NCBI RefSeq assembly: GCF_023008165.1
Contig: NZ_JAKQZA010000008.1
Coordinates: forward strand, 62,001 to 126,000
Direction of reading: 5' to 3'
DNA length: 64,000 nt
Source: Kordiimonas laminariae
GTDB lineage: Bacteria > Pseudomonadota > Alphaproteobacteria > Sphingomonadales > Kordiimonadaceae
How positions within the stretch are numbered: position 1 is the first letter of the stretch; each line of letters opens with the position of its first letter. Both the position numbers and the translations under genes were made by a program. Shown in pieces: positions 1-64,000 of the stretch. The notes under the pieces were generated by a model. That model searched no databases. It was not told the origin of the DNA and was given only the letters and a program-made list of their open reading frames with translations.

Positions 1-422
1 ACGCCGATTACGCTGTAACCCGCTGCGCCAACATTTCTTACGGTAGTAAACCCAGCCATCAGGGTTTTCTTTGCATTCTTCACTGCAACAACAGTTTGGC
101 GCGGGATAGAGTATGTCATACTCAAGTGGAACGGTGTTTCAGCATCACCAGAGAGGTGCACATGCATATCCATCAAACCCGGAAGAACTGTTTTACCGGA
201 AAGGTCAATCACCTTCGCATCTTTCGGCGCTGATCTGCCATCGGTTTTAGAAATAGAAACAATCCGGTTATCACGCACCACAATGGTTTGGTCTTTTTTC
301 ATATCGCCGTTTGCAACATCCAGAACCGCGCCCGCGTAGATAACCGTTTCATCGGCAATTGCTGTACCTGCCACCGCAAAAACTGCAGCCACCGCCAACG
401 TTGATTTCAGTATATTTTTCAT
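1..422 (-). CDS. Amidohydrolase family protein, N-terminal part (runs off left edge)
   Basis: The reading frame starts at the ATG at 422 (reverse strand) and stays open to base 1, so about 140 N-terminal residues are visible and the C-terminus lies outside the window. It begins with a Sec signal peptide (MKNILKSTLAVAAVFAVAG, cleavage probably near TAIA-DE), followed by the small beta-sandwich domain typical of imidazolonepropionase/prolidase-like amidohydrolases and then LPGLMDMHVHLSG, whose HxH pair supplies the first two metal ligands of the TIM barrel. Family knowledge suggests a secreted metal-dependent hydrolase acting on a peptide or a cyclic amide; the substrate cannot be told from this part. 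The remaining metal ligands (Lys, two His, Asp) are outside the window. Confidence 0.8.
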   Translation of the reverse strand, partial: MKNILKSTLAVAAVFAVAGTAIADETVIYAGAVLDVANGDMKKDQTIVVRDNRIVSISKTDGRSAPKDAKVIDLSGKTVLPGLMDMHVHLSGDAETPFHLSMTYSIPRQTVVAVKNAKKTLMAGFTTVRNVGAAGYSVIG

Positions 423-504
423 GATGTCCCCCTGCCCTTAAGCGTAAAGTTTGCAGCAGCCTAAGGGCTCTGCCTTATTGTGTCTATTTAGATTTTCGTG
501 AGCA

Positions 505-540
505 TAAAAAAGCCCAGCATCATATGAAGCCGGGCTTTTC
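505..540 (-). terminator. Rho-independent terminator, 3' of the 179-aa gene
   Basis: Read on the minus strand, the arm AAAAGCCCGGC pairs with GCTGGGCTTTT across a short loop (one G-U pair) and runs into a T-rich tract. It lies just downstream of the gene at 557-1096 and would end the OPT/membrane-protein transcript before the amidohydrolase gene. Confidence 0.75.
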
Positions 541-556
541 CTAATTTAGTGGTTGA

Positions 557-1096
557 TCAGCGTGCGCTTGAAACAGCTTTATTGAACTCTTCTTGTGCAT
601 GCTTGAATTGACTGAGGGATTTGCTCACATAAGTAAGTACTTCATCCACATAACCATCCGTAGAGGCAGACCAAACCCGGTTGATATAGCGTTCGCCTGC
701 AGCAAAACTGGACATAACATCTGCATAGGCCTGAACACCATAAAGGTGCTTCATTGTTTCGCGGGCATCCGCAAACCGGATCAGATCTTCCCTGAACAAT
801 TTATCGATTTCAAAGCGCATATCATATGTTGGTACTTTGTCTTTCCGCCCCTCAAGATCTGAGAGATTTTTTACGATATTTTTAAGGCTATCCTCAAGAT
901 CCTGCCGGTTAGAAGCCAACACACTATCATCTTTAGCGGCAGCTGCTTCCAGACGCTTTGACATAATCACACCTAGCGCACCGGCAATAACAATCGGGCC
1001 AAAGGCGGTCCAGTCAACTTCTGTTGGATGCAGTGATGTGAGATATGCACCCGCAAGGAAAGCAACAACAACAAGTAATTTCGCTAACATTTGCAT
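557..1096 (-). CDS. Small membrane protein of unknown function, partner of OPT transporter
   Basis: This 179-aa protein is not recognised. Its first 45 residues form two predicted membrane segments (about 4-20 and 30-45). The remainder is a charged, mostly helical soluble domain, probably cytoplasmic, rich in E, K, D and R. It starts 11 bases after the stop of the OPT-family transporter on the same strand and is followed by a strong terminator, so the two genes form a short operon and this protein may be an accessory subunit. An alternative ATG two codons downstream (MLAKLL) is equally possible. There are no cysteine or histidine clusters or catalytic motifs that would suggest an enzyme. Confidence 0.6.
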   Translation of the reverse strand: MQMLAKLLVVVAFLAGAYLTSLHPTEVDWTAFGPIVIAGALGVIMSKRLEAAAAKDDSVLASNRQDLEDSLKNIVKNLSDLEGRKDKVPTYDMRFEIDKLFREDLIRFADARETMKHLYGVQAYADVMSSFAAGERYINRVWSASTDGYVDEVLTYVSKSLSQFKHAQEEFNKAVSSAR

Positions 1097-1107
1097 TGTT
1101 CTTCTCC

Positions 1108-2859
1108 TTAGCTCGCAGACACGATCATGATTACAGCTTTCACAACGCCAACAAGCGCTTCACCCACAATCATTCCCGCGGCAATTGGAATGCCGTAGTT
1201 ATCAGACCAAACCTTACCTTTCTTGCGATCAGAAATTTCGCGAAGAAGTGTGCCAAGGCTGTATGTCAATACGATATTAAACGGCAGATAGAAACCGAGA
1301 CCAACGGTGATACCGAGGCCACCTTGCAAAGCGGTTAAAAGACCGCCAAGCGCTGCACCAGCTATATATTTTTCAGTTGGTACGTCACCGCCCGTAATAC
1401 CCTTAACCATAGAAGCAAGCGCTTCACCTTGAGGCGCTGGAAGTTCATCAGAACCAAGACCGTAAGCTTCATGCAGCACAAAAATCAATACGATGATCAG
1501 GATCGGTCCAAGCCACGCACCAAAGAACTGCCCCATCTGCTGCATACGCGGTGTTGCGCCCACCAGATAACCGGTTTTAAGATCAAGCATCAGGTCTGTT
1601 GCCTGGCTCATGGCCACACAAGTTGCAGCACCCACAGTAATAGCTGCTACAATCGCCGGGCCAGTATCCATGCCGCCAAAGCTCTGTGTGATAATAATCA
1701 AGAGCGTTACCGCAATCAGCGTCATCCCCGAGAGTGGTGACCAGTTCGTGCGGCCAATGGCTTCCGAAAGAATAATACCTGCCATCCATATCCAAAGTGT
1801 ACCAAGGATAGCCATCATAATACCGCGTGCAAAACCAACTTGCTCGTTTGCTGTAATCGCCATAACGCCAAGAAGGATGGCAGCTCCGGCAACAGCAATA
1901 TAAAGAAGCTTAATCGGCATCTCATCAGCGCTCATTGCACTTTCAGACTTTGCTGAAGACTGCATAGACTTAACGGCAGATTTAATGAGCGGCAGTGCAA
2001 ACATCACGCCGATCACGGCACCACCGATAAGCATACCAATACCTGTTGGTCGGAACAGAGTTACACGGAGCGTGCCCGGATCAGTTACCTTCACGCCGTC
2101 AACCACCGGCAACATGCCTGTAAGATCAAGCATCGGCGCCAATAGCCAGTAACATACATAACCACCGATGATAAAAGCCACACCACCCCGGCCAGCAATA
2201 AAACCAACACCGATTGTAAGCAGTGAAATATACCAAGCACCATTCAAGTATGGCGGCAAAACTTCAGAACCCAACGCACCATTGATCATATTGAAAAGTT
2301 CGAGGTTCGCACCATCAGAGAAGTAATAAACAATAGCAGAAATCAGTGCACCAGCGATAAGTAGTTTCGCTTTCTCCACACCAGCACCAGGTGATTTAAG
2401 GATTGAGGCAACCGCCACACCACCCGGGTATGTGAAACGTTCAAAATCAATCATCTGCTTCCGGAGCGGAATGATGAATGCAATACCGAGGAAAGCACCT
2501 GCAATTGCCCCGAACGTCAACACATATGGGTTAAAGTCATAGCCGTAACCCAAAATGAAGATCGCAGGCACAGAGAACATCATCCCCGACGATGCACCAT
2601 TCACAGCGGAAGCCACAGTTTGCGTTACGTTATTTTCCACAATTGAACGGCGGCGCAATATGCCCCGCAAAATACCAAAGCCCAGAATAGCTGCAAGCTC
2701 AGAGCCTTCAATTGAGAAACCCAGTTTTAGTGAAGCATAACCAATTGAAAGCGCGATAATAGCGCCAAGGAAATAGCCCACAATAACTGCATGCGGTGTA
2801 AGTTCAGGATAGGCGCCTTTTGTAATTGGCCCAGCCTGAGAAGCAGTCTGATCAGACAT
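1108..2859 (-). CDS. OPT family oligopeptide/metal-chelate transporter
   Basis: The 583-aa product is a polytopic inner-membrane protein with about 14-16 hydrophobic segments. The N-terminal region contains the conserved OPT signature around ENNVTQTVASAVNG followed by a glycine/serine-rich turn, and the FTYPGG element seen in prokaryotic OPT/YSL members. The family uses proton coupling to import oligopeptides or metal-siderophore-like chelates; the bacterial branch is poorly characterised, so the substrate is open. It is the first gene of a two-gene operon with the 179-aa membrane protein. The length matches bacterial OPT proteins (about 550-680 aa). The start ATG at 2859 is preceded by a GGGGGAGG-type ribosome site. 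Confidence 0.88.
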   Translation of the reverse strand: MSDQTASQAGPITKGAYPELTPHAVIVGYFLGAIIALSIGYASLKLGFSIEGSELAAILGFGILRGILRRRSIVENNVTQTVASAVNGASSGMMFSVPAIFILGYGYDFNPYVLTFGAIAGAFLGIAFIIPLRKQMIDFERFTYPGGVAVASILKSPGAGVEKAKLLIAGALISAIVYYFSDGANLELFNMINGALGSEVLPPYLNGAWYISLLTIGVGFIAGRGGVAFIIGGYVCYWLLAPMLDLTGMLPVVDGVKVTDPGTLRVTLFRPTGIGMLIGGAVIGVMFALPLIKSAVKSMQSSAKSESAMSADEMPIKLLYIAVAGAAILLGVMAITANEQVGFARGIMMAILGTLWIWMAGIILSEAIGRTNWSPLSGMTLIAVTLLIIITQSFGGMDTGPAIVAAITVGAATCVAMSQATDLMLDLKTGYLVGATPRMQQMGQFFGAWLGPILIIVLIFVLHEAYGLGSDELPAPQGEALASMVKGITGGDVPTEKYIAGAALGGLLTALQGGLGITVGLGFYLPFNIVLTYSLGTLLREISDRKKGKVWSDNYGIPIAAGMIVGEALVGVVKAVIMIVSAS

Positions 2860-3034
2860 GCTGTCCCTCCCCCGGAAAGTTATTCAACAAACGGCGCAGC
2901 ATATAATTGCTCTCCCTAAGAACAACAGCCCTTGCATGTTGCGCCAAACAGGCCTAGCAGTAACATAATGATAAGAAAGTTGCGAGCCTGAGAACAAAAA
3001 TTACACTATCAGGTTGGTTTTGAGGATAAGCCCC

Positions 3035-4420
3035 ATGTCTTCTGCAGAAAACAAGATTAACCTTGCGTGGTTACGTGAGCGCCTGAAGCGCCACTTCAGC
3101 GAATTGCTGCGTTTGGCAGTGCCTGCAATTATGACACGTATCGGTCTGTTCGGCCTTGCGATGGTGGATATCGCTATGGTGGGCCACTATGCAACGCAGC
3201 ATCTGGCATGGCTTAACCTAGCGAACCAATCAGTGATTATGTTCACACTTGTTGTAGGCATGGGACTATTGGCTGGTGTTACTGTATACACGGCCAATGC
3301 TATTGGTATGGATGATTACCACGGTGCCGGTAAAGTGTGGAAACGAAACCTAAGTTTCACACTTTTGATCAGCCTGTTCCTTGTCGCTGCCTGTCTGCCT
3401 GCTCCTCTTTGGCTTGAACTTTTAGGGCAAAGTCAAACCGATTCAGAAACCAGTGGTTTTCTCGTACGTATTCTGGCTATCGGCCTGCCGGGGCATCTGC
3501 TTTTCTTCTGCTGCACATCTTTCTTAGAGGGCATCAAACGTGCGGAGGTCGGTTTTTACATGATGATTGCTGCAAACATCGTAAATGTGGTCTTCAACTA
3601 TGCCTTAATCTTTGGCCATTTTGGCTTTCCAGAATTAGGCGCAGAGGGCTCAGCCTGGGCGTCAACAATTGTACGCTGGTTTATGGCAGCTTCAGTATTT
3701 GGCTACATCTGGTTTATGCCAAGCATCAAGGATAAATACCAAATCCGTGAAAAGGTAACGCAGAAATGGGCTGAATGGTCTGATCAACGCCAGATGGGAT
3801 ATGCGTCTGCTGTATCCCTCGCCGCTGAAGTACTTGCCTTCAGCGCCCTTGCAGTATTTGCGGGCTGGCTTGGTACAGTACCTCTCGCAGCTCACGGGGT
3901 GATTTATCAGGTGATTGGTATTCCGCTCATGATTGCCATTGGCATTGGTGTGGCAACCACAGTTCGTGTTGGCATTGCATTTTCTCGTAAAGACAAGGCA
4001 GACACAGTTCTTGCCTCTATTTCCGGGATAATCCTGAATTTTATCGTATGCGGTACCTTCTCTGCAGCAATTTACGCGTTCCCAGCCCCTCTTCTCGGGA
4101 TATTCACCAATGATATACGCATTATTGAACTTCTCATACCTGTGATTTTTGTAGCAACGTTCGGGATGATTTTTGATGCTGCTCAAATGGTGGCTGCTAT
4201 GATGCTCCGAGGCTTTAAGGAAACATGGTGGCCAACCTACCTGCAGAGCTTTTCTTTCATCGCAGTAATGCTACCTGCCTGCTATATTTTTACCTTCCCG
4301 CTTGAAATGGGCTTCAAGGGCCTGATGGTCGGAACATTTGTAGGCGTCGTAGTTTCCTGGATACTTCAAATCGCACGTTTTGTGTATCTGGTGCGACAAC
4401 CAGCCACGATGCAATCTTAA
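3035..4420 (+). CDS. MATE family multidrug/organic-cation efflux transporter
   Basis: The 461-aa product has 12 predicted membrane helices arranged as two six-helix halves. The first half contains LRLAVPAIMTRIG and VDIAMVGHYAT, and the GMGLLAG region matches helix 3 of NorM/DinF-type proteins. MATE exporters expel cationic drugs in exchange for Na+ or H+ at the inner membrane. I set the start at the ATG at 3035 (MSSAENK), because GAGG at 3022-3025 lies nine bases upstream; an in-frame TTG at 3014 lacks such a site. It is transcribed divergently from the OPT gene and nothing nearby indicates a specific drug. Confidence 0.9.
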   Translation: MSSAENKINLAWLRERLKRHFSELLRLAVPAIMTRIGLFGLAMVDIAMVGHYATQHLAWLNLANQSVIMFTLVVGMGLLAGVTVYTANAIGMDDYHGAGKVWKRNLSFTLLISLFLVAACLPAPLWLELLGQSQTDSETSGFLVRILAIGLPGHLLFFCCTSFLEGIKRAEVGFYMMIAANIVNVVFNYALIFGHFGFPELGAEGSAWASTIVRWFMAASVFGYIWFMPSIKDKYQIREKVTQKWAEWSDQRQMGYASAVSLAAEVLAFSALAVFAGWLGTVPLAAHGVIYQVIGIPLMIAIGIGVATTVRVGIAFSRKDKADTVLASISGIILNFIVCGTFSAAIYAFPAPLLGIFTNDIRIIELLIPVIFVATFGMIFDAAQMVAAMMLRGFKETWWPTYLQSFSFIAVMLPACYIFTFPLEMGFKGLMVGTFVGVVVSWILQIARFVYLVRQPATMQS

Positions 4421-4631
4421 CAGATCAGGTTATATTCGGAATCTGAATAAAACGGCCTATATGCCGCGGCAACTCTTGACATTCCGCGTACAGCTATTAT
4501 CTGTGCGCCAAATAACAAGTGCCATATTTTTATCGCTATTTGCCTTAAATTTACCTTTCTAAGGCAGTTTAATATTCAGGCTTATTAATCGGATTGATAG
4601 CATTTTGCCCGCTAGATACAGGACAACAGCA

Positions 4632-5477
4632 ATGAAAAAAACTCTCACTGCTTTAAGCTTTATTACACTGGCAAGTACCCCATCCACTGCTGATGATTTT
4701 AATGTTAGCGAGGTTTTGGGTGGTGCGGTTGATCTGCTACAGCAAGGTGTTGATCTTCTGTGGCCAGATGAACTTGGTCTGGATAATGTCAATGCGAAAA
4801 TCGGATTCGGCGTAGGCTTCACCCCTGATTACATTGGTTCAGATAACTACGCTCTAAGAGCAGTACCGCTTCTTGATATTCGCTATAAAGATAGCTGGCG
4901 CTTATCTGGTAGCAAACTAACTTTCAGCCCTATCCGTACCAAGCATTTTGAAGCTGGCCCCCTTTTGAACCTAAGGTTTGGCCGTGCGGAAGAATCCAAC
5001 GCATTCCTTGAAGGCCTTGGCGATATTAACACTACATTTGAAGTAGGTGGTTATGTAAGGGCGAAATATAAATCTGGCTTCCTGACAGCCGAATACCGCC
5101 ACGGTTTGGGATCTGGCATCAAAAGTAACATCCAGGTAACCGCCGGACATGGTATCTATAAATCAGAAAATTTCGTTGCGCTTTTAAGTGCGCGCGTTCG
5201 CTGGCAAGACAACCAAACCGCCATGACACAATTTGGCATTACAGAACAGCAAGCTCAGAATTCCGTAAAAGGCTTTGATACGTATCAGGCTTCATCTGGT
5301 ATTTATGATGTCACTACCAACTTAATTGGTTCTTATACTGTCAATAAAAGCACCCGCCTTGTTGGTCTTGTATCATATGGCAAGATTGTAGGGAGTGCTT
5401 CAGACAGCCCGCTGGTTGCTGATGCAGGTTCCAGCAACCAGTTTATCGTGGGTACAGGCCTAGTATTCAGCTTCTAA
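4632..5477 (+). CDS. MipA/OmpV family outer-membrane protein
   Basis: The 281-aa product begins with a signal peptide (MKKTLTALSFITLASTPSTA), then carries the family hallmark GFGVGFTPDYIGSDNY followed by alternating beta strands and a C-terminal strand ending in aromatic Phe (VFSF), as expected for an outer-membrane barrel. MipA/OmpV proteins are porin-like or scaffold proteins of the outer membrane; the precise role here is unknown. The ATG at 4632 has AGGAC seven bases upstream, so I prefer it to the in-frame TTG at 4605. The stop codon overlaps by four bases the end of the convergent nitroreductase gene. Confidence 0.88.
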   Translation: MKKTLTALSFITLASTPSTADDFNVSEVLGGAVDLLQQGVDLLWPDELGLDNVNAKIGFGVGFTPDYIGSDNYALRAVPLLDIRYKDSWRLSGSKLTFSPIRTKHFEAGPLLNLRFGRAEESNAFLEGLGDINTTFEVGGYVRAKYKSGFLTAEYRHGLGSGIKSNIQVTAGHGIYKSENFVALLSARVRWQDNQTAMTQFGITEQQAQNSVKGFDTYQASSGIYDVTTNLIGSYTVNKSTRLVGLVSYGKIVGSASDSPLVADAGSSNQFIVGTGLVFSF

Positions 5478-6145
5478 ATCCAGGTAGAGATTTCTTCGAG
5501 GCTCTTCTTATCAATGTTCGGCACCTGAACGCCTTCTTCAGGGTAACCAGCCACAATTAGCATAATAGGTTTTTCATTGTTTGGTCTGCCACAAATCTTG
5601 CTCAGGAAACCCATTGGGGACGGTGTGTGTGTGAGTGTTGCAAGACCCGCATTATGGAGAGCAGCAAGCAAGAAACCACACGCAATACCAACGCTTTCAT
5701 GCACATAATAGTTGGTTGAACGCTCACCTGTTTCCGAATCCAGACCGTATGTTTCCCGGAATACAGCAATCAACCAGGGTGCTGTTTCAATGAAAGGCTT
5801 GTTGGCATCCGTACCAAACGGCTCCAGATCCTTGAGCCACTCATCAGAAGCACGCCCACCATAAAATTCACGCTCTTCTTCCTCTGCAGCTTCACGGAGA
5901 GCAGCTTTGACTTCATCACTTGAAATAGCAGCAAAATGCCACGGTTGCTTGTTAGCGCCGCTTGGTGCCCGACCCGCAGTCAGGATCGCATTTTCAATTA
6001 CTTCCCTTGGGACTGGCTTGTCAGAGTATTCCCGAACCGTGCGGCGGTTTTTCATCATCTCGAAAAATTCTTTGGAACGCGCAGTCATGGTTTCCCCATC
6101 CTTCACGTCAAAGCCTTCAAGAGGTACAAATTTTTCTGCTTTCAT
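5474..6145 (-). CDS. Iodotyrosine-deiodinase-like nitroreductase-fold flavoprotein
   Basis: The 223-aa product belongs to the FMN-dependent nitroreductase superfamily and looks like a bacterial homologue of iodotyrosine deiodinase (IYD). NRRTVREYS and APSGANKQPWHF match the FMN-binding segments of IYD. The residues that grip the halotyrosine zwitterion in human IYD (Glu157, Tyr161, Lys182) are present with identical spacing as E91, Y95 and K116. The tail (AGYPEEGVQVPNIDKKSLEEI) also follows IYD. The expected activity is reductive dehalogenation of iodo- or bromotyrosine. I chose the ATG at 6145 because GGGGAAG lies just upstream; a longer frame from 6202 has no ribosome site. BluB or a generic nitroreductase is less likely because of the triad. 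Confidence 0.82.
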   Translation of the reverse strand: MKAEKFVPLEGFDVKDGETMTARSKEFFEMMKNRRTVREYSDKPVPREVIENAILTAGRAPSGANKQPWHFAAISSDEVKAALREAAEEEEREFYGGRASDEWLKDLEPFGTDANKPFIETAPWLIAVFRETYGLDSETGERSTNYYVHESVGIACGFLLAALHNAGLATLTHTPSPMGFLSKICGRPNNEKPIMLIVAGYPEEGVQVPNIDKKSLEEISTWI

Positions 6146-6233
6146 ATCACTTCCCCGAAATGGCCCCTCGCCATTACTGTGCAGAATATGTTTATATTCC
6201 ACAAATCACTTTCAAACTCATGGGCTTGCTAAC

Positions 6234-7925
6234 ATGCGCTGTTGGATATTGCTGGTAATATTATTGTGTATGCAGATGTTCACATCTGCCGCCCAAACAC
6301 AATCTATCGCCATTCCTCCACAAAACCTTGAAGCATCCCTTCGCGACCAATTAGTTTCAGAGAGCAGTTTTTTTGTCAATGGGCCGCTTACATATGGCCT
6401 CACCCAGGAAACGGCAAACCGCTACTATCCTTTAGGAAACACAGCGAAAACCATTCTCGCCCTCACAGCACTTAGAACTGCAGAGGCCGGCCTTCTCGAT
6501 ATCAACGATCCTGTCGCGCGCCATCTACCTGAAATACTTGAAGACAACCCTTTCAAAGTGCAGGTAACCCTTCAGCACCTTTTAACGGAAACCGCAGGGT
6601 TTGCTACGGTACCTATCCAAAACAGTAGCAGCCCTCTCCGTTATTATGCCAAAGAACTTCGTACCGCAGGCCAAATGGCTCATGATGATATTGTCGGTTG
6701 GCTGGTGTTAATTAAACTACTGGAACGCTCTACTGGCACCTCAATCGACACGGTAATTTATACACATCTCCTGAACCCACTCGGGCTGCCAATAGAAAGC
6801 ATTAAGTTGCCGGAAGTAGTTACCCCATCGCCGTTTCAAAACCTTTTAGGCATGAAGGCAAACGGCCAAGCCATAGCCGAAATTGTGCGTGTTCTTATCC
6901 GAAACCGTACAAAAGAAGGGTCGCCTTTTTTACAGCGTTATACTCATGATTTCTTGATCAAACACCATAGCTGGCGCATGCATCCTATGTCAGATGCCCG
7001 CACATTGGCAGGCGTTCAAAAACGGGCAAATAATCGCTTATGGCTTGAGCCTGCGGGAACCGATTGTGAGAAAGGTATCTTCTTTCAGGCCTATCCAGCG
7101 GGGGATGTTGCTTTCATTAAAATTGGATGCCCTACAGACGCTTATCTCAACGCGATTAGCACTACAGTTGAGAATAGCTTCCTGCCAGTAGAGACAAACA
7201 GCCGTCAGAAAGAGCTGGAAGCGCTCTATTCAACTGCACGGTTTAGCGGGCTATATGTAAGAGCAGATAAGCCGTCCGCCTGGTTCAAGGACCGTATAAA
7301 CTTTATTCGTGATGATACACTCGACCTCAGTGACAGAGGTGACGGCACTGTCATCATTGATGATGGTATCAGGCAAATGACTTATCACCGCACAGCAGCT
7401 TTCACCTACGCTTCGCCATCGGGAGAAGGGGTACTTTTTAGTCCATTTAAACAAGGTGGTTACATGCTTATGGGTGATAAGTTTTACCGCTACGTAGGAC
7501 CGCTTGGTAACAAAACAATGGTGATAACCGCTGTACCTTTCGTACTCATCGTTCTCTTCTCCAGTTTGTTCTATGTGAAGCCAAGCTTTGAAAAGCCATG
7601 GCGCAGGATGGGACAATTTGGCAGTGTCGGTACACTTCTGGTCACGGCTTCTATCGTGCTTGAATATACAGTATGGCCAACTGTTCTTTTTGACTGGCAG
7701 ATGCCGTGGCTTATCAACCTATGGCGATTTTTCATGAATGTGGGCTTGGCTCTTATTCTGTCCTTACCGCTCTTTGCTATATCCTTCACCCGCCAAAACA
7801 AGGTACCAGCTGGAAAAGCTATCCTTTTTGTACCTCTACACCTCGGGTTACTGAGCGTTGCAGCTTTCGCCATGTTCCTGATTATGGTGGCATGGGGACT
7901 GGCCGGAGAATTTTCCGCCTATTAG
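6234..7925 (+). CDS. Beta-lactamase/PBP-fold membrane protein lacking the catalytic serine (probable pseudoenzyme)
   Basis: The 563-aa product has a signal peptide (residues 1-20, cleavage near SAA-QT), a class C beta-lactamase-related (PF00144-type) domain (about 30-400), and four C-terminal membrane helices (about 420-560). The region aligned with the SxxK catalytic motif reads GNTAKT, so the nucleophile is replaced by Asn69 while Lys72 remains. LLTHTSG becomes LLTETAG, and the YxN motif region reads HDD (150-152). The architecture resembles membrane-anchored serine hydrolases of the estB/penicillin-binding type, but the protein is unlikely to hydrolyse by the usual mechanism and may bind a ligand or partner. 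The ATG at 6234 fits the signal peptide; upstream in-frame sequence is antisense to the deiodinase gene. Confidence 0.78.
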   Translation: MRCWILLVILLCMQMFTSAAQTQSIAIPPQNLEASLRDQLVSESSFFVNGPLTYGLTQETANRYYPLGNTAKTILALTALRTAEAGLLDINDPVARHLPEILEDNPFKVQVTLQHLLTETAGFATVPIQNSSSPLRYYAKELRTAGQMAHDDIVGWLVLIKLLERSTGTSIDTVIYTHLLNPLGLPIESIKLPEVVTPSPFQNLLGMKANGQAIAEIVRVLIRNRTKEGSPFLQRYTHDFLIKHHSWRMHPMSDARTLAGVQKRANNRLWLEPAGTDCEKGIFFQAYPAGDVAFIKIGCPTDAYLNAISTTVENSFLPVETNSRQKELEALYSTARFSGLYVRADKPSAWFKDRINFIRDDTLDLSDRGDGTVIIDDGIRQMTYHRTAAFTYASPSGEGVLFSPFKQGGYMLMGDKFYRYVGPLGNKTMVITAVPFVLIVLFSSLFYVKPSFEKPWRRMGQFGSVGTLLVTASIVLEYTVWPTVLFDWQMPWLINLWRFFMNVGLALILSLPLFAISFTRQNKVPAGKAILFVPLHLGLLSVAAFAMFLIMVAWGLAGEFSAY

Positions 7926-8011
7926 GCTTGATTCCGTAGTGTCGCCATATTATGGTCCCGCCCATGACAAGAACTGGCGCATATAAACGCATGTGTAAGC
8001 GAATGATCCGC

Positions 8012-8032
8012 CCGGTTTCCACTGGAAGCCGG
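8012..8032 (+). other. Short hairpin in the leader of the 86-aa gene
   Basis: CCGGTTTCC and GGAAGCCGG pair around a three-base loop (one G-U pair) 50 bases upstream of the start codon at 8082. There is no T-tract, so it is not a terminator; it could stabilise the mRNA or be incidental. Confidence 0.3.
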
Positions 8033-8081
8033 GGCACTATCGTTCGACCCTTACATACATCGTTTATAGGAGTAGCGCGCC

Positions 8082-8342
8082 ATGACCGCGCCGTTTGAAT
8101 TTACAAACCGTTTTGATATCCTGCTTACAAGCAGCCCAACATCACTTGAACAGGCATTAAGCCCTTTCACTCAGAGCGATATTACACCTGCCAAGGTTTC
8201 TGCAACACGGCAGGAACATGACAGTATGATTGTAACCGTTATTGTACCAAGCTTGGCGGAAAGAAATGCTCGTGCTATCCAGAAACAATTGAAATCACAG
8301 CCTCTTGTGAAAAATGTGTTTCTGGAACATATGGTGACATAA
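8082..8342 (+). CDS. Conserved-looking hypothetical protein, 86 aa, coupled to AlkA-like gene
   Basis: This small protein is not recognised. Its predicted beta-alpha-beta pattern (strand around DSMIVTVIVPS, helix around ERNARAIQKQLKSQ, strand around VKNVFLEHMV) resembles an ACT-like or ferredoxin-like fold, but this is only a pattern match. A good ribosome site (TAGGAG) precedes the ATG at 8082. Its TAA overlaps the ATG of the DNA glycosylase gene by one base (TAATG), indicating translational coupling, so the two products are probably made together. Confidence 0.6.
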   Translation: MTAPFEFTNRFDILLTSSPTSLEQALSPFTQSDITPAKVSATRQEHDSMIVTVIVPSLAERNARAIQKQLKSQPLVKNVFLEHMVT

Positions 8343-8971
8343 TGCAGAATTTTGGCCTTGGCCCTGAGGATATTAAAGCTCAGCTTGATAAGCTTGCGGA
8401 AACAGATAGTAACGTGAAAGCAGCGATTGAACTGGTAGGTTATCCGGGAGAACGGGTAAACCCTCAAGGGTTAAATACCTTTGTACGGGTTATCATGGGC
8501 CAACAGCTTTCTGTGAAGGCAGCTGCTTCAATATGGACGCGTGTTCAGGCGCTCGTCGGTGAAGATGCTGACGCCAGTGCCTATGCAGCTCAATCTGATG
8601 AAGCACTGCGGGAAGCAGGCGTGTCGAGGCAGAAGATTAAATATCTACGTTCACTTTGCGAAACCATCGAAGACGGCGTGCTTGATATAGCAGCTTTGCC
8701 ACACATGAGCAATGAAGAGGCAATCAAGGCCATTACATCAGTAAAAGGTTTAGGCGTTTGGTCTGCACATATGTATCTTATGTTCTCGTTGGGCCGTACA
8801 GATATATGGCCTGTTGGTGACCTTGCAGTTCGTGTGGGTATTGGCCGTATTGTTGGCTTGGAAGAGCGCCCTACGGAAAAAGAAGCTGAAAAGCTTGGCG
8901 AACGCTGGAAACCATACCGCAGTGTGATGGCGCTATTATCATGGCATTATTATTCTAATGCGCCATTTTAA
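8342..8971 (+). CDS. DNA-3-methyladenine glycosylase, AlkA-type HhH-GPD family
   Basis: The 209-aa product is a base-excision-repair glycosylase that removes alkylated purines from DNA. GLNTFVRVIMGQQLSVKAA matches the N-terminal helix of the HhH-GPD core. ITSVKGLGVWSAHMYLMF contains the helix-hairpin-helix, and the catalytic aspartate is in WPVGDLAVR. It lacks the N-terminal TBP-like domain of E. coli AlkA (282 aa), so it is the short form common in many bacteria. It overlaps the preceding small gene by one base and is followed after 15 bases by the DUF442 gene, so three genes probably share a transcript. No Ada-like regulator is nearby. Confidence 0.9.
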   Translation: MQNFGLGPEDIKAQLDKLAETDSNVKAAIELVGYPGERVNPQGLNTFVRVIMGQQLSVKAAASIWTRVQALVGEDADASAYAAQSDEALREAGVSRQKIKYLRSLCETIEDGVLDIAALPHMSNEEAIKAITSVKGLGVWSAHMYLMFSLGRTDIWPVGDLAVRVGIGRIVGLEERPTEKEAEKLGERWKPYRSVMALLSWHYYSNAPF

Positions 8972-8986
8972 GATGGAGAGTTGAGA

Positions 8987-9430
8987 GTGACAGATTTCAG
9001 GCAAGTAACAAATACCGTTTCGGTATCACCGCAAATCACAACGGCTGATATTGATGCAGCAAAAGAACAAGGCTTCACTCTGCTTATCAATAACCGTCCG
9101 GATGGCGAAGAGCTTGGCCAGCCTGCAAATGCTGACCTAGAAGCTTACGCAAACGAAGCTGGTATAAAGTGGTTACATATTCCTTTTGCGGGCACAGACC
9201 TTACCCTCAACAAAGTTATGCAGATGAACTATGAGCTAAAAAGAAACGAGAAAATACTAGCCTTCTGCCGCACAGGAACACGCTCTTGCAATATCTGGGC
9301 GCTGGCTTCTGCACTTACAAACGAATTAGCTAACGAAGAGATTATCGCTAATGGTTCTACAGCAGGCTATGATTTAAGCGGGATGGAAGCATCACTTGAT
9401 CATATCCGTGAACTGAACACCTCAGCTTAA
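8987..9430 (+). CDS. TIGR01244/DUF442 family phosphatase or sulfurtransferase-like protein
   Basis: The 147-aa product belongs to the DUF442 group (often called beta-lactamase hydrolase-like N-terminal domain), a cysteine-phosphatase-like fold. The P-loop FCRTGTRS contains the probable catalytic Cys, and LINNRPDGEE is the typical early motif, with HIPF in place of the usual HIPV. Members have been proposed to act as phosphatases or in sulfide/H2S metabolism; the substrate is unproven. I set the start at GTG 8987 because GGAG at 8975-8978 is eight bases upstream; the TTG at 8981 would leave only two bases. It is the last gene of the AlkA operon. Confidence 0.82.
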   Translation: MTDFRQVTNTVSVSPQITTADIDAAKEQGFTLLINNRPDGEELGQPANADLEAYANEAGIKWLHIPFAGTDLTLNKVMQMNYELKRNEKILAFCRTGTRSCNIWALASALTNELANEEIIANGSTAGYDLSGMEASLDHIRELNTSA

Positions 9431-9437
9431 AGAATAT

Positions 9438-9466
9438 GGGGCGTCACAGCAGCGCCCCAATATTTA
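9438..9466. terminator. GC-rich hairpin between convergent genes
   Basis: GGGGCG (9438-9443) pairs with CGCCCC (9453-9458) and is followed by AATATTTAA. It lies between the DUF442 gene and the convergent oligopeptidase gene and probably ends one or both transcripts. The T-run is weak. Confidence 0.5.
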
Positions 9467-9478
9467 ACGATCGTTCGG

Positions 9479-11563
9479 TTATTTTTCTTTATTAAGCCCG
9501 AAAGCCTTCAAAACGAAGGTATATTCCTCAGCCACTTCCCAAAGACGCTCAAACCGGCCTGACTTACCGCCATGCCCGGCACCCATGTTGATTTTCATCA
9601 CCAAAAGATTGTCATCCGTTTTAGTGGCCCGCATTTTAGCAGTCCATTTTGCTGGTTCCCAATATGTTACACGAGGGTCATTCAAACCACCTGTCACCAT
9701 CATTGGCGGGTAATCTTTTGCTTTAACATTTGAATAAGGGCAGTAGTCCGCGATTGTGTCATATGCCTCAGCGCTTTCGATTGGGTTCCCCCATTCTGGC
9801 CACTCGATAGGTGTAAGCGGCAAGTCCGCATCAAGCATGGTGTTGAGAACATCCACAAACGGTACATGCATCACACAACCTGCAAATAGTTCTGGCGCCT
9901 GATTAACCACAGCCCCCATAAGCTCGCCACCAGCGCTGCCTCCAGAAATGCTTATACCGCCTTCAGCACAGTAACCTTCATCACTTAGCGCCCTAGCTAC
10001 ATCTACAAAATCATTGAAAGTGTTGGTTCGGCGTTCCAGTTTGCCCGCTTCATACCAACCATAGCCGAGCTCATCCCCACCACGAATATGGGCAATAGCA
10101 TAGGCAAAACCACGGTCCAAAAGCGAGAGACGCGCACTTGAGAAAGATGGGCTCATACCAAGACCATACGCACCGTATCCATAAAGGTGAAGCGGAGCGC
10201 CTGACCCCTTTTTCCAGTCTTTATGATACACAATACTTACCGGGATTTGGGTGCCATCACGCGCGGTTACCATCTTGCGTTCAGAAGCATAGTTTTCCTT
10301 GGTGTAACCGCTTGGGATTTCCTGCTCTTTCCGAATGGTAAGGGCACCTGTTTCTATATCCCAATCATACACCGTTGGAGGCGTGGTCATGCTACTGTAT
10401 GCAAGGCGTACAAACTTTTGGGCAGCTTCCGCATTACCACCAAGACCTACCTCATATACTGGCTCAGGAAATTCCACATAAGAACCTTTTCCACCGCGCC
10501 AGATATATATCTGATCAAGGCCATCCAGCCTATCCTGCACGGCGAGAAAGCCATCAAACACCTGCATACCATGAAGATAACGAGTATCACTGCCTTCAAT
10601 CACTGGTATCCAGTGATCCTCAGAGATACCACCAGTCTGCACCTCATAAACACAAAAATTCCTGTGGCCTTTGTTGGAGCGCACATAAAGCGCCTGCCCG
10701 CCATGATCCACATAATAATCATGCCCATCGCGGCGCACAGCAAAGCATTCTGGCGCTTTCGAAAGGTCATCAAGTGGCACCATATGATTTTCAGCAGTTA
10801 CATGATCAGCGGACCGAATAATCAGATACTGATCAGATGATGTAGCGCGGATATGCACGAAGAAACTGGTGTTTTCTTCTTCAAAAATCTTTTGATCTTC
10901 CGCAGCACCAAGCGTGTGCCGGTTCACTAGATATGGCCGCCATTCAGCAGAAACTTTCACATAGGCAAAACTTGTAGATGCACTATCCCAAACGATCTCA
11001 CCGGATGTCTCTTCAATAGAATCACCTAGATCTTCACCAGTCTCCAGATTACGCACCTTAGCTGTAAAACGCTCTGACCCGTTATCATCTGCACTATAGG
11101 CTAGATATTTGCCGTCCGGGCTAACAGTCAGCGATCCAAGTTTATAAAATTCCTTACCTTTGGCTTCGACATTTTCATCCAGCAGCACCTGCCAGCCTTC
11201 ACCTTCAAAAGGGTTCTCGGTTCGTGGGCGGTAGTACCAGATACGGTACTGGGTACCTTCAGCAAATGCCCAGCGGTAATCATACTTACCTTCCTGCCAC
11301 GGCACGCCAACATCATCTTCTTTGATACGACCTTTGATTTCTTCAAATAGTTTATCTGTAAGCGCTTTTTCAGGCTCCATTACCTGTTCAAAATATGCGT
11401 TTTCTTCTTTCAGATAGCCTAAAATCTCTTCGTCTTTCACCTCAGGGTATCCTGGGTCCTTGAGCCAGAAGTATGGATCATCAAAACTTTTGCCGTGATG
11501 AGTAGCTGAATAAGGTTTTGTTGCAGCAACTGGTGCAGCTAGGCTTTCTGGTGCTTTAAGCAT
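9479..11563 (-). CDS. ptrB: Oligopeptidase B (S9 family serine peptidase)
   Basis: The 694-aa product has the N-terminal seven-bladed beta-propeller (about 70-400) and C-terminal alpha/beta-hydrolase domain of prolyl-oligopeptidase-family enzymes. The nucleophile elbow is SISGGSAGGELMG. The Asp is in GGLNDPRVTYWEPAKW and the His in GAGHGGKSGRFE. AHIRGGDELGYGWYEAGK is the typical oligopeptidase B segment that includes acidic residues guiding basic P1 side chains. The enzyme cleaves short peptides after Lys or Arg in the cytoplasm; no signal peptide is seen. Length and start fit the family. It is monocistronic and convergent with the AlkA operon. Confidence 0.93.
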   Translation of the reverse strand: MLKAPESLAAPVAATKPYSATHHGKSFDDPYFWLKDPGYPEVKDEEILGYLKEENAYFEQVMEPEKALTDKLFEEIKGRIKEDDVGVPWQEGKYDYRWAFAEGTQYRIWYYRPRTENPFEGEGWQVLLDENVEAKGKEFYKLGSLTVSPDGKYLAYSADDNGSERFTAKVRNLETGEDLGDSIEETSGEIVWDSASTSFAYVKVSAEWRPYLVNRHTLGAAEDQKIFEEENTSFFVHIRATSSDQYLIIRSADHVTAENHMVPLDDLSKAPECFAVRRDGHDYYVDHGGQALYVRSNKGHRNFCVYEVQTGGISEDHWIPVIEGSDTRYLHGMQVFDGFLAVQDRLDGLDQIYIWRGGKGSYVEFPEPVYEVGLGGNAEAAQKFVRLAYSSMTTPPTVYDWDIETGALTIRKEQEIPSGYTKENYASERKMVTARDGTQIPVSIVYHKDWKKGSGAPLHLYGYGAYGLGMSPSFSSARLSLLDRGFAYAIAHIRGGDELGYGWYEAGKLERRTNTFNDFVDVARALSDEGYCAEGGISISGGSAGGELMGAVVNQAPELFAGCVMHVPFVDVLNTMLDADLPLTPIEWPEWGNPIESAEAYDTIADYCPYSNVKAKDYPPMMVTGGLNDPRVTYWEPAKWTAKMRATKTDDNLLVMKINMGAGHGGKSGRFERLWEVAEEYTFVLKAFGLNKEK

Positions 11564-11746
11564 ATGTTTCTTTTCCCGAGTAAAAAACTGTCTTACTGGT
11601 AAGCCTCATATGCAAATGTGTAAAGACTTGAAGAATCTTACACACCGCCTAAGGGATAGCGCTTGCAAATATCTGCATTCGCTGCCAAGTAGGCTAAAAG
11701 GGTCAGGGCTGGCCAACGTAAAATAATAAGTGAGGGGGCATATATT

Positions 11747-13540
11747 ATGACCACAAATCCGCAACACCTGGCTGCACTACGCGCCGAACTCAAGAATCGC
11801 GACCTTGCCGGTTTTATCGTACCGCTCACTGATGAGCATATGAGCGAATACGTAGGAAATTATGCCCAGCGCCTTGCATGGGTTTCAGGATTCACGGGCT
11901 CTGCTGGTAACGGCGTTGTTCTGGCTGAAAAAGCATCTGTTTTCATTGATGGTCGCTACACCATTCAGGTTGCTGCAGAGGTTGATACTGCGCACATGGA
12001 ACACCACCACTTCGAACAGTACCCTCTGCTTAGCTGGGTGAAAGATAACTCCAAAGCTGGTGACCGCATTGGATATGACCCTGAGCTGGCAACCGTAGCA
12101 TGGGAAGAAGATGCCCGCGCGGCGCTGGACGGCACAGGTGTTGAGCTTGTAGCCGTAGATACAAATCCAATTGACAGTGTTTGGGAAGACCAGCCAGACC
12201 CATCCCTTGAACTGGTTTACGGCCACGATACAGAATACACTGGTAAAACTGCATCAGAAAAACGTGTTGATGTAGCTGCTGAACTTGCAAAAAAAGGTAC
12301 TGACGCCGCGGTTATCACCATGCTGGATAGCGTTGCATGGGCCTTTAACATTCGCAGTAAAGACGTGTTGAACACACCAGTACCACATGCTTTCGCGATC
12401 ATGGAAAAGAATGAGTTGGCTACACTGTTTGTGGATGAACGCAAAGTCGACAGCAACTTGAAGCAGTTCCTTGGCAACAATGTACGCATTGAACCGCGCA
12501 CTGCCTTTTATGGCGAGCTTGAAAAGCTGGGCTCAGAAGGCAAAACAGTGTTGGTTGACCGCGCAAGTAACAATGCCAAAGTTTTCTCAACTCTAAAAGC
12601 GAGCGGTGCAAAGCTGGTTGAGGGACAAGATCCATGTATCCTGCCAAAAGCGGTTAAGAACGCAACAGAAGCTCAAGGCTCCCGCGATGCGCACATTCGC
12701 GATGGCGCTGCTATCGCTGAATTCCTTTGCTGGCTTGAAGGTGAAGCACCCAAAGGTACTGTCGACGAGCTCAGCGCAGTAGACAAACTTTGGGAATTCC
12801 GCCAACGCCGCGACATGCTGAAAGACAGCAGCTTTGATACCATTTCAGGTGCAGGCCCGAACGGCGCCCTTTGCCACTATAGAGTATCAGAAGAAACGAA
12901 TCGCAAACTTGAGATGAACAGCATTTATCTTGTGGATAGCGGGGGACAATATCTGGACGGCACAACAGACATTACCCGTACCGTTATCGTTGGTACACCA
13001 ACAGACGAAATGAAAGACCGTTTCACCCGCGTTCTCAAAGGCCATATCGGACTAACACTAACCCGCTTCCCTGAAGGCACCGCAGGCATGATGCTGGACA
13101 GCATCGCACGCCGCCCACTTTGGGAAGCTGGCCTTGATTATGACCACGGCACAGGTCACGGTGTTGGATCATTCCTGGCGGTACATGAAGGCCCACAGCG
13201 TATTGCCAAATTTGGTTCACCAGTTCCGCTTCAGGCAGGCATGATCCTTTCAAACGAACCGGGGTACTATAAAGAAGGTGAATACGGCATTCGTATTGAA
13301 AACCTTGTTCTTGTAAAGGAAATGGACCTTGGCGGGGACCCACAACGCCGTATGTTTGGTTTTGAAAACCTTACATGGGCACCAATTGAACGCCGCCTAG
13401 TGGATGCAAACCTTCTTGATGATATTGAACTTAACTGGCTGAATGCGTATCACGCGGATGTTTGGGAAAAACTGAACGGCCTTGTAGATGCAGAAACCAG
13501 AATTTGGCTTGAAAAAGCTTGCGCACCGATTGAGCGCTAA
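11747..13540 (+). CDS. pepP: Xaa-Pro aminopeptidase (M24B, aminopeptidase P family)
   Basis: The 597-aa product has two creatinase N-like domains (about 1-300) and a pita-bread catalytic domain (about 310-540), plus a C-terminal extension as in the longer eukaryotic-like aminopeptidase P subgroup. Metal ligands are visible as the Asp pair in YLVDSGGQYLDGTTDITRT, His in GTGHGVGSFLAVHEGP, Glu in LSNEPGYYKEGEYGIRIE and a final Glu in the same segment. It removes N-terminal residues that precede proline. GAGGGGGC lies about ten bases before the ATG at 11747. A strong terminator follows. The gene is divergent from oligopeptidase B, so two peptidase genes share a 183-bp promoter region. Confidence 0.93.
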   Translation: MTTNPQHLAALRAELKNRDLAGFIVPLTDEHMSEYVGNYAQRLAWVSGFTGSAGNGVVLAEKASVFIDGRYTIQVAAEVDTAHMEHHHFEQYPLLSWVKDNSKAGDRIGYDPELATVAWEEDARAALDGTGVELVAVDTNPIDSVWEDQPDPSLELVYGHDTEYTGKTASEKRVDVAAELAKKGTDAAVITMLDSVAWAFNIRSKDVLNTPVPHAFAIMEKNELATLFVDERKVDSNLKQFLGNNVRIEPRTAFYGELEKLGSEGKTVLVDRASNNAKVFSTLKASGAKLVEGQDPCILPKAVKNATEAQGSRDAHIRDGAAIAEFLCWLEGEAPKGTVDELSAVDKLWEFRQRRDMLKDSSFDTISGAGPNGALCHYRVSEETNRKLEMNSIYLVDSGGQYLDGTTDITRTVIVGTPTDEMKDRFTRVLKGHIGLTLTRFPEGTAGMMLDSIARRPLWEAGLDYDHGTGHGVGSFLAVHEGPQRIAKFGSPVPLQAGMILSNEPGYYKEGEYGIRIENLVLVKEMDLGGDPQRRMFGFENLTWAPIERRLVDANLLDDIELNWLNAYHADVWEKLNGLVDAETRIWLEKACAPIER

Positions 13541-13562
13541 GTAACGCTGACAAGAGCTTCCG

Positions 13563-13602
13563 AAAATAGCCACTTCACTTCCACTGGAGTGGCTATTTTT
13601 TT
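13563..13602. terminator. Bidirectional terminator between pepP and the RES gene
   Basis: AAAATAGCCACT (13563-13574) pairs with AGTGGCTATTTT (13588-13599) followed by TTT on the plus strand. The distal arm overlaps the stop codon of the convergent RES-domain gene, so it can serve both transcripts. Confidence 0.85.
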
Positions 13603-14285
13603 GTGCCTATATCTCGCCAGTAAAGACCGCGATAATCAAACATACGAGTAAAACGCGCGCCATCCCAATCGAGCACCACCGCGCGTTCCTGTCCGTGCCA
13701 TTTAAGTGCCTTTGCCTGCGTAATCACAGCAACTGTGCCGCCCTCTTCTTCATACAGCAGCCCAGCATTGCCTGAACCAGCAACATCCACCACCACCTGT
13801 TGAGATACGCTGTGATCAGCCATAGAATAACATGCGGGAAAAACTTCCCTGTCCGTCACATCCTTAAAGCTGCCTTCAAGTGTATAACGCTCTAGAAGAA
13901 AATTCATTCTACAAGGTGGCTGATTTGTATCCCGCAGGAAAGCCTCATAAATTTCGGATATAAACGCTACCGCTGCTTCAATCGTATCACCAACCACCAT
14001 ATGCGGCAGACTACGGGGATTGAAGCGCCATTCGGGGTAAGGATTTGCAAAACCCTCTAGAATTTCGGGGGCGGTACCTATCTCGGTTCCCTGCTCCAAC
14101 GCGATTTTACCATCCTGCCAACGACCAGTGGGGGCTGTAAGGCCAATAAGTTCATCAAGAGCAGCCTCATCTTCACCATAATCCTTCAGTGCATGATCCG
14201 CTGGAACACGTGCAGGTTTCAAACGATATGCCGCAGGCCATTTCAAGAAGCTATCTGGAATTGATCTGATATCAAGCTTAACCAT
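13593..14285 (-). CDS. RES-domain protein, probable toxin of a RES/Xre toxin-antitoxin pair
   Basis: The 230-aa product has features of the RES family, whose toxins degrade NAD+ by phosphorolysis. The visible support is an N-terminal YRL, a central RFNPRSLP followed by an ETALAE-like helix, and the C-terminal pattern DHSVSQQVVVDVAGSGNAGLLY. In typical RES toxins the last segment continues YxSxR; here it reads YEEEGG, so the conserved Ser may be absent. By-eye alignment is uncertain over the N-terminus. It overlaps the upstream Xre-family antitoxin gene by one base (TGATG), the standard antitoxin-first order. The product is longer than many RES toxins (150-180 aa). Confidence 0.7.
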   Translation of the reverse strand: MVKLDIRSIPDSFLKWPAAYRLKPARVPADHALKDYGEDEAALDELIGLTAPTGRWQDGKIALEQGTEIGTAPEILEGFANPYPEWRFNPRSLPHMVVGDTIEAAVAFISEIYEAFLRDTNQPPCRMNFLLERYTLEGSFKDVTDREVFPACYSMADHSVSQQVVVDVAGSGNAGLLYEEEGGTVAVITQAKALKWHGQERAVVLDWDGARFTRMFDYRGLYWRDIGTKK

Positions 14286-14719
14286 CAGGATTGCGCAAGC
14301 CCTGAAAGATACATACGAACCACATAAAGATCGGTGATTTCGCCAGCCAATAGCCTTTCAAGAGCACTTTGTCCTGCAAGTTGATCATTTGGTTTCTTGA
14401 CCCAATCAAGCGCCTGTTGATCATCGCTGAAAAGCGTATGAAGCGAATGCTGGATTGCCATAATATGGGAAAGTCTTGAAAGCGTATCATGTGGCACACC
14501 GGAGATTTTCTCACCGCGCCAGTTATAAAATGTGCTGCGGGAGGGCTGGCCAAGAAGCACCATCTGCTCTTCAACAGAAAGGCCCCATTTTTCCGCTAAT
14601 TTAAAGAAGGCACGAAGGCCGAGAGGAGCAAGCTGTTTGTTCTGCAATTTGTTATCGAGACGCGATTCCAAAATACTCTCCCCACCAGTACGTGAGTGGG
14701 AAGAGTACTGATAATTCAT
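14285..14719 (-). CDS. Xre/MbcA/ParS-type antitoxin of the RES module
   Basis: The 144-aa product has a central Xre-like helix-turn-helix (about 35-75, with LLGQPSRSTFYNWR) and the C-terminal toxin-binding domain seen in MbcA/ParS/Xre antitoxins (WVKKPNDQLAGQSALERLLAGEITDLYVVRMYL). Such proteins neutralise the RES NADase by blocking its active site and repress their own promoter. The gene is first in the pair and its TGA overlaps the ATG of the RES gene. The upstream spacer to the OsmC gene is only 18 bases, so co-transcription with OsmC is possible, although toxin-antitoxin pairs usually carry their own promoter. Confidence 0.85.
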   Translation of the reverse strand: MNYQYSSHSRTGGESILESRLDNKLQNKQLAPLGLRAFFKLAEKWGLSVEEQMVLLGQPSRSTFYNWRGEKISGVPHDTLSRLSHIMAIQHSLHTLFSDDQQALDWVKKPNDQLAGQSALERLLAGEITDLYVVRMYLSGLAQS

Positions 14720-14737
14720 TGAAACTGCAACAGATTG

Positions 14738-15163
14738 CTAGTCTACTTCACGAATTTCAAAGTCTGTTGTGATATTGGCCAGAGCCGCAAGTTGAGCGGA
14801 AGCAGAGCAATATTTATCCATAGAAAGCTGGATCGCGCGCTCCACATGCTTTTCAGAGATATTTTTACCCTCAACCACAAAATGCATATGAATTTTAGTG
14901 AAATATTTTGGCATTTCTTCTGCGCGCTCACCATCAAGCTCAACCCATACGTCTTTAATGTCCTGACGCGCCTTCTTAAGGATCATCACCACATCAATGC
15001 TTGCACAGCCGCCAGCACCCAGAAGCAGCATTTCCATCGGACGAATAGCATGATCAAGTCCACCGCTTTCTGAACCACTGTCCATCAATACAGAATGACC
15101 ACTTGGGGACTCGCCGATAAATGTCATATCGCCAGCCCATTTAACCTTTGCTTGTTTTGTCAT
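14738..15163 (-). CDS. OsmC family peroxiredoxin-like protein
   Basis: The 141-aa product has the OsmC/Ohr fold with both redox cysteines visible, one in GAGGCASIDVVMIL and one in MDKYCSASAQL. These proteins reduce organic or fatty-acid hydroperoxides in the cytoplasm. The sequence is closer to the YhfA/OsmC-like branch than to Ohr. GAGGGCGAT precedes the ATG at 15163. A glutathione transferase gene lies upstream on the same strand with 62 bases between, so both could belong to one detoxification transcript. Confidence 0.9.
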   Translation of the reverse strand: MTKQAKVKWAGDMTFIGESPSGHSVLMDSGSESGGLDHAIRPMEMLLLGAGGCASIDVVMILKKARQDIKDVWVELDGERAEEMPKYFTKIHMHFVVEGKNISEKHVERAIQLSMDKYCSASAQLAALANITTDFEIREVD

Positions 15164-15225
15164 ATCGCCCTCTTAACTCTTTTAATGAATGAATTGGATA
15201 TTGTTTATCACCGCAAGTCTATCGC

Positions 15226-15882
15226 TTACAGTGAATTATCAGGGAAAAGTGTCACAGTATCTTCAGGTTTCCACTGCTGAAACTTTTGCATAATGCGCGT
15301 GAAAGGTTCTTCTTCCAGCATCTCATCAAGCCAGCGGAGAGTATGCGGGTGAATTTTTTCTTCACGCCATGCTCGGTCAGCGTTTGCATACTGGCGCACA
15401 AACGGCATGATGGCATAATCTGCAAGCGCTCGTTTTTCACCAAACAAACTACGACCATTTGCGAGCCTGCCATTCAGGTGGCCCAGAAAATCCCGAGCCA
15501 GATTCTGATGCTTGGCAGGATCCACATCTTCATACCGGGTAGAATATTTAAAACGGTCCAGATGCGGCTTGAAGTCAGTTTCTGTGGCTTTAATGAGCGC
15601 GAGCATATCTTCTTTCGAGCCATTTTCAGCCTCAAGCCAGCCTTCAGGGTCGTTTTTAGAAAGCGCCCACAGCATTACATCAAGGCTTTCATCCACTACT
15701 TTACCGTCCTGTAGTTGCAGCACAGGCACAGTGCCCTTCGGGGATATCTCAAGCATATGATCGGGCTTATCCCTTAAGACAATCTCTCTCAGGGTAACCT
15801 GCTGATTACTCACATAAATTGCCATGCGTGCCCGCATGGCATAAGGGCAGCGCCTGAAACTATATAAAACTGGTGTATCCAC
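15226..15882 (-). CDS. Glutathione S-transferase family protein
   Basis: The 218-aa product has an N-terminal thioredoxin-like GST domain with active-site RRCPYAMRARMA (Cys type) and the cis-Pro/glutathione-binding segments KGTVPVLQL and VVDESLDVM, then an all-helical C-terminal domain containing LADYAIMPFVRQ. A Cys-type catalytic residue points to the omega/beta-like or glutaredoxin-like transferases that carry out deglutathionylation or dehalogenation more than conjugation. It is cytoplasmic. The gene sits upstream of OsmC on the same strand, consistent with oxidative or xenobiotic stress defence. Confidence 0.88.
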   Translation of the reverse strand: MDTPVLYSFRRCPYAMRARMAIYVSNQQVTLREIVLRDKPDHMLEISPKGTVPVLQLQDGKVVDESLDVMLWALSKNDPEGWLEAENGSKEDMLALIKATETDFKPHLDRFKYSTRYEDVDPAKHQNLARDFLGHLNGRLANGRSLFGEKRALADYAIMPFVRQYANADRAWREEKIHPHTLRWLDEMLEEEPFTRIMQKFQQWKPEDTVTLFPDNSL

Positions 15883-16065
15883 GCTCTATCCTGTTTCCTG
15901 AAATCTCAATTTTACACCTTATACCGCCTATATTTTCACGTGTAAAATCACAGCAAAAAAAGCTATAAAAAGGGCCTGGAAAACGCAGTTAATAGGCACT
16001 CTCATTATTACAAAAAATCCTTTAAAATCATGTAATTAAGACCAATTAGCAACTAAGAAAACTTG

Positions 16066-16094
16066 TTGGCAAACACCCTTTCTCTTGCTATCAT
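16066..16094 (+). promoter_or_regulatory. Sigma-70-type promoter of bfr
   Basis: TTGGCA (16066-16071) and TATCAT (16089-16094) are separated by 17 bases and lie 30 bases upstream of the bacterioferritin start codon at 16124. This is the best promoter match in the 241-bp region upstream of bfr. Confidence 0.6.
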
Positions 16095-16123
16095 AAATGC
16101 AACTTTGACCTATGGAGGCAGAT

Positions 16124-16603
16124 ATGAAAGGTGACAAGGAAGTAATCCGTCACTTGAACGTGATTCTAAAAAATGAGCTGACAGCGATTAACCAGTATTT
16201 CCTGCATGCACGCATGCTTAAAGACTGGGGTATGGATAAGCTCGGTAAAAAAGAATATGAAGAATCCATCGATGAAATGAAGCACGCTGATGAACTGATT
16301 GAGCGTATTCTATTCCTTGAAGGTCTTCCAAACCTGCAGGATCTTGGCAAATTACAGATCGGTGAGAATGTAAAAGAGATTCTCGAATGCGACCTGAACA
16401 TTGAGCATATCGCTCATAAAGACCTGACAGATGCTATCGTCCACTGTGAAGAAGTGCGTGATTTCGTTTCCCGTGACCTTCTAAAAAGCATCATGGAATC
16501 TGAAGAAGAGCACATTGATTATCTTGAGACACAGCTACAGTCGCTCGAGAACATGGGCATTCAGAATTATATCCAACTGCAAACATCCCCTGCAGAGGAC
16601 TAA
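16124..16603 (+). CDS. bfr: Bacterioferritin
   Basis: The 159-aa product stores iron as a ferric core inside a 24-subunit shell. All ferroxidase ligands are at canonical positions: E18, E51, H54, E94, E127 and H130; M52, the axial haem ligand at the subunit interface, is also present, so it is a haem-type Bfr. I chose the ATG at 16124 because GGAGG lies just upstream; using the earlier ATG at 16112 would shift the ligand numbering and bury the ribosome site. The convergent gene downstream encodes the Bfd ferredoxin that reduces the core to release iron. Confidence 0.96.
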
Positions 16604-16641
16604 GATATAAGGCTATATAGCTGAAAGAATTAAGAGAGCTG

Positions 16642-16833
16642 TTATTCCGCTGCGAGCACGCGCTGGTTTGGCAGCTCTTCTTTTACGAGATCATTAGCGC
16701 AGTCAGTGCAAGCACCGCAGCAAAAACCATTGCCCAGTGACAGATACGCTTCTTCCGCAGTACTTACACCGTTCTCACGAACAGCGGTGCGGATTTCTTT
16801 ATCTGTATAACCATTGCACAAACAAACATACAT
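16642..16833 (-). CDS. bfd: Bacterioferritin-associated ferredoxin
   Basis: The 63-aa product carries the [2Fe-2S] cysteine pattern of Bfd, CLC near the N-terminus and CCGACTDC downstream (the ligands being CxC and CxxC). Bfd binds bacterioferritin near its haem and donates electrons to mobilise stored iron. The ATG at 16833 gives the expected MYVCLCNG start; the in-frame TTG at 16854 would add seven unlikely residues. The gene is tail-to-tail with bfr, and an AT-rich Fur-like sequence lies about 40 bases upstream, fitting induction when iron is scarce. Confidence 0.93.
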   Translation of the reverse strand: MYVCLCNGYTDKEIRTAVRENGVSTAEEAYLSLGNGFCCGACTDCANDLVKEELPNQRVLAAE

Positions 16834-16870
16834 GGTGCGCTGAACTCCAATCAATAATGCGAACCGTTCG

Positions 16871-16887
16871 CAGTATCATTATCAAAC
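16871..16887 (-). promoter_or_regulatory. Candidate Fur-type iron-responsive site upstream of bfd
   Basis: On the minus strand the sequence reads TTTGATAATGATACTG, sharing GATAATGATA with the classical Fur box. It lies upstream of bfd, which is usually derepressed under iron limitation. In alphaproteobacteria Irr or RirA may take this role, so the binding protein is uncertain. Confidence 0.4.
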
Positions 16888-17017
16888 AGATATGATGCCG
16901 TCAACCAAGTTTCAAGGAAAAACCGCTGTTTTCTGCGGTTCTTCCACTCAAAATCCATCAACTTATTGAATCCACACCAAAAGTTTTTTGCTATTCAATG
17001 CATTATTTGAGCATTGC

Positions 17018-17038
17018 ACGCCTCTAAACAGGCGTTTT
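17018..17038 (+). terminator. Terminator-like hairpin upstream of the structured leader
   Basis: ACGCCT (17018-17023) pairs with AGGCGT (17030-17035) and is followed by TTTCC. No protein gene ends on this strand just before it, so it may end read-through from bfr or a small RNA, or separate the following leader. Confidence 0.45.
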
Positions 17039-17040
17039 CC

Positions 17041-17267
17041 CGCCGTTCGTGCATAAGGGAGCTAACTATGGTAGGATTTCAGTGTCGAGTGAGTTTCACG
17101 GAACTGCAATCTTAAACCGCTAGAGGAGCGATTAGGTAAGAGTAGCTAAACCAGCTTAATCAGCTGTGAAACGACCCGAAGGCACTTTCACAAACTGAAC
17201 ACATTCTATAGCTATATGAGAGTGTAAGGTTATAAAAAAGAAGCCTATCGGCCATGAGAGACTATAA
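17041..17267 (+). ncRNA. Candidate structured RNA or long structured 5' leader of the glycosyltransferase gene
   Basis: This stretch, together with 16855-17017, makes a 434-bp gap with no protein gene. It holds several nested complementary segments: ATTTCAGT (17076-17083) with ACTGCAAT (17103-17110), enclosing a GTGAGTTTCAC hairpin; CGCTAGAGGAGCG (17118-17130); and three mutually exclusive partners GTTTCAC (17093-17099), GTGAAAC (17166-17172) and TTTCAC (17186-17191). The competing pairings are what one sees in attenuators and riboswitches. I do not recognise a known class (no B12 box, TPP, glycine, SAM or c-di-GMP core). Confidence 0.4.
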
Positions 17268-18440
17268 ATGCCATACGACGCAGGAACACAGATACCACGC
17301 AGAATAGCGCTATTTTCCGGCAATTATAATTATGTGATGGACGGCGCTGCACGTGCGCTTAATAAACTGGTGGGTTATCTGGAAGAACAGGGCATCGAGG
17401 TTCTTATCTTCGCACCAACCGCAGATAAACCAGCATTTAAGCATAAAGGCACATTGGTTTCGGTACCGTCGTTTGCAATCCCGGGCAGAAGAAGCGAATA
17501 CCGTATCAGCCCGTACCTACCGAAAAAGCAGCAAGAAATTCTGGAAAAATTCAATCCAGACATCGTACATCTTTCTGCACCAGATTTGCTTGGGCAATCG
17601 GCCCTGCGCTGGGCCCGGAAAAACAAGGTACCCGCCGTAGCATCCTTCCATACCCGGTTTGATACATATTTCCGCTATTATCACCTCGGCTGGCTTGAAA
17701 AATATGTAACAGCCTATATGCGCCGTTTTTACCATAAATGTGAGCAGATTTATGTGCCTACAGACGGCATGATAGAATTGCTGAAATCCCAGAATATGGC
17801 GAAAGATATTCGTATCTGGAGCCGGGGAATTGATCGCAATCTCTTTCACTATTCGAAACGCAACGATAAATGGCGCCAGAAAATGGGCCTCTCCGATGAT
17901 AAAGTAACCGTCGCTTTTGTCGGGCGTCTTGTGCTTGAAAAAGGCATAGGGAACTTCGCAGATACACTTAAGGAACTTGAGAAACGCGGCGTGCCACACC
18001 AAGCACTTATTGTTGGCGCAGGGCCTGAACGTGAAACTTTCGAGAAAATGCTGCCGAATGCCGTGTTTACCGGCCACCTGAGCGGTGAAGACCTTTCCAC
18101 CGCTTATGCATGTGCGGATATTTTCTTCAACTCCAGTATCACTGAAACCTTCGGTAATGTTACTCTTGAAGCCATGACCAGTGGCCTGCCGTGTGTGTGT
18201 GCAAATTCCATAGGGAACGCGCACCTGGTAAAAGACGGCGAAAATGGCTTTCTGGTGGAGTACGGCGACATCCAGGGATATGCGGATAAAATCGCTATTC
18301 TGATTGAAGATAGAGATCTTCACGCTCGCATGCGGGAAGATGGTATTGAGAAAAGCCGTTCCTTCACATGGGATATTATTCTCGGTGAAGTGATCGGGCA
18401 TTATCAGCATGTGATGAAAACCTTTAAGGTTTCTGTGTAA
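17268..18440 (+). CDS. GT4-family glycosyltransferase (GT-B fold), possibly glycolipid-forming
   Basis: The 390-aa product is a retaining glycosyltransferase. The N-terminal half has the acceptor domain with GNYNYVMDGAARALN (glycine-rich loop) and SFHTRFDTYFRYYH. The C-terminal half has the sugar-nucleotide domain with VAFVGRLVLEKGI and the EX7E motif in ETFGNVTLEAMTSGLP. Its nearest well-known relatives by eye are the MgtA/PimB-like enzymes that mannosylate or glucosylate lipid or phenolic acceptors. It acts at the cytoplasmic face. The next gene (82 bases on) is a flippase-like membrane protein, which supports a glycolipid role. An unusually long leader precedes it. Confidence 0.85.
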   Translation: MPYDAGTQIPRRIALFSGNYNYVMDGAARALNKLVGYLEEQGIEVLIFAPTADKPAFKHKGTLVSVPSFAIPGRRSEYRISPYLPKKQQEILEKFNPDIVHLSAPDLLGQSALRWARKNKVPAVASFHTRFDTYFRYYHLGWLEKYVTAYMRRFYHKCEQIYVPTDGMIELLKSQNMAKDIRIWSRGIDRNLFHYSKRNDKWRQKMGLSDDKVTVAFVGRLVLEKGIGNFADTLKELEKRGVPHQALIVGAGPERETFEKMLPNAVFTGHLSGEDLSTAYACADIFFNSSITETFGNVTLEAMTSGLPCVCANSIGNAHLVKDGENGFLVEYGDIQGYADKIAILIEDRDLHARMREDGIEKSRSFTWDIILGEVIGHYQHVMKTFKVSV

Positions 18441-18521
18441 TTATCCATCAAGTTGACATGAGCTTATGAAACAAGGCCTTATGTCTTGGGGTAAGTACAA
18501 TTAAGCGGGCACACATCCTAT

Positions 18522-19469
18522 ATGGCTAAATTCTTCGATGTATCAAAATTAAAAGATTTGATGCAAAACCCGCTGGTGAAGTTATTCCTGCGCGCCATTC
18601 AACTTTTAGCCGTGCTTGCAGTGCTATATTATATGCTCGATAAGCTAGGGGAAATTGGCTGGGATGATGTTTGGCAATCTCTCCCAACCACGCCGTGGTT
18701 TTATATCATGTTCCTCGCTATGTATTTTGCCCTGCCTATTGGGGAATGGCTTGTATATCAGGAAATATGGGGCAAAGCCGTAAAAGACCGATTCGATGTC
18801 TTCTTGCGAGCACGTATTTATAATCTGGCTATTGTAAGCTATGCTGGCGAGGCCTTCATCGCGCTTTGGGCACACCAAAACCTCGCAAAAAAAGGCCGGG
18901 TGGCAGTGTCTGCCGTAAAGGACAGCAATATCCTTTCAGCCCTCGCATCCAACAGTTTTACAGTGATGTTGCTCGCAGCTTTTTTCCTGACCGGGCAGCT
19001 CGAAGTACTAACGGATGCAGACCCGGATTACGGATATTATATCGGCTTATCGGTGGCTGTTGGTTTATTCCTTGTACCTATCGTACTGCGCTATCACGCC
19101 CGTATCCTCGGCCTGCCGCCTGAGAAAGCAAAGCGGGTATTTTTCATTCATCTCTGCCGGCTAGTTGCCATTCTCCTACTGCAGGCAGGCCAGTGGGCCG
19201 TAGTATTCCCAGATGTCCCTTTTGATACGTGGATATTACTGTTGACCGCACAGATGGTGTTAACCCGTGTACCGTTCCTTCCCAACACTGATTTGTTGTT
19301 CGCGGGGCTTGGTATCACTCTAATGCATTATGTGGATGGTCCTGCAGCAGCTGTTGCAGGCATGTTCCTCGCTGCAGGTGCTTTGAACCAAATCCTTAAT
19401 CTTGTGTTCTTCATTATCACCAGCTTCACTCAGAAACGCGCAATTCCCCTTGAAACCCAGAGCGCATAA
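18522..19469 (+). CDS. Lysylphosphatidylglycerol-synthase-TM-like (flippase-like) membrane protein
   Basis: The 315-aa product has about eight predicted membrane helices and resembles the LPG_synthase_TM/UPF0104 domain that flips or houses lipid substrates in MprF-like proteins, without the catalytic GNAT-like domain. The N-terminal FLRAIQLLAVLAVLYYML and the P-F-L-P-N segment near residue 265 fit this group, although the match is moderate. It follows the GT4 gene on the same strand, so it may move the glycosylated lipid across the inner membrane. The start ATG at 18522 is preceded by no strong ribosome site. Confidence 0.6.
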   Translation: MAKFFDVSKLKDLMQNPLVKLFLRAIQLLAVLAVLYYMLDKLGEIGWDDVWQSLPTTPWFYIMFLAMYFALPIGEWLVYQEIWGKAVKDRFDVFLRARIYNLAIVSYAGEAFIALWAHQNLAKKGRVAVSAVKDSNILSALASNSFTVMLLAAFFLTGQLEVLTDADPDYGYYIGLSVAVGLFLVPIVLRYHARILGLPPEKAKRVFFIHLCRLVAILLLQAGQWAVVFPDVPFDTWILLLTAQMVLTRVPFLPNTDLLFAGLGITLMHYVDGPAAAVAGMFLAAGALNQILNLVFFIITSFTQKRAIPLETQSA

Positions 19470-19520
19470 GCGTATCTGGAACCTCATATGCTGAAGCTTC
19501 TGCGCGACTGAGGAAAAAAA

Positions 19521-20297
19521 ATGATTGATATAAAAACAAACCGTGAGCTTTTCATTGCAAAAGCCGCAGCGTGGCAGAAGGCAGACCCGCTCTTCACCGT
19601 GAAAGATATTATGGGCGCCACCGCCGTATTCAGCGGTAGCTCAACAGATACATTCAACGTGCTTGCCTTGGAGCCAAATGCCAAGCGTTCAACCGTTGAA
19701 ACTGTTGATCATGCCCGCCGCTCTGTATTTGGTGCAGACAACCGCTTTGCTATCTGGAGCTGGGAAGAAGGCCAACTTGATGACCTGACACCGTTATTGG
19801 GGGCCGCAGAAGAAAACCTGGTGATGTCTGCAACCCTTGAAAGCCGAGTACCACAAAAACCAAAAATAGCACTCACTGTAGCTCACGCTACATCCAGCGC
19901 TCATCTTGCCGCAGCAGGCACTGTTCTCGCTGAAATCTTCGGTGAAAATGAAGAAGGTTTTATGGTACAGTCTATCTATATGGCACAGGAAGAAGCAGCA
20001 GTTAAAAACCTGCCGCTTCAGTATCTGGTTGCCTATGAAGATGGCGGTCCTGTTGCCACTGGCAGTTTCCTGCTCACGGGTGACACGGCTTCTATCTTTG
20101 ATGTAGCAGTACGCCCTTCCCTTCAGGGTAAAGGTATTGGTTCGGCCATGTTTGAAGCCGTGTTTGATGCAGCAACAGAGGCTGGAGCCAAAAACTTCAC
20201 CTTGCAGGCGACAGCAGACGGCGCAGGTATCTACGAACGGGCAGGGTTTAAAAAGCTTGGTAGCTGTTGGTGTCTGGACTTTGCTGAACCCCAGTAA
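19521..20297 (+). CDS. GNAT family N-acetyltransferase
   Basis: The 258-aa product has a C-terminal GNAT domain (about 125-255). The acetyl-CoA-binding motif A reads VRPSLQGKGIGSAMFE, and the final strand region IYERAGFKKLGSCWCL is typical. The N-terminal 120 residues look like a degenerate second GNAT-like half. The substrate is unknown. GAGGAAAAAAA precedes the ATG at 19521. It follows the flippase-like gene by 51 bases on the same strand and may be part of that transcript. Confidence 0.85.
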   Translation: MIDIKTNRELFIAKAAAWQKADPLFTVKDIMGATAVFSGSSTDTFNVLALEPNAKRSTVETVDHARRSVFGADNRFAIWSWEEGQLDDLTPLLGAAEENLVMSATLESRVPQKPKIALTVAHATSSAHLAAAGTVLAEIFGENEEGFMVQSIYMAQEEAAVKNLPLQYLVAYEDGGPVATGSFLLTGDTASIFDVAVRPSLQGKGIGSAMFEAVFDAATEAGAKNFTLQATADGAGIYERAGFKKLGSCWCLDFAEPQ

Positions 20298-20370
20298 ACA
20301 ACCCTGAACACTTCTTTAAGAAATTTCAGCTACCTTAAATATGGTTAAATTATTTTAAGGGACCTGATTT

Positions 20371-20892
20371 TTGCTGAATATCTCAAATCAACAGGTCGCC
20401 TCAAACACTCGATTTGGGGCGCAAACCCTATATCGCGGTGAAGAAATTCTCGGTAAAAATCGTGCTGCTGATTTCTTTTACAACCACTGGCATGCTCTCA
20501 GAAATCAGGGCCTAAGACCTTCAAGAGAAGATATCAAACCCAGAAACATGACCCGATTTCTGGACCGCGTTGTATTGATGGATGTAGTTCCTCAGGAGCC
20601 AGATAGCTTTCAGCTGCTGGTGAAACTGATCGGCGGGCACGTTGCTTCCTACTATGGGGAGATTGGCGGCAAGTTCATTGAAAGCATGTCCAATAAAAAC
20701 GCGGTAAAGCGTATTTACCGCACCTCAGGCTTAGTGATTGAAGAAAAACAGCCCATTCTTGGTGTTACGCCAGGTTTTTGTGAGGACCGTCTGTTTATGG
20801 AAGCTCACGCAATATATTCACCTCTGTTTGATGAAAATATGGATGTCATCAAAATACTTGTTTGTGTGGATGTAAAATCAATGAATGTTTGA
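20371..20892 (+). CDS. PAS_5-type (PF07310-like) PAS domain protein
   Basis: The 173-aa product resembles the stand-alone PAS_5 proteins that are abundant in alphaproteobacteria. The hallmarks seen are LRPSREDIKPRNMTRFLDRVVLMDVV, LVKLIGGHVASYYG and a final strand pair. The family senses small ligands, but no partner domain is present, so its output is unknown. It starts with TTG at 20371, with AAGGGA eight bases upstream; no ATG or GTG fits better before the conserved region. It is separated from the guanine deaminase gene by 213 bases containing hairpin and dyad elements. Confidence 0.72.
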   Translation: MLNISNQQVASNTRFGAQTLYRGEEILGKNRAADFFYNHWHALRNQGLRPSREDIKPRNMTRFLDRVVLMDVVPQEPDSFQLLVKLIGGHVASYYGEIGGKFIESMSNKNAVKRIYRTSGLVIEEKQPILGVTPGFCEDRLFMEAHAIYSPLFDENMDVIKILVCVDVKSMNV

Positions 20893-20971
20893 TTCTGCTA
20901 TCAAGTTTATGATTTTCAAATGGATTTATGAATACGTTCATCAGGCTTGCATAAATGCGTAAATATTTGAT

Positions 20972-20985
20972 TGACCAAATAGTCA
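20972..20985. promoter_or_regulatory. Dyad TGAC-N6-GTCA upstream of guanine deaminase
   Basis: TGAC (20972-20975) and GTCA (20982-20985) flank CAAATA, about 120 bases before the guanine deaminase start. It could be an operator for a purine-responsive regulator. It does not match the inverted repeat near uraH/gntR, so a different regulator would be needed. Confidence 0.3.
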
Positions 20986-21005
20986 GGAATGCAGTAATTT
21001 AATCA

Positions 21006-21045
21006 AAAGCAGCGCCAAATCTGTGCTCAGGTTTCGCGCTGCTTT
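21006..21045 (+). terminator. Strong hairpin between PAS_5 gene and guaD
   Basis: AAAGCAGCGC (21006-21015) pairs perfectly with GCGCTGCTTT (21036-21045) around a 20-base loop. It may end the PAS_5 transcript, or lie in the leader of guaD, since no consensus promoter is evident between it and the start codon. Confidence 0.5.
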
Positions 21046-21105
21046 GTCGTGTCTGGCCCAAGTTTCACAGGCACAATGTGTATTTTAGAGCAGGAAGGAA
21101 ACCCC

Positions 21106-22404
21106 GTGGCTCTTAAAGCGTATAAAGCTTCTGTTTTTCACATGACCGCTGACCCAAGCGTGGTCGGTATCGATAACGCACACGAATATTTCGAAGATGG
21201 TATGCTCCTTGTTAAAGATGGCATCACCGTGCGTGCTGGCCACCGAGCGGATATTGAGAAAACACTTCCTGAAGGTACAGAGATTATTGACCACTCTGGC
21301 AATATGATTGTGCCCGGCTTTATTGATACCCACATCCATTTCCCCCAGCTTGATATGATCGCCTCTTTTGGTGAACAGCTTCTTGATTGGCTTGAGAAAT
21401 ACACATTCCCGGAAGAAGCAAAGTTTGCCGATATTGAACACGCAGAAGAGTGTGCGGATTTCTTCGTAAACGAACTACTAAAGAACGGCACCACAACAGC
21501 GCTTGTTTACGGCACCGTGCATAAGAAATCTGCTGACGCGCTGTTTGCAGAAGCTTATAAGCGCAATATGCGCATTGTGGCTGGTAAGGCACTTATGGAC
21601 CGTAATGTGCCGGAAAGCGTGCGCGACACCGCTGAATCTGGTGACAGAGACAGCCGCGATCTTATCAAAAAGTGGCACGGTAAAGGCCGTCTTGGCTACG
21701 CGGTAACGCCGCGCTTTGCGCCAGCTTGCTCCGATGACCAGATGGAACGCGCCGGCAAACTGCTTGCTGAATATCCAGATGTATTGATGCACACCCACCT
21801 TTCAGAAAATGTTTCTGAAATCGAATGGGTGAAAGAACTGTACCCTGACTGTAATGGATACTTGGATGCCTACGCAAAATTTGGCCTGCTCACAAACCAA
21901 TCTGTGTTCGCCCACTGTATTCACTTGGAAGCAGAAGAATGCCAGCGCATGGCGGAGGCCGATGCCTCCATCAGTTTCTGCGCTACCTCCAACCTGTTTC
22001 TCGGCAGTGGCCTGTTTGATCTGAAACAGGCAGAGAAATACGGTGTAACCGTTGGTATGGGCACAGATGTTGGTGCTGGTACCAGTTTCTCTCTCCTGCA
22101 GACTATGAACGAAGCCTACAAGGTATGCCACCTGAAGGGGGAAAAGCTTACACCATTCAAGTCCTTCTATCTGGCAACTCTTGGCGGTGCGGAAGCACTG
22201 AATATGGCCGATAAAGTGGGCAGCTTTGAAGCGGGCAAAGAAGCTGATTTCCTTGTACTTGATTTTGCAGGCACGCCGCTTCTGGAGCGCCGCCTTAAAA
22301 ACTGTCGTGATCTTCACGAAACGCTGTTTGTACTTTCCATGCTTGGGGATGACCGCACCATTGGTCACGCCTATGTGGCAGGTGAACTGCAGCACACCAA
22401 ATAG
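21106..22404 (+). CDS. guaD: Guanine deaminase
   Basis: The 432-aa product hydrolyses guanine to xanthine and ammonia in the cytoplasm, the entry step of the purine pathway encoded around it. It is a Zn-dependent amidohydrolase: the HxH ligands are in GFIDTHIHFPQLD, with later ligand histidines in MHTHLSENVSEIEWV and FAHCIHLEAEE, and the Asp in GMGTDVGAGTSFSLLQTM, all characteristic of GuaD. I start at GTG 21106 because AAGGA lies six bases upstream and the frame then begins ALKAYKASVFH as usual; upstream in-frame codons back to 21049 have no such site. Length matches the family (about 430-440 aa). Confidence 0.93.
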   Translation: MALKAYKASVFHMTADPSVVGIDNAHEYFEDGMLLVKDGITVRAGHRADIEKTLPEGTEIIDHSGNMIVPGFIDTHIHFPQLDMIASFGEQLLDWLEKYTFPEEAKFADIEHAEECADFFVNELLKNGTTTALVYGTVHKKSADALFAEAYKRNMRIVAGKALMDRNVPESVRDTAESGDRDSRDLIKKWHGKGRLGYAVTPRFAPACSDDQMERAGKLLAEYPDVLMHTHLSENVSEIEWVKELYPDCNGYLDAYAKFGLLTNQSVFAHCIHLEAEECQRMAEADASISFCATSNLFLGSGLFDLKQAEKYGVTVGMGTDVGAGTSFSLLQTMNEAYKVCHLKGEKLTPFKSFYLATLGGAEALNMADKVGSFEAGKEADFLVLDFAGTPLLERRLKNCRDLHETLFVLSMLGDDRTIGHAYVAGELQHTK

Positions 22405-22424
22405 AGCAAGCTAGGCGGCAGGGT

Positions 22425-23270
22425 TTAACTTTGCTGCCGCTTTCCGCCAAGAAGCGAAAGCGCAATGCCGCCAAGCACAAGGACGGCCGCAATGGTGAAA
22501 TCCAGCGTCCACACCTCACCAATAAAGGCGATACCGCCAAGCATGGCGATAAGTGGCACAGTAAGCTGCACAATCGCCGCCACACTGGTATCAAGTTCCG
22601 GTAACACCCGGTACCACACCACATAACCCAGCCCTGATGTGATAATGCCGGATATAGCGGCAAGCACGGCCCCCTCCATTGCAATAGCGCCCGCATTTGA
22701 AGATAGCCACACAATAAGAGCAACCGGGACTGTCCACACAAAGCTAGCTGTGGTGGCAATAAGAGCATTCTCGGCCTTTTGCCCTGCGAGCGAATAAAGC
22801 CCCCAGCCAATACCTGCAAGTACCATCAACCCAGCGCCAAACAGGTTCAAGCCTCCAGTATCAGGGTTAATCACATAAACCAGCCCTGCCATACCGATAA
22901 CCGCCCCCAGCCACTGCAACACACGCGGGCTACTGCCCTTCATAATAGCGCCGACAAACATAGTGATCTGCACAGTGCCAAACAAAAGGAGCGCCCCAAA
23001 GCCGGCTTCTAAAACCAGATAAGCAAAGGTGAAGCCGACACCATACAGCGCTAACCCACCCACGGACATGGCATTAAACTTGAACGTTGTAAGGCCCTTA
23101 AAAAGCCCTTTCATCTTCAGAAGCAACAACAGAAACAACGCGCCAGATCCAATCCTAATCAGCAAGAAAGTTTCCGGGTTGATGAGTTCTTCTGCAAGAG
23201 CCAACCGGTTTAGCACCGAATTCGCAGCGAAAAATATCATGGCTAAAGCTGTTAAAAGAATGATACGCAT
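22425..23270 (-). CDS. EamA-family (DMT superfamily) transporter
   Basis: The 281-aa product has ten predicted membrane helices in two EamA repeats, with the second repeat containing GIITSGLGYVVWYRVLPELDTSVAAIVQLTVP, the standard end-of-repeat motif. DMT carriers of this type export or exchange metabolites such as amino acids; some handle purines, but nothing in the sequence proves this. Its position between guaD and allA makes purine or ureide transport a guess. The start may be ATG 23270 or GTG 23294; neither has a clear ribosome site. It is convergent with guaD (20-base gap). Confidence 0.85.
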   Translation of the reverse strand: MRIILLTALAMIFFAANSVLNRLALAEELINPETFLLIRIGSGALFLLLLLKMKGLFKGLTTFKFNAMSVGGLALYGVGFTFAYLVLEAGFGALLLFGTVQITMFVGAIMKGSSPRVLQWLGAVIGMAGLVYVINPDTGGLNLFGAGLMVLAGIGWGLYSLAGQKAENALIATTASFVWTVPVALIVWLSSNAGAIAMEGAVLAAISGIITSGLGYVVWYRVLPELDTSVAAIVQLTVPLIAMLGGIAFIGEVWTLDFTIAAVLVLGGIALSLLGGKRQQS

Positions 23271-23332
23271 AAGGTGTGGTGTAGCACGGATCACGAAAGC
23301 GAAGACTAAATTCTTTGTGTAGGAGCCATCCG

Positions 23333-23668
23333 ATGGGTTTATGGAATAATGCTGATAAAATTAAAGCCCGCGAGATATACAAAACTTTCACGGACGCATA
23401 TGAGAGTGAAGATTGGGTGACTTACACACAGCAGATAAAAATTATCCGATCTAAATATATCCCTGAATTTGGAAAGTTGTCATCTACAGCAGATCACATC
23501 TACGCAATCGATAGCGAAGTTGATTGCTACCCTACAGGCCCAGAAAGACAGCACTGGAACAAACAAGCCTTACAAAAATTAGATGCTGAACTCTATGAAA
23601 TATTCAAGGACAGTTTTCACCAGCTATGGGAACAACGCGCTGAACTAAAAAAGATTATAGGCTTATAG
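23333..23668 (+). CDS. Hypothetical protein, 111 aa
   Basis: This small soluble protein is not recognised. It is rich in charged residues, with predicted helices and a WVTYTQQIKIIRSKY segment. The start ATG at 23333 has AGGAG seven bases upstream. Its last 14 bases overlap the end of the convergent allA gene, which is unusual for a chance frame and its good ribosome site supports that it is real. No signal peptide or membrane segment is seen. Confidence 0.55.
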   Translation: MGLWNNADKIKAREIYKTFTDAYESEDWVTYTQQIKIIRSKYIPEFGKLSSTADHIYAIDSEVDCYPTGPERQHWNKQALQKLDAELYEIFKDSFHQLWEQRAELKKIIGL

Positions 23669-24152
23669 TCACCTGTTCATCGTGGGTCAGTTCGTGTTCC
23701 ACACAGTTATCGCCTTTGCCTTTCCGGTCTATCACCAAAAAATCGCTCTGGCTATTCAGCGCCAATGAAAAATGATGCCATGTGCCCGCGTGGTAATTCA
23801 CGCCCTGATCAGCGCTTGCAAGAAACACACGCAGCTTCTCTGCTTTAAATTCACCCTTTTCGGCAACCACAACCAGATAAGGCTGATCGCCCATAGGAAT
23901 AAAGGCTTGGGAGGACAGTGGGTGATATTCCATCAGCTTTACAATAATGGGCTGCGGCAAGGGTTTGGTGCGGAAGATATTCACGCACACACTGCCCTCT
24001 TCTGCTGAAACGTTCACATCCGCCAAATTATGGAAACGGGTGGTGTTCCCGTAATTGATGGAAAACTGCTCTGCTCCCGCTGATGCTTCAATCACATCGC
24101 CAAACGGTGCAAATGCTTCTGCGGTAAGTGGTTCTGCTTTGATGGTACGCAT
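23655..24152 (-). CDS. allA: Ureidoglycolate lyase
   Basis: The 165-aa product converts ureidoglycolate to glyoxylate and urea, the last step of allantoate use. AllA family signatures are visible: MEYHPLSSQAFIPMG, the metal/substrate cupin histidines in NYHAGTWHHFSLAL, and DFLVIDRKGKGDNCVEHEL. The ATG at 24152 overlaps the TGA of puuD by one base (TGATG), so the two are translationally coupled in the order puuD-allA. Length matches E. coli AllA (160 aa). Confidence 0.93.
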   Translation of the reverse strand: MRTIKAEPLTAEAFAPFGDVIEASAGAEQFSINYGNTTRFHNLADVNVSAEEGSVCVNIFRTKPLPQPIIVKLMEYHPLSSQAFIPMGDQPYLVVVAEKGEFKAEKLRVFLASADQGVNYHAGTWHHFSLALNSQSDFLVIDRKGKGDNCVEHELTHDEQVTISL

Positions 24153-25351
24153 CAATCATCCACCTTCATACCGTTTTCGATCCACTTACCTAGAATAGCA
24201 CGTTCTTCATCTGTCATACCGGTTTCGTTACCAAGCGGCATAATATCTGATTTCACGGCTTGTTCCATAATGCGCGGGCCGTGCTGGATGATAAATTGTG
24301 GTTTATCAAACATCACACCACCTGGTGCTTCTTCAAAAGATTCGTGGCTTGGATTTGCAGCATGGCAACTAGCACAGTGTTTTGTCACCAGCGTTTGCAC
24401 CTGGTTGAATGAGGCCTCAACACCCTTAGAAAGGGCCTTTCTTTCACGGGCTTCCATATCGCTTGCAAACATCATAAGGAGAATAAACACGCCACCAGCC
24501 GCAAACGGAAGCGCATAATTGGTCTGCCCTCTGTGCTTCAGGTTAAAGAAATGACGAATAAGCACACCGACAATCGCGAGCCCCGCAAGGATCACCCAAT
24601 TATACGGGTTTGAAAATGTCATCGGATAATGGTTGCTCACCATCATCAAAAGCACAGGCAGGGTCATATAGTTGTTATGGAGAGAACGCTGCTTACCGAT
24701 CTGGCCAAGGCGCGGGTCTGGGCTTTCACCTGCAATCAAGGAAGCAACCACCTTCTTCTGATTGGGGATAATCACCATAAACACATTAAAGGCCATGGCG
24801 GAGCCAACAATCACCCCAACATGAAGGTATGCCGCACGGTCAGAGAAAACTTGCGTGAGGCCATACGCTGCCGCTGTCAGCAGGCTGAACCAGATGATAC
24901 CCAGCAACTTGTTATTCTGCCCGATAGGGCTGCGACAAAGGCCGTCATAGACCACCCAGCCACCTACGATAGAAGCGAGGCTGATAACAATTGCCTGCCA
25001 CTGGCTAAGCACCATTTTGCTGTTATCAATAAGGAAGAGTTCAGCGCCATAATAATAAATCACAGCGAGCAGCGCAAAACCGCTCATCCAGGTGAAATAG
25101 GCTTCCCACTTAAACCAGTGGAGGTTATCAGGCATCTGTTCAGGCGCTACAGCATACTTCTGTTTGTGGTAAAACCCACCACCATGCACAGACCACAGTT
25201 CCCCAGACATACCCTTCTTGGGTTCTTTGGGGTCTTCAAGGTTGTTATCAAGCCATACGAAATAAAAGGATGAACCGATCCACGCGATACCGGTGATAAC
25301 ATGCAACCAGCGAATGGCCATGTTTAACCAAGGGGCTATATCAAGCTCCAT
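24152..25351 (-). CDS. puuD: Membrane-bound urate oxidase with cytochrome c domain
   Basis: The 399-aa product is the PuuD type of urate hydroxylase: an eight-helix membrane domain (about 1-305) fused to a C-terminal c-type cytochrome domain with a CxxCH motif (HCASCHAANPSH) and a distal Met (SDIMPLGNETGMT). It oxidises urate to 5-hydroxyisourate and passes electrons to the respiratory chain instead of making H2O2 like uricase. N-terminal histidines in AIRWLHVITGIAWIG and SVHGGGFYH fit the family. GGGAGAG precedes the ATG at 25351. It heads the puuD-allA operon. Confidence 0.93.
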   Translation of the reverse strand: MELDIAPWLNMAIRWLHVITGIAWIGSSFYFVWLDNNLEDPKEPKKGMSGELWSVHGGGFYHKQKYAVAPEQMPDNLHWFKWEAYFTWMSGFALLAVIYYYGAELFLIDNSKMVLSQWQAIVISLASIVGGWVVYDGLCRSPIGQNNKLLGIIWFSLLTAAAYGLTQVFSDRAAYLHVGVIVGSAMAFNVFMVIIPNQKKVVASLIAGESPDPRLGQIGKQRSLHNNYMTLPVLLMMVSNHYPMTFSNPYNWVILAGLAIVGVLIRHFFNLKHRGQTNYALPFAAGGVFILLMMFASDMEARERKALSKGVEASFNQVQTLVTKHCASCHAANPSHESFEEAPGGVMFDKPQFIIQHGPRIMEQAVKSDIMPLGNETGMTDEERAILGKWIENGMKVDD

Positions 25352-25938
25352 TATACTCTCCCATCGGCAAAATGCCGTCTCCCGCGCTACCTGTTGTTGG
25401 CTACAGGCTCCTCAAGCGCTTTACTCTATACACAGGCAGATTAAAGCCTGTTTAATTTTGCCAACGCTTTTCCGCTTTGGTCTTTCGTGGGGAATTGTGC
25501 GCAAAAACAAACGCGATACTGGAACATTCATCAACTGCAAGAGCCAGAAAAGGCCAAGACCGGAAAAGGCCAAAAATGGAAAAGGGAGGTGGAAGAGGCA
25601 GGGCGCATTGTCCATACACCACTACGAACCGAGTATTTGAGGAGAATTGGGGGCCTCCTACACACTCAAATGGAAACAATCATTATGCGCTTAACAGCAT
25701 CGCCTAACATACGGAGCTTAGCGTTACTCGAAACTACTCGGAACAAAAATGATCAATGCTTGGGATAGGTTGATCATTTTGCTGCATGCAGCACTATGTT
25801 TGTTTCCGCAGACGTACCCTACCTCTTCTCACCTAGGGGGTTCCATCAGTTGGAAGCCTCTATGTATATCTTTCTCTCATTTATGATAATCCTAATATTT
25901 CTGTATGTTTTTCAAAAAATATTTGATAATAGAAAAAC
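25352..25938. other. 587-bp intergenic region without a convincing gene
   Basis: Between the divergent puuD and LysR genes lies an unusually long gap. Open frames exist (for example 25487-25768 on the plus strand) but have low-complexity composition and no homology I recognise. Visible features are two copies of GAAAAGGCCAA (25547-25557 and 25563-25573, period 16), a strong hairpin at 25746-25780 and an adjoining 12-bp palindrome GCTGCATGCAGC (25781-25792). The puuD and lysR promoters must also be here. Confidence 0.6.
25746..25780. terminator. Perfect 11-bp hairpin, terminator-like, in the puuD/lysR gap
   Basis: AAAATGATCAA (25746-25756) pairs with TTGATCATTTT (25770-25780) around a 13-base loop. 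It has A/T tracts on both sides so it could work in either direction. No flanking gene ends here, so it may end a small RNA. Confidence 0.5.
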
Positions 25939-26868
25939 ATGAGTGTTTTCGATGATATGCCGGTGTTTATAGCCGTTTTTGAGAAGGGGAGTTTTTCCCA
26001 GGCCGGGCGCAGTTTACGTATGTCCCCTGCCCTTGTAAGCAGCCGTATTGCTAGGCTTGAGAACCATTTAGGCACGCGCCTTTTCGTGCGCACTACTCGT
26101 AAAGTTACAGCAACCGATGCTGGCCGCCGTTATTATGAAGACTGCCTTGATATCATGCGGCGGGTGGAAGAAGCCGAAAGCCGGATCGTGGAAGATGACA
26201 GTGCGCCTAAAGGGGTGCTTCGATTAACAGCTGCCTCGGCACTTGGGGATCAGTTCGTCACCAACATGATCCCTGATTTCTCTGCTCGTTATCCTGATAT
26301 CCGGCTTCAATACCGGATGACAGATGCACTTGTGGATGTACTCACTGACGGCATGGATATAGCCCTCAGGGTTGGCCCTCTGGTAGACAGCAGCCTTAAA
26401 GCCCGCGTGCTTTGCCCCAGCCCCCGCTATATTTTCGCATCCCCCGAATACCTTGCAAAACACGGTATCCCTAAAAAACCACATAATCTGGTGGACCATA
26501 ACTGCCTGATGTTACGCTTCCCCGGTTCACGGCAATATCGCTGGCGGTTTATGGACAAGCGCGGATCATACGAAATGCAGTTTGCGGGTACGCTTGATAG
26601 CAATAGCGGCGCGGTGCTGACCGACTGGGCACTGGCTGGCGCTGGCCTCGTTCTGAAACCATATTGGGAAGTGGCAGAACACGTGAAAGCAGGCAGGCTG
26701 AAAGCGGTGCTTACCGAGCATATGACCGATGACAGCTATATCGCAGCGCTTTACCCTTATGACACATTTGTACCACCGCGCTTGAGGGTATTTCTTGATT
26801 ATCTGGTAGACCGGGTAAAAGCAGAACCGCTGTTTCAGGAAAAACTACCTGAAAGCGCTATTGCTTAA
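25939..26868 (+). CDS. LysR-family transcriptional regulator
   Basis: The 309-aa product has the N-terminal winged helix-turn-helix (about 1-60, FEKGSFSQAGRSLRMSPALVSSRIARLENHLGTRLF) and a C-terminal periplasmic-binding-like effector domain in the CrgA/DmlR-like subgroup. It is encoded divergently from puuD and its end overlaps xdhC by four bases tail-to-tail, so control of purine genes is a reasonable inference; the effector is not evident. No strong ribosome site is present before the ATG at 25939. Confidence 0.88.
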   Translation: MSVFDDMPVFIAVFEKGSFSQAGRSLRMSPALVSSRIARLENHLGTRLFVRTTRKVTATDAGRRYYEDCLDIMRRVEEAESRIVEDDSAPKGVLRLTAASALGDQFVTNMIPDFSARYPDIRLQYRMTDALVDVLTDGMDIALRVGPLVDSSLKARVLCPSPRYIFASPEYLAKHGIPKKPHNLVDHNCLMLRFPGSRQYRWRFMDKRGSYEMQFAGTLDSNSGAVLTDWALAGAGLVLKPYWEVAEHVKAGRLKAVLTEHMTDDSYIAALYPYDTFVPPRLRVFLDYLVDRVKAEPLFQEKLPESAIA

Positions 26869-27818
26869 TTAATCACCTGCAAAAGCTGTGCGGTAAGTGA
26901 TGCGGCAATAATCTCAGGCTCTTTTCCAGTAATACCTGCAATCCCGATCGGGCAGATAAGCTGATCAAGTTCTTCTTCTGTTACTACCCGTTCCCGAAGC
27001 AAACGATTTTCAAAGCGTGCCCGCTTTGTTGCAGACCCAATAAGCCCGCAGAATTTGGCATCCTGCCGCTCAAGAATAGCCTTTGTTAGTTCATAATCCA
27101 GTTGGTGGTTATGGGTGAAAATGACAAACAAGGTATTCTCAGGTGCGCTCGCAATAACAGATAAAGGCTCATCTGTAAGACACGGTGTTACATTCGCAGG
27201 TATATCGTCCGGGAACTCGGCCGTACGGCTATCCACCCAGGTAATATGAAACGGCAAATCGACAAGCATTTTCACTGTCGCTCGGCCCACATGCCCGGCC
27301 CCAAACAGAATGAGCGGAAAACTTTTGCAGGCACTTGTTTCAAGAAGATAAGATGCCGCTTTAACGGCACCATCCAGCAGCTCACCAGTTTCACCATAAA
27401 AGGTAAATTCAGTATCCGCTTTCTCTTCCAGCCACACCTTGGAAAGCTTGCCATCTTCAAATGTGGTTTTCAGCGTGTTGGTTTGTACACCCCGAAGGAA
27501 CTTGGCGCTTAAACCTTCTATACGCTCAAGAAGAATATCTACACTGCCACCACAGCACTGCTCAAGAAGCGGCCCAAGGGCATAATTCTGAAAGACGTAA
27601 TCAGGCCCCTCTTCTGATGCCAACAGCTTACGAGCCTGTTCAATCACCTGAAACTCAAGGTTACCACCGCCAATCGTGCCAATCAGCTCATGCTCAGAAA
27701 CCAGCATCTTGGTGCCTGCCCCGCGCGGAGCTGAGCCGCGGTCAGCAGCCACACTTACGAGCACAAAGCGCCGCTCGCGCGCATAAAGCTCTTGTGCACT
27801 CGTAAGCCAGTTTTGCAT
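26865..27818 (-). CDS. xdhC: Xanthine dehydrogenase accessory protein XdhC
   Basis: The 317-aa product binds molybdenum cofactor, promotes its sulfuration and delivers it to XdhB. The N-terminal XdhC/CoxI domain contains GTIGGGNLEFQVIEQA and EQCCGGSVDILLE, and the C-terminal Rossmann domain starts LILFGAGHVGRATVKML and ends with SATKRARFENRL and IAGITGKEPEIIAASLTAQLL. It is the third gene of the xdhABC transcript, 17 bases after xdhB. Confidence 0.94.
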   Translation of the reverse strand: MQNWLTSAQELYARERRFVLVSVAADRGSAPRGAGTKMLVSEHELIGTIGGGNLEFQVIEQARKLLASEEGPDYVFQNYALGPLLEQCCGGSVDILLERIEGLSAKFLRGVQTNTLKTTFEDGKLSKVWLEEKADTEFTFYGETGELLDGAVKAASYLLETSACKSFPLILFGAGHVGRATVKMLVDLPFHITWVDSRTAEFPDDIPANVTPCLTDEPLSVIASAPENTLFVIFTHNHQLDYELTKAILERQDAKFCGLIGSATKRARFENRLLRERVVTEEELDQLICPIGIAGITGKEPEIIAASLTAQLLQVIN

Positions 27819-27835
27819 CAGGGTATCCGTATAAG

Positions 27836-30154
27836 TTAAGCGCGTTTCTTTACATCAGCCACAGCCATCAGAACTTCTTCAGGCGTTGCCGGTGCATCCA
27901 TCTTAACAGGTACCTTATAGTCACCTACGCTGGCAACCGCATCAACAAGCGCCATAAACACAGCGTTCGCCAGCATAAAGGGTGGTTCACCCACAGCTTT
28001 GGAACGGTGAATGGTGGCTTCAACGTTACGGCCTTTGTTCCAAAGCTCGATATTCAGTTCGTCTGGGCGATCAGAGCAAGCTGGAACCTTGTAGGTAGAC
28101 GGTGCATGTGTACGCAGACGACCTGCATCATCAAATACAAGCTCTTCTGTTGTCAGCCATCCCATACCTTGAATGAAACCGCCTTCAATCTGCCCGATAT
28201 CAATAACCGGGTTCAGCGAACGGCCAGCTTCATGAAGAATATCCGTGCGGAGGACCTTGTTCTCACCTGTAAGTGTATCAATCATTACTTCCGAAACAGC
28301 GGCGCCATAACAGAAATAATAGAACGGACGGCCTTTGTGAGACGCACGATCGTATTTGATCTTTGGTGTTTTATAGAAACCTGTTGAAGACATGGAAACA
28401 CGGCCAAGATACGCTTCCTGCGTAAGCTCATTAAAGGCCATTTCCTTGTTTTCAATATAAACCTTATTGTTGCGGAAAGTGATACGGTCTTTCGGGCAAC
28501 TATATTTTTCCGCCGCAAAATCAATGAGGCGTGCCTTAATTTTGCGCGCAGCATCAAGAGCAGCCATACCGTTCAGATCAGAACCTGAGGAAGCTGCGGT
28601 TGCTGATGTGTTTGGCACTTTCGCAGTCGTTGTGGCTGTAATTTTCACTCGGGTAACATCAATCTGGAATTCTTCCGCCACAACCTGCGCTACCTTGGTA
28701 AACAAGCCTTGGCCCATCTCTGTACCGCCGTGGTTCAGATGCACACTACCATCCGCATAAATATGCACAAGTGCACCAGCCTGATTGAGGTGTGTCGTCG
28801 TGAAACTAATACCAAACTTCACCGGCGTGATGGAAATACCCTTTTTCAGATATTTACTATTGGCGTTAAACGCGCGAATTTCATCACGGCGCTTGCGGTA
28901 TTCTGATGTCTCTGCGAGTGTTTCCATAATCTCGGCTGCAACATTATCTTCCACCTTCATACCATAAGGTGTGGTATCACGCTCACCTTCGCCGTAGAGG
29001 TTCAGCATCCGCACATCTAGCGGGTCTTTCCCAATCTCGCGGGCTACATCTTCAATCACGCGCTCAATACCGATCATCCCCTGCGGGCCACCAAAACCTC
29101 GGAAAGCAGTGTTAGAAACCGTATGAGTTTTATAGCGGTGCGATTTTATCGCTACGTCAGAGAGGAAATAGCAGTTATCCGCATGGAACATAGCACGGTC
29201 ATTAATCGCAGGTGACAAGTCAGTCGAGCGGCCACAACGTGATGCCATTTCAATTTCGATACCAGTAATCTGACCATCATCATCATAGCCAACATCATAG
29301 CTATATTTGAAATCATGGCGCTTGCCTGTCATCACCATATCATCATCGCGGTCCAGGCGCAGTTTCACTGGGCGCTGAGTTTTCACCGCAGCAAGCGATG
29401 ACATTGCCGCAAACATCGCTGGATGCGTTTCCTTACCACCAAAGCCGCCGCCCATACGGCGCACTTCAATAGTTACCGCATTGGTTGGGCGTCCGAGTAC
29501 ATGAGCCACAAGATGCTGTACTTCGCTTGGATGCTGTGTGCTTGAAAGCACGTGCACGTCGCCGTCTTCCTGTGGTGTCGCAAGCGCGATTTGGCCTTCA
29601 AGATAGAAGTGATCCTGCCCGCCAATATAGAAACTGCCCTGAAGACGGTTCTTTGACGCAGACAGCGCTTTTTCAGCTTCGCCTTGTGCCATCAACTGGC
29701 TGTCTTCAATCTTCAGGTCAACCGCTTCGGCTTCATCAATGTTCAGATAATGCGGTTTCTCGTCATACGAAACTTTCGCCAGTTTTGCCGCCGCGATTGC
29801 TTCCTCAAGGCTATTTGCAGCCACCGCAAAAATCGGTTGCCCGATATATTCTACAAGCCCTGTGGAAAAGAGCGGATCATCCCCCGCGAACGGGCTCACG
29901 TCATTATGGCCGGGAATATCGTCGGCTGTAAGAACGACAGCTACACCTTGTGCTGCACGAACGGCGGAAAGGTCCATCTCAGTAATTTCCGCATGTGCCT
30001 TTTCAGACATGGCAACATACATATGCAGCATGTTCTTCGGTTCTGCTACATCGTCGATATAAACGGCAGTACCAGCTACATGCTTATGCGCACTATCGTG
30101 ACGCAAATCTTTGTGTACAGCACCTTTGATTTCAGAAAGAGACGGATTAGACAT
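27836..30154 (-). CDS. xdhB: Xanthine dehydrogenase, molybdopterin-binding subunit
   Basis: The 772-aa product is the large catalytic subunit that hydroxylates hypoxanthine and xanthine to urate at the Mo centre. Moco-binding motifs seen are RRMGGGFGGKETH, the AFRGFGGPQGM loop containing the conserved Arg, the TAASSGSDLNGMA segment, and the catalytic Glu in KAVGEPPFMLANA. The first residues overlap the end of xdhA by eight bases, indicating coupling. The length fits the bacterial split XdhAB form (about 770-780 aa). It acts in the cytoplasm with XdhA. Confidence 0.96.
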   Translation of the reverse strand: MSNPSLSEIKGAVHKDLRHDSAHKHVAGTAVYIDDVAEPKNMLHMYVAMSEKAHAEITEMDLSAVRAAQGVAVVLTADDIPGHNDVSPFAGDDPLFSTGLVEYIGQPIFAVAANSLEEAIAAAKLAKVSYDEKPHYLNIDEAEAVDLKIEDSQLMAQGEAEKALSASKNRLQGSFYIGGQDHFYLEGQIALATPQEDGDVHVLSSTQHPSEVQHLVAHVLGRPTNAVTIEVRRMGGGFGGKETHPAMFAAMSSLAAVKTQRPVKLRLDRDDDMVMTGKRHDFKYSYDVGYDDDGQITGIEIEMASRCGRSTDLSPAINDRAMFHADNCYFLSDVAIKSHRYKTHTVSNTAFRGFGGPQGMIGIERVIEDVAREIGKDPLDVRMLNLYGEGERDTTPYGMKVEDNVAAEIMETLAETSEYRKRRDEIRAFNANSKYLKKGISITPVKFGISFTTTHLNQAGALVHIYADGSVHLNHGGTEMGQGLFTKVAQVVAEEFQIDVTRVKITATTTAKVPNTSATAASSGSDLNGMAALDAARKIKARLIDFAAEKYSCPKDRITFRNNKVYIENKEMAFNELTQEAYLGRVSMSSTGFYKTPKIKYDRASHKGRPFYYFCYGAAVSEVMIDTLTGENKVLRTDILHEAGRSLNPVIDIGQIEGGFIQGMGWLTTEELVFDDAGRLRTHAPSTYKVPACSDRPDELNIELWNKGRNVEATIHRSKAVGEPPFMLANAVFMALVDAVASVGDYKVPVKMDAPATPEEVLMAVADVKKRA

Positions 30155-31622
30155 TGGCCATCTCCTGTCTTAGAGCAAGGCGGGTATCCGCATCGCTGGT
30201 AAGCTCAACAAATGCTTTCATCAACAGGTTTTGCGCCGATAACATGCGGTAATCCTTCGAGGCACGCATATCTGTAAGCGGGCTGAAATCATTTGCCATC
30301 GCTTCCATAGCCGCTTCCACATTTTCTTCGGTGAAGGCTTTGCCAACCAATGCGCTTTCTGCATTTGCAGCGCGTTTTGGTGTTGCTGCCATACCGCCAT
30401 ATGCGAAGCGCGCTTCTTTCACAGTTTCACCCTCAAGAGCGATAGAGAATGCCGCACATACCGCAGAGATATCTTGGTCAAAACGCTTGGATAATTTGTA
30501 AGAGCGGAACGCCGTATCTGCCGCCGGTTTCGGCACAATTACCTTGGCAACAAATTCACCTGCTGCACGGTCCTGCTTACCGTAATCAATGAAGAAATCT
30601 TCAAGATCGATAGTGCGCTCTTCGTGCCCTTTGCGGAGCACAAGCTTGGCACCAAGCGCAATAAGCGCTGGCGGTGTATCACCAATCGGGGAACCGTTAG
30701 CAATATTACCACCAATGGTACCGCTATTGCGGATTTGCGTGGAACCAATACGGCGGATCAGTTCGCCAAAATCAGGATAGAGTCCTGCGAGCAGTTCCAT
30801 GGCATCGGTATAGGTAACACCCGCGCCGATCTCGACACTATCCGCAGTTTCTGTAATTTCTTTCAGCTCAGCCACATCGCCCAGATAAATCACTGTCGCC
30901 AGTTCTTTATGCATTTTAGTAACCCAAAGGCCAACGTCTGTACCGCCCGCAAGGAAGGTCGCGTCTGGATTTTGCTCTGCAACAGCTGCTAGTGTATCCA
31001 CATTCACCGGTGCGAAATAGCGTTTTTCATTACCTGTCAACTTGCTTGTAGCTGAGATGTAAAGCGTATCATCCCGTTTAATACCTTCAAGAGCAGCCAC
31101 TTGCTCCCGCATATCAGGCAGTTCATCAGCGCCCAGTTCAAACATACGGTGCGCCGCATCAATGATCGGGCCGTATCCCGTGCAGCGGCAGAGGTTACCC
31201 GCAAGTGCATCTTCGATACGGTCTTTCGTTGGGTTAGGGCCTTCAAGGTAAAGTGCGTAAAGCGACATCACAAAACCCGGTGTACAGAAACCGCACTGCG
31301 AACCATGAGTTTCAACAAGTGCTTCCTGTACAGGGTGCAAACCGCCTGATTTTGATTTCAGGCTCTCCACGGTCAGCAGTTCTTTACCATCGAGTGTGGG
31401 CAGGAAGATAATGCAAGCATTCACCGCTTTATATTCAACGCGGTCACCCTTAAGTTCACCAACAACCACCGTACAAGCGCCGCAATCACCCTCAGCACAA
31501 CCTTCTTTGGTGCCGGTGCGCGCTATATCGTAACGCAAATAATTCAACAATGTGGCCGTTGGGTCTGGGCTATGGATTTCATGAACCCGTCCGTCCAGCA
31601 GAAACCGAACAGTACCTGACAT
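30147..31622 (-). CDS. xdhA: Xanthine dehydrogenase, FAD and [2Fe-2S] subunit
   Basis: The 491-aa product carries electrons from the Mo site to NAD+. It has an N-terminal plant-type [2Fe-2S] domain (EGCAEGDCGACTVV), a second [2Fe-2S] helical domain (GFCTPGFVMS and NLCRCTGYGPI), then an FAD domain with FLAGGTDVGLWV and GGNIANGSPIGDTPPAL. It is the first gene of xdhABC, 38 bases after uraH on the same strand, so uraH-xdhA-xdhB-xdhC may be one transcript driven from the region with the GntR operator. AGGAG precedes the ATG at 31622. Confidence 0.96.
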   Translation of the reverse strand: MSGTVRFLLDGRVHEIHSPDPTATLLNYLRYDIARTGTKEGCAEGDCGACTVVVGELKGDRVEYKAVNACIIFLPTLDGKELLTVESLKSKSGGLHPVQEALVETHGSQCGFCTPGFVMSLYALYLEGPNPTKDRIEDALAGNLCRCTGYGPIIDAAHRMFELGADELPDMREQVAALEGIKRDDTLYISATSKLTGNEKRYFAPVNVDTLAAVAEQNPDATFLAGGTDVGLWVTKMHKELATVIYLGDVAELKEITETADSVEIGAGVTYTDAMELLAGLYPDFGELIRRIGSTQIRNSGTIGGNIANGSPIGDTPPALIALGAKLVLRKGHEERTIDLEDFFIDYGKQDRAAGEFVAKVIVPKPAADTAFRSYKLSKRFDQDISAVCAAFSIALEGETVKEARFAYGGMAATPKRAANAESALVGKAFTEENVEAAMEAMANDFSPLTDMRASKDYRMLSAQNLLMKAFVELTSDADTRLALRQEMANV

Positions 31623-31660
31623 ATAAAATACTCCTAATTCCCTGAAAGCGGTTGCTCCGG

Positions 31661-32014
31661 CTAGCTGCCTCTGTAGGTGCTGTAGCCGTATGGGGAAATC
31701 AACAAGGGCACGTGATAATGTGCATCCACATCCGCTATACCAAAACGGATAGGCACCACGTCTAGAAAGGCTGGCTCAGCCAGCTCTGTACCACGAGCCC
31801 GAAAATAACTACCTGCCTCAAACTCTAGCAGATATTCACCAGTTTTGAAATCATCCCCATCAAGAAGCGGGCTATCAACACGGCCATCATCATTTGTGGC
31901 AGCGGATTTCAACAGACGGCGTTCTTCACCCTTCAAAGCATATAGCTTGATTTTAATGCCTTCGCCCGGACAGCCATTTGCAGTGTCCAGTACATGGGTG
32001 GTTAAACGTCCCAT
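31661..32014 (-). CDS. uraH: 5-Hydroxyisourate hydrolase (transthyretin-like)
   Basis: The 117-aa product hydrolyses 5-hydroxyisourate, the product of PuuD, to OHCU. All markers of the transthyretin-related family are present: [12 protein letters not shown] near the N-terminus, the conserved His and Arg residues ([12 protein letters not shown]), and the C-terminal YRGS tetrapeptide that completes the active site at the dimer interface. GAGAGGACAAG precedes the ATG at 32014. The gene is transcribed divergently from the GntR regulator. Confidence 0.96.
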
Positions 32015-32109
32015 CTTGTCCTCTCTTTACGGGGTATGGTCTTCCTCAATTCTGATACCGTACTGATGATTGACGAATTGTAAAGTATATTATCAACATT
32101 AATGCCATT

Positions 32110-32125
32110 AAATTGTTGACAATTT
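32110..32125. promoter_or_regulatory. Perfect inverted repeat, probable operator of the GntR regulator
   Basis: AAATTGT (32110-32116) and ACAATTT (32119-32125) flank TG in the 177-bp divergent region between uraH and gntR. It contains TTGT-N2-ACAA, a form seen at operators of FadR/VanR-type GntR proteins, and overlaps TTGACA (32116-32121), a promoter-like -35 element. It is the best candidate for control of the xdh/uraH and gntR/puuE transcripts. Confidence 0.6.
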
Positions 32126-32191
32126 GGTGACAGCGGCAAAAAATCTATGCTGTATTCAATGTGCTACATGCCAAACGACAGGGGATAGGTC

Positions 32192-32878
32192 ATGGCAAAC
32201 ACCACAGCACTAACGGAAGAAGACGTGTGTCAGCGTATCAGGGATAGTATCCTTGAGCAACGTATTGCGCCTGGCACAAAACTGACTGAAGAATCACTGT
32301 GCGGCATATTTGGGGTAAGCCGAACGACAATCAGAAGGGTTTTCCTCCTGCTTAGTAAAGACAACATCATCAGGCTTGAACGCAACAAAGGTGCAACCAT
32401 TGCCGCGCCAACCGTTGAAGAAGCCCATCAGGTTTTCGAAGCAAGGCGCGCAACGGAAAAAGCGCTTTTACGCCGTGCCGCTGAACGTGTACAGCCCGGA
32501 GACATTGCACATCTGCGCGCGCACCTTGAGGAAGAGCAAACCGCACTCAATGAAGCAGATTTAGCTGCATGGATCAGGCTTTCAGGAGAGTTTCATATCA
32601 AACTTGCGCATATTGCGCGCAATGAACCTATGTGCACTTTCCTTCAGCAGCTAGTGTTCCAAAGCTCTTTGATTATATCGCAGTACGGCACGGCGGGCGC
32701 ACCATCAAGCTGTAAGGGCGGAGAACATGAACGCCTTGTTGATGCACTTGAACACCAAGACGCAGAAACAGCACAAACCATTATGGCAGAACATTTGCGC
32801 GGCATTGAAAGCCAGCTTTCCTTCGAAACCGAAGAAACCGGACAAGACCTGCACGTGATCTTTGCTGCCGCCAGTTAA
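32192..32878 (+). CDS. GntR-family (FadR/VanR subgroup, FCD domain) regulator of purine catabolism
   Basis: The 228-aa product has an N-terminal winged helix (about 10-75, with GTKLTEESLCGIFGVSRTTIRRVFLLL) and a C-terminal FCD helical domain (about 85-220). The FCD metal/ligand histidines are visible in GEFHIKLAHIA and near GGEHERLVDALE. The gene is first in a plus-strand operon with puuE, uraD and alc (10-base and overlapping junctions), so the protein likely senses a purine-derived intermediate such as urate or allantoin; the effector is an inference. Confidence 0.88.
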   Translation: MANTTALTEEDVCQRIRDSILEQRIAPGTKLTEESLCGIFGVSRTTIRRVFLLLSKDNIIRLERNKGATIAAPTVEEAHQVFEARRATEKALLRRAAERVQPGDIAHLRAHLEEEQTALNEADLAAWIRLSGEFHIKLAHIARNEPMCTFLQQLVFQSSLIISQYGTAGAPSSCKGGEHERLVDALEHQDAETAQTIMAEHLRGIESQLSFETEETGQDLHVIFAAAS

Positions 32879-32887
32879 GGATTAATA

Positions 32888-33805
32888 ATGACAGAGCAAG
32901 CATACCCACGGGATATGATCGGCTATGGCCCCAAGCCCCCTCACGCCAACTGGCCGGGCGGCGCCAAAATAGCTGTCCAGGTGGTGATGAATTATGAGGA
33001 AGGCGGTGAAAACTGTGTGTTGCACGGTGACCCAGCCGCTGAAACCTTTCTGTCAGAAATTGTAAGTGCGCCTCATGTGGAAGACCGCCACATGAGTATG
33101 GAATCCATCTATGAATACGGTAGCCGCGCGGGTGTTTGGCGGCTGCTGAGGCTCTTTGAAAAATACGATATTCCGATAACGGTTTTCGCTGTTGCCATGG
33201 CGCTACAGCGCCATCCTGAAGTAGCCAAGGCATGCATGGATGCAGGACATGAAATCTGTAGCCACGGCCTCCGCTGGATCAACTATCAGAATGTAGATAT
33301 TAAAACCGAACGCCAGCATATGCAGGACGCCATCAAGATCATTCAGGATATCACTGGCGAGCGACCACTTGGCTGGTATACGGGCCGTACAAGCCCCAAC
33401 ACAGGCAAACTGGTGGCAGAGGAAGGTGGTTTCCTTTATGACGCGGATGATTACAGTGATGACCTGCCCTTCTGGAAAACGGTGGACGGGAGCCCGCAAC
33501 TGGTTGTGCCCTATACGCTTGATGTAAATGACATGCGTTTCGCAGCAGTTCAGGGTTTTAACGCTGGTGACCAGTTCTTTAACTATCTGAAAGATGCCTT
33601 CGATACACTGTATGAAGAAGGTGAAACCAACCCCAAGATGATGTCTGTTGGGCTTCATTGCCGCCTTATTGGTCGCCCGGGGCGCATCAAAGCGCTCGAA
33701 CGTTTCTTTGAATATGCACGCTCCCATAAAGACGTATGGTTCTGCCGCCGCATTGACATTGCCAAACACTGGCACAGTGAACACCCTTATAAGGGAGAGA
33801 AATAA
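32888..33805 (+). CDS. puuE: Allantoinase PuuE (polysaccharide-deacetylase-like)
   Basis: The 305-aa product opens the ring of (S)-allantoin to allantoate. It belongs to the metal-independent PuuE type with a NodB-like fold: YPRDMIGYGPKPPHANWPGGAKIAVQ at the N-terminus, GHEICSHGLRWINYQ, GWYTGRTSPNTGKL and the C-terminal GLHCRLIGRPGRIKAL. It is unrelated to the zinc amidohydrolase allantoinase AllB. Its TAA overlaps the ATG of uraD by one base (TAATG). Confidence 0.94.
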   Translation: MTEQAYPRDMIGYGPKPPHANWPGGAKIAVQVVMNYEEGGENCVLHGDPAAETFLSEIVSAPHVEDRHMSMESIYEYGSRAGVWRLLRLFEKYDIPITVFAVAMALQRHPEVAKACMDAGHEICSHGLRWINYQNVDIKTERQHMQDAIKIIQDITGERPLGWYTGRTSPNTGKLVAEEGGFLYDADDYSDDLPFWKTVDGSPQLVVPYTLDVNDMRFAAVQGFNAGDQFFNYLKDAFDTLYEEGETNPKMMSVGLHCRLIGRPGRIKALERFFEYARSHKDVWFCRRIDIAKHWHSEHPYKGEK

Positions 33806-34323
33806 TGCCCTTCATGAAACAAAGGCCGAGCGAGATTTCTGAAACCGAATTTATGGTGACATATGGTGTGATTTACGAACATTCACCGTGGATTGCCAAA
33901 GGTGCATGGGAAGCGAAAGACTCTGGAAACCTTGACACGCTTCAAGGCCTTCATAACGCCATGAAGAAGGCTGTCGCAGATGGTAGTGATGAAGCCAAAA
34001 TGCGGCTTATCTGTGCCCACCCCGATCTGGCAGGCAAGCTGGCAATCAGTGGTGAACTGACCGAAGAATCGAAATCAGAGCAGGCTGGCGCAGAGCTTGA
34101 TCGCTGTACACCGGAAGAATTTGAAGAATTCCAGACCTTGAATGCTGATTATAAAACCAAATTCGGATTCCCGTTTATTGTGGCCGTGAAAGGCATGGAC
34201 CGTACAGAAATTCTGGCCCACTTCAGAGCCCGTATCAATAATGATAGGGAAACAGAGTTCGCCACTGCACTTGAACAAATTGACCGCATTGCCTTCTTCA
34301 GGCTTTCAGACCTAGCGGAATAA
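33805..34323 (+). CDS. uraD: OHCU decarboxylase
   Basis: The 172-aa product decarboxylates OHCU (2-oxo-4-hydroxy-4-carboxy-5-ureidoimidazoline) stereospecifically to (S)-allantoin. The N-terminal [11 protein letters not shown] contains the catalytic-site His, and [15 protein letters not shown] and [15 protein letters not shown] are the family's central motifs. It is placed between puuE and alc with an overlap and an 11-base gap, so the three pathway enzymes are made together. Confidence 0.94.
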
Positions 34324-34334
34324 AGGACACCAAC

Positions 34335-35327
34335 ATGACAGACCACAGCTTTACGCGCTTTATCAATATGGCGTCCCCGCGCTTGGGTGCAGAAGTAATA
34401 TTCGCCACAGACGATTTCTTTGCTGATAAAAGCCGCCTGATCAAAGACGAAGAAGCAGTTTTCATCCCCGGCAAATATGATGATAACGGCAAATGGATGG
34501 ACGGGTGGGAAAGCCGCCGTAAACGAGGACAAGGTTTTGATCACTGCATCCTGAAACTGGGACAAGCCGGCATTATCAAGGGCCTTGATATCGACACCAG
34601 CCATTTCACTGGCAACTTTCCGCCTGCTGCTTCTGTTGAAGCTTGTTTCAACAAAACAGATACACCCGGAGAAGAAGCTGAATGGGTTGAGATTGTGCCG
34701 TCAATGAACCTGAACGGCGACAGCCACCATCTGGTTGCTGTAGAGAATGATACACCCTTCACGCACTTACGCCTGAATATCTACCCTGATGGGGGTGTTG
34801 CTCGTCTGCGTGTGTATGGTGAATTCTATAAGGTTTGGCAGGAAAGCGATTACGGCAAGGAAATGGACCTGCTCGCCATGGAGAATGGTAGCCGCCCGAT
34901 CATTGCCAATAACGAGCATTTTGGCGTGCTTTCAAACATCATGCAGCCCGGTAAAGGCATTAATATGGGCGATGGTTGGGAAACACGACGCCGCCGGGAA
35001 CCCGGGAATGATTGGGCGATTGTTGCCCTTGGTCATACAGGAGAAATTAACCGCATTCTTGTAGATACAGCCTATTTCAAAGGTAACTTCCCTGAAAGCA
35101 TCAGCCTGCAGGCAGCACGAGTGGCGGGCGGCACAGATGATAGCCTACCGGTTCAAAGCCAATTCTGGGAAGAACTGATGCCGCGCCAGAAACTTACAGC
35201 TGATGCTGAACACACTTTTGAGAGCGAACTGAATAAGCTTGGCCCTATCAGCCATGTTCGAATTAATATCTATCCAGATGGCGGTATCAGCCGTCTCCGT
35301 TTGTTTGGAACTCTAGATAAAGACTAA
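34335..35327 (+). CDS. alc: Allantoicase
   Basis: The 330-aa product hydrolyses allantoate to ureidoglycolate and urea. It shows the tandem allantoicase jelly-roll repeats with paired motifs [11 protein letters not shown] / [24 protein letters not shown] / [13 protein letters not shown], and [21 protein letters not shown] / [21 protein letters not shown]. Length fits the family (about 330-340 aa). The ATG at 34335 follows an AAAGGAC ribosome site after uraD. Confidence 0.95.
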
Positions 35328-35332
35328 GATTA

Positions 35333-35800
35333 ATGAGCAAATTCCTAACCGCTGGCCTTTTGGGATTATTCCTTATGCTGACACCTACCGTGCAGGCGGA
35401 TGATAAAGATATTATCCGCGGAAAGATGCAAGCCTGGCTTGATGCCTATAACACCAAAGACATTAGCGCACTTATGGCTCTATACGGCGACCGTATCTAT
35501 TATGCTAATAACGGCAGTGATTTAGTAACATCCATAGAGCAAATCCGAGCTAACTATGGTGCACAGTTCAAGGCTGGTGGCGGTGCAACCGTTGAATTTT
35601 CAGAGGAATTGGTAACTGTAGGTGAAAAGCTTGCGCATATCGCAGGAAAATACCGTGTGAATATCCCACAAGGAGACGGTAAAGCACAGAGCTTTTACGG
35701 TAGGGTTTTATTGATCTTTGAAAAACAGACTGACGAGTGGAAACTGGTAGTTGATTTTGATAATCAGGGCAAAAACCTGTCAGCAGAAAACTTCCACTAA
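35333..35800 (+). CDS. SnoaL-like/NTF2-fold secreted protein
   Basis: The 155-aa product has a signal peptide (residues 1-21, cleavage near VQA-DD) and a SnoaL/nuclear-transport-factor-2-like cone fold, with DIIRGKMQAWLDAYNTKDISALMALYGDR at the N-terminus and EWKLVVDFDNQG at the C-terminus. The function is unknown; such proteins are often periplasmic ligand binders or isomerases. It begins only five bases after alc, so it is probably the last gene of the purine operon, although it is not a known pathway component. Confidence 0.7.
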   Translation: MSKFLTAGLLGLFLMLTPTVQADDKDIIRGKMQAWLDAYNTKDISALMALYGDRIYYANNGSDLVTSIEQIRANYGAQFKAGGGATVEFSEELVTVGEKLAHIAGKYRVNIPQGDGKAQSFYGRVLLIFEKQTDEWKLVVDFDNQGKNLSAENFH

Positions 35801-35819
35801 CAGGCAATATTTTCAAAGC

Positions 35820-36845
35820 TTATTCAGCAATAGTTGTGCGGTTACGGCCGCCTTCTTTTGATTTATAGAGTGCAGCGTCAGCACGTTCCACGAAATCCGA
35901 AAGCGCCTCGCCGGGCTTAAATTCTGCAATTCCGAGCGACAGAGTTACATTACCAAAATCTTTTTCCGCTTGCCTATTGCGAACACGTTGAGAACCGATT
36001 TTATCGCGGATGTTATCCACAAGCTTAAAGCCATCTTCAATCTGTGTGTCTGGCAGGACAAGTGCAAACTCTTCACCACCATAACGAGCTGCTAAATCGC
36101 TCCCCTTCACATTGGCATGAAGCGCACCAGCAACAAGTTTCAAAACCTGATCACCCACCTGGTGACCGAAGGTATCATTAAACTTCTTGAAGAAATCGAT
36201 ATCCCCAACGGCGAGACAGAGCTTGCTGCCGTCTTTCTCTGCCATCTCGGAAGCTGCCTTAAGAAACGCGTCAAACTTCTTCCGGTTTGCGATACCGGTG
36301 AGAGCGTCTGTGTAGCTTTCTTTTTCCGCCTGTTTCAGATTTGATTGCAACGTTTCAATTTCAGCCGAGGATTTTTCAAGGCGCGCTTGAAGCTGCGCAT
36401 TGGTTTCCTGAATACGGCGGGTTTCCTGCATCATATTCTGCACAAAGGCCTCGATACCAGTAATGGACGCATCTTCGCTGAAAGATTTAAGGTTATCCTT
36501 GATGGAAGCGCGCACGCCTTCAATTTCTGAAGAAGCACCACCAATAACTTCAAGCATTTTATCCGCCTGCTCTTTCATATGAGCACCGGTTTCCTGCAGA
36601 AGCGCGCCTTCTTTCTCATAGCCCAGATATGTATCATACAGTGACTGGTTGACCATGCCGTCAAAGTCGGCATCATCCCTGATCATCTGATCAAGTGCTA
36701 TCTTCAAATCCGGATAACGCTGGCTAACATAGCTATACCAAATTGCAAAATTAGGTGGTGCTGGAGGCACCTTATGGCTGTCCATCAGTTCAATTGCCTG
36801 TTTAGCAATATCCCCTGCTTTGTTCATCCCATCGCCAAAGCTCAT
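35820..36845 (-). CDS. Diguanylate cyclase with GGEEF active site
   Basis: The 341-aa product has an N-terminal helical region and coiled coil (about 60-175), then a GGDEF domain (about 180-335) with active-site RYGGEEFALVLPD and metal-site DIDFFKKFNDTFGH. It should make c-di-GMP. The allosteric I-site (normally RxxD just before the active site) reads KGSD, so the arginine is replaced and product inhibition may be weak. No signal peptide or sensor domain is seen, so it is likely cytoplasmic. It is convergent with the SnoaL-like gene. Confidence 0.9.
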   Translation of the reverse strand: MSFGDGMNKAGDIAKQAIELMDSHKVPPAPPNFAIWYSYVSQRYPDLKIALDQMIRDDADFDGMVNQSLYDTYLGYEKEGALLQETGAHMKEQADKMLEVIGGASSEIEGVRASIKDNLKSFSEDASITGIEAFVQNMMQETRRIQETNAQLQARLEKSSAEIETLQSNLKQAEKESYTDALTGIANRKKFDAFLKAASEMAEKDGSKLCLAVGDIDFFKKFNDTFGHQVGDQVLKLVAGALHANVKGSDLAARYGGEEFALVLPDTQIEDGFKLVDNIRDKIGSQRVRNRQAEKDFGNVTLSLGIAEFKPGEALSDFVERADAALYKSKEGGRNRTTIAE

Positions 36846-37070
36846 AATCTCTCCGCGATCATCAATCTAGTGTTCCCTTGCTAACCCCAAATCGATACAA
36901 ATACTTGTACGGTTCATGAACTCTCGTTCACGCACCACAACAATTAACACTTTGTTAAACATTTTGACAGACGAAAATACAGGAATGTCTATTTTACTCG
37001 TATAATCGTTGCTTATGTGAAACGAACTTTCTAAATCATGGCGTTAAAACAATAACAGGTGCATAGTCTT

Positions 37071-37280
37071 ATGGCTGATCTAGAAGAAAAACTAACTGAT
37101 TTGGAATGCAAATTCGCTTTCCAGCAAGAAACTATTGATACGCTGAACACTGAGCTAACCAAACAGTGGAAGGAAATTGATAGTCTAAAAAACGCTATTC
37201 ACCGCCTACACGAACAATTGCTGGATCTGGAATCGTCAGGTGGGAAACCAGAAATCGAACCACCACCACCGCACTATTAA
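37071..37280 (+). CDS. slyX: SlyX family protein
   Basis: The 69-aa product is a short coiled-coil protein of the SlyX family: LEEKLTDLECKFAFQQETIDTLN, a second heptad stretch and the C-terminal PPPPHY tail typical of the family. Its function is unknown. The ATG at 37071 is used (MADLEEK); an in-frame GTG at 37059 would add four residues. A TATAAT at 37001-37006 may be its -10 element, but no good -35 is seen. Confidence 0.9.
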   Translation: MADLEEKLTDLECKFAFQQETIDTLNTELTKQWKEIDSLKNAIHRLHEQLLDLESSGGKPEIEPPPPHY

Positions 37281-37317
37281 GCATAAGTTTCGCTATTTAC
37301 TTGCTTTTAATGGTGGA

Positions 37318-37344
37318 TTGATCAATCTAAAATACATTGATCAA
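37318..37344. repeat. Two identical palindromes TTGATCAA upstream of the Crp/Fnr gene
   Basis: TTGATCAA occurs at 37318-37325 and 37337-37344, 19 bases start to start, ending 14 bases before the ATG at 37358. Crp/Fnr half-sites resemble TTGAT/ATCAA, so this may be an autoregulatory operator, although the classical site has a four-base spacer. Confidence 0.5.
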
Positions 37345-37357
37345 AGGGGGGCACTAG

Positions 37358-38020
37358 ATGCGGGATATCCTCGCAAGTTTTTTTGGCACTTCATCTATCA
37401 TGCTTAACGATGTTGAGCAGAAATCCACTCGCATGGTGTTCAACCCCGGTGAAACCATTTTCTCACAGGAAGAAGAAGGCAACACAGTATTCTTTGTATT
37501 AACTGGCAGGGTAAAAGCAGTACTTTATTCAAACGCCGGTGAAGAAGTATGGCTTGATGAATTTGGTAGCGGTACATTATTTGGGGAAATGGCTGTACTT
37601 AGTGCCCAAAGTCGAACTGCCGATATCGTAGCCTCAACTCGTGTAGAACTCGCTGCTTTCTCGGCCGCATGCTTTTTAGATTTAATGGAGAACCATGGCA
37701 GTGTTGGGCTTGCTGTCTCCAAAATGCTGGCTGACCGAGTTCATAAAACCACTCAGCGCATGTACGAACTTACAGCAGTTTCAGCCAAAGGCCGAGTCCA
37801 TGCCGAGCTATTACGCCTTGCAAGAAGACAAAATAATCAGCTTCTTGTTGAAAATATCCCAGCCTACACGGTGCTTGCGAAACGTGTTAACAGTACGCGG
37901 GAAACAGTTTCCCGCACTGTGAATGAACTTGTTCGCAAAGGTGCCGTGGAAAAGAAAGGCAGCGACCTTATAATTCTTGATAGATCGGCACTTACAAGAA
38001 AAACATCCTGGGTAAATTAA
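37358..38020 (+). CDS. Crp/Fnr-family transcriptional regulator
   Basis: The 220-aa product has an N-terminal cyclic-nucleotide-binding domain (about 20-135) and a C-terminal HTH_Crp winged helix (about 145-205, KRVNSTRETVSRTVNELVRKG). The phosphate-binding cassette reads FGEMAVLSAQSRTAD, retaining the Glu and the Arg-Thr pair that contact the cyclic nucleotide in CRP. There is only one Cys, so no FNR-type iron-sulfur cluster. Its end overlaps the convergent nucleotide-cyclase gene by four bases. GGGGGG precedes the ATG. Confidence 0.88.
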   Translation: MRDILASFFGTSSIMLNDVEQKSTRMVFNPGETIFSQEEEGNTVFFVLTGRVKAVLYSNAGEEVWLDEFGSGTLFGEMAVLSAQSRTADIVASTRVELAAFSAACFLDLMENHGSVGLAVSKMLADRVHKTTQRMYELTAVSAKGRVHAELLRLARRQNNQLLVENIPAYTVLAKRVNSTRETVSRTVNELVRKGAVEKKGSDLIILDRSALTRKTSWVN

Positions 38021-39696
38021 CGGACACGCAAACTAAAAAGCTTCAGCGCTTGTTGTCCTTTCCGAGCTTCAACCTTACCAACGGTTTCACAGCGGTATTT
38101 TTCTTCAGCGCTTAGTGCCAGAGCACAGGCAAAGGGCTCACTCACATATATTGAACCAGGCACAGTTACGGGCTCAATACGGGCCGCAAAAGCTACCTCT
38201 GTTCCGAATACCCCAATCCGGTTCGTAAAAGGATCCCGCATTTCATGTACTGGGCCATAATGACCTCCGATACGAAGCGCGAGAAATTCCGGCAATCCAA
38301 TTTCAGCAAGATCAATAGCCCTGAATGTTTCCTGCAAGTCACTTGCTACATTGGCTGCGGCCTCTACACTATCCAGCACAAGGAATAAACCATCCCCCCA
38401 AGTATTCAGATGTTCAAGCTGCCGTCCCTGTGTGTTTACGCAGATGGCCAAGGGCCGCAGGATTTTATCGATAAACACAGGAACCTGACTGTCTGTAAGC
38501 GCGCCAAATCCCCGCACATCGGCAAAAACCATCGCCTTCAAATCGCGACTGGCTGTTAGTTCTTCGGCATTGTCTCCGGCCCCTGTTGCTTTCCTTGTAT
38601 CTCTTGGATAAGGGATAATAATCTGATCACGCCCTGCTTGCTCCCACACTTTTGCATCTCTTGCAGTACCCGCTTTTGCTGTTGGGTTTTTCTGATCCCA
38701 AATCAACAACTGCAACGGTTTTGTGGCTAAACGCTCTGCCTTAAGAACTGCCAACCCCATCGCGGTTTCGCTGGCAAACGCTGTGAACATATCATCTGTT
38801 TTGAGATTATCGCCCGAGAGATATCGCACTGTTTTAGCAGCCGCTTTACAAGCCCAAAAGCGCGGCACCCAGTGCTCTCCGAAGGGGACGACTGACGTTT
38901 CGAGAAACAGTTCATCGGGGCACGGCAGAACCAAATGAAATTCTGCATTTGCTTCAAGTGCCTTCTCTGCAATCAGGATATCAGAACCAGCTGCGAGTGC
39001 ACCATAAACATAACCAATATTTTCAGAGAGAATTTTATCCAGAATAGATTTACCAAGCCCATAAACAGAAGCTTCATCAAGAACATTCCCGTCGCCATCA
39101 AGGCCGAAAATATGTCCTGCAAAATGAAGGGTTTTCGGGGGCCTAAATTTATCAAGCCAACTAATATCTGCGTTATTTACCGTAGCAAGCAGTTCAAACT
39201 GTTTCAGAGTAGAGGCATGAGCATCATAATTCTCGGGATCAAGAGATATAGCATCCGTTAAATTAGTTTCAGCGCGTACATGATCACCTAAAATGAAATA
39301 GGCCTCAGCCACGGTTGCCATATGATAATAAGCATCCTGCCCGGGTTTAGGTGAATATCCCCTGGTTTTATGAAGAACTTCATCCGCGGTCGCACGAGCA
39401 TTATCAATATCTCCCGCAAGCATCTGCATTGCGGCGGTGTTGATACCAGTATAGGTACCGCCTGTTGCTTCGTAGGCGTGATAATATTTTTCAGCAGCCT
39501 GCCGCGCCAGTTCCTGTTTGTGAGATTGATGACTTTCCACCATCCGGCTTTTCAAAAGCCGCCCACCCAGCGCCAGAATATCTTCGTTATCTGAAACTGT
39601 ATCCAGCCCCAGACGGAAATACTCTTTCTCCGCCTGCTCAAGCGCACCAGCTCTAAGCAGCGTTAGGATTGAGTTATATTGCTCCGTCGGGGACAT
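38017..39696 (-). CDS. TPR / LOG-like / class III nucleotide cyclase fusion protein
   Basis: The 559-aa product appears to have three parts. Residues 1-175 are TPR-like helices. Residues 185-360 are a Rossmann-like region with GYVYGALAAGSDILIAEKAL, resembling the LOG/SLOG-type ligand-binding fold. Residues 385-555 are a class III cyclase. The two metal Asp are present (D393 in FADVRGF, D435 in WGDGLF), as is the transition-state Arg (R506). The adenine-selecting Lys aligns with N431, the Asp with G495 and the catalytic Asn with A502, so ATP is not the assured substrate. It is last in an operon with a TIR protein and an unknown protein (24- and 31-base gaps). Cytoplasmic. Confidence 0.78.
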   Translation of the reverse strand: MSPTEQYNSILTLLRAGALEQAEKEYFRLGLDTVSDNEDILALGGRLLKSRMVESHQSHKQELARQAAEKYYHAYEATGGTYTGINTAAMQMLAGDIDNARATADEVLHKTRGYSPKPGQDAYYHMATVAEAYFILGDHVRAETNLTDAISLDPENYDAHASTLKQFELLATVNNADISWLDKFRPPKTLHFAGHIFGLDGDGNVLDEASVYGLGKSILDKILSENIGYVYGALAAGSDILIAEKALEANAEFHLVLPCPDELFLETSVVPFGEHWVPRFWACKAAAKTVRYLSGDNLKTDDMFTAFASETAMGLAVLKAERLATKPLQLLIWDQKNPTAKAGTARDAKVWEQAGRDQIIIPYPRDTRKATGAGDNAEELTASRDLKAMVFADVRGFGALTDSQVPVFIDKILRPLAICVNTQGRQLEHLNTWGDGLFLVLDSVEAAANVASDLQETFRAIDLAEIGLPEFLALRIGGHYGPVHEMRDPFTNRIGVFGTEVAFAARIEPVTVPGSIYVSEPFACALALSAEEKYRCETVGKVEARKGQQALKLFSLRVR

Positions 39697-39720
39697 AATC
39701 TTTTACAACTTATCTAGCCG

Positions 39721-40266
39721 TTAACCGCGGCCATCACCAGGGCCATCATCATCGCCACCATTCCCTACATCTGGATCAATAATTACCGGCGTAACGGCCG
39801 ATTTAATGTCCTCAGGGTTCTGCCAAACATCAATAAACAGGTTATAAACATAGGGTTTTTCCTGCTTAATCTTGTTTTCATCATCCACATAGATAGTCTT
39901 AGAACGCCCATACCCAAGAGGGTCGTCCTGAAGCTTTGTTTGATTAACAAAGTTATTCAATGGATCAGGCGTTTTAAGCGTAAAGGGAGCAATCGTTGGC
40001 TGGAAAAACCAGCTATCGACAGCAAGTGTAAACACAAGGCGCTGACGTCCCTTAACCTCAAAGAAAAACGGATTTTCTGATGTTACAGGCGCAAACTGGA
40101 CATCTGGAATAGCTTTTAAGATTTCATCACGCCCAAGAAAACCCGGGATTGGTTTGCTACGTCCGACACAATATTGTCCGGAGGGCGACATTCCAATCTT
40201 GATAATGGTTGTAAATTGCTTACGCTTATCAAGCGTTGCATCTAATTCTTGAACCAATTCATACAT
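39721..40266 (-). CDS. Unrecognised 181-aa protein of the TIR/cyclase operon
   Basis: I do not recognise this protein. It looks beta-rich in the middle (RQRLVFTLAVDSWFFQPTIAP; YVYNLFIDVW), has a Pro/Gly pattern, and ends in an acidic glycine-rich tail (GGDDDGPGDGRG). No signal peptide, membrane segment or cysteines of note are present except one (YCVGRS). It lies between the TIR gene (31-base gap) and the cyclase gene (24-base gap) on the same strand. It may be a regulator, sensor or substrate of the system. Confidence 0.65.
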   Translation of the reverse strand: MYELVQELDATLDKRKQFTTIIKIGMSPSGQYCVGRSKPIPGFLGRDEILKAIPDVQFAPVTSENPFFFEVKGRQRLVFTLAVDSWFFQPTIAPFTLKTPDPLNNFVNQTKLQDDPLGYGRSKTIYVDDENKIKQEKPYVYNLFIDVWQNPEDIKSAVTPVIIDPDVGNGGDDDGPGDGRG

Positions 40267-40297
40267 AATTCATTCCCCTATAGTAAATAAGATACAG

Positions 40298-42397
40298 TTA
40301 TTCTGTGGAAAACCCTCTATCAAGAAGGCTCTTCTCCAATTGTTTCAGTTGTTCGCTATTGCTCACAGCACTCAGTAATTTATGTAGTGAGCGCATATAG
40401 TGAGGGTGTTGCTTTTCTCTGGCGGCAATAGAATGCAATACAGAAGTATCACTTTCTAAATATTGAATTACCTGTTCGACTTCCGAAAATTGTCCAGCTT
40501 CTCTGAGAGCTTCAATTTTCAACGCATACGCTAACAATAAAGTTCTTCGCCCTTCTTTAACGACAAAAGCTTGCTGCGCATTTGATAAAATGCGATCTAA
40601 AATATCAGTGATTTTAGAAATGTTATCTTGCTCTAATTTTAGCTCCTTATTGATCCGGTAATTTAGGAGGCTAACAGAGAAATCGAAATGCGCTCTAGAT
40701 TTTGGGCGTACTATTGCCCTACCTAATACTTCCTGTGAAATAGTTTTTACATCTTCTAACTGAGTACGTGACGCTGAATATTGACCGTCAGCATAATAGG
40801 CTTTAGCCAAACCTATCTGCATATAACCTTGTTGCATTTTCTTATTAAAATTTGCCTCATCTGCGGTACTAATCTCTTTAGCTACAGCGACCGCCTGAAT
40901 GAAATAAGTGATCGCATCTTTATATTTTCCTTGATACATTTTCAGCAGGGCAAGAGCATGGAGTGGCGCAATTAATTCACTATGAAAAACCTTATTTTTA
41001 GGATTTTTCTCGTGCAAATCTCGTAAAATACTTAACTCTTTTTGGCGTGCTTCTTCGACCTCATCAGCATGTCCAAACCTCAATAAAGCATCTGCTATCC
41101 AAGCGTATGTATCCGCAATCTTTGCCTTTAAATTATTATCCTCCGGCATTTTTAATGCTAGATTTTGCCGAATTTGTAATGTCTTCTGATAGCTATGGTG
41201 AGCCGCTACTGGCTGAGATAAACTTAGTAATTGCAAGGTGCCTATGTTACTATGCGCATAGGCTAGTTCCTTTTGCCATTCAATATTATATGGCTCCATA
41301 TCCACCAATCGCTCAGCAAGGCGCTTATATTCTTGCATTGCTACTGAAGCAGCTTCAGAATCCCTCGCAGACAAAGCCTGATTTCCTAGATAAAAAACAC
41401 TCTGAGCATGCTCAAAAATACGTTGAGGGTTATCCGGGTCCCTTGCAAGTAAAACCGCCGTCGCTTGTTGTGCACTGCTGTACATCTTGCCAGCTTCTAT
41501 AGCTTTTCCCCTGCGGTCTTGAATCTGTCCTAAAAGATGAAACGCCCTTGAGCGGCGGCCCATGGCATCATCAGATACATCATCCAAATCCTGCGCGTTA
41601 TAATAATCCACAGCTTTGGTACCCACAGCATCAAGCACATCAAGCCGGCCAACAGGTTCCAATTTATCGCGCAGATCAGTGAGCATAAATTCGATTAAAT
41701 CTTCCGCTTCAGCACGGTGCCGCTCGGCAGCATTTCGTGCTGTAGTTGCTTGATAGGTTAATGCACCCATCACTATCATGCCCAGAATGCTGGCGCTCGT
41801 GATAGCCATCACGCGGCGCTGCTTTCTTTGCAGTTCTCGCTCCACCAACTGATCAAGCCCAACCCCAAGTAGGCCTGCGATCAGCTTCTGAATACCTCTC
41901 TTTCGGCCATCTGATTGCTCGCGAATATCAGCTGCTATAGGTTCTGTACGAATATGTGAGAGCGTACCAGCGGGGGAGATACGGTACCGGAGGGCTGGTG
42001 GAAAACATTCCACCTCTTTATCATCAGTATCAGAAGCCCACGGCTCCCCTGAAAGAATCAAAGGCAGAACATATTTTTCACCGCGTAACTTTTTGAATTC
42101 GATAATTTCTTTGTTGACCCAGCGAGAAGCTGCCGCAGAAGGTGAACACAAAACAATCATGAACTCAGATTGCCCTAAAGCCTTCGCAACCTCAGCTGTA
42201 AGATCTTCCGCAACAGGCAATTCTTCACGGTCTCGAAAAAACTGCCCCAATTTCAACGGCACAACACCAATACCCGTTGTTTTACCCACCAATCTTTTGG
42301 GTACTTTATATTTTTCCAACTCTTTGTGGATCTCTTCCCCAAGAGCAGCGTCTTTGTGGCTATAGCTGATAAACGCTTTATACTTATAGTTGCTCAC
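40298..42397 (-). CDS. TIR domain / transmembrane / TPR protein
   Basis: The 699-aa product has an N-terminal bacterial TIR domain (about 5-125) with FISYSHKD, FFRDREELP and LCSPSAAASRWVNKE. W93-x3-E97 is the catalytic WxxxE motif of NAD-cleaving TIR domains. A single predicted membrane helix (about 195-215) preceded by basic residues follows, then TPR-like helical repeats (about 290-690). By the positive-inside rule the TIR would face the cytoplasm and the repeats the periplasm. TIR NADases act as effectors in several antiphage systems. It heads the operon with the unknown and cyclase genes, so activation by a cyclic nucleotide is possible but unproven. Confidence 0.85.
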   Translation of the reverse strand: MSNYKYKAFISYSHKDAALGEEIHKELEKYKVPKRLVGKTTGIGVVPLKLGQFFRDREELPVAEDLTAEVAKALGQSEFMIVLCSPSAAASRWVNKEIIEFKKLRGEKYVLPLILSGEPWASDTDDKEVECFPPALRYRISPAGTLSHIRTEPIAADIREQSDGRKRGIQKLIAGLLGVGLDQLVERELQRKQRRVMAITSASILGMIVMGALTYQATTARNAAERHRAEAEDLIEFMLTDLRDKLEPVGRLDVLDAVGTKAVDYYNAQDLDDVSDDAMGRRSRAFHLLGQIQDRRGKAIEAGKMYSSAQQATAVLLARDPDNPQRIFEHAQSVFYLGNQALSARDSEAASVAMQEYKRLAERLVDMEPYNIEWQKELAYAHSNIGTLQLLSLSQPVAAHHSYQKTLQIRQNLALKMPEDNNLKAKIADTYAWIADALLRFGHADEVEEARQKELSILRDLHEKNPKNKVFHSELIAPLHALALLKMYQGKYKDAITYFIQAVAVAKEISTADEANFNKKMQQGYMQIGLAKAYYADGQYSASRTQLEDVKTISQEVLGRAIVRPKSRAHFDFSVSLLNYRINKELKLEQDNISKITDILDRILSNAQQAFVVKEGRRTLLLAYALKIEALREAGQFSEVEQVIQYLESDTSVLHSIAAREKQHPHYMRSLHKLLSAVSNSEQLKQLEKSLLDRGFSTE

Positions 42398-42587
42398 TAT
42401 GCTCTCTCCTTCACAGTGCAGCTTTCATATACAACTATATCGGCACGCTAAAACCCGCGAGGCAAGCGGAAATTCAATGCAGCGTGATGAAGATCACGCG
42501 TAGAGCCCACAATAGTTTGATAAGAATTAATTTCACGAGGTAATTACAAGCCAACAACGGCAAAACATCAAGATTGGTTAGCATCCA

Positions 42588-42962
42588 ATGGAACTGTTAA
42601 AAATAATAGATTTCATAGCCTTATCCGCTACCGCTACGTTGTTTTTCGTTGGGCTTAAATACTCGGTTGCGATCATTACTAACTGGGTTTGCGCAGTGGT
42701 ATCAGGGGGATACCACTATGTAATAAAAGGCTCAGTTCGCGCACCACTTTCTGTTTCTGAATTATATCAGTTCATAAGTGAAGCGCTATTTTACGGTGTA
42801 ACATTTCTGAGCTTGCCTGTGCTGGTTTCCAGCATGAGTGGTAACTGGGGAATGGGGGAACTCACGCTTATACTCGCGGGAAGTATGCTCCTTGCAACAC
42901 CTAGCATACTCTACAAAGTAGATAAGCTATTGAAAGGAAATAACACTGCGGCTGTTCCATAA
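42588..42962 (+). CDS. Small membrane protein of unknown function, divergent from TIR operon
   Basis: The 124-aa product is not recognised. It has three or four predicted membrane segments (about 8-40, 65-85, 92-110) and no motif. The ATG at 42588 has no clear ribosome site beyond a distant GAGG. It is divergent from the TIR operon with a 190-bp intergenic region, so it could share regulation, and it is followed by a strong terminator. Confidence 0.5.
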   Translation: MELLKIIDFIALSATATLFFVGLKYSVAIITNWVCAVVSGGYHYVIKGSVRAPLSVSELYQFISEALFYGVTFLSLPVLVSSMSGNWGMGELTLILAGSMLLATPSILYKVDKLLKGNNTAAVP

Positions 42963-43097
42963 TATGGAATGTCTGGAAGAGTTACTCGAGATTTAGTGCA
43001 GCTCTCTCCCTCATGGTGCCCATCCCCATCATACCCTGCTGGTCCCACGGTATCATGAAGAATTTAAAGCGCCCCGCTTTACTGTACTAAATCTTTC

Positions 43098-43140
43098 GTG
43101 CCAGTCAGTTTTACGGTTACTGACTGGCACATTTTTATTT
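43098..43140 (+). terminator. Strong Rho-independent terminator
   Basis: GTGCCAGTCAG (43098-43108) pairs perfectly with CTGACTGGCAC (43120-43130) and is followed by ATTTTTATTT. It lies after the 124-aa membrane protein gene and overlaps the end of the convergent TetR gene. Confidence 0.9.
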
Positions 43141-43806
43141 TGAGGAACTTTTATGAAGCGTACATAACTCAATCGCTGCATCAATCAAGTTATCCAGAAT
43201 GCCCATACCAAGTTTCAATCTGATATCTCGCGCTTTCCCTTCACCTAACACCGTAAGATTCATAGTGAAACCTGAAACCTGATGAATGAAGAGCGCTACC
43301 TGATAAAGATCATCCCGGTCAGCTCTATATCCAAAACGATCAAACAATGTGATGATACGAGTAGTGAAATTATGGATGTGGGTTTCACGAAGTTCGGCGA
43401 TTTCCGGCACACGGCCAATTACCTTCATGATCTCGATATATACCTCGTTATCCAGATACTGATTTTCATAAATACGCTTATAAAGACGGTGAAACATCTC
43501 ATAGATATCTGATGCCTGATCATCAACCGTATTATAAATATCTTCAAAATCCGCATTTATGTGATCGTACCACCGAAGCGTTAAAGCATAGAGAATTGTC
43601 TCTTTATCTTCAAAATACTGATAAAGTGTACCAATACTCATACCCGCCTTTTTCGCGATATGATTAGTAGTAAGCTTGCTATAACCATATTCAAATAACA
43701 GCTCACTCGTTGCATCGAGAATTTTACTAACTGTATTTTCACCGCGTTTCGTTAGCGGCACACGCCTTTTGGCTTTGCCCATGCCACGAGGCATCTCTTT
43801 GTTCAT
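43135..43806 (-). CDS. TetR-family transcriptional regulator
   Basis: The 223-aa product has the N-terminal TetR DNA-binding domain (about 20-70, TTNHIAKKAGMSIGTLYQYFEDKETI) and a variable helical ligand domain. A longer basic N-terminus (GKAKRRVPLTKRGE) precedes it. The regulated gene is not apparent: the upstream neighbour is the monooxygenase/quinone-reductase pair on the same strand, separated by 199 bases. The ligand is unknown. Confidence 0.9.
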   Translation of the reverse strand: MNKEMPRGMGKAKRRVPLTKRGENTVSKILDATSELLFEYGYSKLTTNHIAKKAGMSIGTLYQYFEDKETILYALTLRWYDHINADFEDIYNTVDDQASDIYEMFHRLYKRIYENQYLDNEVYIEIMKVIGRVPEIAELRETHIHNFTTRIITLFDRFGYRADRDDLYQVALFIHQVSGFTMNLTVLGEGKARDIRLKLGMGILDNLIDAAIELCTLHKSSSK

Positions 43807-43930
43807 TTAGTCAGCCCTGAAAGTTACTCCGATTATCTTCATCCCCCATCAAGGCTCTATTCAAACATGCCACTCGCTATTTTTGCAATAAAATATCATG
43901 TGCATGAGTGGCCTTTAAATTTTAGCCAAA

Positions 43931-43985
43931 GAAGTAGTGTTTTTGAGCAAGAGAGAAATAAGGAAACACTACTTCAAATTTTTAA
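43931..43985 (-). terminator. Hairpin 3' of the monooxygenase gene
   Basis: GAAGTAGTGTTT (43931-43942) pairs with AAACACTACTTC (43974-43985). It lies 20 bases after the end of the minus-strand monooxygenase gene; the T-tract is better on the plus strand, so its efficiency on the minus strand is uncertain. Confidence 0.55.
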
Positions 43986-44005
43986 GACCGAACGATTTCG
44001 CTACA

Positions 44006-44296
44006 TCAGGTAATATGGGTCATCTCATGCACAATGAACTCCTTCACTGCACCCTCAACCGCTTTCGAATAAGTAGCTAAATGCGGTGCCGCCATATGCT
44101 TCTGCCATACCGCACGCGATTCCCAGTTTTCATAAAACATGAAAACCGAAGGATCATCATTATCCTGATGAAGGTCATACTGAAGGCATCCTTCTTCGGC
44201 GAGGGTTGGTGCCACAAGTTTTTTCAGCTCCGCCTTCACAAGTTCCATCTTATCTGCATGAGCTTTAATATGGGCAACAATCGTGAGCTTTGTCAT
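44006..44296 (-). CDS. Antibiotic biosynthesis monooxygenase-family (YgiN-like quinol monooxygenase) protein
   Basis: The 96-aa product has the ABM ferredoxin-like fold; EEGCLQYDLHQDNDDPSVFMFYENWESRAVW is the family core. YgiN-type members oxidise quinols to quinones without a cofactor. It follows the quinone-oxidoreductase gene by six bases in the same orientation, an arrangement that suggests quinone redox cycling or detoxification, likely controlled by the divergent LysR protein. Confidence 0.9.
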   Translation of the reverse strand: MTKLTIVAHIKAHADKMELVKAELKKLVAPTLAEEGCLQYDLHQDNDDPSVFMFYENWESRAVWQKHMAAPHLATYSKAVEGAVKEFIVHEMTHIT

Positions 44297-44302
44297 TCTG
44301 CT

Positions 44303-45319
44303 TTACTCCGCTTTCATACCGTCAAGAACAGTTTTGCCGATTGAAGCACCACTTTCCTGTGCTACATGGGCTGCCTTTAAATTCTCCACCGTCATCGCGC
44401 CTATATTCCTTGTAACCGTAGACTTTAATATGCCTTTATCCAGCATGTCAGAAACCCGGGTCAAAAGTTGGTGCTGTGCATCCATATCTTCTGTTTGGAA
44501 CATGGAACGCGTAAACATAAACTCCCAACTGAAAGAAAGGGCTTTTGGCTTTATTGATGCCATATCAAGGGATTGTGGATCATCAATCAGGGCAATATGT
44601 CCCCGGGGTTTGATAAGCTCAACAATGGCACCAAAGTGCTTATCTGTGTGAGTGAGCGACGCAACATATTTGGGCTGAATACCAAGTGATTTAATTTCCT
44701 CATCAAGCGGGTTCCGGTGATTGATAACATGATCAGCCCCCATTTCTTTTACCCAAGTTTCTGTATCTGCTCTGGAAGCTGTCGCAATAACCGTTAAACT
44801 CGTAAGCTGTTTTGCGAGTTGAATAAGAATAGATCCAACGCCACCAGCAGCACCGACAATAAGAAGAGCTTCTCCTTCTCCATCTCCTTCCTTCAAGCCA
44901 AAACTATCAAAAAGAATTTCCCACGCGGTAATACTGGTAAGCGGCAAGCCAGCGGCCTCTGCAAACTCAAGTGACGACGGCTTTTTCCCAACAATTCGTT
45001 CATCAACCAGTTGATATTCCGCATTTGAACCGGGACGGGTTATATCACCCGCATAAAACACTTCATCACCCGGCTGGAATAGAGTTACATCAGCTCCAAC
45101 GGCTTTTACTGTGCCTGCAGCGTCAAAACCCAAAACGCGAGGGCTACCATCTTCCAGCTGCATCAAAGCACGGACCTTCACATCCACTGGATTCATGGAA
45201 ACGCCCTGAACCTTTACCAGAATATCTTTTGGGCCCGGAACAGGTATATCTGTTTCAAATTCAACGAGCGAATTCACCGCTGTAATTGGGCCTGTTTCAC
45301 TATAACCAATCGCTTTCAT
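44303..45319 (-). CDS. NADPH:quinone reductase-like MDR-family oxidoreductase
   Basis: The 338-aa product is a medium-chain dehydrogenase/reductase with an N-terminal GroES-like domain ([28 protein letters not shown]) and a Rossmann domain ([21 protein letters not shown]). It lacks the zinc-binding Cys/His set, as in zinc-independent quinone reductases, despite the automatic name zinc-binding alcohol dehydrogenase (TIGR02817 group). It starts 105 bases from the divergent LysR gene and is probably under its control. Confidence 0.9.
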
Positions 45320-45424
45320 ATCATTATCTTTCTGCTGAATAACTTATCTATCCCCAATGTAATCATTCAGGTACGCATGATAATCTTGATTGATACGAAA
45401 TCATTATTCGGATATTTTTGATAA

Positions 45425-46309
45425 ATGGATATTCTTTCACTCAGGTTATTTCTCAGAGTAGCTGCGCTTGGCGCGGTCTCCGCAGCTGCGCGAGATTTAT
45501 CTTTATCGCCAGCAAGCGCGAGTGCCCGGCTTTCAAAACTTGAAGAAACAGTAGGTTTCATCCTCTTCAACCGAACAACACGAGCTGTATCACTCACCAC
45601 TGACGGCGCTGCTTTCCATCCGTATGCCGAGCAGATGATTGAAACACTGGAAAACGGTTTGAATATGGTAAGCGGTAATAACAAAGCCACTCATGGTCAG
45701 CTTCGCGTTACTATGCCCGGATCTTTTGCGCGAATGCACATCATCCCGTATCTGGCTGAATTCCATGAGAAGTTCCCGGACATCCAGCTTGACCTCAGGC
45801 TATCAGATGAAGTGCTCGATCTTGTGGAAGGTGCCTATGACCTCAGCATCAGAAACGCCCCCCTTGCAGACAGCAGCATGATTGCGCGTAAGCTCGCTCC
45901 AGATAAACGCCTACTGCTTGCCTCACCAGATTACATAGAGAAACACGGCGCACCTACATCACCAGAAGATTTAAAGCACCACCGCTGTGTTATTTTAGGG
46001 GAAAGGAGCAGTTGGAAATTTAAGGATGGCCAATCTGTTCAAGTACCGTGTAGCCACGTTGTAAACGATGGTGAAGCCATGCGCATGATGCTCAAACAAG
46101 GCCTCGGGATCGGTATGAAATCACTATGGAACGGTTACCAGGAAATCAGTAAAGGTACGCTTGTTGAAGTGATGCCTGATTATCCTCTTCTCACAGAATC
46201 AGCTATCTGGGCCATTTACCCTAGCAATCGTATCATCGCCCCCAAGGTGCGAGTCTTTATTGATTTCCTCCTAATGAAATTTAAGCCCACCGCTCCATGG
46301 GAAGAATAA
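45425..46309 (+). CDS. LysR-family transcriptional regulator
   Basis: The 294-aa product has an N-terminal winged helix (about 1-60, RVAALGAVSAAARDLSLSPASASARLSKLEE) and a C-terminal substrate-binding-like domain of the CrgA/DmlR subgroup. It is divergent from the quinone-reductase/monooxygenase pair with 105 bases between, the classic LysR layout, so those genes are its probable target. The effector is unknown. Confidence 0.92.
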   Translation: MDILSLRLFLRVAALGAVSAAARDLSLSPASASARLSKLEETVGFILFNRTTRAVSLTTDGAAFHPYAEQMIETLENGLNMVSGNNKATHGQLRVTMPGSFARMHIIPYLAEFHEKFPDIQLDLRLSDEVLDLVEGAYDLSIRNAPLADSSMIARKLAPDKRLLLASPDYIEKHGAPTSPEDLKHHRCVILGERSSWKFKDGQSVQVPCSHVVNDGEAMRMMLKQGLGIGMKSLWNGYQEISKGTLVEVMPDYPLLTESAIWAIYPSNRIIAPKVRVFIDFLLMKFKPTAPWEE

Positions 46310-46314
46310 CAAGG

Positions 46315-46674
46315 TTAATTTGCTAACATACATTTTACGATCAAATCAAATGTATGGCTTTTCGATGGACCAAATAAATCATGAGCATAGAGAATAGCTT
46401 CTGGCCAATCTGAATCCTGATACTGAATGAAAGCTGCATAAAATGCTTCTTTCACCTCTTCCTCTTTAGCTCCGTTATGTAGTTTGCCGTCAATACGCAT
46501 GGCCATCAATAAAAGCCCTAACCAGCGCTCAAGATTCTTATCCTGTTTACAGCCCCAGAATTTTTGCCACAGGCTGGGGTTCGTTTTGGCGATATAACAC
46601 TTAGCCATGCAAGGCAGGATTTTCTGCATCACATGGTCTGTATAAGACAGAGCATTTGTGTTGATCATCAGCAT
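46315..46674 (-). CDS. Hypothetical protein, 119 aa
   Basis: This small soluble protein is not recognised. It contains a Cys-rich segment (KILPCMAKCYIAK and WGCKQDKN) and a helical C-terminus (EEEVKEAFYAAF). I place the start at ATG 46674, preceded by AAGGG; an in-frame ATG at 46707 is possible. It lies between two plus-strand genes, ending 6 bases after the LysR stop, and its 5' end is in the leader of the next gene. Confidence 0.5.
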   Translation of the reverse strand: MLMINTNALSYTDHVMQKILPCMAKCYIAKTNPSLWQKFWGCKQDKNLERWLGLLLMAMRIDGKLHNGAKEEEVKEAFYAAFIQYQDSDWPEAILYAHDLFGPSKSHTFDLIVKCMLAN

Positions 46675-46818
46675 TTTCCGTGAACCCTTTTGGATAAGCA
46701 TTCGCATATTCACAGGGTCAACGGATCAATGATAAAACCACCTCCAATAAAAATGCTTTGGAGGCACTCTTTCCGTCATCTCGTTAGAGAAGAAATATAT
46801 TATTTCCGGAGAGTATCA

Positions 46819-47871
46819 GTGCCTCACTGCTTCAAAAGCCTGTTTATATACGTTCTATTTGTCAGTCATGCTGCTTTAGCTGGCGATATAAAAGAACCCA
46901 AGTTACTGAGTGATAGTTCCTACAGCGAATACTGGGAACAGCAGTTTCTTTTTGAAAATAAAACTCTGGCTACCTCTCAGTTCCTCATCACCAACCTGCC
47001 CTTCAGCAAACACCACGGTATTATGGTGGGTACTTTGAAAGAACCTTCCAAAGACAGCATCATTATTAAAAATGGCCGGAAAAAAACCGGCTGGTTTTAC
47101 AGCACAGAACCTGCAGAAACCATGAGCATTTTCCAACACAAACTCATAGCCGATGAAAAAGGTTATTTGATGCAGCTCCATAACACCGCTGCTGAAGTAG
47201 ATGTGCTGTTCACGAAAGACTATCAGGCCATAAATCTGATCCCGAAAAATGAAGCAGAAAACCTGCCACAGGTCACTTTATATGCACCTGCTGCACAAGC
47301 TTATGGCCGCTGGCGGGCTGGACCAGAAATTGGTGGTGCAGGTGAAAACGGTAACTGGCTAGATTTAGGATGGGGTTTCGGTTACGGCCTTCATGTAGTG
47401 CACACAGAAACCCCAAACAAACAATTAAAGAAGTGGATACGTTTTTCAGGCCTGACTGAAAACAAAGAAGCCGCCCCAATTCTCCATATTTTTGAAACTC
47501 CCTCAGGCAGACAAATTCGCTCACTCACACTTATGCAAAAAACAGGGAAACCTACCACATTTGAAAATATCACTTTCAAACCAATCACACCAATGAGCTG
47601 GCAGATTACCGGTATATCTGGCGATAGTACTATGAAAGGAGAGATTGCCATCTCTGAACCCCTCGATGTTTTTAATCTCAAAGACCAACTGAATGCCATA
47701 GAAAAACTGGCGGCTGGATCTATGGCAGATGTGGAACGCCACAAATATCTGACCACATACCAATTCACATTGACCACAGGTGAAAGCGTAAAAGCCTTCA
47801 CGGGCAATGCTCTTATGGAAAATATCATCTTCGGGAAAGAACAGAAAAAGCGCCCACGGCGCCGGAGATAG
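46819..47871 (+). CDS. Secreted lipocalin-like protein (CrtC/AttH-like fold suspected)
   Basis: The 350-aa product has a signal peptide (CFKSLFIYVLFVSHAALA, cleavage near ALA-GD) and a beta-rich mature part. Patterns such as WEQQFLFENKTLATSQFLITNLPF, followed by repeated strands, resemble the two-lipocalin fold of the CrtC/SVF1/AttH superfamily, but this is a visual match only. The start is GTG 46819 because GGAGAG precedes it at the right distance and the signal peptide then begins at once; the longer frame from 46690 would place 43 odd residues before it. The protein ends in a basic tail (KKRPRRRR). It stops four bases from the convergent TonB receptor gene. Confidence 0.6.
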   Translation: MPHCFKSLFIYVLFVSHAALAGDIKEPKLLSDSSYSEYWEQQFLFENKTLATSQFLITNLPFSKHHGIMVGTLKEPSKDSIIIKNGRKKTGWFYSTEPAETMSIFQHKLIADEKGYLMQLHNTAAEVDVLFTKDYQAINLIPKNEAENLPQVTLYAPAAQAYGRWRAGPEIGGAGENGNWLDLGWGFGYGLHVVHTETPNKQLKKWIRFSGLTENKEAAPILHIFETPSGRQIRSLTLMQKTGKPTTFENITFKPITPMSWQITGISGDSTMKGEIAISEPLDVFNLKDQLNAIEKLAAGSMADVERHKYLTTYQFTLTTGESVKAFTGNALMENIIFGKEQKKRPRRRR

Positions 47872-47875
47872 GCTT

Positions 47876-50407
47876 CTAGAAGCTGGTTTCCACAAAGATA
47901 CCAAACGTTCTTGGACGCGGCGGTGTTATTTGGTCGCGATTACGAAACAAAAAGCTATTGCCAAAAGCGAAAGTATTGTCTGTGGAGTCTGTCAGGTTAC
48001 GAACATAGAACCCAAGCTTCCATCGTTCCCTAAACAACTGAAGGCGGGCGTTTGCAATCCCATATCCCCCCATAGCTGGTGACGAACCTTCATTAAATCC
48101 GATTGCCGATTCCCCAGTATAGGCATAATCAGCAGCAATCGTCGCAGACCAATCATTATTAATGGAGAACTGATAAAGCGCCGCCAAACTATATGTACTT
48201 CCCGGAATCGTGGGCAAACGGTCCCCTCTTTGAGCACCAAGAAAAACATTATCTTCCCGTAGTTCCGTTTCATTACCAAACAGGGAACCTGTTAATTCAA
48301 AACCGGGAAACAAACGAGCAGAAAACTCTATTTCATAACCAAGGCTACGCGCGTCACCCACGTTGGTGATAAAGGGAAACCCTGCTTCTGATATTTGGTC
48401 TGACTGAATATCAAACCAATCCACATAATAAACCGACGCATTGAGGGATAATGCTCTATCAAACCAGAATGATTTGATACCCAATTCATAGTTCACCAGT
48501 TCATCAGATTCAAACACTTCGCTTTCAACATTCCCCTGTTCATCCTCAGGTCCTTGCACGGCTTGCAAGGCTTCGATCGGTGTATTGATATTAATGCCCC
48601 CAACCCGGTATCCCATAGAAACCTGAGCATAGGTTTGAATAGCATCTGTCCACTGATACCGAAGCGCCAATTTTGGTGTTAACTCTTCAGTATCTGCATC
48701 TTCATCCAGAGCAAAGTTGGTGTTATCTGGGGTAAACAACGAAGCATATTCTACCTCGGTTTTATGCTTCGAATAGCGAAGCCCACCAGTTACACTAAAT
48801 TTATCTGTAACTTGGTAACTGGCTTCCCCAAAAAATGCGAATTCAAAAACGGTTTCATCACGTTCTTCAGTTTGCGCTACTTCCGGGGATTGGCCTGCAT
48901 TGCCTTGCAACAACAAGCTATCAAGATCATTGTTTCGGCCTAGAAAATAAAACCCAAGAAGCCAATCGAAATCGCCATTACCTTCAGACTGCAGTCTGGT
49001 TTCATGGCTAATGGTTCTATATTCATCACGGCTAAAATAACCCACAGCGTTCTGGGTGAAAAAGTCGGAGAAAGCATTTACTTCCTGAAACTGACCAAAG
49101 CCTTCGAGAACAGGTAAAGTGCCTGCCGCAGATCTAATTGTATCGATAAAAGGCAGTCCAATAGTTGCATCAGCCGTTTCCGTTACCCCCCGGCTTACAA
49201 AGGCTGTTGCGCTAGTCAACAGAGTCGAACCTATCTTACCTTTCAGCGTTAAGCTGCCATGGAAAAAGGAATCTTCATAGGGCTCTGGGGTAAAGGTATC
49301 TTTCTGGTTTCTTGATTGGTCTACGAAGTAATACTGAGCATCATCATAGTTAATACCCTGCAGGTTTACCGATGCTTCCAGAGACCAGTTCGGGTTAATT
49401 TGCCATAAGAGCGACGGCCTTAGCCCCCATATCCGCAAATCGTTAGTATCTGTTTCACCAAGACGCGGATTATCAATATACCCATCATGCCCTTCAAAAT
49501 ATCCAGATACCCGAAGTGCCAGTTTATCTTCAACAAGGGGCTGATTGTAGACTGCATCAAGCGTTAATCCAGGGCCTGCACCCTTCGTTGCTTCCACTGC
49601 TATACGAGTTCTGAAACCTGTCTCTGTTAAATCAGGTTTGTTGGAAACAATCCGGTACAAGCCTCCCAAAGACCCCGCTCCATAAAGGGTTCCTTGCGGG
49701 CCTCGCACCAGTTCAATACGTTCCACATCAAACAAGCGTATATCCGGGTTAGTATCACTGAAGTTCACAGGTGTTTCATCAATATAAACGCCGACCACAC
49801 CCTGGGTTCGGTCAGAAAAGGCACCATCAGAAAGGCCTCGTACAAAAATCTTGTTTCTGCCTGGCCCAAGGTTTGTTGAAAATACACCTGCGAGATGTGG
49901 CGCTAGTGACTGAAGGTCATACGCCTGTAGATCATCAAACTGCAAAGACGATACACCAGCAATACTGACGGGCACTTCAAAGTTTGTCTCAGTCCTCTTG
50001 GTCGCTGTTACTACAACATCTTCTATATAGCTTGCTCGGGGTTCATCAGCAGTACGCTTTGCTCTCACCACAGGCTTATTTTCAGAAGTGGTTTTAGAGA
50101 GCAATATCTGTACGGAATTTGGTGTAATAAATCTAAATTCCAGCCCGGTTCCATCGAGAATAGCTCTAAGCGCGGCACGTTTTGAAAGGCTGCCACCCGT
50201 ACCTTCTGTTTTAAGGGCTGAGATATTAACCCCAGAGTAATTGATAGAAAGTCGGGCTTTTTCAGAAAATGCGATAAGTGCTTCTTCGAGCGTACCGGCT
50301 TTAATATCATATAGACCGTTTTGCGCGTATGCAGGTTGCTCAACAACCAGCATTTCAACACAAAAGAGAGCTCCAAAGGCAGCCAACATGCTTCCAGTTC
50401 TAGTCAC
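47876..50407 (-). CDS. TonB-dependent receptor with STN signalling domain
   Basis: The 843-aa product has a signal peptide (to about AYAQ), an STN domain (about 35-100), a plug (about 130-250, VVVTATKRTETNFEVPVSIAGVSS and RIELVRGPQGTLYGAGSLGG) and a 22-strand barrel ending in Phe. The STN domain signals ligand binding to FecR, which is encoded directly upstream with the sigma factor. The cargo is not evident: siderophore, haem or glycan are all possible. I keep GTG 50407 as start, although ATG 50389 is also possible. Confidence 0.92.
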   Translation of the reverse strand: MTRTGSMLAAFGALFCVEMLVVEQPAYAQNGLYDIKAGTLEEALIAFSEKARLSINYSGVNISALKTEGTGGSLSKRAALRAILDGTGLEFRFITPNSVQILLSKTTSENKPVVRAKRTADEPRASYIEDVVVTATKRTETNFEVPVSIAGVSSLQFDDLQAYDLQSLAPHLAGVFSTNLGPGRNKIFVRGLSDGAFSDRTQGVVGVYIDETPVNFSDTNPDIRLFDVERIELVRGPQGTLYGAGSLGGLYRIVSNKPDLTETGFRTRIAVEATKGAGPGLTLDAVYNQPLVEDKLALRVSGYFEGHDGYIDNPRLGETDTNDLRIWGLRPSLLWQINPNWSLEASVNLQGINYDDAQYYFVDQSRNQKDTFTPEPYEDSFFHGSLTLKGKIGSTLLTSATAFVSRGVTETADATIGLPFIDTIRSAAGTLPVLEGFGQFQEVNAFSDFFTQNAVGYFSRDEYRTISHETRLQSEGNGDFDWLLGFYFLGRNNDLDSLLLQGNAGQSPEVAQTEERDETVFEFAFFGEASYQVTDKFSVTGGLRYSKHKTEVEYASLFTPDNTNFALDEDADTEELTPKLALRYQWTDAIQTYAQVSMGYRVGGININTPIEALQAVQGPEDEQGNVESEVFESDELVNYELGIKSFWFDRALSLNASVYYVDWFDIQSDQISEAGFPFITNVGDARSLGYEIEFSARLFPGFELTGSLFGNETELREDNVFLGAQRGDRLPTIPGSTYSLAALYQFSINNDWSATIAADYAYTGESAIGFNEGSSPAMGGYGIANARLQLFRERWKLGFYVRNLTDSTDNTFAFGNSFLFRNRDQITPPRPRTFGIFVETSF

Positions 50408-50417
50408 TCAAAACTCT

Positions 50418-51437
50418 CTATTGCTGCTTACGGTTAAGACTGTAGGTATTACTATCAGCTCTCAACTCCATGCCGGTGAATTCCGCTAACTCTCGAAGCA
50501 TTGTCTCTGGTTCTGTAACCACCAGTGTACCGGAAAACACTGTATCTCCTTCAGCTGTAACTACCGCATGAATAGTCGGATAAATCAGCTGAATTTGCTC
50601 AAGTACTTCACTGATTGGCTGTTCTTTGAACCGTAACACCCCTTCAGTCCAATTTCCTATTGTGGCTGGGTCTACTTCCTTGAGAATTGGTTCATCACTT
50701 GTAGATGCATAAGTCGCTACAGTGCCCGGTTCAATAAGGATTGCTGGAGTTTTCTCCTCACCTGCCTGCGACGCCACCGAAACCAAACCTTCATTCACCG
50801 AAACCCGGTCAAATCCATCTGCTTTCAAAACTTCAAAGCGCGTTCCCACAACACGCACTTGCCGTTCACCTGTATTCACATAGAAAGGTCGATCTTTATC
50901 GGAAACCACATCAAAGAAAGCGCGACCACTTTCAAGCGCTACATTGCGTGCACCATCATCCATTTCCACAGAAATACGGCTACCGGCAAAAAGGGTTACC
51001 CGTGAACCATCCATCAATTTTACATTTTTTAAACCTTCAGTACTGGCTGAATAGATATGAGGATCAGATGGTGCATCATAAAAGGGCGTTTGCGGGAAAA
51101 ACATGACAAAAAGCAGGGCAGCTACAGCAGCTAGACCCGTGGCAAACTTTGGCCACACCCAACTAGCATTCATAGGCTTGGGAGCTACTACCCCTTGATT
51201 TGAAGGTACCTTAAGATCACTTGCAAAGGCTGCTCTGATCTGCTGTTCATGCTGACCAACACCCACATAAGCCTCTTGTACATATTCAAAGGCATCAGTG
51301 TGGACTGGGTCTTCAAGGAGCCATTCCATATGGCGCACGCGTTCCGCATCAGACAAAGCACCGCCAGCAAGCTTCGCCTGCCATTCGGCTGCCTCATCAA
51401 TGAGTTTCTGATCGATATGTTTCAGATCGTTCGCCAT
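50418..51437 (-). CDS. fecR: FecR-family anti-sigma regulator
   Basis: The 339-aa product has an N-terminal DUF4880/FecR-type cytoplasmic domain (EAAEWQAKLAGGALSDAERVRHMEWL), one membrane helix near residues 100-120 (FATGLAAVAALLFVMFF), the periplasmic FecR core (SRVTLFAGSRISVEMDDGARNVALESGRAFFDVVSDKDRPFYV...VVGTRFEV) and a DUF4974-like C-terminus. It relays the receptor signal and controls the ECF sigma factor upstream. The ATG at 51437 is preferred over GTG 51446. It stands between the sigma factor and receptor genes, the standard order. Confidence 0.92.
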   Translation of the reverse strand: MANDLKHIDQKLIDEAAEWQAKLAGGALSDAERVRHMEWLLEDPVHTDAFEYVQEAYVGVGQHEQQIRAAFASDLKVPSNQGVVAPKPMNASWVWPKFATGLAAVAALLFVMFFPQTPFYDAPSDPHIYSASTEGLKNVKLMDGSRVTLFAGSRISVEMDDGARNVALESGRAFFDVVSDKDRPFYVNTGERQVRVVGTRFEVLKADGFDRVSVNEGLVSVASQAGEEKTPAILIEPGTVATYASTSDEPILKEVDPATIGNWTEGVLRFKEQPISEVLEQIQLIYPTIHAVVTAEGDTVFSGTLVVTEPETMLRELAEFTGMELRADSNTYSLNRKQQ

Positions 51438-51499
51438 GTTTTTCACTCTATGCCCATATATCTAACGAAATAGATATCAGCCTGCCTCCAAAAAAACTC

Positions 51500-52078
51500 T
51501 TACGGTGCTGCTCTTTTTTTCAAATCAGACAAGGCCTTGATAGCCTTAATCATATGTTTCTCAATGGTACTTTTCGGAATACCTGTTTTTTCTGATATTT
51601 CAGAATGGGTTAGCCCTTCAAACCTGTGCAGCAGAAATATCTGCCGGGTTTTATCTGGTAGCTTTTCAATCACCTCTAAGGCCTCCTCCACCTGCTGCTT
51701 TGCGGATAACGTGCGGGCAGGATCAATACTTTCAGAACCCCCAATCGCATCCACCGCACCATCAGTATTAAGCTTGCCCCACGCGTCTTCACGTGCGGCT
51801 CTGGCCTTCTTCTCCCGTACCCGGTCAATCAACAAATTGTGGGCAATACGCGCTAAAAGGGCCTCTGGCGAGCCTGTCGTTTCTGCATCATATTTGTTTT
51901 GGAAGCGGATAAAGCATTCCTGCACAATTTCTTCTGCTTCAGCTTCATTTTTGATTTTGGCATTCACAAAACGGAGTAATGGCCCACGTTGCAGACGGAA
52001 CAAATCTTCAAAGGATTTGTTGCTGCAAACCTCGTCATTACCCTTACGTAGGGTTTTGTTTTTAATCCAATCAAACAT
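51500..52078 (-). CDS. fecI: FecI-like ECF RNA polymerase sigma factor
   Basis: The 192-aa product has sigma-70 region 2 (about 25-90, RFVNAKIKNEAEAEEIVQECFIRFQNKY) and region 4 (about 125-180, LPDKTRQIFLLHRFEGLTHSEISEKTGIPKSTIEKHM), as in FecI-type ECF factors. It should direct transcription of the receptor gene when released by FecR. It is the first gene of the fecI-fecR-receptor operon, 62 bases before fecR. No iron-responsive site was identified by eye upstream. Confidence 0.93.
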   Translation of the reverse strand: MFDWIKNKTLRKGNDEVCSNKSFEDLFRLQRGPLLRFVNAKIKNEAEAEEIVQECFIRFQNKYDAETTGSPEALLARIAHNLLIDRVREKKARAAREDAWGKLNTDGAVDAIGGSESIDPARTLSAKQQVEEALEVIEKLPDKTRQIFLLHRFEGLTHSEISEKTGIPKSTIEKHMIKAIKALSDLKKRAAP

Positions 52079-52214
52079 GGCTAAACTCTAGCGTATCCAT
52101 AATTTTTTAGGAAGCCATGAATTGCTTATGACATTTTTCTAAAAAACTTTGGAGGTGGGTTTTCACTTGCTCCGTTTTTCACCCAAAGCAGGAATTAGCC
52201 TTGGAGTGAATTTT

Positions 52215-53372
52215 ATGACTGCACCAACAAACAAAAAAATAAATGTGGCAATTATTGGCATGGGTAACTGCGCGAGCTCGCTTATCCAGGGCATCTATTA
52301 TTACGGCGCAGACCGTGAGACAGATGCATCAGGGCTGATGCACAGTGAACTGGGTGGCTATAAGCCATCTGATATTCAGATCACCGCCGCTTTTGATATC
52401 GACAGCCGTAAAGTGGGCAAAGACGTATCAGAAGCGATTTTCGTTGAACCAAACTGTACAGCTGTTTTCCAGAAAGACATCCCACATCAGGGTGTAGCCG
52501 TTCAAATGGGCCATATGCTTGATGGCTATTCAGATCATATGGAAAGCTATCCAGATGAGCGCCGTTTCATGCCCTCTGCTGATACACAGCCAAGCAAAGA
52601 AGCTGTTGTAAAAGCGCTTCAGGACGCTGACGTAGACGTAATGATGAACTATCTGCCAGTGGGCAGCCAGAAAGCCACGGAATTTTACGCGGAATGTGCT
52701 CTTGAAGCTGGCGTAGCGTTCGTAAACAATATCCCTGTTTTCATTGCCAGCAACCCTGAGTGGGCAGCACGCTTTGAAAATGCAGGTATTCCAATCATTG
52801 GCGACGATATCAAAGCCCAGCTTGGCGCAACAATTGTCCACCGTATCCTAACTGATCTGTTCGCCAAACGTGGCGTGGCGATGGACCGCACTTACCAGCT
52901 GAACACAGGTGGTAATACTGATTTCCTCAACATGAAAAACCAGAACCGACTGGAATCAAAGAAAGAATCTAAAACAGAAGCTGTACAATCAGTTGCAGCA
53001 AGCCGGCTAGATGATGAAAACATTCATGTTGGCCCCAGTGATTATGTGGCGTGGCAAAATGATAACAAAGTATGCTTCCTCCGCATGGAAGGCCGCCTCT
53101 TTGGTGATGTGCCAATGAACCTGGAGCTTCGCCTGTCTGTTGAAGATTCGCCAAACTCAGCCGGTGTTGCGATTGATACAATCCGCTGTGCCAAAGTTGC
53201 CCTGGACCGCGGCATCGCAGGTGTTGTTGAAGGCCCATCAGCTTATTTCTGTAAGCACCCTCCAATCCAGCATACAGATGATGTTGCCCGCCTGATGACA
53301 GAAGCTTTCATAGAAGGCTCCAACGTAACCACTGTACCCGTTCCAGAAGCGTTAGCGGCCCTCGCTAGCTAA
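52215..53372 (+). CDS. ino1: Inositol-3-phosphate (inositol-1-phosphate) synthase
   Basis: The 385-aa product converts glucose-6-phosphate to inositol phosphate with NAD+. It belongs to the shorter archaeal/actinobacterial-type Ino1: VAIIGMGNCASSLIQG (NAD Rossmann), NYLPVGSQKATEFYAECALEAGVAFVNN, GDDIKAQLGATIVHR, QLNTGGNTDFLNM and DYVAWQNDNKVCFLRMEGRLFG are all typical. The start ATG at 52215 has GGAGTG upstream; the longer frame from 52149 does not. The gene is followed by a terminator and then a CDP-alcohol phosphotransferase, so inositol phosphate is likely fed into a lipid or diester. Confidence 0.95.
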   Translation: MTAPTNKKINVAIIGMGNCASSLIQGIYYYGADRETDASGLMHSELGGYKPSDIQITAAFDIDSRKVGKDVSEAIFVEPNCTAVFQKDIPHQGVAVQMGHMLDGYSDHMESYPDERRFMPSADTQPSKEAVVKALQDADVDVMMNYLPVGSQKATEFYAECALEAGVAFVNNIPVFIASNPEWAARFENAGIPIIGDDIKAQLGATIVHRILTDLFAKRGVAMDRTYQLNTGGNTDFLNMKNQNRLESKKESKTEAVQSVAASRLDDENIHVGPSDYVAWQNDNKVCFLRMEGRLFGDVPMNLELRLSVEDSPNSAGVAIDTIRCAKVALDRGIAGVVEGPSAYFCKHPPIQHTDDVARLMTEAFIEGSNVTTVPVPEALAALAS

Positions 53373-53390
53373 CGCCCACGAACGGCACTT

Positions 53391-53440
53391 TCTGCGGGGA
53401 CCACCCCTTTCTGCATTTCGGTTCCCGCAGATCCCTTTTT
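53391..53440 (+). terminator. Terminator or attenuator between ino1 and CDP-alcohol phosphotransferase
   Basis: TCTGCGGGGACC (53391-53402) pairs with GGTTCCCGCAGA (53420-53431; one mismatch) and is followed by TCCCTTTTT. It would partly insulate ino1 from the following genes. Confidence 0.7.
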
Positions 53441-53453
53441 ATTGAGGCTTCAG

Positions 53454-54353
53454 ATGAGCGAAACAAAAGTCATCTCTGTTAAACCAGCCGAATATGGCCG
53501 ACCTAATTCCATCGAGGATGCCTCCAACAAATACCTCATACATCCACTTTCAGAGCTGGTAGTGGAGATAGGGTTATTGTTGAAACTCAGCCCCAATATT
53601 ATTTCCTTCATGGGTATGGGATGTGGTTTTCTTGCAGCCTACCTTTACTACTATCTACCGCAAACGCCTTATGTGATTGGCGGTTTCCTCGCCATGATCG
53701 GCTGGCATGTTTTTGATGGTGCAGACGGCAAACTAGCACGCGCCACAGGGAAAACGAGTGCTTTTGGGCGTATCATCGACGGTATCTGTGATCATGTTGT
53801 ATTTAGTGTGGTATATATCTCCCTCGCCCTCCATCTCGTAGAAACGGGATATTCCACCAATGTCTGGTGGCTGGTAATTGGGGCTGGAATTTCCCATGCA
53901 GTACAGGCTGCAGGGTATGAAGAACGTCGCCAAAAATACCAACGGCGAATAGAAGGCCTTCACCGCACATCAGTGCAAGAAAAACTCCTTCACATAAATG
54001 GGGAAAAATCATTCCTCGCTTCGTTCTACGACAAAGCCCAAAAACTTGTTGCCGGAGCTGACCACGGGCTTGACTGCAAACTACTGGAACTCGGCGAAAC
54101 TCAGTGGGGTAAAGGTGTTGCGGGCGCTGTCATCATGCGCACTATCCCCATGGTGAAAGCCTGGGCTTTACTGAATGCAAATAACCGTACGCTGCTTATT
54201 TTTATCTTCGCCTTTATGGGCCAACCCGCACTTTATTTCGCAGTGGAGCTGATCTTATTCAACATCATCATGGCAACATTGATGATCGCTGAATGGCAGC
54301 AAGAAAAAACCCTGATCGAATATACCAATACCTTCACTGATCCTTCAGCATGA
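53454..54353 (+). CDS. CDP-alcohol phosphotransferase, inositol-phosphodiester synthase-like
   Basis: The 299-aa integral membrane protein carries the complete CDP-alcohol phosphatidyltransferase signature D88-x2-D91-G92-x2-A95-R96-x8-G105-x3-D109-x3-D113, which binds two Mg2+ and the CDP-activated donor. It has about six membrane helices. Because it is next to inositol-phosphate synthase and a CDP-inositol-forming nucleotidyltransferase candidate, it could form an inositol phosphodiester (DIPPS-like) or phosphatidylinositol phosphate; the sequence alone does not decide. GAGG precedes the ATG at 53454. Its end overlaps the flippase gene by four bases (ATGA). Confidence 0.86.
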   Translation: MSETKVISVKPAEYGRPNSIEDASNKYLIHPLSELVVEIGLLLKLSPNIISFMGMGCGFLAAYLYYYLPQTPYVIGGFLAMIGWHVFDGADGKLARATGKTSAFGRIIDGICDHVVFSVVYISLALHLVETGYSTNVWWLVIGAGISHAVQAAGYEERRQKYQRRIEGLHRTSVQEKLLHINGEKSFLASFYDKAQKLVAGADHGLDCKLLELGETQWGKGVAGAVIMRTIPMVKAWALLNANNRTLLIFIFAFMGQPALYFAVELILFNIIMATLMIAEWQQEKTLIEYTNTFTDPSA

Positions 54354-55807
54354 GCGCACTAGAAGATATTCAGGATATCCTCAGAGGCGCTCTGGCATCT
54401 CTTGGTGGGTTTGGTGGCCGTGTGATTGCCCGGCTTATCTTGATGCTGCTTGCAGGCCAATTATACGGTGCTGAAGCGCTCGGTATTTTAGGGCAAGTTG
54501 CAGCGCTCACAGAAATCTTGGCTGCCACTGCTGTGATCGGATTGAAACGCAGCCTTCTAGATATTTTGAGCCAACCAGACAACGAAGATAAAACCTCAAA
54601 AATCATCAAAGAAGCTCTTATTTCCTCCCTTCTGCTTGCCAGCTTTATGTCCATAGTTTTTGGCGTGCTTTGGGGATATCTATTCACCGATATTGAACTG
54701 CCAATCCTGCTTCTTGCAGCAATCCCCGCAATTGTATTTGCGGAAGTGGCTGGCACAGCTATCCGCTTTCAACGCATTATCCGCTGGGAAGTAATCGCGC
54801 GCTGCATTTTTGAACCTTGGGCCTTCTTAGCATCAGCCACCCTCTTTTACTGGCTTTCGCCTTCAGAAACAGGCCTTCTTTCAGCATACGCTATATCAGC
54901 GCTGGCGGCTGCTTTTGGTATCGGTATTGGCTTGAGTAAAGCTTATAGCTTCAGCGCTATATTCCATACCCAAATCGAGATCAGATCACTTTATCAGATA
55001 CCCCTGAAAAGCCTTCCAGTAGGTATTACAGATATTGGCATCATGATGTTCCGCCGCATTGATATTCTTTTGCTGTCGCTCGTTGCAGGCCACGGCGTAA
55101 CAGGCATCTATTATATGGCGCAGCAAATTGTAACGGTGCCCCATAAAATCCACCAACTGTTTGAACCGATGATGGCTCCTGTGTTGGCGAAACTGCACCA
55201 CGGCGCCAAACGAAAAGCCACTGGCAGAAAACTATCCGGGTTTTGCCGCTGGGTCTTGACACTTCAACTTGCCCTTACCGTTCCGTTTATTCTGTTCTCA
55301 AGCGAATTGATGGCTGTCTTTGGAGAACAATTTTATGTTGGTGGTTTGGTGCTGAGCCTGCTGCTCATTGCAGAACTGTTTGATGGCAGCTTCGCTCTCG
55401 GAGAAACAGCTCTCGTTTATGCAGCACCACGCACACCGCCAAAACTGATTTTGATAGCACTTATGATAGAAACCACTGCCATCATCTCATTCTCATATTT
55501 TTGGGGAGCAGAGGGCGCAGCATTTGGATTTATGATTGCCATGGTCAGCCTAGCAGGGATGCGCCTATGGAAGCTGAAATCAAAACTGGATATCACAATT
55601 TTAAGCAGCAACTTTTTAAAACCACTCACTGGGGCGTTCTTCATTGCTGCTATCTTTGGCTTTATGAAACAAGAGACTGCGATTTATAATCCTGATTACT
55701 TTGGCATATATATTTTCGCAGCCGTTGCTCTCTATCTGGGGGTAATTCGCCTTACATCCCTAACGGCAGAAGACAAAACTATCTGGAAGCGATTAAGGGC
55801 TGGTTAG
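54350..55807 (+). CDS. MOP-superfamily flippase (Wzx/polysaccharide-exporter-like)
   Basis: The 485-aa product has about 12-14 membrane helices and the layout of lipopolysaccharide/polysaccharide flippases of the MOP superfamily (GRVIARLILMLLAGQLYGAEALGILGQVAAL at the N-terminus; a second half from about residue 220). It flips lipid-linked molecules across the inner membrane. It overlaps the CDP-alcohol phosphotransferase gene by four bases, so the lipid made by that enzyme may be its cargo. Its end overlaps the convergent nucleotidyltransferase gene by 29 bases. Confidence 0.82.
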   Translation: MSALEDIQDILRGALASLGGFGGRVIARLILMLLAGQLYGAEALGILGQVAALTEILAATAVIGLKRSLLDILSQPDNEDKTSKIIKEALISSLLLASFMSIVFGVLWGYLFTDIELPILLLAAIPAIVFAEVAGTAIRFQRIIRWEVIARCIFEPWAFLASATLFYWLSPSETGLLSAYAISALAAAFGIGIGLSKAYSFSAIFHTQIEIRSLYQIPLKSLPVGITDIGIMMFRRIDILLLSLVAGHGVTGIYYMAQQIVTVPHKIHQLFEPMMAPVLAKLHHGAKRKATGRKLSGFCRWVLTLQLALTVPFILFSSELMAVFGEQFYVGGLVLSLLLIAELFDGSFALGETALVYAAPRTPPKLILIALMIETTAIISFSYFWGAEGAAFGFMIAMVSLAGMRLWKLKSKLDITILSSNFLKPLTGAFFIAAIFGFMKQETAIYNPDYFGIYIFAAVALYLGVIRLTSLTAEDKTIWKRLRAG

Positions 55808-56519
55808 AATTAAGCCACTTGGTGGCCATTTCGTGCATTTCAGGGCTATCAACATCAATCCAGAAATGGCTTGAAACATCCACTGTAACCGCTCTGTTTT
55901 CCTTAGCCAGTTCCAGCATTCCACCTGAGATGGAATAATCATTCTGGTCCCTGCCACTTTTCTCAATCGCTTCGAACAGTGCCTGGCCCGCGTGGAAGAC
56001 ACCTGTATCAAAAGCATTATAGAGAGGGATTTCCTTCCCGATATTTGTAATATAACGGCCCTTGGTGCACACCTTGGTTACATCTTCCAAATCTACATAC
56101 GGGTTATTTAATTTACCATCCACCGCCAGTGCTATTTCATCCCGCTTTTTGCTCGCCGAAAGCAGCTGTTCAATAAGGGCAGGCTCAAGGAAATGATCAC
56201 ACATAGAAAGCACAAAACTTTCTGAAAGCTTCTCCGCCGCTTTCAGGACAGACAGACCATTTGGATACATAAAATCAGGGTTATGGATGGTTTCAATATG
56301 CCAACCCGTGTCCTTTGAAAGACTTTCAAGAAAGGTTTCAAGAATTTCTGAATGATAGCCTGTTACAACAACCGCACGGCTCAAACCCGCAGCGAACGCA
56401 CTTTCAAGTGCCCGTTCAATAAGCGGAATACCGCAAAGCTCAACAAGCGGCTTTAGATTGCCTTTGGCCCTGAGCCTTGTGCCCATTCCCGCGGCAACAA
56501 TTAGCAGGTCTTTTGTCAT
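55779..56519 (-). CDS. Nucleotidyltransferase, probable inositol-1-phosphate cytidylyltransferase (IPCT)-like
   Basis: The 246-aa product has the sugar-phosphate nucleotidyltransferase motif AAGMGTRLRAKGNLKPL and a catalytic-site Asp in SMCDHFLEP. By eye it matches inositol-1-phosphate cytidylyltransferase domains in NGLSVLKAAEKL, VDLEDVTKV, ITNIGKEIPLYNAFDTGVF. Given Ino1 and a CDP-alcohol phosphotransferase nearby, CTP plus inositol phosphate to CDP-inositol is the preferred reaction. A generic glucose- or choline-phosphate transferase cannot be excluded. The ATG at 56519 overlaps the TAA of the MMPL gene by one base (TAATG). Confidence 0.72.
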   Translation of the reverse strand: MTKDLLIVAAGMGTRLRAKGNLKPLVELCGIPLIERALESAFAAGLSRAVVVTGYHSEILETFLESLSKDTGWHIETIHNPDFMYPNGLSVLKAAEKLSESFVLSMCDHFLEPALIEQLLSASKKRDEIALAVDGKLNNPYVDLEDVTKVCTKGRYITNIGKEIPLYNAFDTGVFHAGQALFEAIEKSGRDQNDYSISGGMLELAKENRAVTVDVSSHFWIDVDSPEMHEMATKWLNSNQPLIASR

Positions 56520-58939
56520 TATAGTGTCCTTAACTGGTAGGGGATAGAAGGTGCAGGTTTCGCTGGTTTCTTCAGTTTCAGCAGTGCCGGCAGAAGCGCC
56601 CATGTAAGGAGCAGGCACATGGTGAAACCAATTATCGCCAACAGCCCCATAGAGCGAAGCCCGCCCATTGATGCCGTGATCAAACCACCGAATCCAAGAA
56701 GTGTCGTAAGCGTCGTGATACTGGACGCCTTGCCCGTCGTGGCCATGACTTCTGTGAGACTTGAGCCGCCCTCACGAAACCGCTCATAAATATGAATGCC
56801 ATTATCAACCGAAATGCCGATGAGCGACGGGATAATCACCATGTTGATAATGGACAGTTGAATACCGGAGAATGCCATAACAGCCATGGTGAAAAGCAAT
56901 CCAACAAGTGTCGGCAGCAGAATGATCAGGGTGCCACTCACAGAACGTACAAACATGAAAACAACGAGAAGGGTAATACTGCCCACAAGAAGCACGGCCT
57001 TCACTGCATCAGCCTTCATGAGCTGGAGCATCTCAACGAAAATAAAACTCTCGGATGCCGGATGATAGGTTTTTGCGTTCACTGTGAAGGAAGCCACATC
57101 ATCATAAAACTGTGCCGCCAAGCGCGCGTCATCCATAGTTACGGAATTATAGATATACATCAGATATCCGGGCTTACTTTCGTCCCCCAGGAACACCCGG
57201 CGCATAGCGGGCGGCAGATCATCGACACCAAATGTATCAATCTGCAGGTATTTAGCTTTGTCTTCTACGCTTTCTGGTACAGGCCCGCTTTCTTCCAGCC
57301 TGCTCCACATACGTTTGATCACCTCAAGACGTTCCGCTTGCTCTGTACGGTCAGGCACAAAATTACGTACGCTTGTGAGCTTCGCAATTGTTGGTGTTTC
57401 CGTGTCCGCTTTGGCATATTCTTCAAAATAGGCCTCGATAGCTTTCACTTCATCAAGGTTTTCCACAACCAGAACAGCTCTGTCGTGCCCGCCTTTGAAG
57501 ATATTTTTTGATTGAGTTACAGCCCACTGATGATCAGCTTTTTTAGCTGCCTCAAGGTTTTTGAAATTACGTTCAAAGCTTATTTGTGGTGCCAGATATC
57601 CCGCGATAACAACCATCGGCAACAAACAAAGAAATACCTTTCGGCTGTGCTTTCCGCCTAACCCCCAAAAAGCATTAGTGAAATTCTGTTTCTTCTTACG
57701 TGGTTGCCAGTTGATATAACGCTCAGAGAATGTAAGCAGTGCAGGAAACACTGTGTACATGGAAATATAAATCAGCAGGATACCGCTGCCAGCGATAAAG
57801 CCAAATTCTCGGAATGCCCGAAACTCTGTGAGCATAAGCGACAAGAACCCACTGGCTGTAGTGACAGCCGCAATCAAGGATGCTTTTCCAGTATGCCCAA
57901 TCACCTCACCAAGGGTAGATATATGGGTTTCACCCTTTGCCCTTAGTTCTTCATAACGGCTGAAATTATGGATGCCGAAATCAATCCCCAACCCAAAAAG
58001 GATAAGTGCGAGGAAAATAGTGATCAGGTTCAAGCCCCCTACCACAACAGCTGTCAGGCCGATGGTCCAAATAATGCCAATCACAAGCGGCAGGATGATA
58101 AGAAAAACAGCAGATAATCTGCGGTAATAAATGAGCAACAACAACACAATTAAGGAGATAGAACTGCCGAGCCCGGTTCCCACATCCCCTATCACTGCAT
58201 CATACTGAGCCACTTTGTTTCTGATACGCCCCGCGATGCCCACATGGATACCGCTATCCTCAGCATTCAAATCAAGCGCATCAATGATAGACACCACATC
58301 ACTAATCATTTTCTTAGCTTCACCAAGCCCTTCAAAACCTGGCTTCGGCCAGATAACCAGCGCCTGTGTAAGCCCATCATCAGAGATAAATCGCTGTTCG
58401 GTTTCAATAGTCTGCTCTTCTTCAAATGGCGTTTCTTCGGTTACTTCGCTCGAAGCCTCAACTCCGCTCCCAACAAGCGTTATACTGATAGGAATGCCGG
58501 TTTTTTCCTTAAAAGCTCGTGCCGTTGAAGAAAGTATTTCTTCCTCAAGTGTGGTTTCCAGTTTCTCTAATTCAGGTACACTGAGCTGCAACAGCTTATG
58601 CCGTTCAAGCACCGAAATATCTTCAAAATACTGTACGCTTTCACTCCACAATAACGGCCGAGTAACCGCTTCAAGAATGAACAATACTTCTTGTACTTTT
58701 GCTTGGTCTTCACCACGCACTAACACTTGGATAGAAGCAAAACTGCCAGCCTTTTCCATAGCAGACTGGAGTGTTTTCACACTCGCTGCACCTTCCGGCA
58801 TCAAGGCTTCAAGTTTGGTGGAAACCTTGAGGTTACCAATCTGCGTAAATGAGACCCACAGCAGAACAACAACTAGCAGCAACACCAATTTGTGCCGAAC
58901 ACAAATCAGCTCAGCCATTCTGTTGCTCAATAATGTCAT
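56519..58939 (-). CDS. MMPL/RND-family lipid exporter
   Basis: The 806-aa product has two six-helix MMPL repeats, with conserved transmembrane segments such as FGLGIDFGIHNFSRYEELRAKG and ISVDNGIHIYERFREGGS, separated by large periplasmic loops. Such proteins export lipids (for example hopanoids by HpnN, glycolipids by MmpL). It is translationally coupled to the IPCT-like gene and head-to-tail with the inositol island, so an inositol-containing lipid is a reasonable cargo. It uses ATG at 58939. Confidence 0.88.
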   Translation of the reverse strand: MTLLSNRMAELICVRHKLVLLLVVVLLWVSFTQIGNLKVSTKLEALMPEGAASVKTLQSAMEKAGSFASIQVLVRGEDQAKVQEVLFILEAVTRPLLWSESVQYFEDISVLERHKLLQLSVPELEKLETTLEEEILSSTARAFKEKTGIPISITLVGSGVEASSEVTEETPFEEEQTIETEQRFISDDGLTQALVIWPKPGFEGLGEAKKMISDVVSIIDALDLNAEDSGIHVGIAGRIRNKVAQYDAVIGDVGTGLGSSISLIVLLLLIYYRRLSAVFLIILPLVIGIIWTIGLTAVVVGGLNLITIFLALILFGLGIDFGIHNFSRYEELRAKGETHISTLGEVIGHTGKASLIAAVTTASGFLSLMLTEFRAFREFGFIAGSGILLIYISMYTVFPALLTFSERYINWQPRKKKQNFTNAFWGLGGKHSRKVFLCLLPMVVIAGYLAPQISFERNFKNLEAAKKADHQWAVTQSKNIFKGGHDRAVLVVENLDEVKAIEAYFEEYAKADTETPTIAKLTSVRNFVPDRTEQAERLEVIKRMWSRLEESGPVPESVEDKAKYLQIDTFGVDDLPPAMRRVFLGDESKPGYLMYIYNSVTMDDARLAAQFYDDVASFTVNAKTYHPASESFIFVEMLQLMKADAVKAVLLVGSITLLVVFMFVRSVSGTLIILLPTLVGLLFTMAVMAFSGIQLSIINMVIIPSLIGISVDNGIHIYERFREGGSSLTEVMATTGKASSITTLTTLLGFGGLITASMGGLRSMGLLAIIGFTMCLLLTWALLPALLKLKKPAKPAPSIPYQLRTL

Positions 58940-59062
58940 TAGCCGCTACCTCAACTCATACAAACTTGCGTTTCAGAGTGAATAACGGAGCGAAAGTACC
59001 CTAACCTCCGAAATAAAATCACGGTAGGGGTTTCGATGTTCTACCCCAGCCCTCGACCTAAC

Positions 59063-59125
59063 TATTACAAACGTAATATTATGCTTGACTCCATCTTTTA
59101 CACGCGTAATATTACAAGCGTAATA
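59063..59125. promoter_or_regulatory. Two identical BlaI-type operators flanking the blaI/blaR promoter
   Basis: TATTAC-N4-GTAATA occurs at 59063-59078 and 59110-59125 (47 bases start to start). The second overlaps a -10-like TAATAT (59107-59112) that is 16 bases after TTGACT (59085-59090). This fits BlaI/MecI dimer operators and autorepression of the pair below. The MMPL promoter may also be affected because it is only 124 bases away, divergent. Confidence 0.8.
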
Positions 59126-59145
59126 GATAAGAGAAGTAGTAACTT

Positions 59146-59517
59146 ATGACTAAAATCAGCGATGCAGAACAAATCATCATGGAAGCGCTTTGGAACAAAA
59201 GCCCTCTCACGGCCCATGAGGTGGTGGCTGAAATCGCCGAACCGAACGGTTGGAGTGACGCTACCGTTCGCACGCTGCTCAATCGCCTCCTGAAAAAAGA
59301 AGCTATTTCTGCTGAGCGTGTAAATCGGCAATATCTGTACCGACCACTTCTTGAATGTAATGCATTTGTGAAAACCGAAAGTCAGAAATTCCTTGGCAGG
59401 TTTTTTGATGGCAAATTGGCACCCTTTGTATCCCAGTTCGTTGGGGAAAATGGTCTGAAACAACAGGATATTGCTGATCTGAAGCAACTGCTCAAGGATA
59501 TTGAAGATGCTGAATAG
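59146..59517 (+). CDS. BlaI/MecI/CopY-family transcriptional repressor
   Basis: The 123-aa product has the winged-helix BlaI/MecI domain (ISDAEQIIMEALWNKSPLTAHEVV...WSDATVRTLLNRLLKK) and a C-terminal dimerisation tail. Family members bind operators as dimers and are cut by the partner M56 membrane peptidase on induction. Its end overlaps the BlaR-type gene by 11 bases, indicating co-translation. Two operators lie directly upstream. Confidence 0.93.
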   Translation: MTKISDAEQIIMEALWNKSPLTAHEVVAEIAEPNGWSDATVRTLLNRLLKKEAISAERVNRQYLYRPLLECNAFVKTESQKFLGRFFDGKLAPFVSQFVGENGLKQQDIADLKQLLKDIEDAE

Positions 59518-61081
59518 TGCCCTGGAAACACTTATTTCCTTCAGCGTGGTTTTATCAGTAGCAATCCTGCTGGTGCTGATGCTCAGAAAACAGGTGCGCC
59601 AGCATTTGGGGGCTTCAGCTGGTTATATGGTATGGGTAGCTGTGCCGTTTTCCCTGTTGATATACTTCCTGCCTTTTGCCGCACTGTTCATAGAGCAACA
59701 AGCTGCTTCACAACCGATCTATGCCGCATTTCTTCTGGAAGAAGTTGTTCCAATCCCTGTTGCGACATCAAACATACAGCAAACAGTTTCCAGTTTTTTC
59801 CCCAGCGGCATTGCTACGCCAGCAATAACACTATGGGTCTTAGGTTTCGTGTTATCAGCGGCTATTTTCGTTATCAGACAAAGGCGCCTGAAAACATTAC
59901 TTTCACCAATCAAGAATTCAGGCAAAGGGTATTACCAATCAAATACAGAAGCCGTTGGCCCTGCACTTATCGGCCTGATCAAACCTAAAATCATCGTCCC
60001 ACCACATTTTGAAACCCAATATAGCTCTGAGGAACAGCGGTTGATCCTTACTCATGAGCGGGTACACCAAAAACATAAAGACCCACTTGTTAATGGTATT
60101 ACCGCCCTGCTCCAGCTTATCAACTGGTTTAATCCACTGATTCATTATGCAGCGGGGAAACTCTTTATAGATCAGGAACTGGCATGTGATGCAGCTGTAC
60201 TTCGGCAATTCCCTGAGGCACGCAAACGGTATGCAAACACCCTTTTGCACGCCCACCGCGAACTTGTTCCAAACGCCCTCAACTGCTTTTGGTCGGGCCG
60301 GGAAAAACACCCATTTGTAGAACGTATTCAGGCTATTCAGCTGGAAGCTTTAAATGGCCCTAAAAAAGCAAACAACCTTCTAGCATTGGGCACAATTTCC
60401 ATCGTTACTCTTGCCGCCGTCCTGCCAGACTGGAACAAGCAGTTACGACAAATAACGCCTTCCATCGCCACCTTCGCCTCCACAGACCAGCTGGCACTGA
60501 TTTCAGCAGCTCAAAAAGGTGATACTATAGAAGCCGCAAAACTTCTTAAAAGCGGTGTAAATCCAAATATCAGTATTTCACCTTACGGCACACCGCTTAT
60601 TATTGCTGCATCCCGTGGTGATACAAAAATGGCAGAAACTCTGATGGCTCACGGAGCTAAAGCTGACCTCTCCGCCAGAGGCAAGGGTTTTCCGCTTTTA
60701 TCAGCCGTTGAAAGGGAAGATATTGCGCTGGTTGCCCAGCTTCTAAAGAACGGGGCAACAATTAACGCACTTGTACCTGAAATGGATGCCAGCCCGCTTG
60801 CAACAGCCGCGAAGATAGCTAATCCGGATATGGTTTCACTTCTTCTCGCCCATAAGGCTGATCCGAATATGCCTGTTGATGATGAAGGCTCTGCCCTGAT
60901 AGCAGCAGTATCATCTGGTAAACTGGAAATCGTTGAAATGCTGGTACGCGCGGGGGCTAATACGAAAGCCGTTGGCCGCCTAGAAGAAAGTAATCATCAA
61001 GAACGCCATACCACCGCCCTAAAAGAAGCAAAACGCCAAAAGCGGAATGACATAGAGCGGTATTTGATCCAACTCGAATAA
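59507..61081 (+). CDS. BlaR1-type M56 membrane metallopeptidase with C-terminal ankyrin repeats
   Basis: The 524-aa product has three or four N-terminal membrane helices and an M56 protease domain with zinc motif H183-E-R-V-H187 and likely third ligand E224 (DQELACD). A further membrane helix lies near 291-307. After it come about five ankyrin repeats (327-488, e.g. LISAAQKGDTIEAAKLLKSGVNPN). In BlaR1 the position after the last helix holds a periplasmic penicillin sensor, which is absent here. It probably cuts the BlaI-type repressor. The ATG at 59507 overlaps the end of the repressor gene. Confidence 0.86.
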   Translation: MLNSALETLISFSVVLSVAILLVLMLRKQVRQHLGASAGYMVWVAVPFSLLIYFLPFAALFIEQQAASQPIYAAFLLEEVVPIPVATSNIQQTVSSFFPSGIATPAITLWVLGFVLSAAIFVIRQRRLKTLLSPIKNSGKGYYQSNTEAVGPALIGLIKPKIIVPPHFETQYSSEEQRLILTHERVHQKHKDPLVNGITALLQLINWFNPLIHYAAGKLFIDQELACDAAVLRQFPEARKRYANTLLHAHRELVPNALNCFWSGREKHPFVERIQAIQLEALNGPKKANNLLALGTISIVTLAAVLPDWNKQLRQITPSIATFASTDQLALISAAQKGDTIEAAKLLKSGVNPNISISPYGTPLIIAASRGDTKMAETLMAHGAKADLSARGKGFPLLSAVEREDIALVAQLLKNGATINALVPEMDASPLATAAKIANPDMVSLLLAHKADPNMPVDDEGSALIAAVSSGKLEIVEMLVRAGANTKAVGRLEESNHQERHTTALKEAKRQKRNDIERYLIQLE

Positions 61082-61157
61082 CACACCGACTTTTCCCAAC
61101 CAAAACCTCATCACCCAACACCTTCAAAGATTTCCTCTTTGAAGAAAGGAGACACTT

Positions 61158-62183
61158 ATGCCGAATTCACTGAAACCCTTATTATTTGCATTCTTTGTGC
61201 TGCTGCTTTTAAACCCGTCTGTGCATGCTGACGAGCACATATCGTTTAAATATGAAACAGCAAAAATCACCTCTGAACACCTGCAAAAAGAAAAGCAAAT
61301 CTATATCCATCTGCCACCTTCTTACTCAGAAGAGAAGAAGCGTGCTTACCCGGTTTTATACGTATTAAACCGTCCAGAAAACTTCCTGATTTCCAGCCAG
61401 ATTGTGGATTTTCTCTCAAGCAAAGAAAATATCCCAGAAACTATTGTCGTCGGCATTCCGCATAGTGGTAACTCCCGTTTTGAATATAGTCCCTATGACA
61501 GCGATACTCGTAGAGGGGAAATGGATAGCTTTCACCGCTTTCTAAAGGAAGACATCTTCCCTTATATCAACAGCACTTATAGAATCGCACCGTCCAAAGC
61601 AATTGTCGGGCATTCCCTTGCCGGGCTTTTCGTGACAGATCTTTTCATTCATGAACCTGATCTTTTCAACAGCTTCATTGCTCTCAGCCCTTCTTATCAT
61701 CATGGGAAGCCGGTACTTAAAGATATGCGTGCGTTTCTGACAACACATGAAACAAACGACAAAGTATTTTACGCAAGCCTGGGCAGCGATGAGTATTACC
61801 GGATAGAAAATGAATACTCGAAAATGCGTCAGATTTTTAACGAAACCAAACCTGAAGGACTACGCTGGAATATCGGCGATATTAGAAACGCCTCACACCG
61901 ATCTCTCATTCTTCCAGGTCTCATTGATGCGCTGAGTTTCATCTATGAGGGCTATAATCTATCGATGCCTCAATTCAGGAAACAAGGCTATAACGGCATT
62001 ATCGCTCACTATGCACAGCTTTCAAAAGAGCTTGGAATTATAGCCACACCATCAAAAGAGGACCTCGAAAGCCTACTGAGATATTTCAGTAATCCTGACC
62101 GTAAAAATGATCCAGATATTGCACCACACCTGAACGATTACATTGAAGATTTAAATCGGCTTTTGAAACACTTCTACAGCTAG
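61158..62183 (+). CDS. Secreted alpha/beta-hydrolase-fold esterase (enterochelin-esterase/EstD-like)
   Basis: The 341-aa product has a signal peptide (LLFAFFVLLLLNPSVHA, cleavage near VHA-DE) and an esterase D/IroE-like alpha/beta-hydrolase domain with YPVLYVLNRPENF, nucleophile elbow VGHSLAGLF and a late His (RNASHRSLILPGL). Such enzymes hydrolyse siderophore, acyl or carbohydrate esters in the periplasm. AAAGGAG precedes the ATG at 61158. It follows the ankyrin-BlaR gene by 76 bases on the same strand, so it may be controlled by the BlaI-type repressor. Confidence 0.85.
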   Translation: MPNSLKPLLFAFFVLLLLNPSVHADEHISFKYETAKITSEHLQKEKQIYIHLPPSYSEEKKRAYPVLYVLNRPENFLISSQIVDFLSSKENIPETIVVGIPHSGNSRFEYSPYDSDTRRGEMDSFHRFLKEDIFPYINSTYRIAPSKAIVGHSLAGLFVTDLFIHEPDLFNSFIALSPSYHHGKPVLKDMRAFLTTHETNDKVFYASLGSDEYYRIENEYSKMRQIFNETKPEGLRWNIGDIRNASHRSLILPGLIDALSFIYEGYNLSMPQFRKQGYNGIIAHYAQLSKELGIIATPSKEDLESLLRYFSNPDRKNDPDIAPHLNDYIEDLNRLLKHFYS

Positions 62184-62185
62184 AC

Positions 62186-62218
62186 ATTAAGGAGCTGCCT
62201 TTGCAGCTCCTTAATTTT
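62186..62218. terminator. Perfect 13-bp bidirectional terminator
   Basis: ATTAAGGAGCTGC (62186-62198) pairs with GCAGCTCCTTAAT (62203-62215) around CTTT and is followed by TTTAG. It sits between the convergent esterase and TolC-family genes. Confidence 0.9.
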
Positions 62219-62226
62219 AGGTTTTG

Positions 62227-63663
62227 CTAAAACAAACCCAACTTCTGCAAATTCATGGAAGCGGCATAAAAATTAGCAAGCGAGATACGCTGCACAAGGT
62301 GAGCTTTGAGCTCCTCAATTTGCGCGGTTGTAGCTCTTTCTTCCCGAATATTCAGCAAGAAGAAGTCACTGGCACCATTTTGAAAACGCATCTGTTCCGC
62401 GTCTGCAAGAAGCCTGGATTGTCTGGTTTCCTGTTTCGCAAGTTCAAGCATTTCCGCAGACACTTTAAGATCAAGCGTTACCCGTTTAAGCTCAAGTTGA
62501 ATTTTATCCTGCACCATTCTGGTTTTCTGCCTTAGCGCCTTCCGTTTTGCTTTCGCAGCAGTTAGTTTGCCCTTAGCCTTTCTCTGGCCAAGCGAGATAG
62601 AAAACTGGAGGCCGACAACAGTATCTGTAGATGCGCGTGATGAACCACCTTCTGCAATAGAGCCAAAATCCCTTGATAGTTCGAGCGACAGATCCAGTTG
62701 CGGTGCAAGATCATTTTCCCGTAAATTCACAGTTTGATTAAGCCGTTCAATAGCAAGTTTTAACTGTTGTAGCTCCGGCCTGTTCTGAAGCAACTGACCA
62801 GGCCGTAAAATCAACGGAAAAACAACGCTTTCTTGCTGATCAAAAACAGTAACATCGGGCAGTTCATACGCTTCAGGCAATCGTGTAGTACCTTCCTTAT
62901 TTCGAAGATAATAGCTAAGCATGATAGCCGAGGTCTGAAAGCGCTGTTTTGCTTCGGTTACCAATTTCTCACGGCGCGTAATATTTTGCCTGTTTTCCAG
63001 AATAAAGATATCAGCCACCGCGCCTTCTTTTACCTGAATTTCAAGGGCTTTCTGCCGCTCATTTGCAATCTGTAAAAGCTGCCGATAAACATCATACTGA
63101 TGCCCCGTCACAACCCAGTTCCAATAGGCTTGGGTAGCCTGCTGCTGAATAATAATTTTCTGGAACAGGATATCGGTTTCAGCCTGCTTTTGAGCTAGAG
63201 CCGTATCCCGGATATTAAAACGGTTTTCATCAATATCCTTGTTCCGTAGAAGCGAAAAGAGCGTGCCCACTTTAAATTCACCAAGTGTATTGGTGAAATA
63301 TTCATCTTCATAAATTGGAAACCGACCATCAGAGATACGGTACTTGCCGTAAACTTGTGCCCCGTAAACACCAATGTTTTGTTTGGCTTCAAGTTCAACG
63401 ACAGACCCACTCCAGAAACCTGTTGCCCGACTGAAACCACTAGCGCCCAAATTTACATCAAATGCACCTTGGGCTGCCTGCGCGTAGCCTGCGGCTTCAT
63501 TCTTTTCTGCAATTTCCATCAAGATTTCAGGTACATTCCGTACCGAGGAAGCCAAAACGTCTTCAAGCGTTAATGGTTTATCCTGAGCCGACGCCCCGAA
63601 AGACATATGCAGCACCGCTAGCATACCCGTTACAATGCTCAGTTTTTTAAGAACATAAAACAT
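62227..63663 (-). CDS. TolC-family outer-membrane efflux protein
   Basis: The 478-aa product has a signal peptide (LSIVTGMLAVLHMSFGASA) and the two outer-membrane-efflux repeats of TolC-type channels, with long helical hairpins, e.g. QLLQIANERQKALEIQVKEGAVADIFILENRQNI and the C-terminal QMRFQNGASDFFLLNIREERAT. It should form a trimeric outer-membrane exit duct with the HlyD-family adaptor encoded upstream on the same strand (11-base gap) and an inner-membrane pump beyond the right edge. Confidence 0.88.
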   Translation of the reverse strand: MFYVLKKLSIVTGMLAVLHMSFGASAQDKPLTLEDVLASSVRNVPEILMEIAEKNEAAGYAQAAQGAFDVNLGASGFSRATGFWSGSVVELEAKQNIGVYGAQVYGKYRISDGRFPIYEDEYFTNTLGEFKVGTLFSLLRNKDIDENRFNIRDTALAQKQAETDILFQKIIIQQQATQAYWNWVVTGHQYDVYRQLLQIANERQKALEIQVKEGAVADIFILENRQNITRREKLVTEAKQRFQTSAIMLSYYLRNKEGTTRLPEAYELPDVTVFDQQESVVFPLILRPGQLLQNRPELQQLKLAIERLNQTVNLRENDLAPQLDLSLELSRDFGSIAEGGSSRASTDTVVGLQFSISLGQRKAKGKLTAAKAKRKALRQKTRMVQDKIQLELKRVTLDLKVSAEMLELAKQETRQSRLLADAEQMRFQNGASDFFLLNIREERATTAQIEELKAHLVQRISLANFYAASMNLQKLGLF

Positions 63664-63674
63664 ATCGGCGTGCC

Positions 63675-64000
63675 TTAAGGGGTGGATGTTTTGCGAAATT
63701 CAGGGGGAAAGTTATTGAGCTGCCGCCATACTTCATAGCCAACTGATACAGTTTCAAAGGTTACCCAACCACGGGCTTTTGAACCAAACCTCACGTAAGA
63801 GCTATCGGGCCAGGGGTGTGGGTCAGATTTATCTTCCTGCACCAATACCCTGAAGAGACCGTTTGGGTCCGCCGTTGGATCAATCGCTACAATTTCTCCA
63901 CTAAAAATCCCCACAGCTGCTGAGGGCCAACCGCTAAACTGAATACTCGGCCACCCTTCAAACTGCAGGCGAACTTTATCTCCGATGCGCGCAAGCGCGA
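63675..64000 (-). CDS. HlyD-family membrane-fusion protein, C-terminal part (runs off right edge)
   Basis: The frame is open from the right edge to the stop at 63675, giving about 108 C-terminal residues and no start codon inside the window. ALARIGDKVRLQFEGWP and GIFSGEIVAI are the beta-barrel/MPR motifs of periplasmic adaptors that link TolC with RND or ABC exporters. The N-terminal hairpin and lipoyl domain are outside. It precedes the TolC gene by 11 bases, forming an export operon. Confidence 0.8.
   Translation of the reverse strand, partial: ALARIGDKVRLQFEGWPSIQFSGWPSAAVGIFSGEIVAIDPTADPNGLFRVLVQEDKSDPHPWPDSSYVRFGSKARGWVTFETVSVGYEVWRQLNNFPPEFRKTSTP

Follow-up and report, generated by a model that had tools for sequence, protein, structure and literature searches.

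In the 64,000-nucleotide stretch of Kordiimonas laminariae DNA analysed here (the window), three genuine open reading frames, genes A, B and C, follow one another on the minus strand with gaps of 31 nt (A–B) and 24 nt (B–C), as the original prediction had described and the ORF listing bears out. A fourth gene of the unit, absent from that prediction, encodes a Crp-family regulator that converges on the operon (Table 1). The operon of A, B and C is confirmed as real and conserved. The order A–B–C is kept at 33 of the 83 A-type loci examined, and operons joining A and C number 35 among the 83 A-type genes, more than expected by chance; in L137 and L206 no B gene was detected between A and C. Matches to gene C occur in 23 of 98 related genomes (20 strong matches and 3 weak, partial ones), with a patchy distribution.

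Table 1. Positions of the genes, domains and DNA sites in the window.
Feature	Position	Strand	Basis
Crp-family regulator, convergent, overlapping the end of gene C by 4 nt	37358..38020	+	Pfam, pocket alignment, linkage
Gene C: TPR-S, Rossmann-like (SLOG/LOG-like, unproven), class III nucleotide cyclase; 559 aa	38017..39696	-	
Class III cyclase domain, residues 388-556	38029..38535	-	Pfam, alignment of C proteins, alignment to solved cyclases
Variable cassette (TPR region of A and gene B)	39700..41600		Identity drop against genome G013, pairwise table
Gene B, variable, pNTSase1 (PF20301) family; 181 aa	39721..40266	-	Pfam, 28.9 bits
Gene A, TIR-TM-TPR, GTG start; 699 aa	40298..42397	-	ORF, Pfam, alignment of 16 A proteins, hydropathy
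Putative transmembrane segment, residues 196-214	41756..41812	-	Hydropathy 1.94, 19 residues from 196
Invariant TA, codon 208, 23 nt after the palindrome	41774..41775	-	A in 35/35, T in 97%
CRP-type palindrome GTGA-N6-TCAC inside A, codons 196-200, TIR/TM junction	41799..41812		
TIR domain, including W93 and the putative catalytic residue E97	42044..42373	-	Pfam TIR_2, residues 9-118
Promoter palindrome of A (CRP type), 100 nt upstream of the aligned TIR start	42484..42497		

The Crp gene is linked to the operon by position. Among 55 loci, in which L046 duplicates L002, it is convergent and lies −71 to +73 nt from C in 17, divergent upstream of A in 2, and overlapping upstream of C in 3. In a larger set it lies downstream of C in 30 of the 35 A–C operons, at −71 to +159 nt (29 convergent, 1 on the same strand); the Crp genes of L036 and L133 are divergent and have a different recognition helix, and none was found near L040 and L213. 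Plasmid matches of C in Caballeronia and Rhizobium have neither a Crp nor a TIR partner directly beside C. The ten neighbouring genes scanned encode functions such as purine catabolism, GGDEF, GntR, TetR and LysR proteins, so that the surroundings do not show a defence role. Profiles of C and A and the A protein found no relative in viral contigs or phage records, and phage or viral carriage was rejected on these grounds; an Rfam scan of positions 36000-44000 of the window gave no match.

Gene A consists of an N-terminal TIR domain, one transmembrane segment and C-terminal TPRs (Pfam TIR_2, 7.7e-12, plus TPRs). The W93-x3-E97 motif was predicted to be intact, and both W93 and E97 are invariant in all 16 aligned A proteins; this glutamate would be the NADase residue of the family. 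The predicted membrane anchor is borne out by a hydrophobic segment, and the suggestion of periplasmic TPRs stands as a leaning: in the window both flanks have a net charge of +2 and so favour neither topology, and across 35 A genes the charge is higher before the segment than after it in 28. An internal translation start at M238 was dropped, as its LIEFM-type motif also occurs in some standalone A genes without Crp.

The fusion proposed for gene C holds for its TPR and class III cyclase parts (Pfam TPR-S 8.4e-10, MAP3K_TRAF_bd 4.7e-07, Guanylate_cyc 6.7e-11). TPR-S (PF20308) scores 39.6 bits against a cut-off of 27.6 and matches 18 of 18 C proteins at E<=0.5, and a profile of C matches 5ulm at E 0.014, TPR-S being related to the regulatory region of ASK (MAP3K5). 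A phylum-wide search with PF20308 (89 of 249 genomes, 45 over the cut-off) was left unused, since its many weak matches were taken as ordinary TPRs. Support for the LOG-like region is weak: the segment aligns in register with 20 LOG proteins (hhalign probability 2.4%, P 0.007), and an hhalign comparison with 21 DprA proteins gave no match. The cyclase retains Asp393 and Asp435, presumably the metal ligands, and Arg506; what we take to be the base-selecting lysine position is N431, neither the canonical Lys nor Glu, and the presumed transition-state asparagine position is Ala502. Activity is uncertain because the canonical Lys and the transition-state Asn are missing.

The original prediction of cyclic-nucleotide signalling gains support from the linked regulator, in which a cNMP-binding domain (PF00027, 2.9e-22) is fused to a helix-turn-helix (HTH_Crp_2, 2.5e-11). 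Its pocket is intact, with GE..RT and a Thr-Thr pair, and its recognition helix reads RETVSR. The solved full-length Crp chains nearest by sequence include 4cyd and 4byy, which we take to be GlxR.

Where might this regulator bind? Predicted sites of the TGTGA-N6-TCACA type occur in A promoters, in the A coding sequence and in Crp promoters. The exact intragenic palindrome is present in 35 of the 83 A-type genes, including 29 of the 30 with a downstream Crp gene, and in 0 of 45 outside the operon. It is missing from L044, where a downstream Crp is present, and from L036 and L133, and is carried by L040 and L213 though no Crp was found near them. The protein motif V[MTI]x[VI]T at this position likewise occurs in 35 of 83 genes, all with the exact palindrome, and no gene has a looser form of the motif without it. 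The 35 genes were first picked by the palindrome; when they were redefined by the protein motif, 35 of 35 had the site, which frees the codon test of circularity. The third base of codon 196 is G, and that of codon 199 is C, in 35 of 35 genes, while across 108 four-fold columns of A the most frequent third base has a median share of 0.46; over 25 non-redundant genes, the joint codon-usage probability of the palindrome is 10^-23.4. Downstream, codon 208 ends in A in all 35 genes that carry the palindrome, compared with 2 of the 48 that lack it (joint probability for the TA, 10^-26.9, again over 25 non-redundant genes). A protein-level explanation was rejected: it would not account for the fixed synonymous positions, and residue 196 varies in the 48 other A-type genes (L, M, I, T, A and others, with Val in two, encoded by GTT and GTC). 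Judged from these alignments, the DNA site constrains the sequence of the A protein, codon fixation lying far beyond codon bias. A third exact copy of the long palindrome lies elsewhere in the genome, at C26:46504, among ORFs not visibly related.

The TA would fit the −12/−11 positions of a class II CRP-dependent internal promoter. Such an activator-driven promoter has to be weighed against the possibility that the site is a repression operator, acting as a roadblock or by looping with the upstream site, or a control element for an antisense promoter. Several observations speak for the operator or antisense function: the site lies about 0.6 kb inside gene A; the opposite strand reads TATCAT from the TA onwards and has TTGATA 18 nt upstream of it; and the same site occurs at 10 of 37 Crp promoters (0.16 expected), all in the clade without cyclase motifs, suggesting autoregulation. 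The intragenic palindrome also persists in that clade, where the Crp pocket is broken and Crp must therefore act without cyclic nucleotide. On the sense strand no consensus −10 is evident near the site apart from the TA, and a promoter scan of the window returned 8 promoter-like sites, fewer than the 11.2 in shuffles. Against this, the arrangement GTGA-N6-TCAC-N23-TA has class II activator spacing, comparable to NtcA sites centred near −41.5 (PMC3898017), and we regard repression or antisense control as somewhat unlikely. Upstream of A, the palindrome is found in 6 of 21 promoters versus 0.05 expected from shuffles (8 of 83 in the larger set); of the 35 A genes that carry it internally, 27 lack an exact copy in the promoter.

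Just downstream of the intragenic site, the TPR region of A and gene B behave as an exchangeable cassette, swapped between otherwise near-identical chromosomal regions: identity to G013 is about 45-75% inside the cassette and about 93-95% outside it. One may consider this joint divergence as self/non-self specificity in a kin-discrimination or toxin–immunity system, in which A would be the toxin and B the partner matched to it, particularly since TPR and B seem to travel together in L031/L033 (0.88 and 0.74, versus 0.78 for TIR-TM and 0.64 for C). However, B varies without the TPR part in the group L043/L198/L200/L203 (TPR 0.72-0.83, B 0.34-0.59), and it stays similar in L240/L241, where at 0.83 it is better kept than the remaining parts and so is not invariably the fastest-changing one. 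We consider kin discrimination unlikely; a fast-changing cassette is also compatible with an arms race.

The state of the cyclase and that of the Crp pocket change together. All 16 Crp-linked C genes that have cyclase motifs are paired with an intact pocket, and all 20 that lack the motifs with a broken one. Reading these counts as independent statistical support was rejected, since the tree places both losses on one branch and the match amounts to a single evolutionary event. These 20 of the 36 Crp-linked C genes all adjoin a retained TIR-TPR gene, which weighs against a Pycsar-like defence system in which the cyclase product directly activates the TIR domain and Crp merely tunes expression. 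Cyclase and TIR do share an operon here, and in Pycsar, too, a TIR receptor accompanies a class III-like cyclase; PycTIR, however, is a CNBD-TIR fusion (PMC11224242), whereas Pfam scans found no cNMP-binding domain in A or in 15 relatives. Direct cyclase-to-TIR signalling was set aside for this reason, and the Pycsar- or CBASS-like action of a nucleotide on the TIR protein that the original prediction drew upon, although the locus does hold such a domain in its Crp gene, now appears very unlikely.

Gene B, initially thought unrecognisable, scores above the cut-off of 25 bits for PF20301, 'Predicted novel nucleotide synthetase', which also matches 5 of 15 scanned B proteins (E<=0.1, best 3.8e-43); the model found only 2 of 289 genomes of the class and thus sees few of these B genes. 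The C-terminus carries IDP-x-x-x-N followed by a Gly/Pro-rich tail. That B synthesises a nucleotide which activates the TIR domain or is sensed by C nevertheless deserves the least credence. In the 31 proteins of family B1 only the Asp and Pro of IDP are invariant, an uncommon pattern in an enzyme; the same place is elsewhere taken by B2, a family that appears to be unrelated (8 proteins; profile probability 0.1%); and L137 and L206 lack a detected B.

We propose the following model, and think the balance tips modestly towards it: the four genes form a signalling unit with its own feedback switch. Gene C would sense a trigger through its TPR-S/Rossmann part and make a cyclic mononucleotide, which the neighbouring Crp, given its intact pocket, is expected to bind. 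Crp would then occupy the GTGA-N6-TCAC sites before and inside A, and, given the class II spacing, the inside site and TA would most likely drive extra transcription of B, C and the TPR end of A. The result would be a feedback, presumably positive, on the cyclase, exerted from a site lying shortly before the exchangeable cassette. In the membrane-anchored A protein, the TIR domain would be the effector, probably an NADase, triggered through protein recognition by the variable TPRs and B and not by the cyclic nucleotide.

One close likeness is to the TPR-S/pNTSase/TIR conflict systems reportedly described by Burroughs and Aravind in 2020 in J Bacteriol, in which a TPR-S domain, a pNTSase1-type small protein and a TIR effector are likewise neighbours; the linked Crp, the DNA-conserved site in the TIR gene and the replacement of TPR and B may set the present locus apart. 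As in Pycsar, a class III-type cyclase, here with its metal Asp pair intact, adjoins a TIR gene. Unlike in Pycsar, cNMP binding is assigned here to a Crp transcription factor, and the TIR protein has a transmembrane segment and TPRs; in Pycsar and the other TIR systems compared, the effector is the direct target of the second messenger, whereas transcriptional feedback is predicted here. The TIR domain of A also matches the Thoeris model ThsB_TIR (PF08937, 30.5 bits, cut-off 21.2), while NCBIfam ThcB4 scores 16.3, far below its cut-off of 220, and no SIR2 or other ThsA-type match was found in B, C or Crp (Crp by Pfam alone). Pfam, PADLOC and NCBIfam scans detected no CBASS CD-NTase (cGAS/DncV-like) in A, B or C, and the SAVED_TIR match of A spans residues 54-115, within the TIR domain only. 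The regulator resembles S. meliloti Clr and C. glutamicum GlxR in its GE..R[ST] pocket and in site-to-start distances of class I/II type, and shares its Thr-Thr pair with Clr, which binds cAMP and cGMP (PMC10127613). Unlike these regulators, it is tied by gene order to one TIR-effector operon, and its site is embedded in coding sequence.

What is the relevance of a regulatory site in such a position? A defence role for the four-gene unit is plausible. More tentatively, and with rather less confidence than in the signalling unit itself, we speculate that this is a self-wired immune-type circuit, in which a Crp-dependent promoter, conserved even among distant relatives, sits inside the effector gene at the edge of its exchangeable recognition cassette, so that any incoming TPR and B cassette would be subject to this cyclic-nucleotide/Crp feedback, and V196, M/T/I197, V/I199 and T200 of the protein would be dictated by the DNA site. 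The site would be a clear example of a protein sequence shaped by the demands of DNA binding. The locus appears to unite a cyclase, its linked Crp regulator and a variable recognition cassette, and the second messenger is predicted to serve transcriptional feedback; the later loss of the cyclase and the Crp pocket with the DNA site kept would show the rewiring of a second-messenger switch.

The three genes of the original prediction, A (TIR-TM-TPR), B and C (a fusion of TPR helices, a LOG-like region and a class III cyclase), are present as described, all on the minus strand and with gaps of 31 and 24 nt. Gene B, which had been called unrecognised, scores above the cut-off of a Pfam family, and W93 and E97 of the TIR domain, reported to be intact, proved invariant in 16/16 aligned A proteins; we lean towards regarding this domain as a putative NADase effector. 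A contains a hydrophobic segment (residues 196-214) with net charge +2 on either side in the window, and the charge before the segment exceeds that after it in 28/35 A genes; in the window these charges favour neither side of the membrane for the TPRs. The LOG-like middle of C gave a weak match in a profile comparison (probability 2.4%, P 0.007), compatible with LOG. Divergent from A lies a small ORF (42588-42962) with no Pfam match at E up to 1e-4, which clustered only with a near-identical relative among the neighbourhoods compared; beside the system are genes of purine/allantoin catabolism (32192-35800: OHCU decarboxylase, allantoicase, a polysaccharide deacetylase-type gene and a GntR regulator).

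Genes of the system and palindromes in the window
Feature	Position	Strand	Description
Crp-family regulator	37358..38020	+	cNMP_binding 2.9e-22, HTH_Crp_2 2.5e-11; convergent to C
Gene C	39696..38017	-	TPR-S, MAP3K TRAF-binding-like TPR match, class III cyclase domain (Pfam)
Gene B	40266..39721	-	Pfam pNTSase1, 28.9 bits vs cut-off 25
Gene A	42397..40298	-	TIR domain and TPRs (Pfam)
GTGA-N6-TCAC	42484-42497		promoter of A
GTGA-N6-TCAC	41799-41812		inside A
GTGA-N6-TCAC	3233-3246		third window copy

C was matched in 23/98 related genomes (20 strongly, three as weak partial matches), among them 9/19 searched genomes of the same genus (G015 with a fragment only, another split at contig ends), and, in wider samples that overlap, in 26/385 genomes of the class and 24/398 of the phylum. 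A-type genes occur in 75/246 genomes of the order; we examined 83 from 80 loci, comprising the C loci and 60 stretches fetched around A genes, a subset of those listed, drawn for the most part from the highest entries. The predicted neighbourhood recurs in other genomes, with a same-strand C after A in 35/83. B was detected in 33 of these operons (L137 and L206 being the exceptions) and a Crp gene downstream in 30; the plasmid NZ_CP141945.1 of Novosphingobium sp. RL4, outside the 83, is a named example. Standalone TIR-TM-TPR genes (L183, L186-L196, L199 and others), with no B or Crp detected and lacking the palindrome, are common in the order.

The Crp-family regulator very probably belongs to the same unit. 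In a first set of 55 loci (L046 duplicating L002), 17 have a Crp homologue that converges on C, at a distance of -71 to +73 nt. In L036 and L133 it lies upstream of A and is divergent, and in L124-L126 it is on the strand of C and overlaps its upstream end; a profile search of the remaining loci found no Crp near C, only partial matches in much larger proteins. In the larger set, the 30 operons with a downstream Crp have it -71 to +159 nt from C, on the same strand in L197 and convergent in the other 29. L124 (6266-8822), L125 (6945-9492) and L126 (5351-8909) represent a distant C clade of TPR-S-cyclase proteins without the TIR operon, whose Crp-type gene, overlapping the start of C, is perhaps an independent cyclase-Crp pairing. 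At L047 (4258-6199), a Crp-type gene lies 4 nt ahead of the gene for a different cyclase-containing protein with a weak C match.

GTGA-N6-TCAC consists of CRP-type consensus half-sites. Three copies in the window (0.77 expected) are unremarkable by themselves, since 5/100 shuffles reach three or more; it is the cross-genome comparison that makes the palindrome striking. It occurs in the A promoters of 6/21 genes (0.05 expected) and, in the larger set, of 8/83, all eight also carrying the intragenic site, which is exact in 35/83 A genes. Among A genes with a downstream Crp, 29/30 have the intragenic site (exception, L044), as do L002, L040 and L213 (C present; Crp not found or contig ends) and L217, L222 and the second copy of L033 (B present, C not found). 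L036 and L133, whose divergent Crp has a different recognition helix, lack the site, and so do all 45 A-type genes outside the operon; seven of these 45 lie near some C-profile match, a strong one in just two cases, L134 and L135, with C in the opposite orientation. The second A and B pair of L033 (1485-5023; 837 and 335 aa), near a full operon and without its own C or Crp, carries both promoter and intragenic palindromes.

Because the 35 genes had been picked by the palindrome, we repeated the comparison starting from the protein motif. V[MTI]x[VI]T is found at the site in 35/83 A genes, with the exact palindrome in 35/35, and no gene among the 83 has the looser V..[VILF]T without it. At a mean pairwise identity of 39%, all 35 use GTG at codon 196 and ATC or GTC at codon 199; the third base of codon 208 is A in 35/35 and in 2/48 other A genes. 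Over 108 four-fold columns, the most frequent third base has a median frequency of 0.46. With the codon usage of each gene as background, 25 non-redundant genes give a joint probability of 10^-23.4 for the palindrome codons and one of 10^-26.9 for codon 208; both are indicative only, since genes are treated as independent. The fold needs no Val at 196, as other A-type genes mostly differ there. The sites are very probably functional at the DNA level, and Crp is their likely binder. A TA follows TCAC by 23 nt; taken as -12/-11, it would centre the palindrome on -42.5, near the class II spacing of CRP-family promoters. NtcA sites lie near -41.5 (PMC3898017), and those of Clr-activated promoters mostly at -42 to -76 (PMC10127613). 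Apart from this TA, the sense strand at the intragenic site shows no clear -10 match; a TTGATA-18-TATCAT match lies on the opposite strand, so transcription from the site may run either way. Activation and repression appear evenly balanced as the mode of action.

What does Crp sense? Relative to solved cyclases, C retains D393 and D435, which we take to be the metal aspartates, and Arg506; it has N431 at what is presumably the base-selecting Lys/Glu position and Ala502 at the presumed transition-state Asn position. We compared 36 loci that combine a complete C with a Crp below 420 aa, leaving out L042, with truncated C and intact pocket, and L126, with a Crp ORF of 573 aa. All 16 with cyclase motifs, four of them lacking an A gene in the fetched stretch, have an intact Crp pocket, and in all 20 without the motifs it is broken. 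A tree of 66 C proteins puts this down to a single change on a single branch, so that the match is suggestive rather than independent replication. It is reasonably likely that the putative cyclase product is the Crp ligand in the window. Crp there retains the GE..R[ST] pocket residues, and its helix has a Thr-Thr pair like Thr140-Thr141 of Sinorhizobium meliloti Clr, a cAMP and cGMP receptor (PMC10127613). The discriminating position is Asn in PycTIR, Glu in cGMP-binding XC_0249 and Ser in E. coli CRP (PMC11224242). These features hint at a purine ligand. Crp promoters carry the palindrome in 10/37 cases (0.16 expected), all in the cyclase-less clade (L043, L044, L045, L184, L185, L200, L203, L206, L218 and L242), which suggests a shift to autoregulation.

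The TPR part of A and the whole of B form a variable cassette. Around the operon, the window matches its nearest relative, G013, at about 93-95% identity; the figure is 45-75% from about 39700 to 41600, the extent of these two parts (protein identities: TIR-TM 0.97, TPR 0.38, B 0.76, C 0.98, Crp 0.97). L037/L038 are alike (0.79, 0.36, 0.40, 0.72 and 0.69), and L030/L031 repeat the TPR pattern, with B genes of different families. The opposite holds for L031/L033 (TPR 0.88 and B 0.74 vs TIR-TM 0.78 and C 0.64), as one would expect of a mobile cassette. B is more variable than the TPRs in L043/L198/L200/L203 and the best-kept part (0.83) in L240/L241. Apart from D and P in an IDP motif, the 31 B1 proteins have no residue in common; a second family, B2 (n = 8), with no detectable relation to B1, fills the same slot at L031, L033 (9671-10318), L039, L043 and others, most ending near HGGxHPP.

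Burroughs and Aravind (2020) reportedly predicted such components as conflict systems, and the Pfam names point to that work. In a limited set of literature we found no report combining TIR, cyclase, Crp and TPR, the sole match concerning Piscirickettsia plasmids, and nothing on pNTSase. Other ternary systems with cyclase and TIR domains are described by Kaur et al. 2020 (PMC7159879); Kaur et al. 2021 (PMC8195603) trace ASK signalosome components back to bacterial conflict systems, and hypervariable sensors have been proposed for conflict systems (PMC10907252). We propose that a signal on C would yield a cyclic nucleotide acting on Crp, which would feed back on transcription at the intragenic site of A, and that the variable TPR/B module would gate the TIR as effector. 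Defence is a candidate role to which we would give even odds. The operon is real and conserved, and its regulatory layer, which goes beyond the first description, is its chief unusual part.
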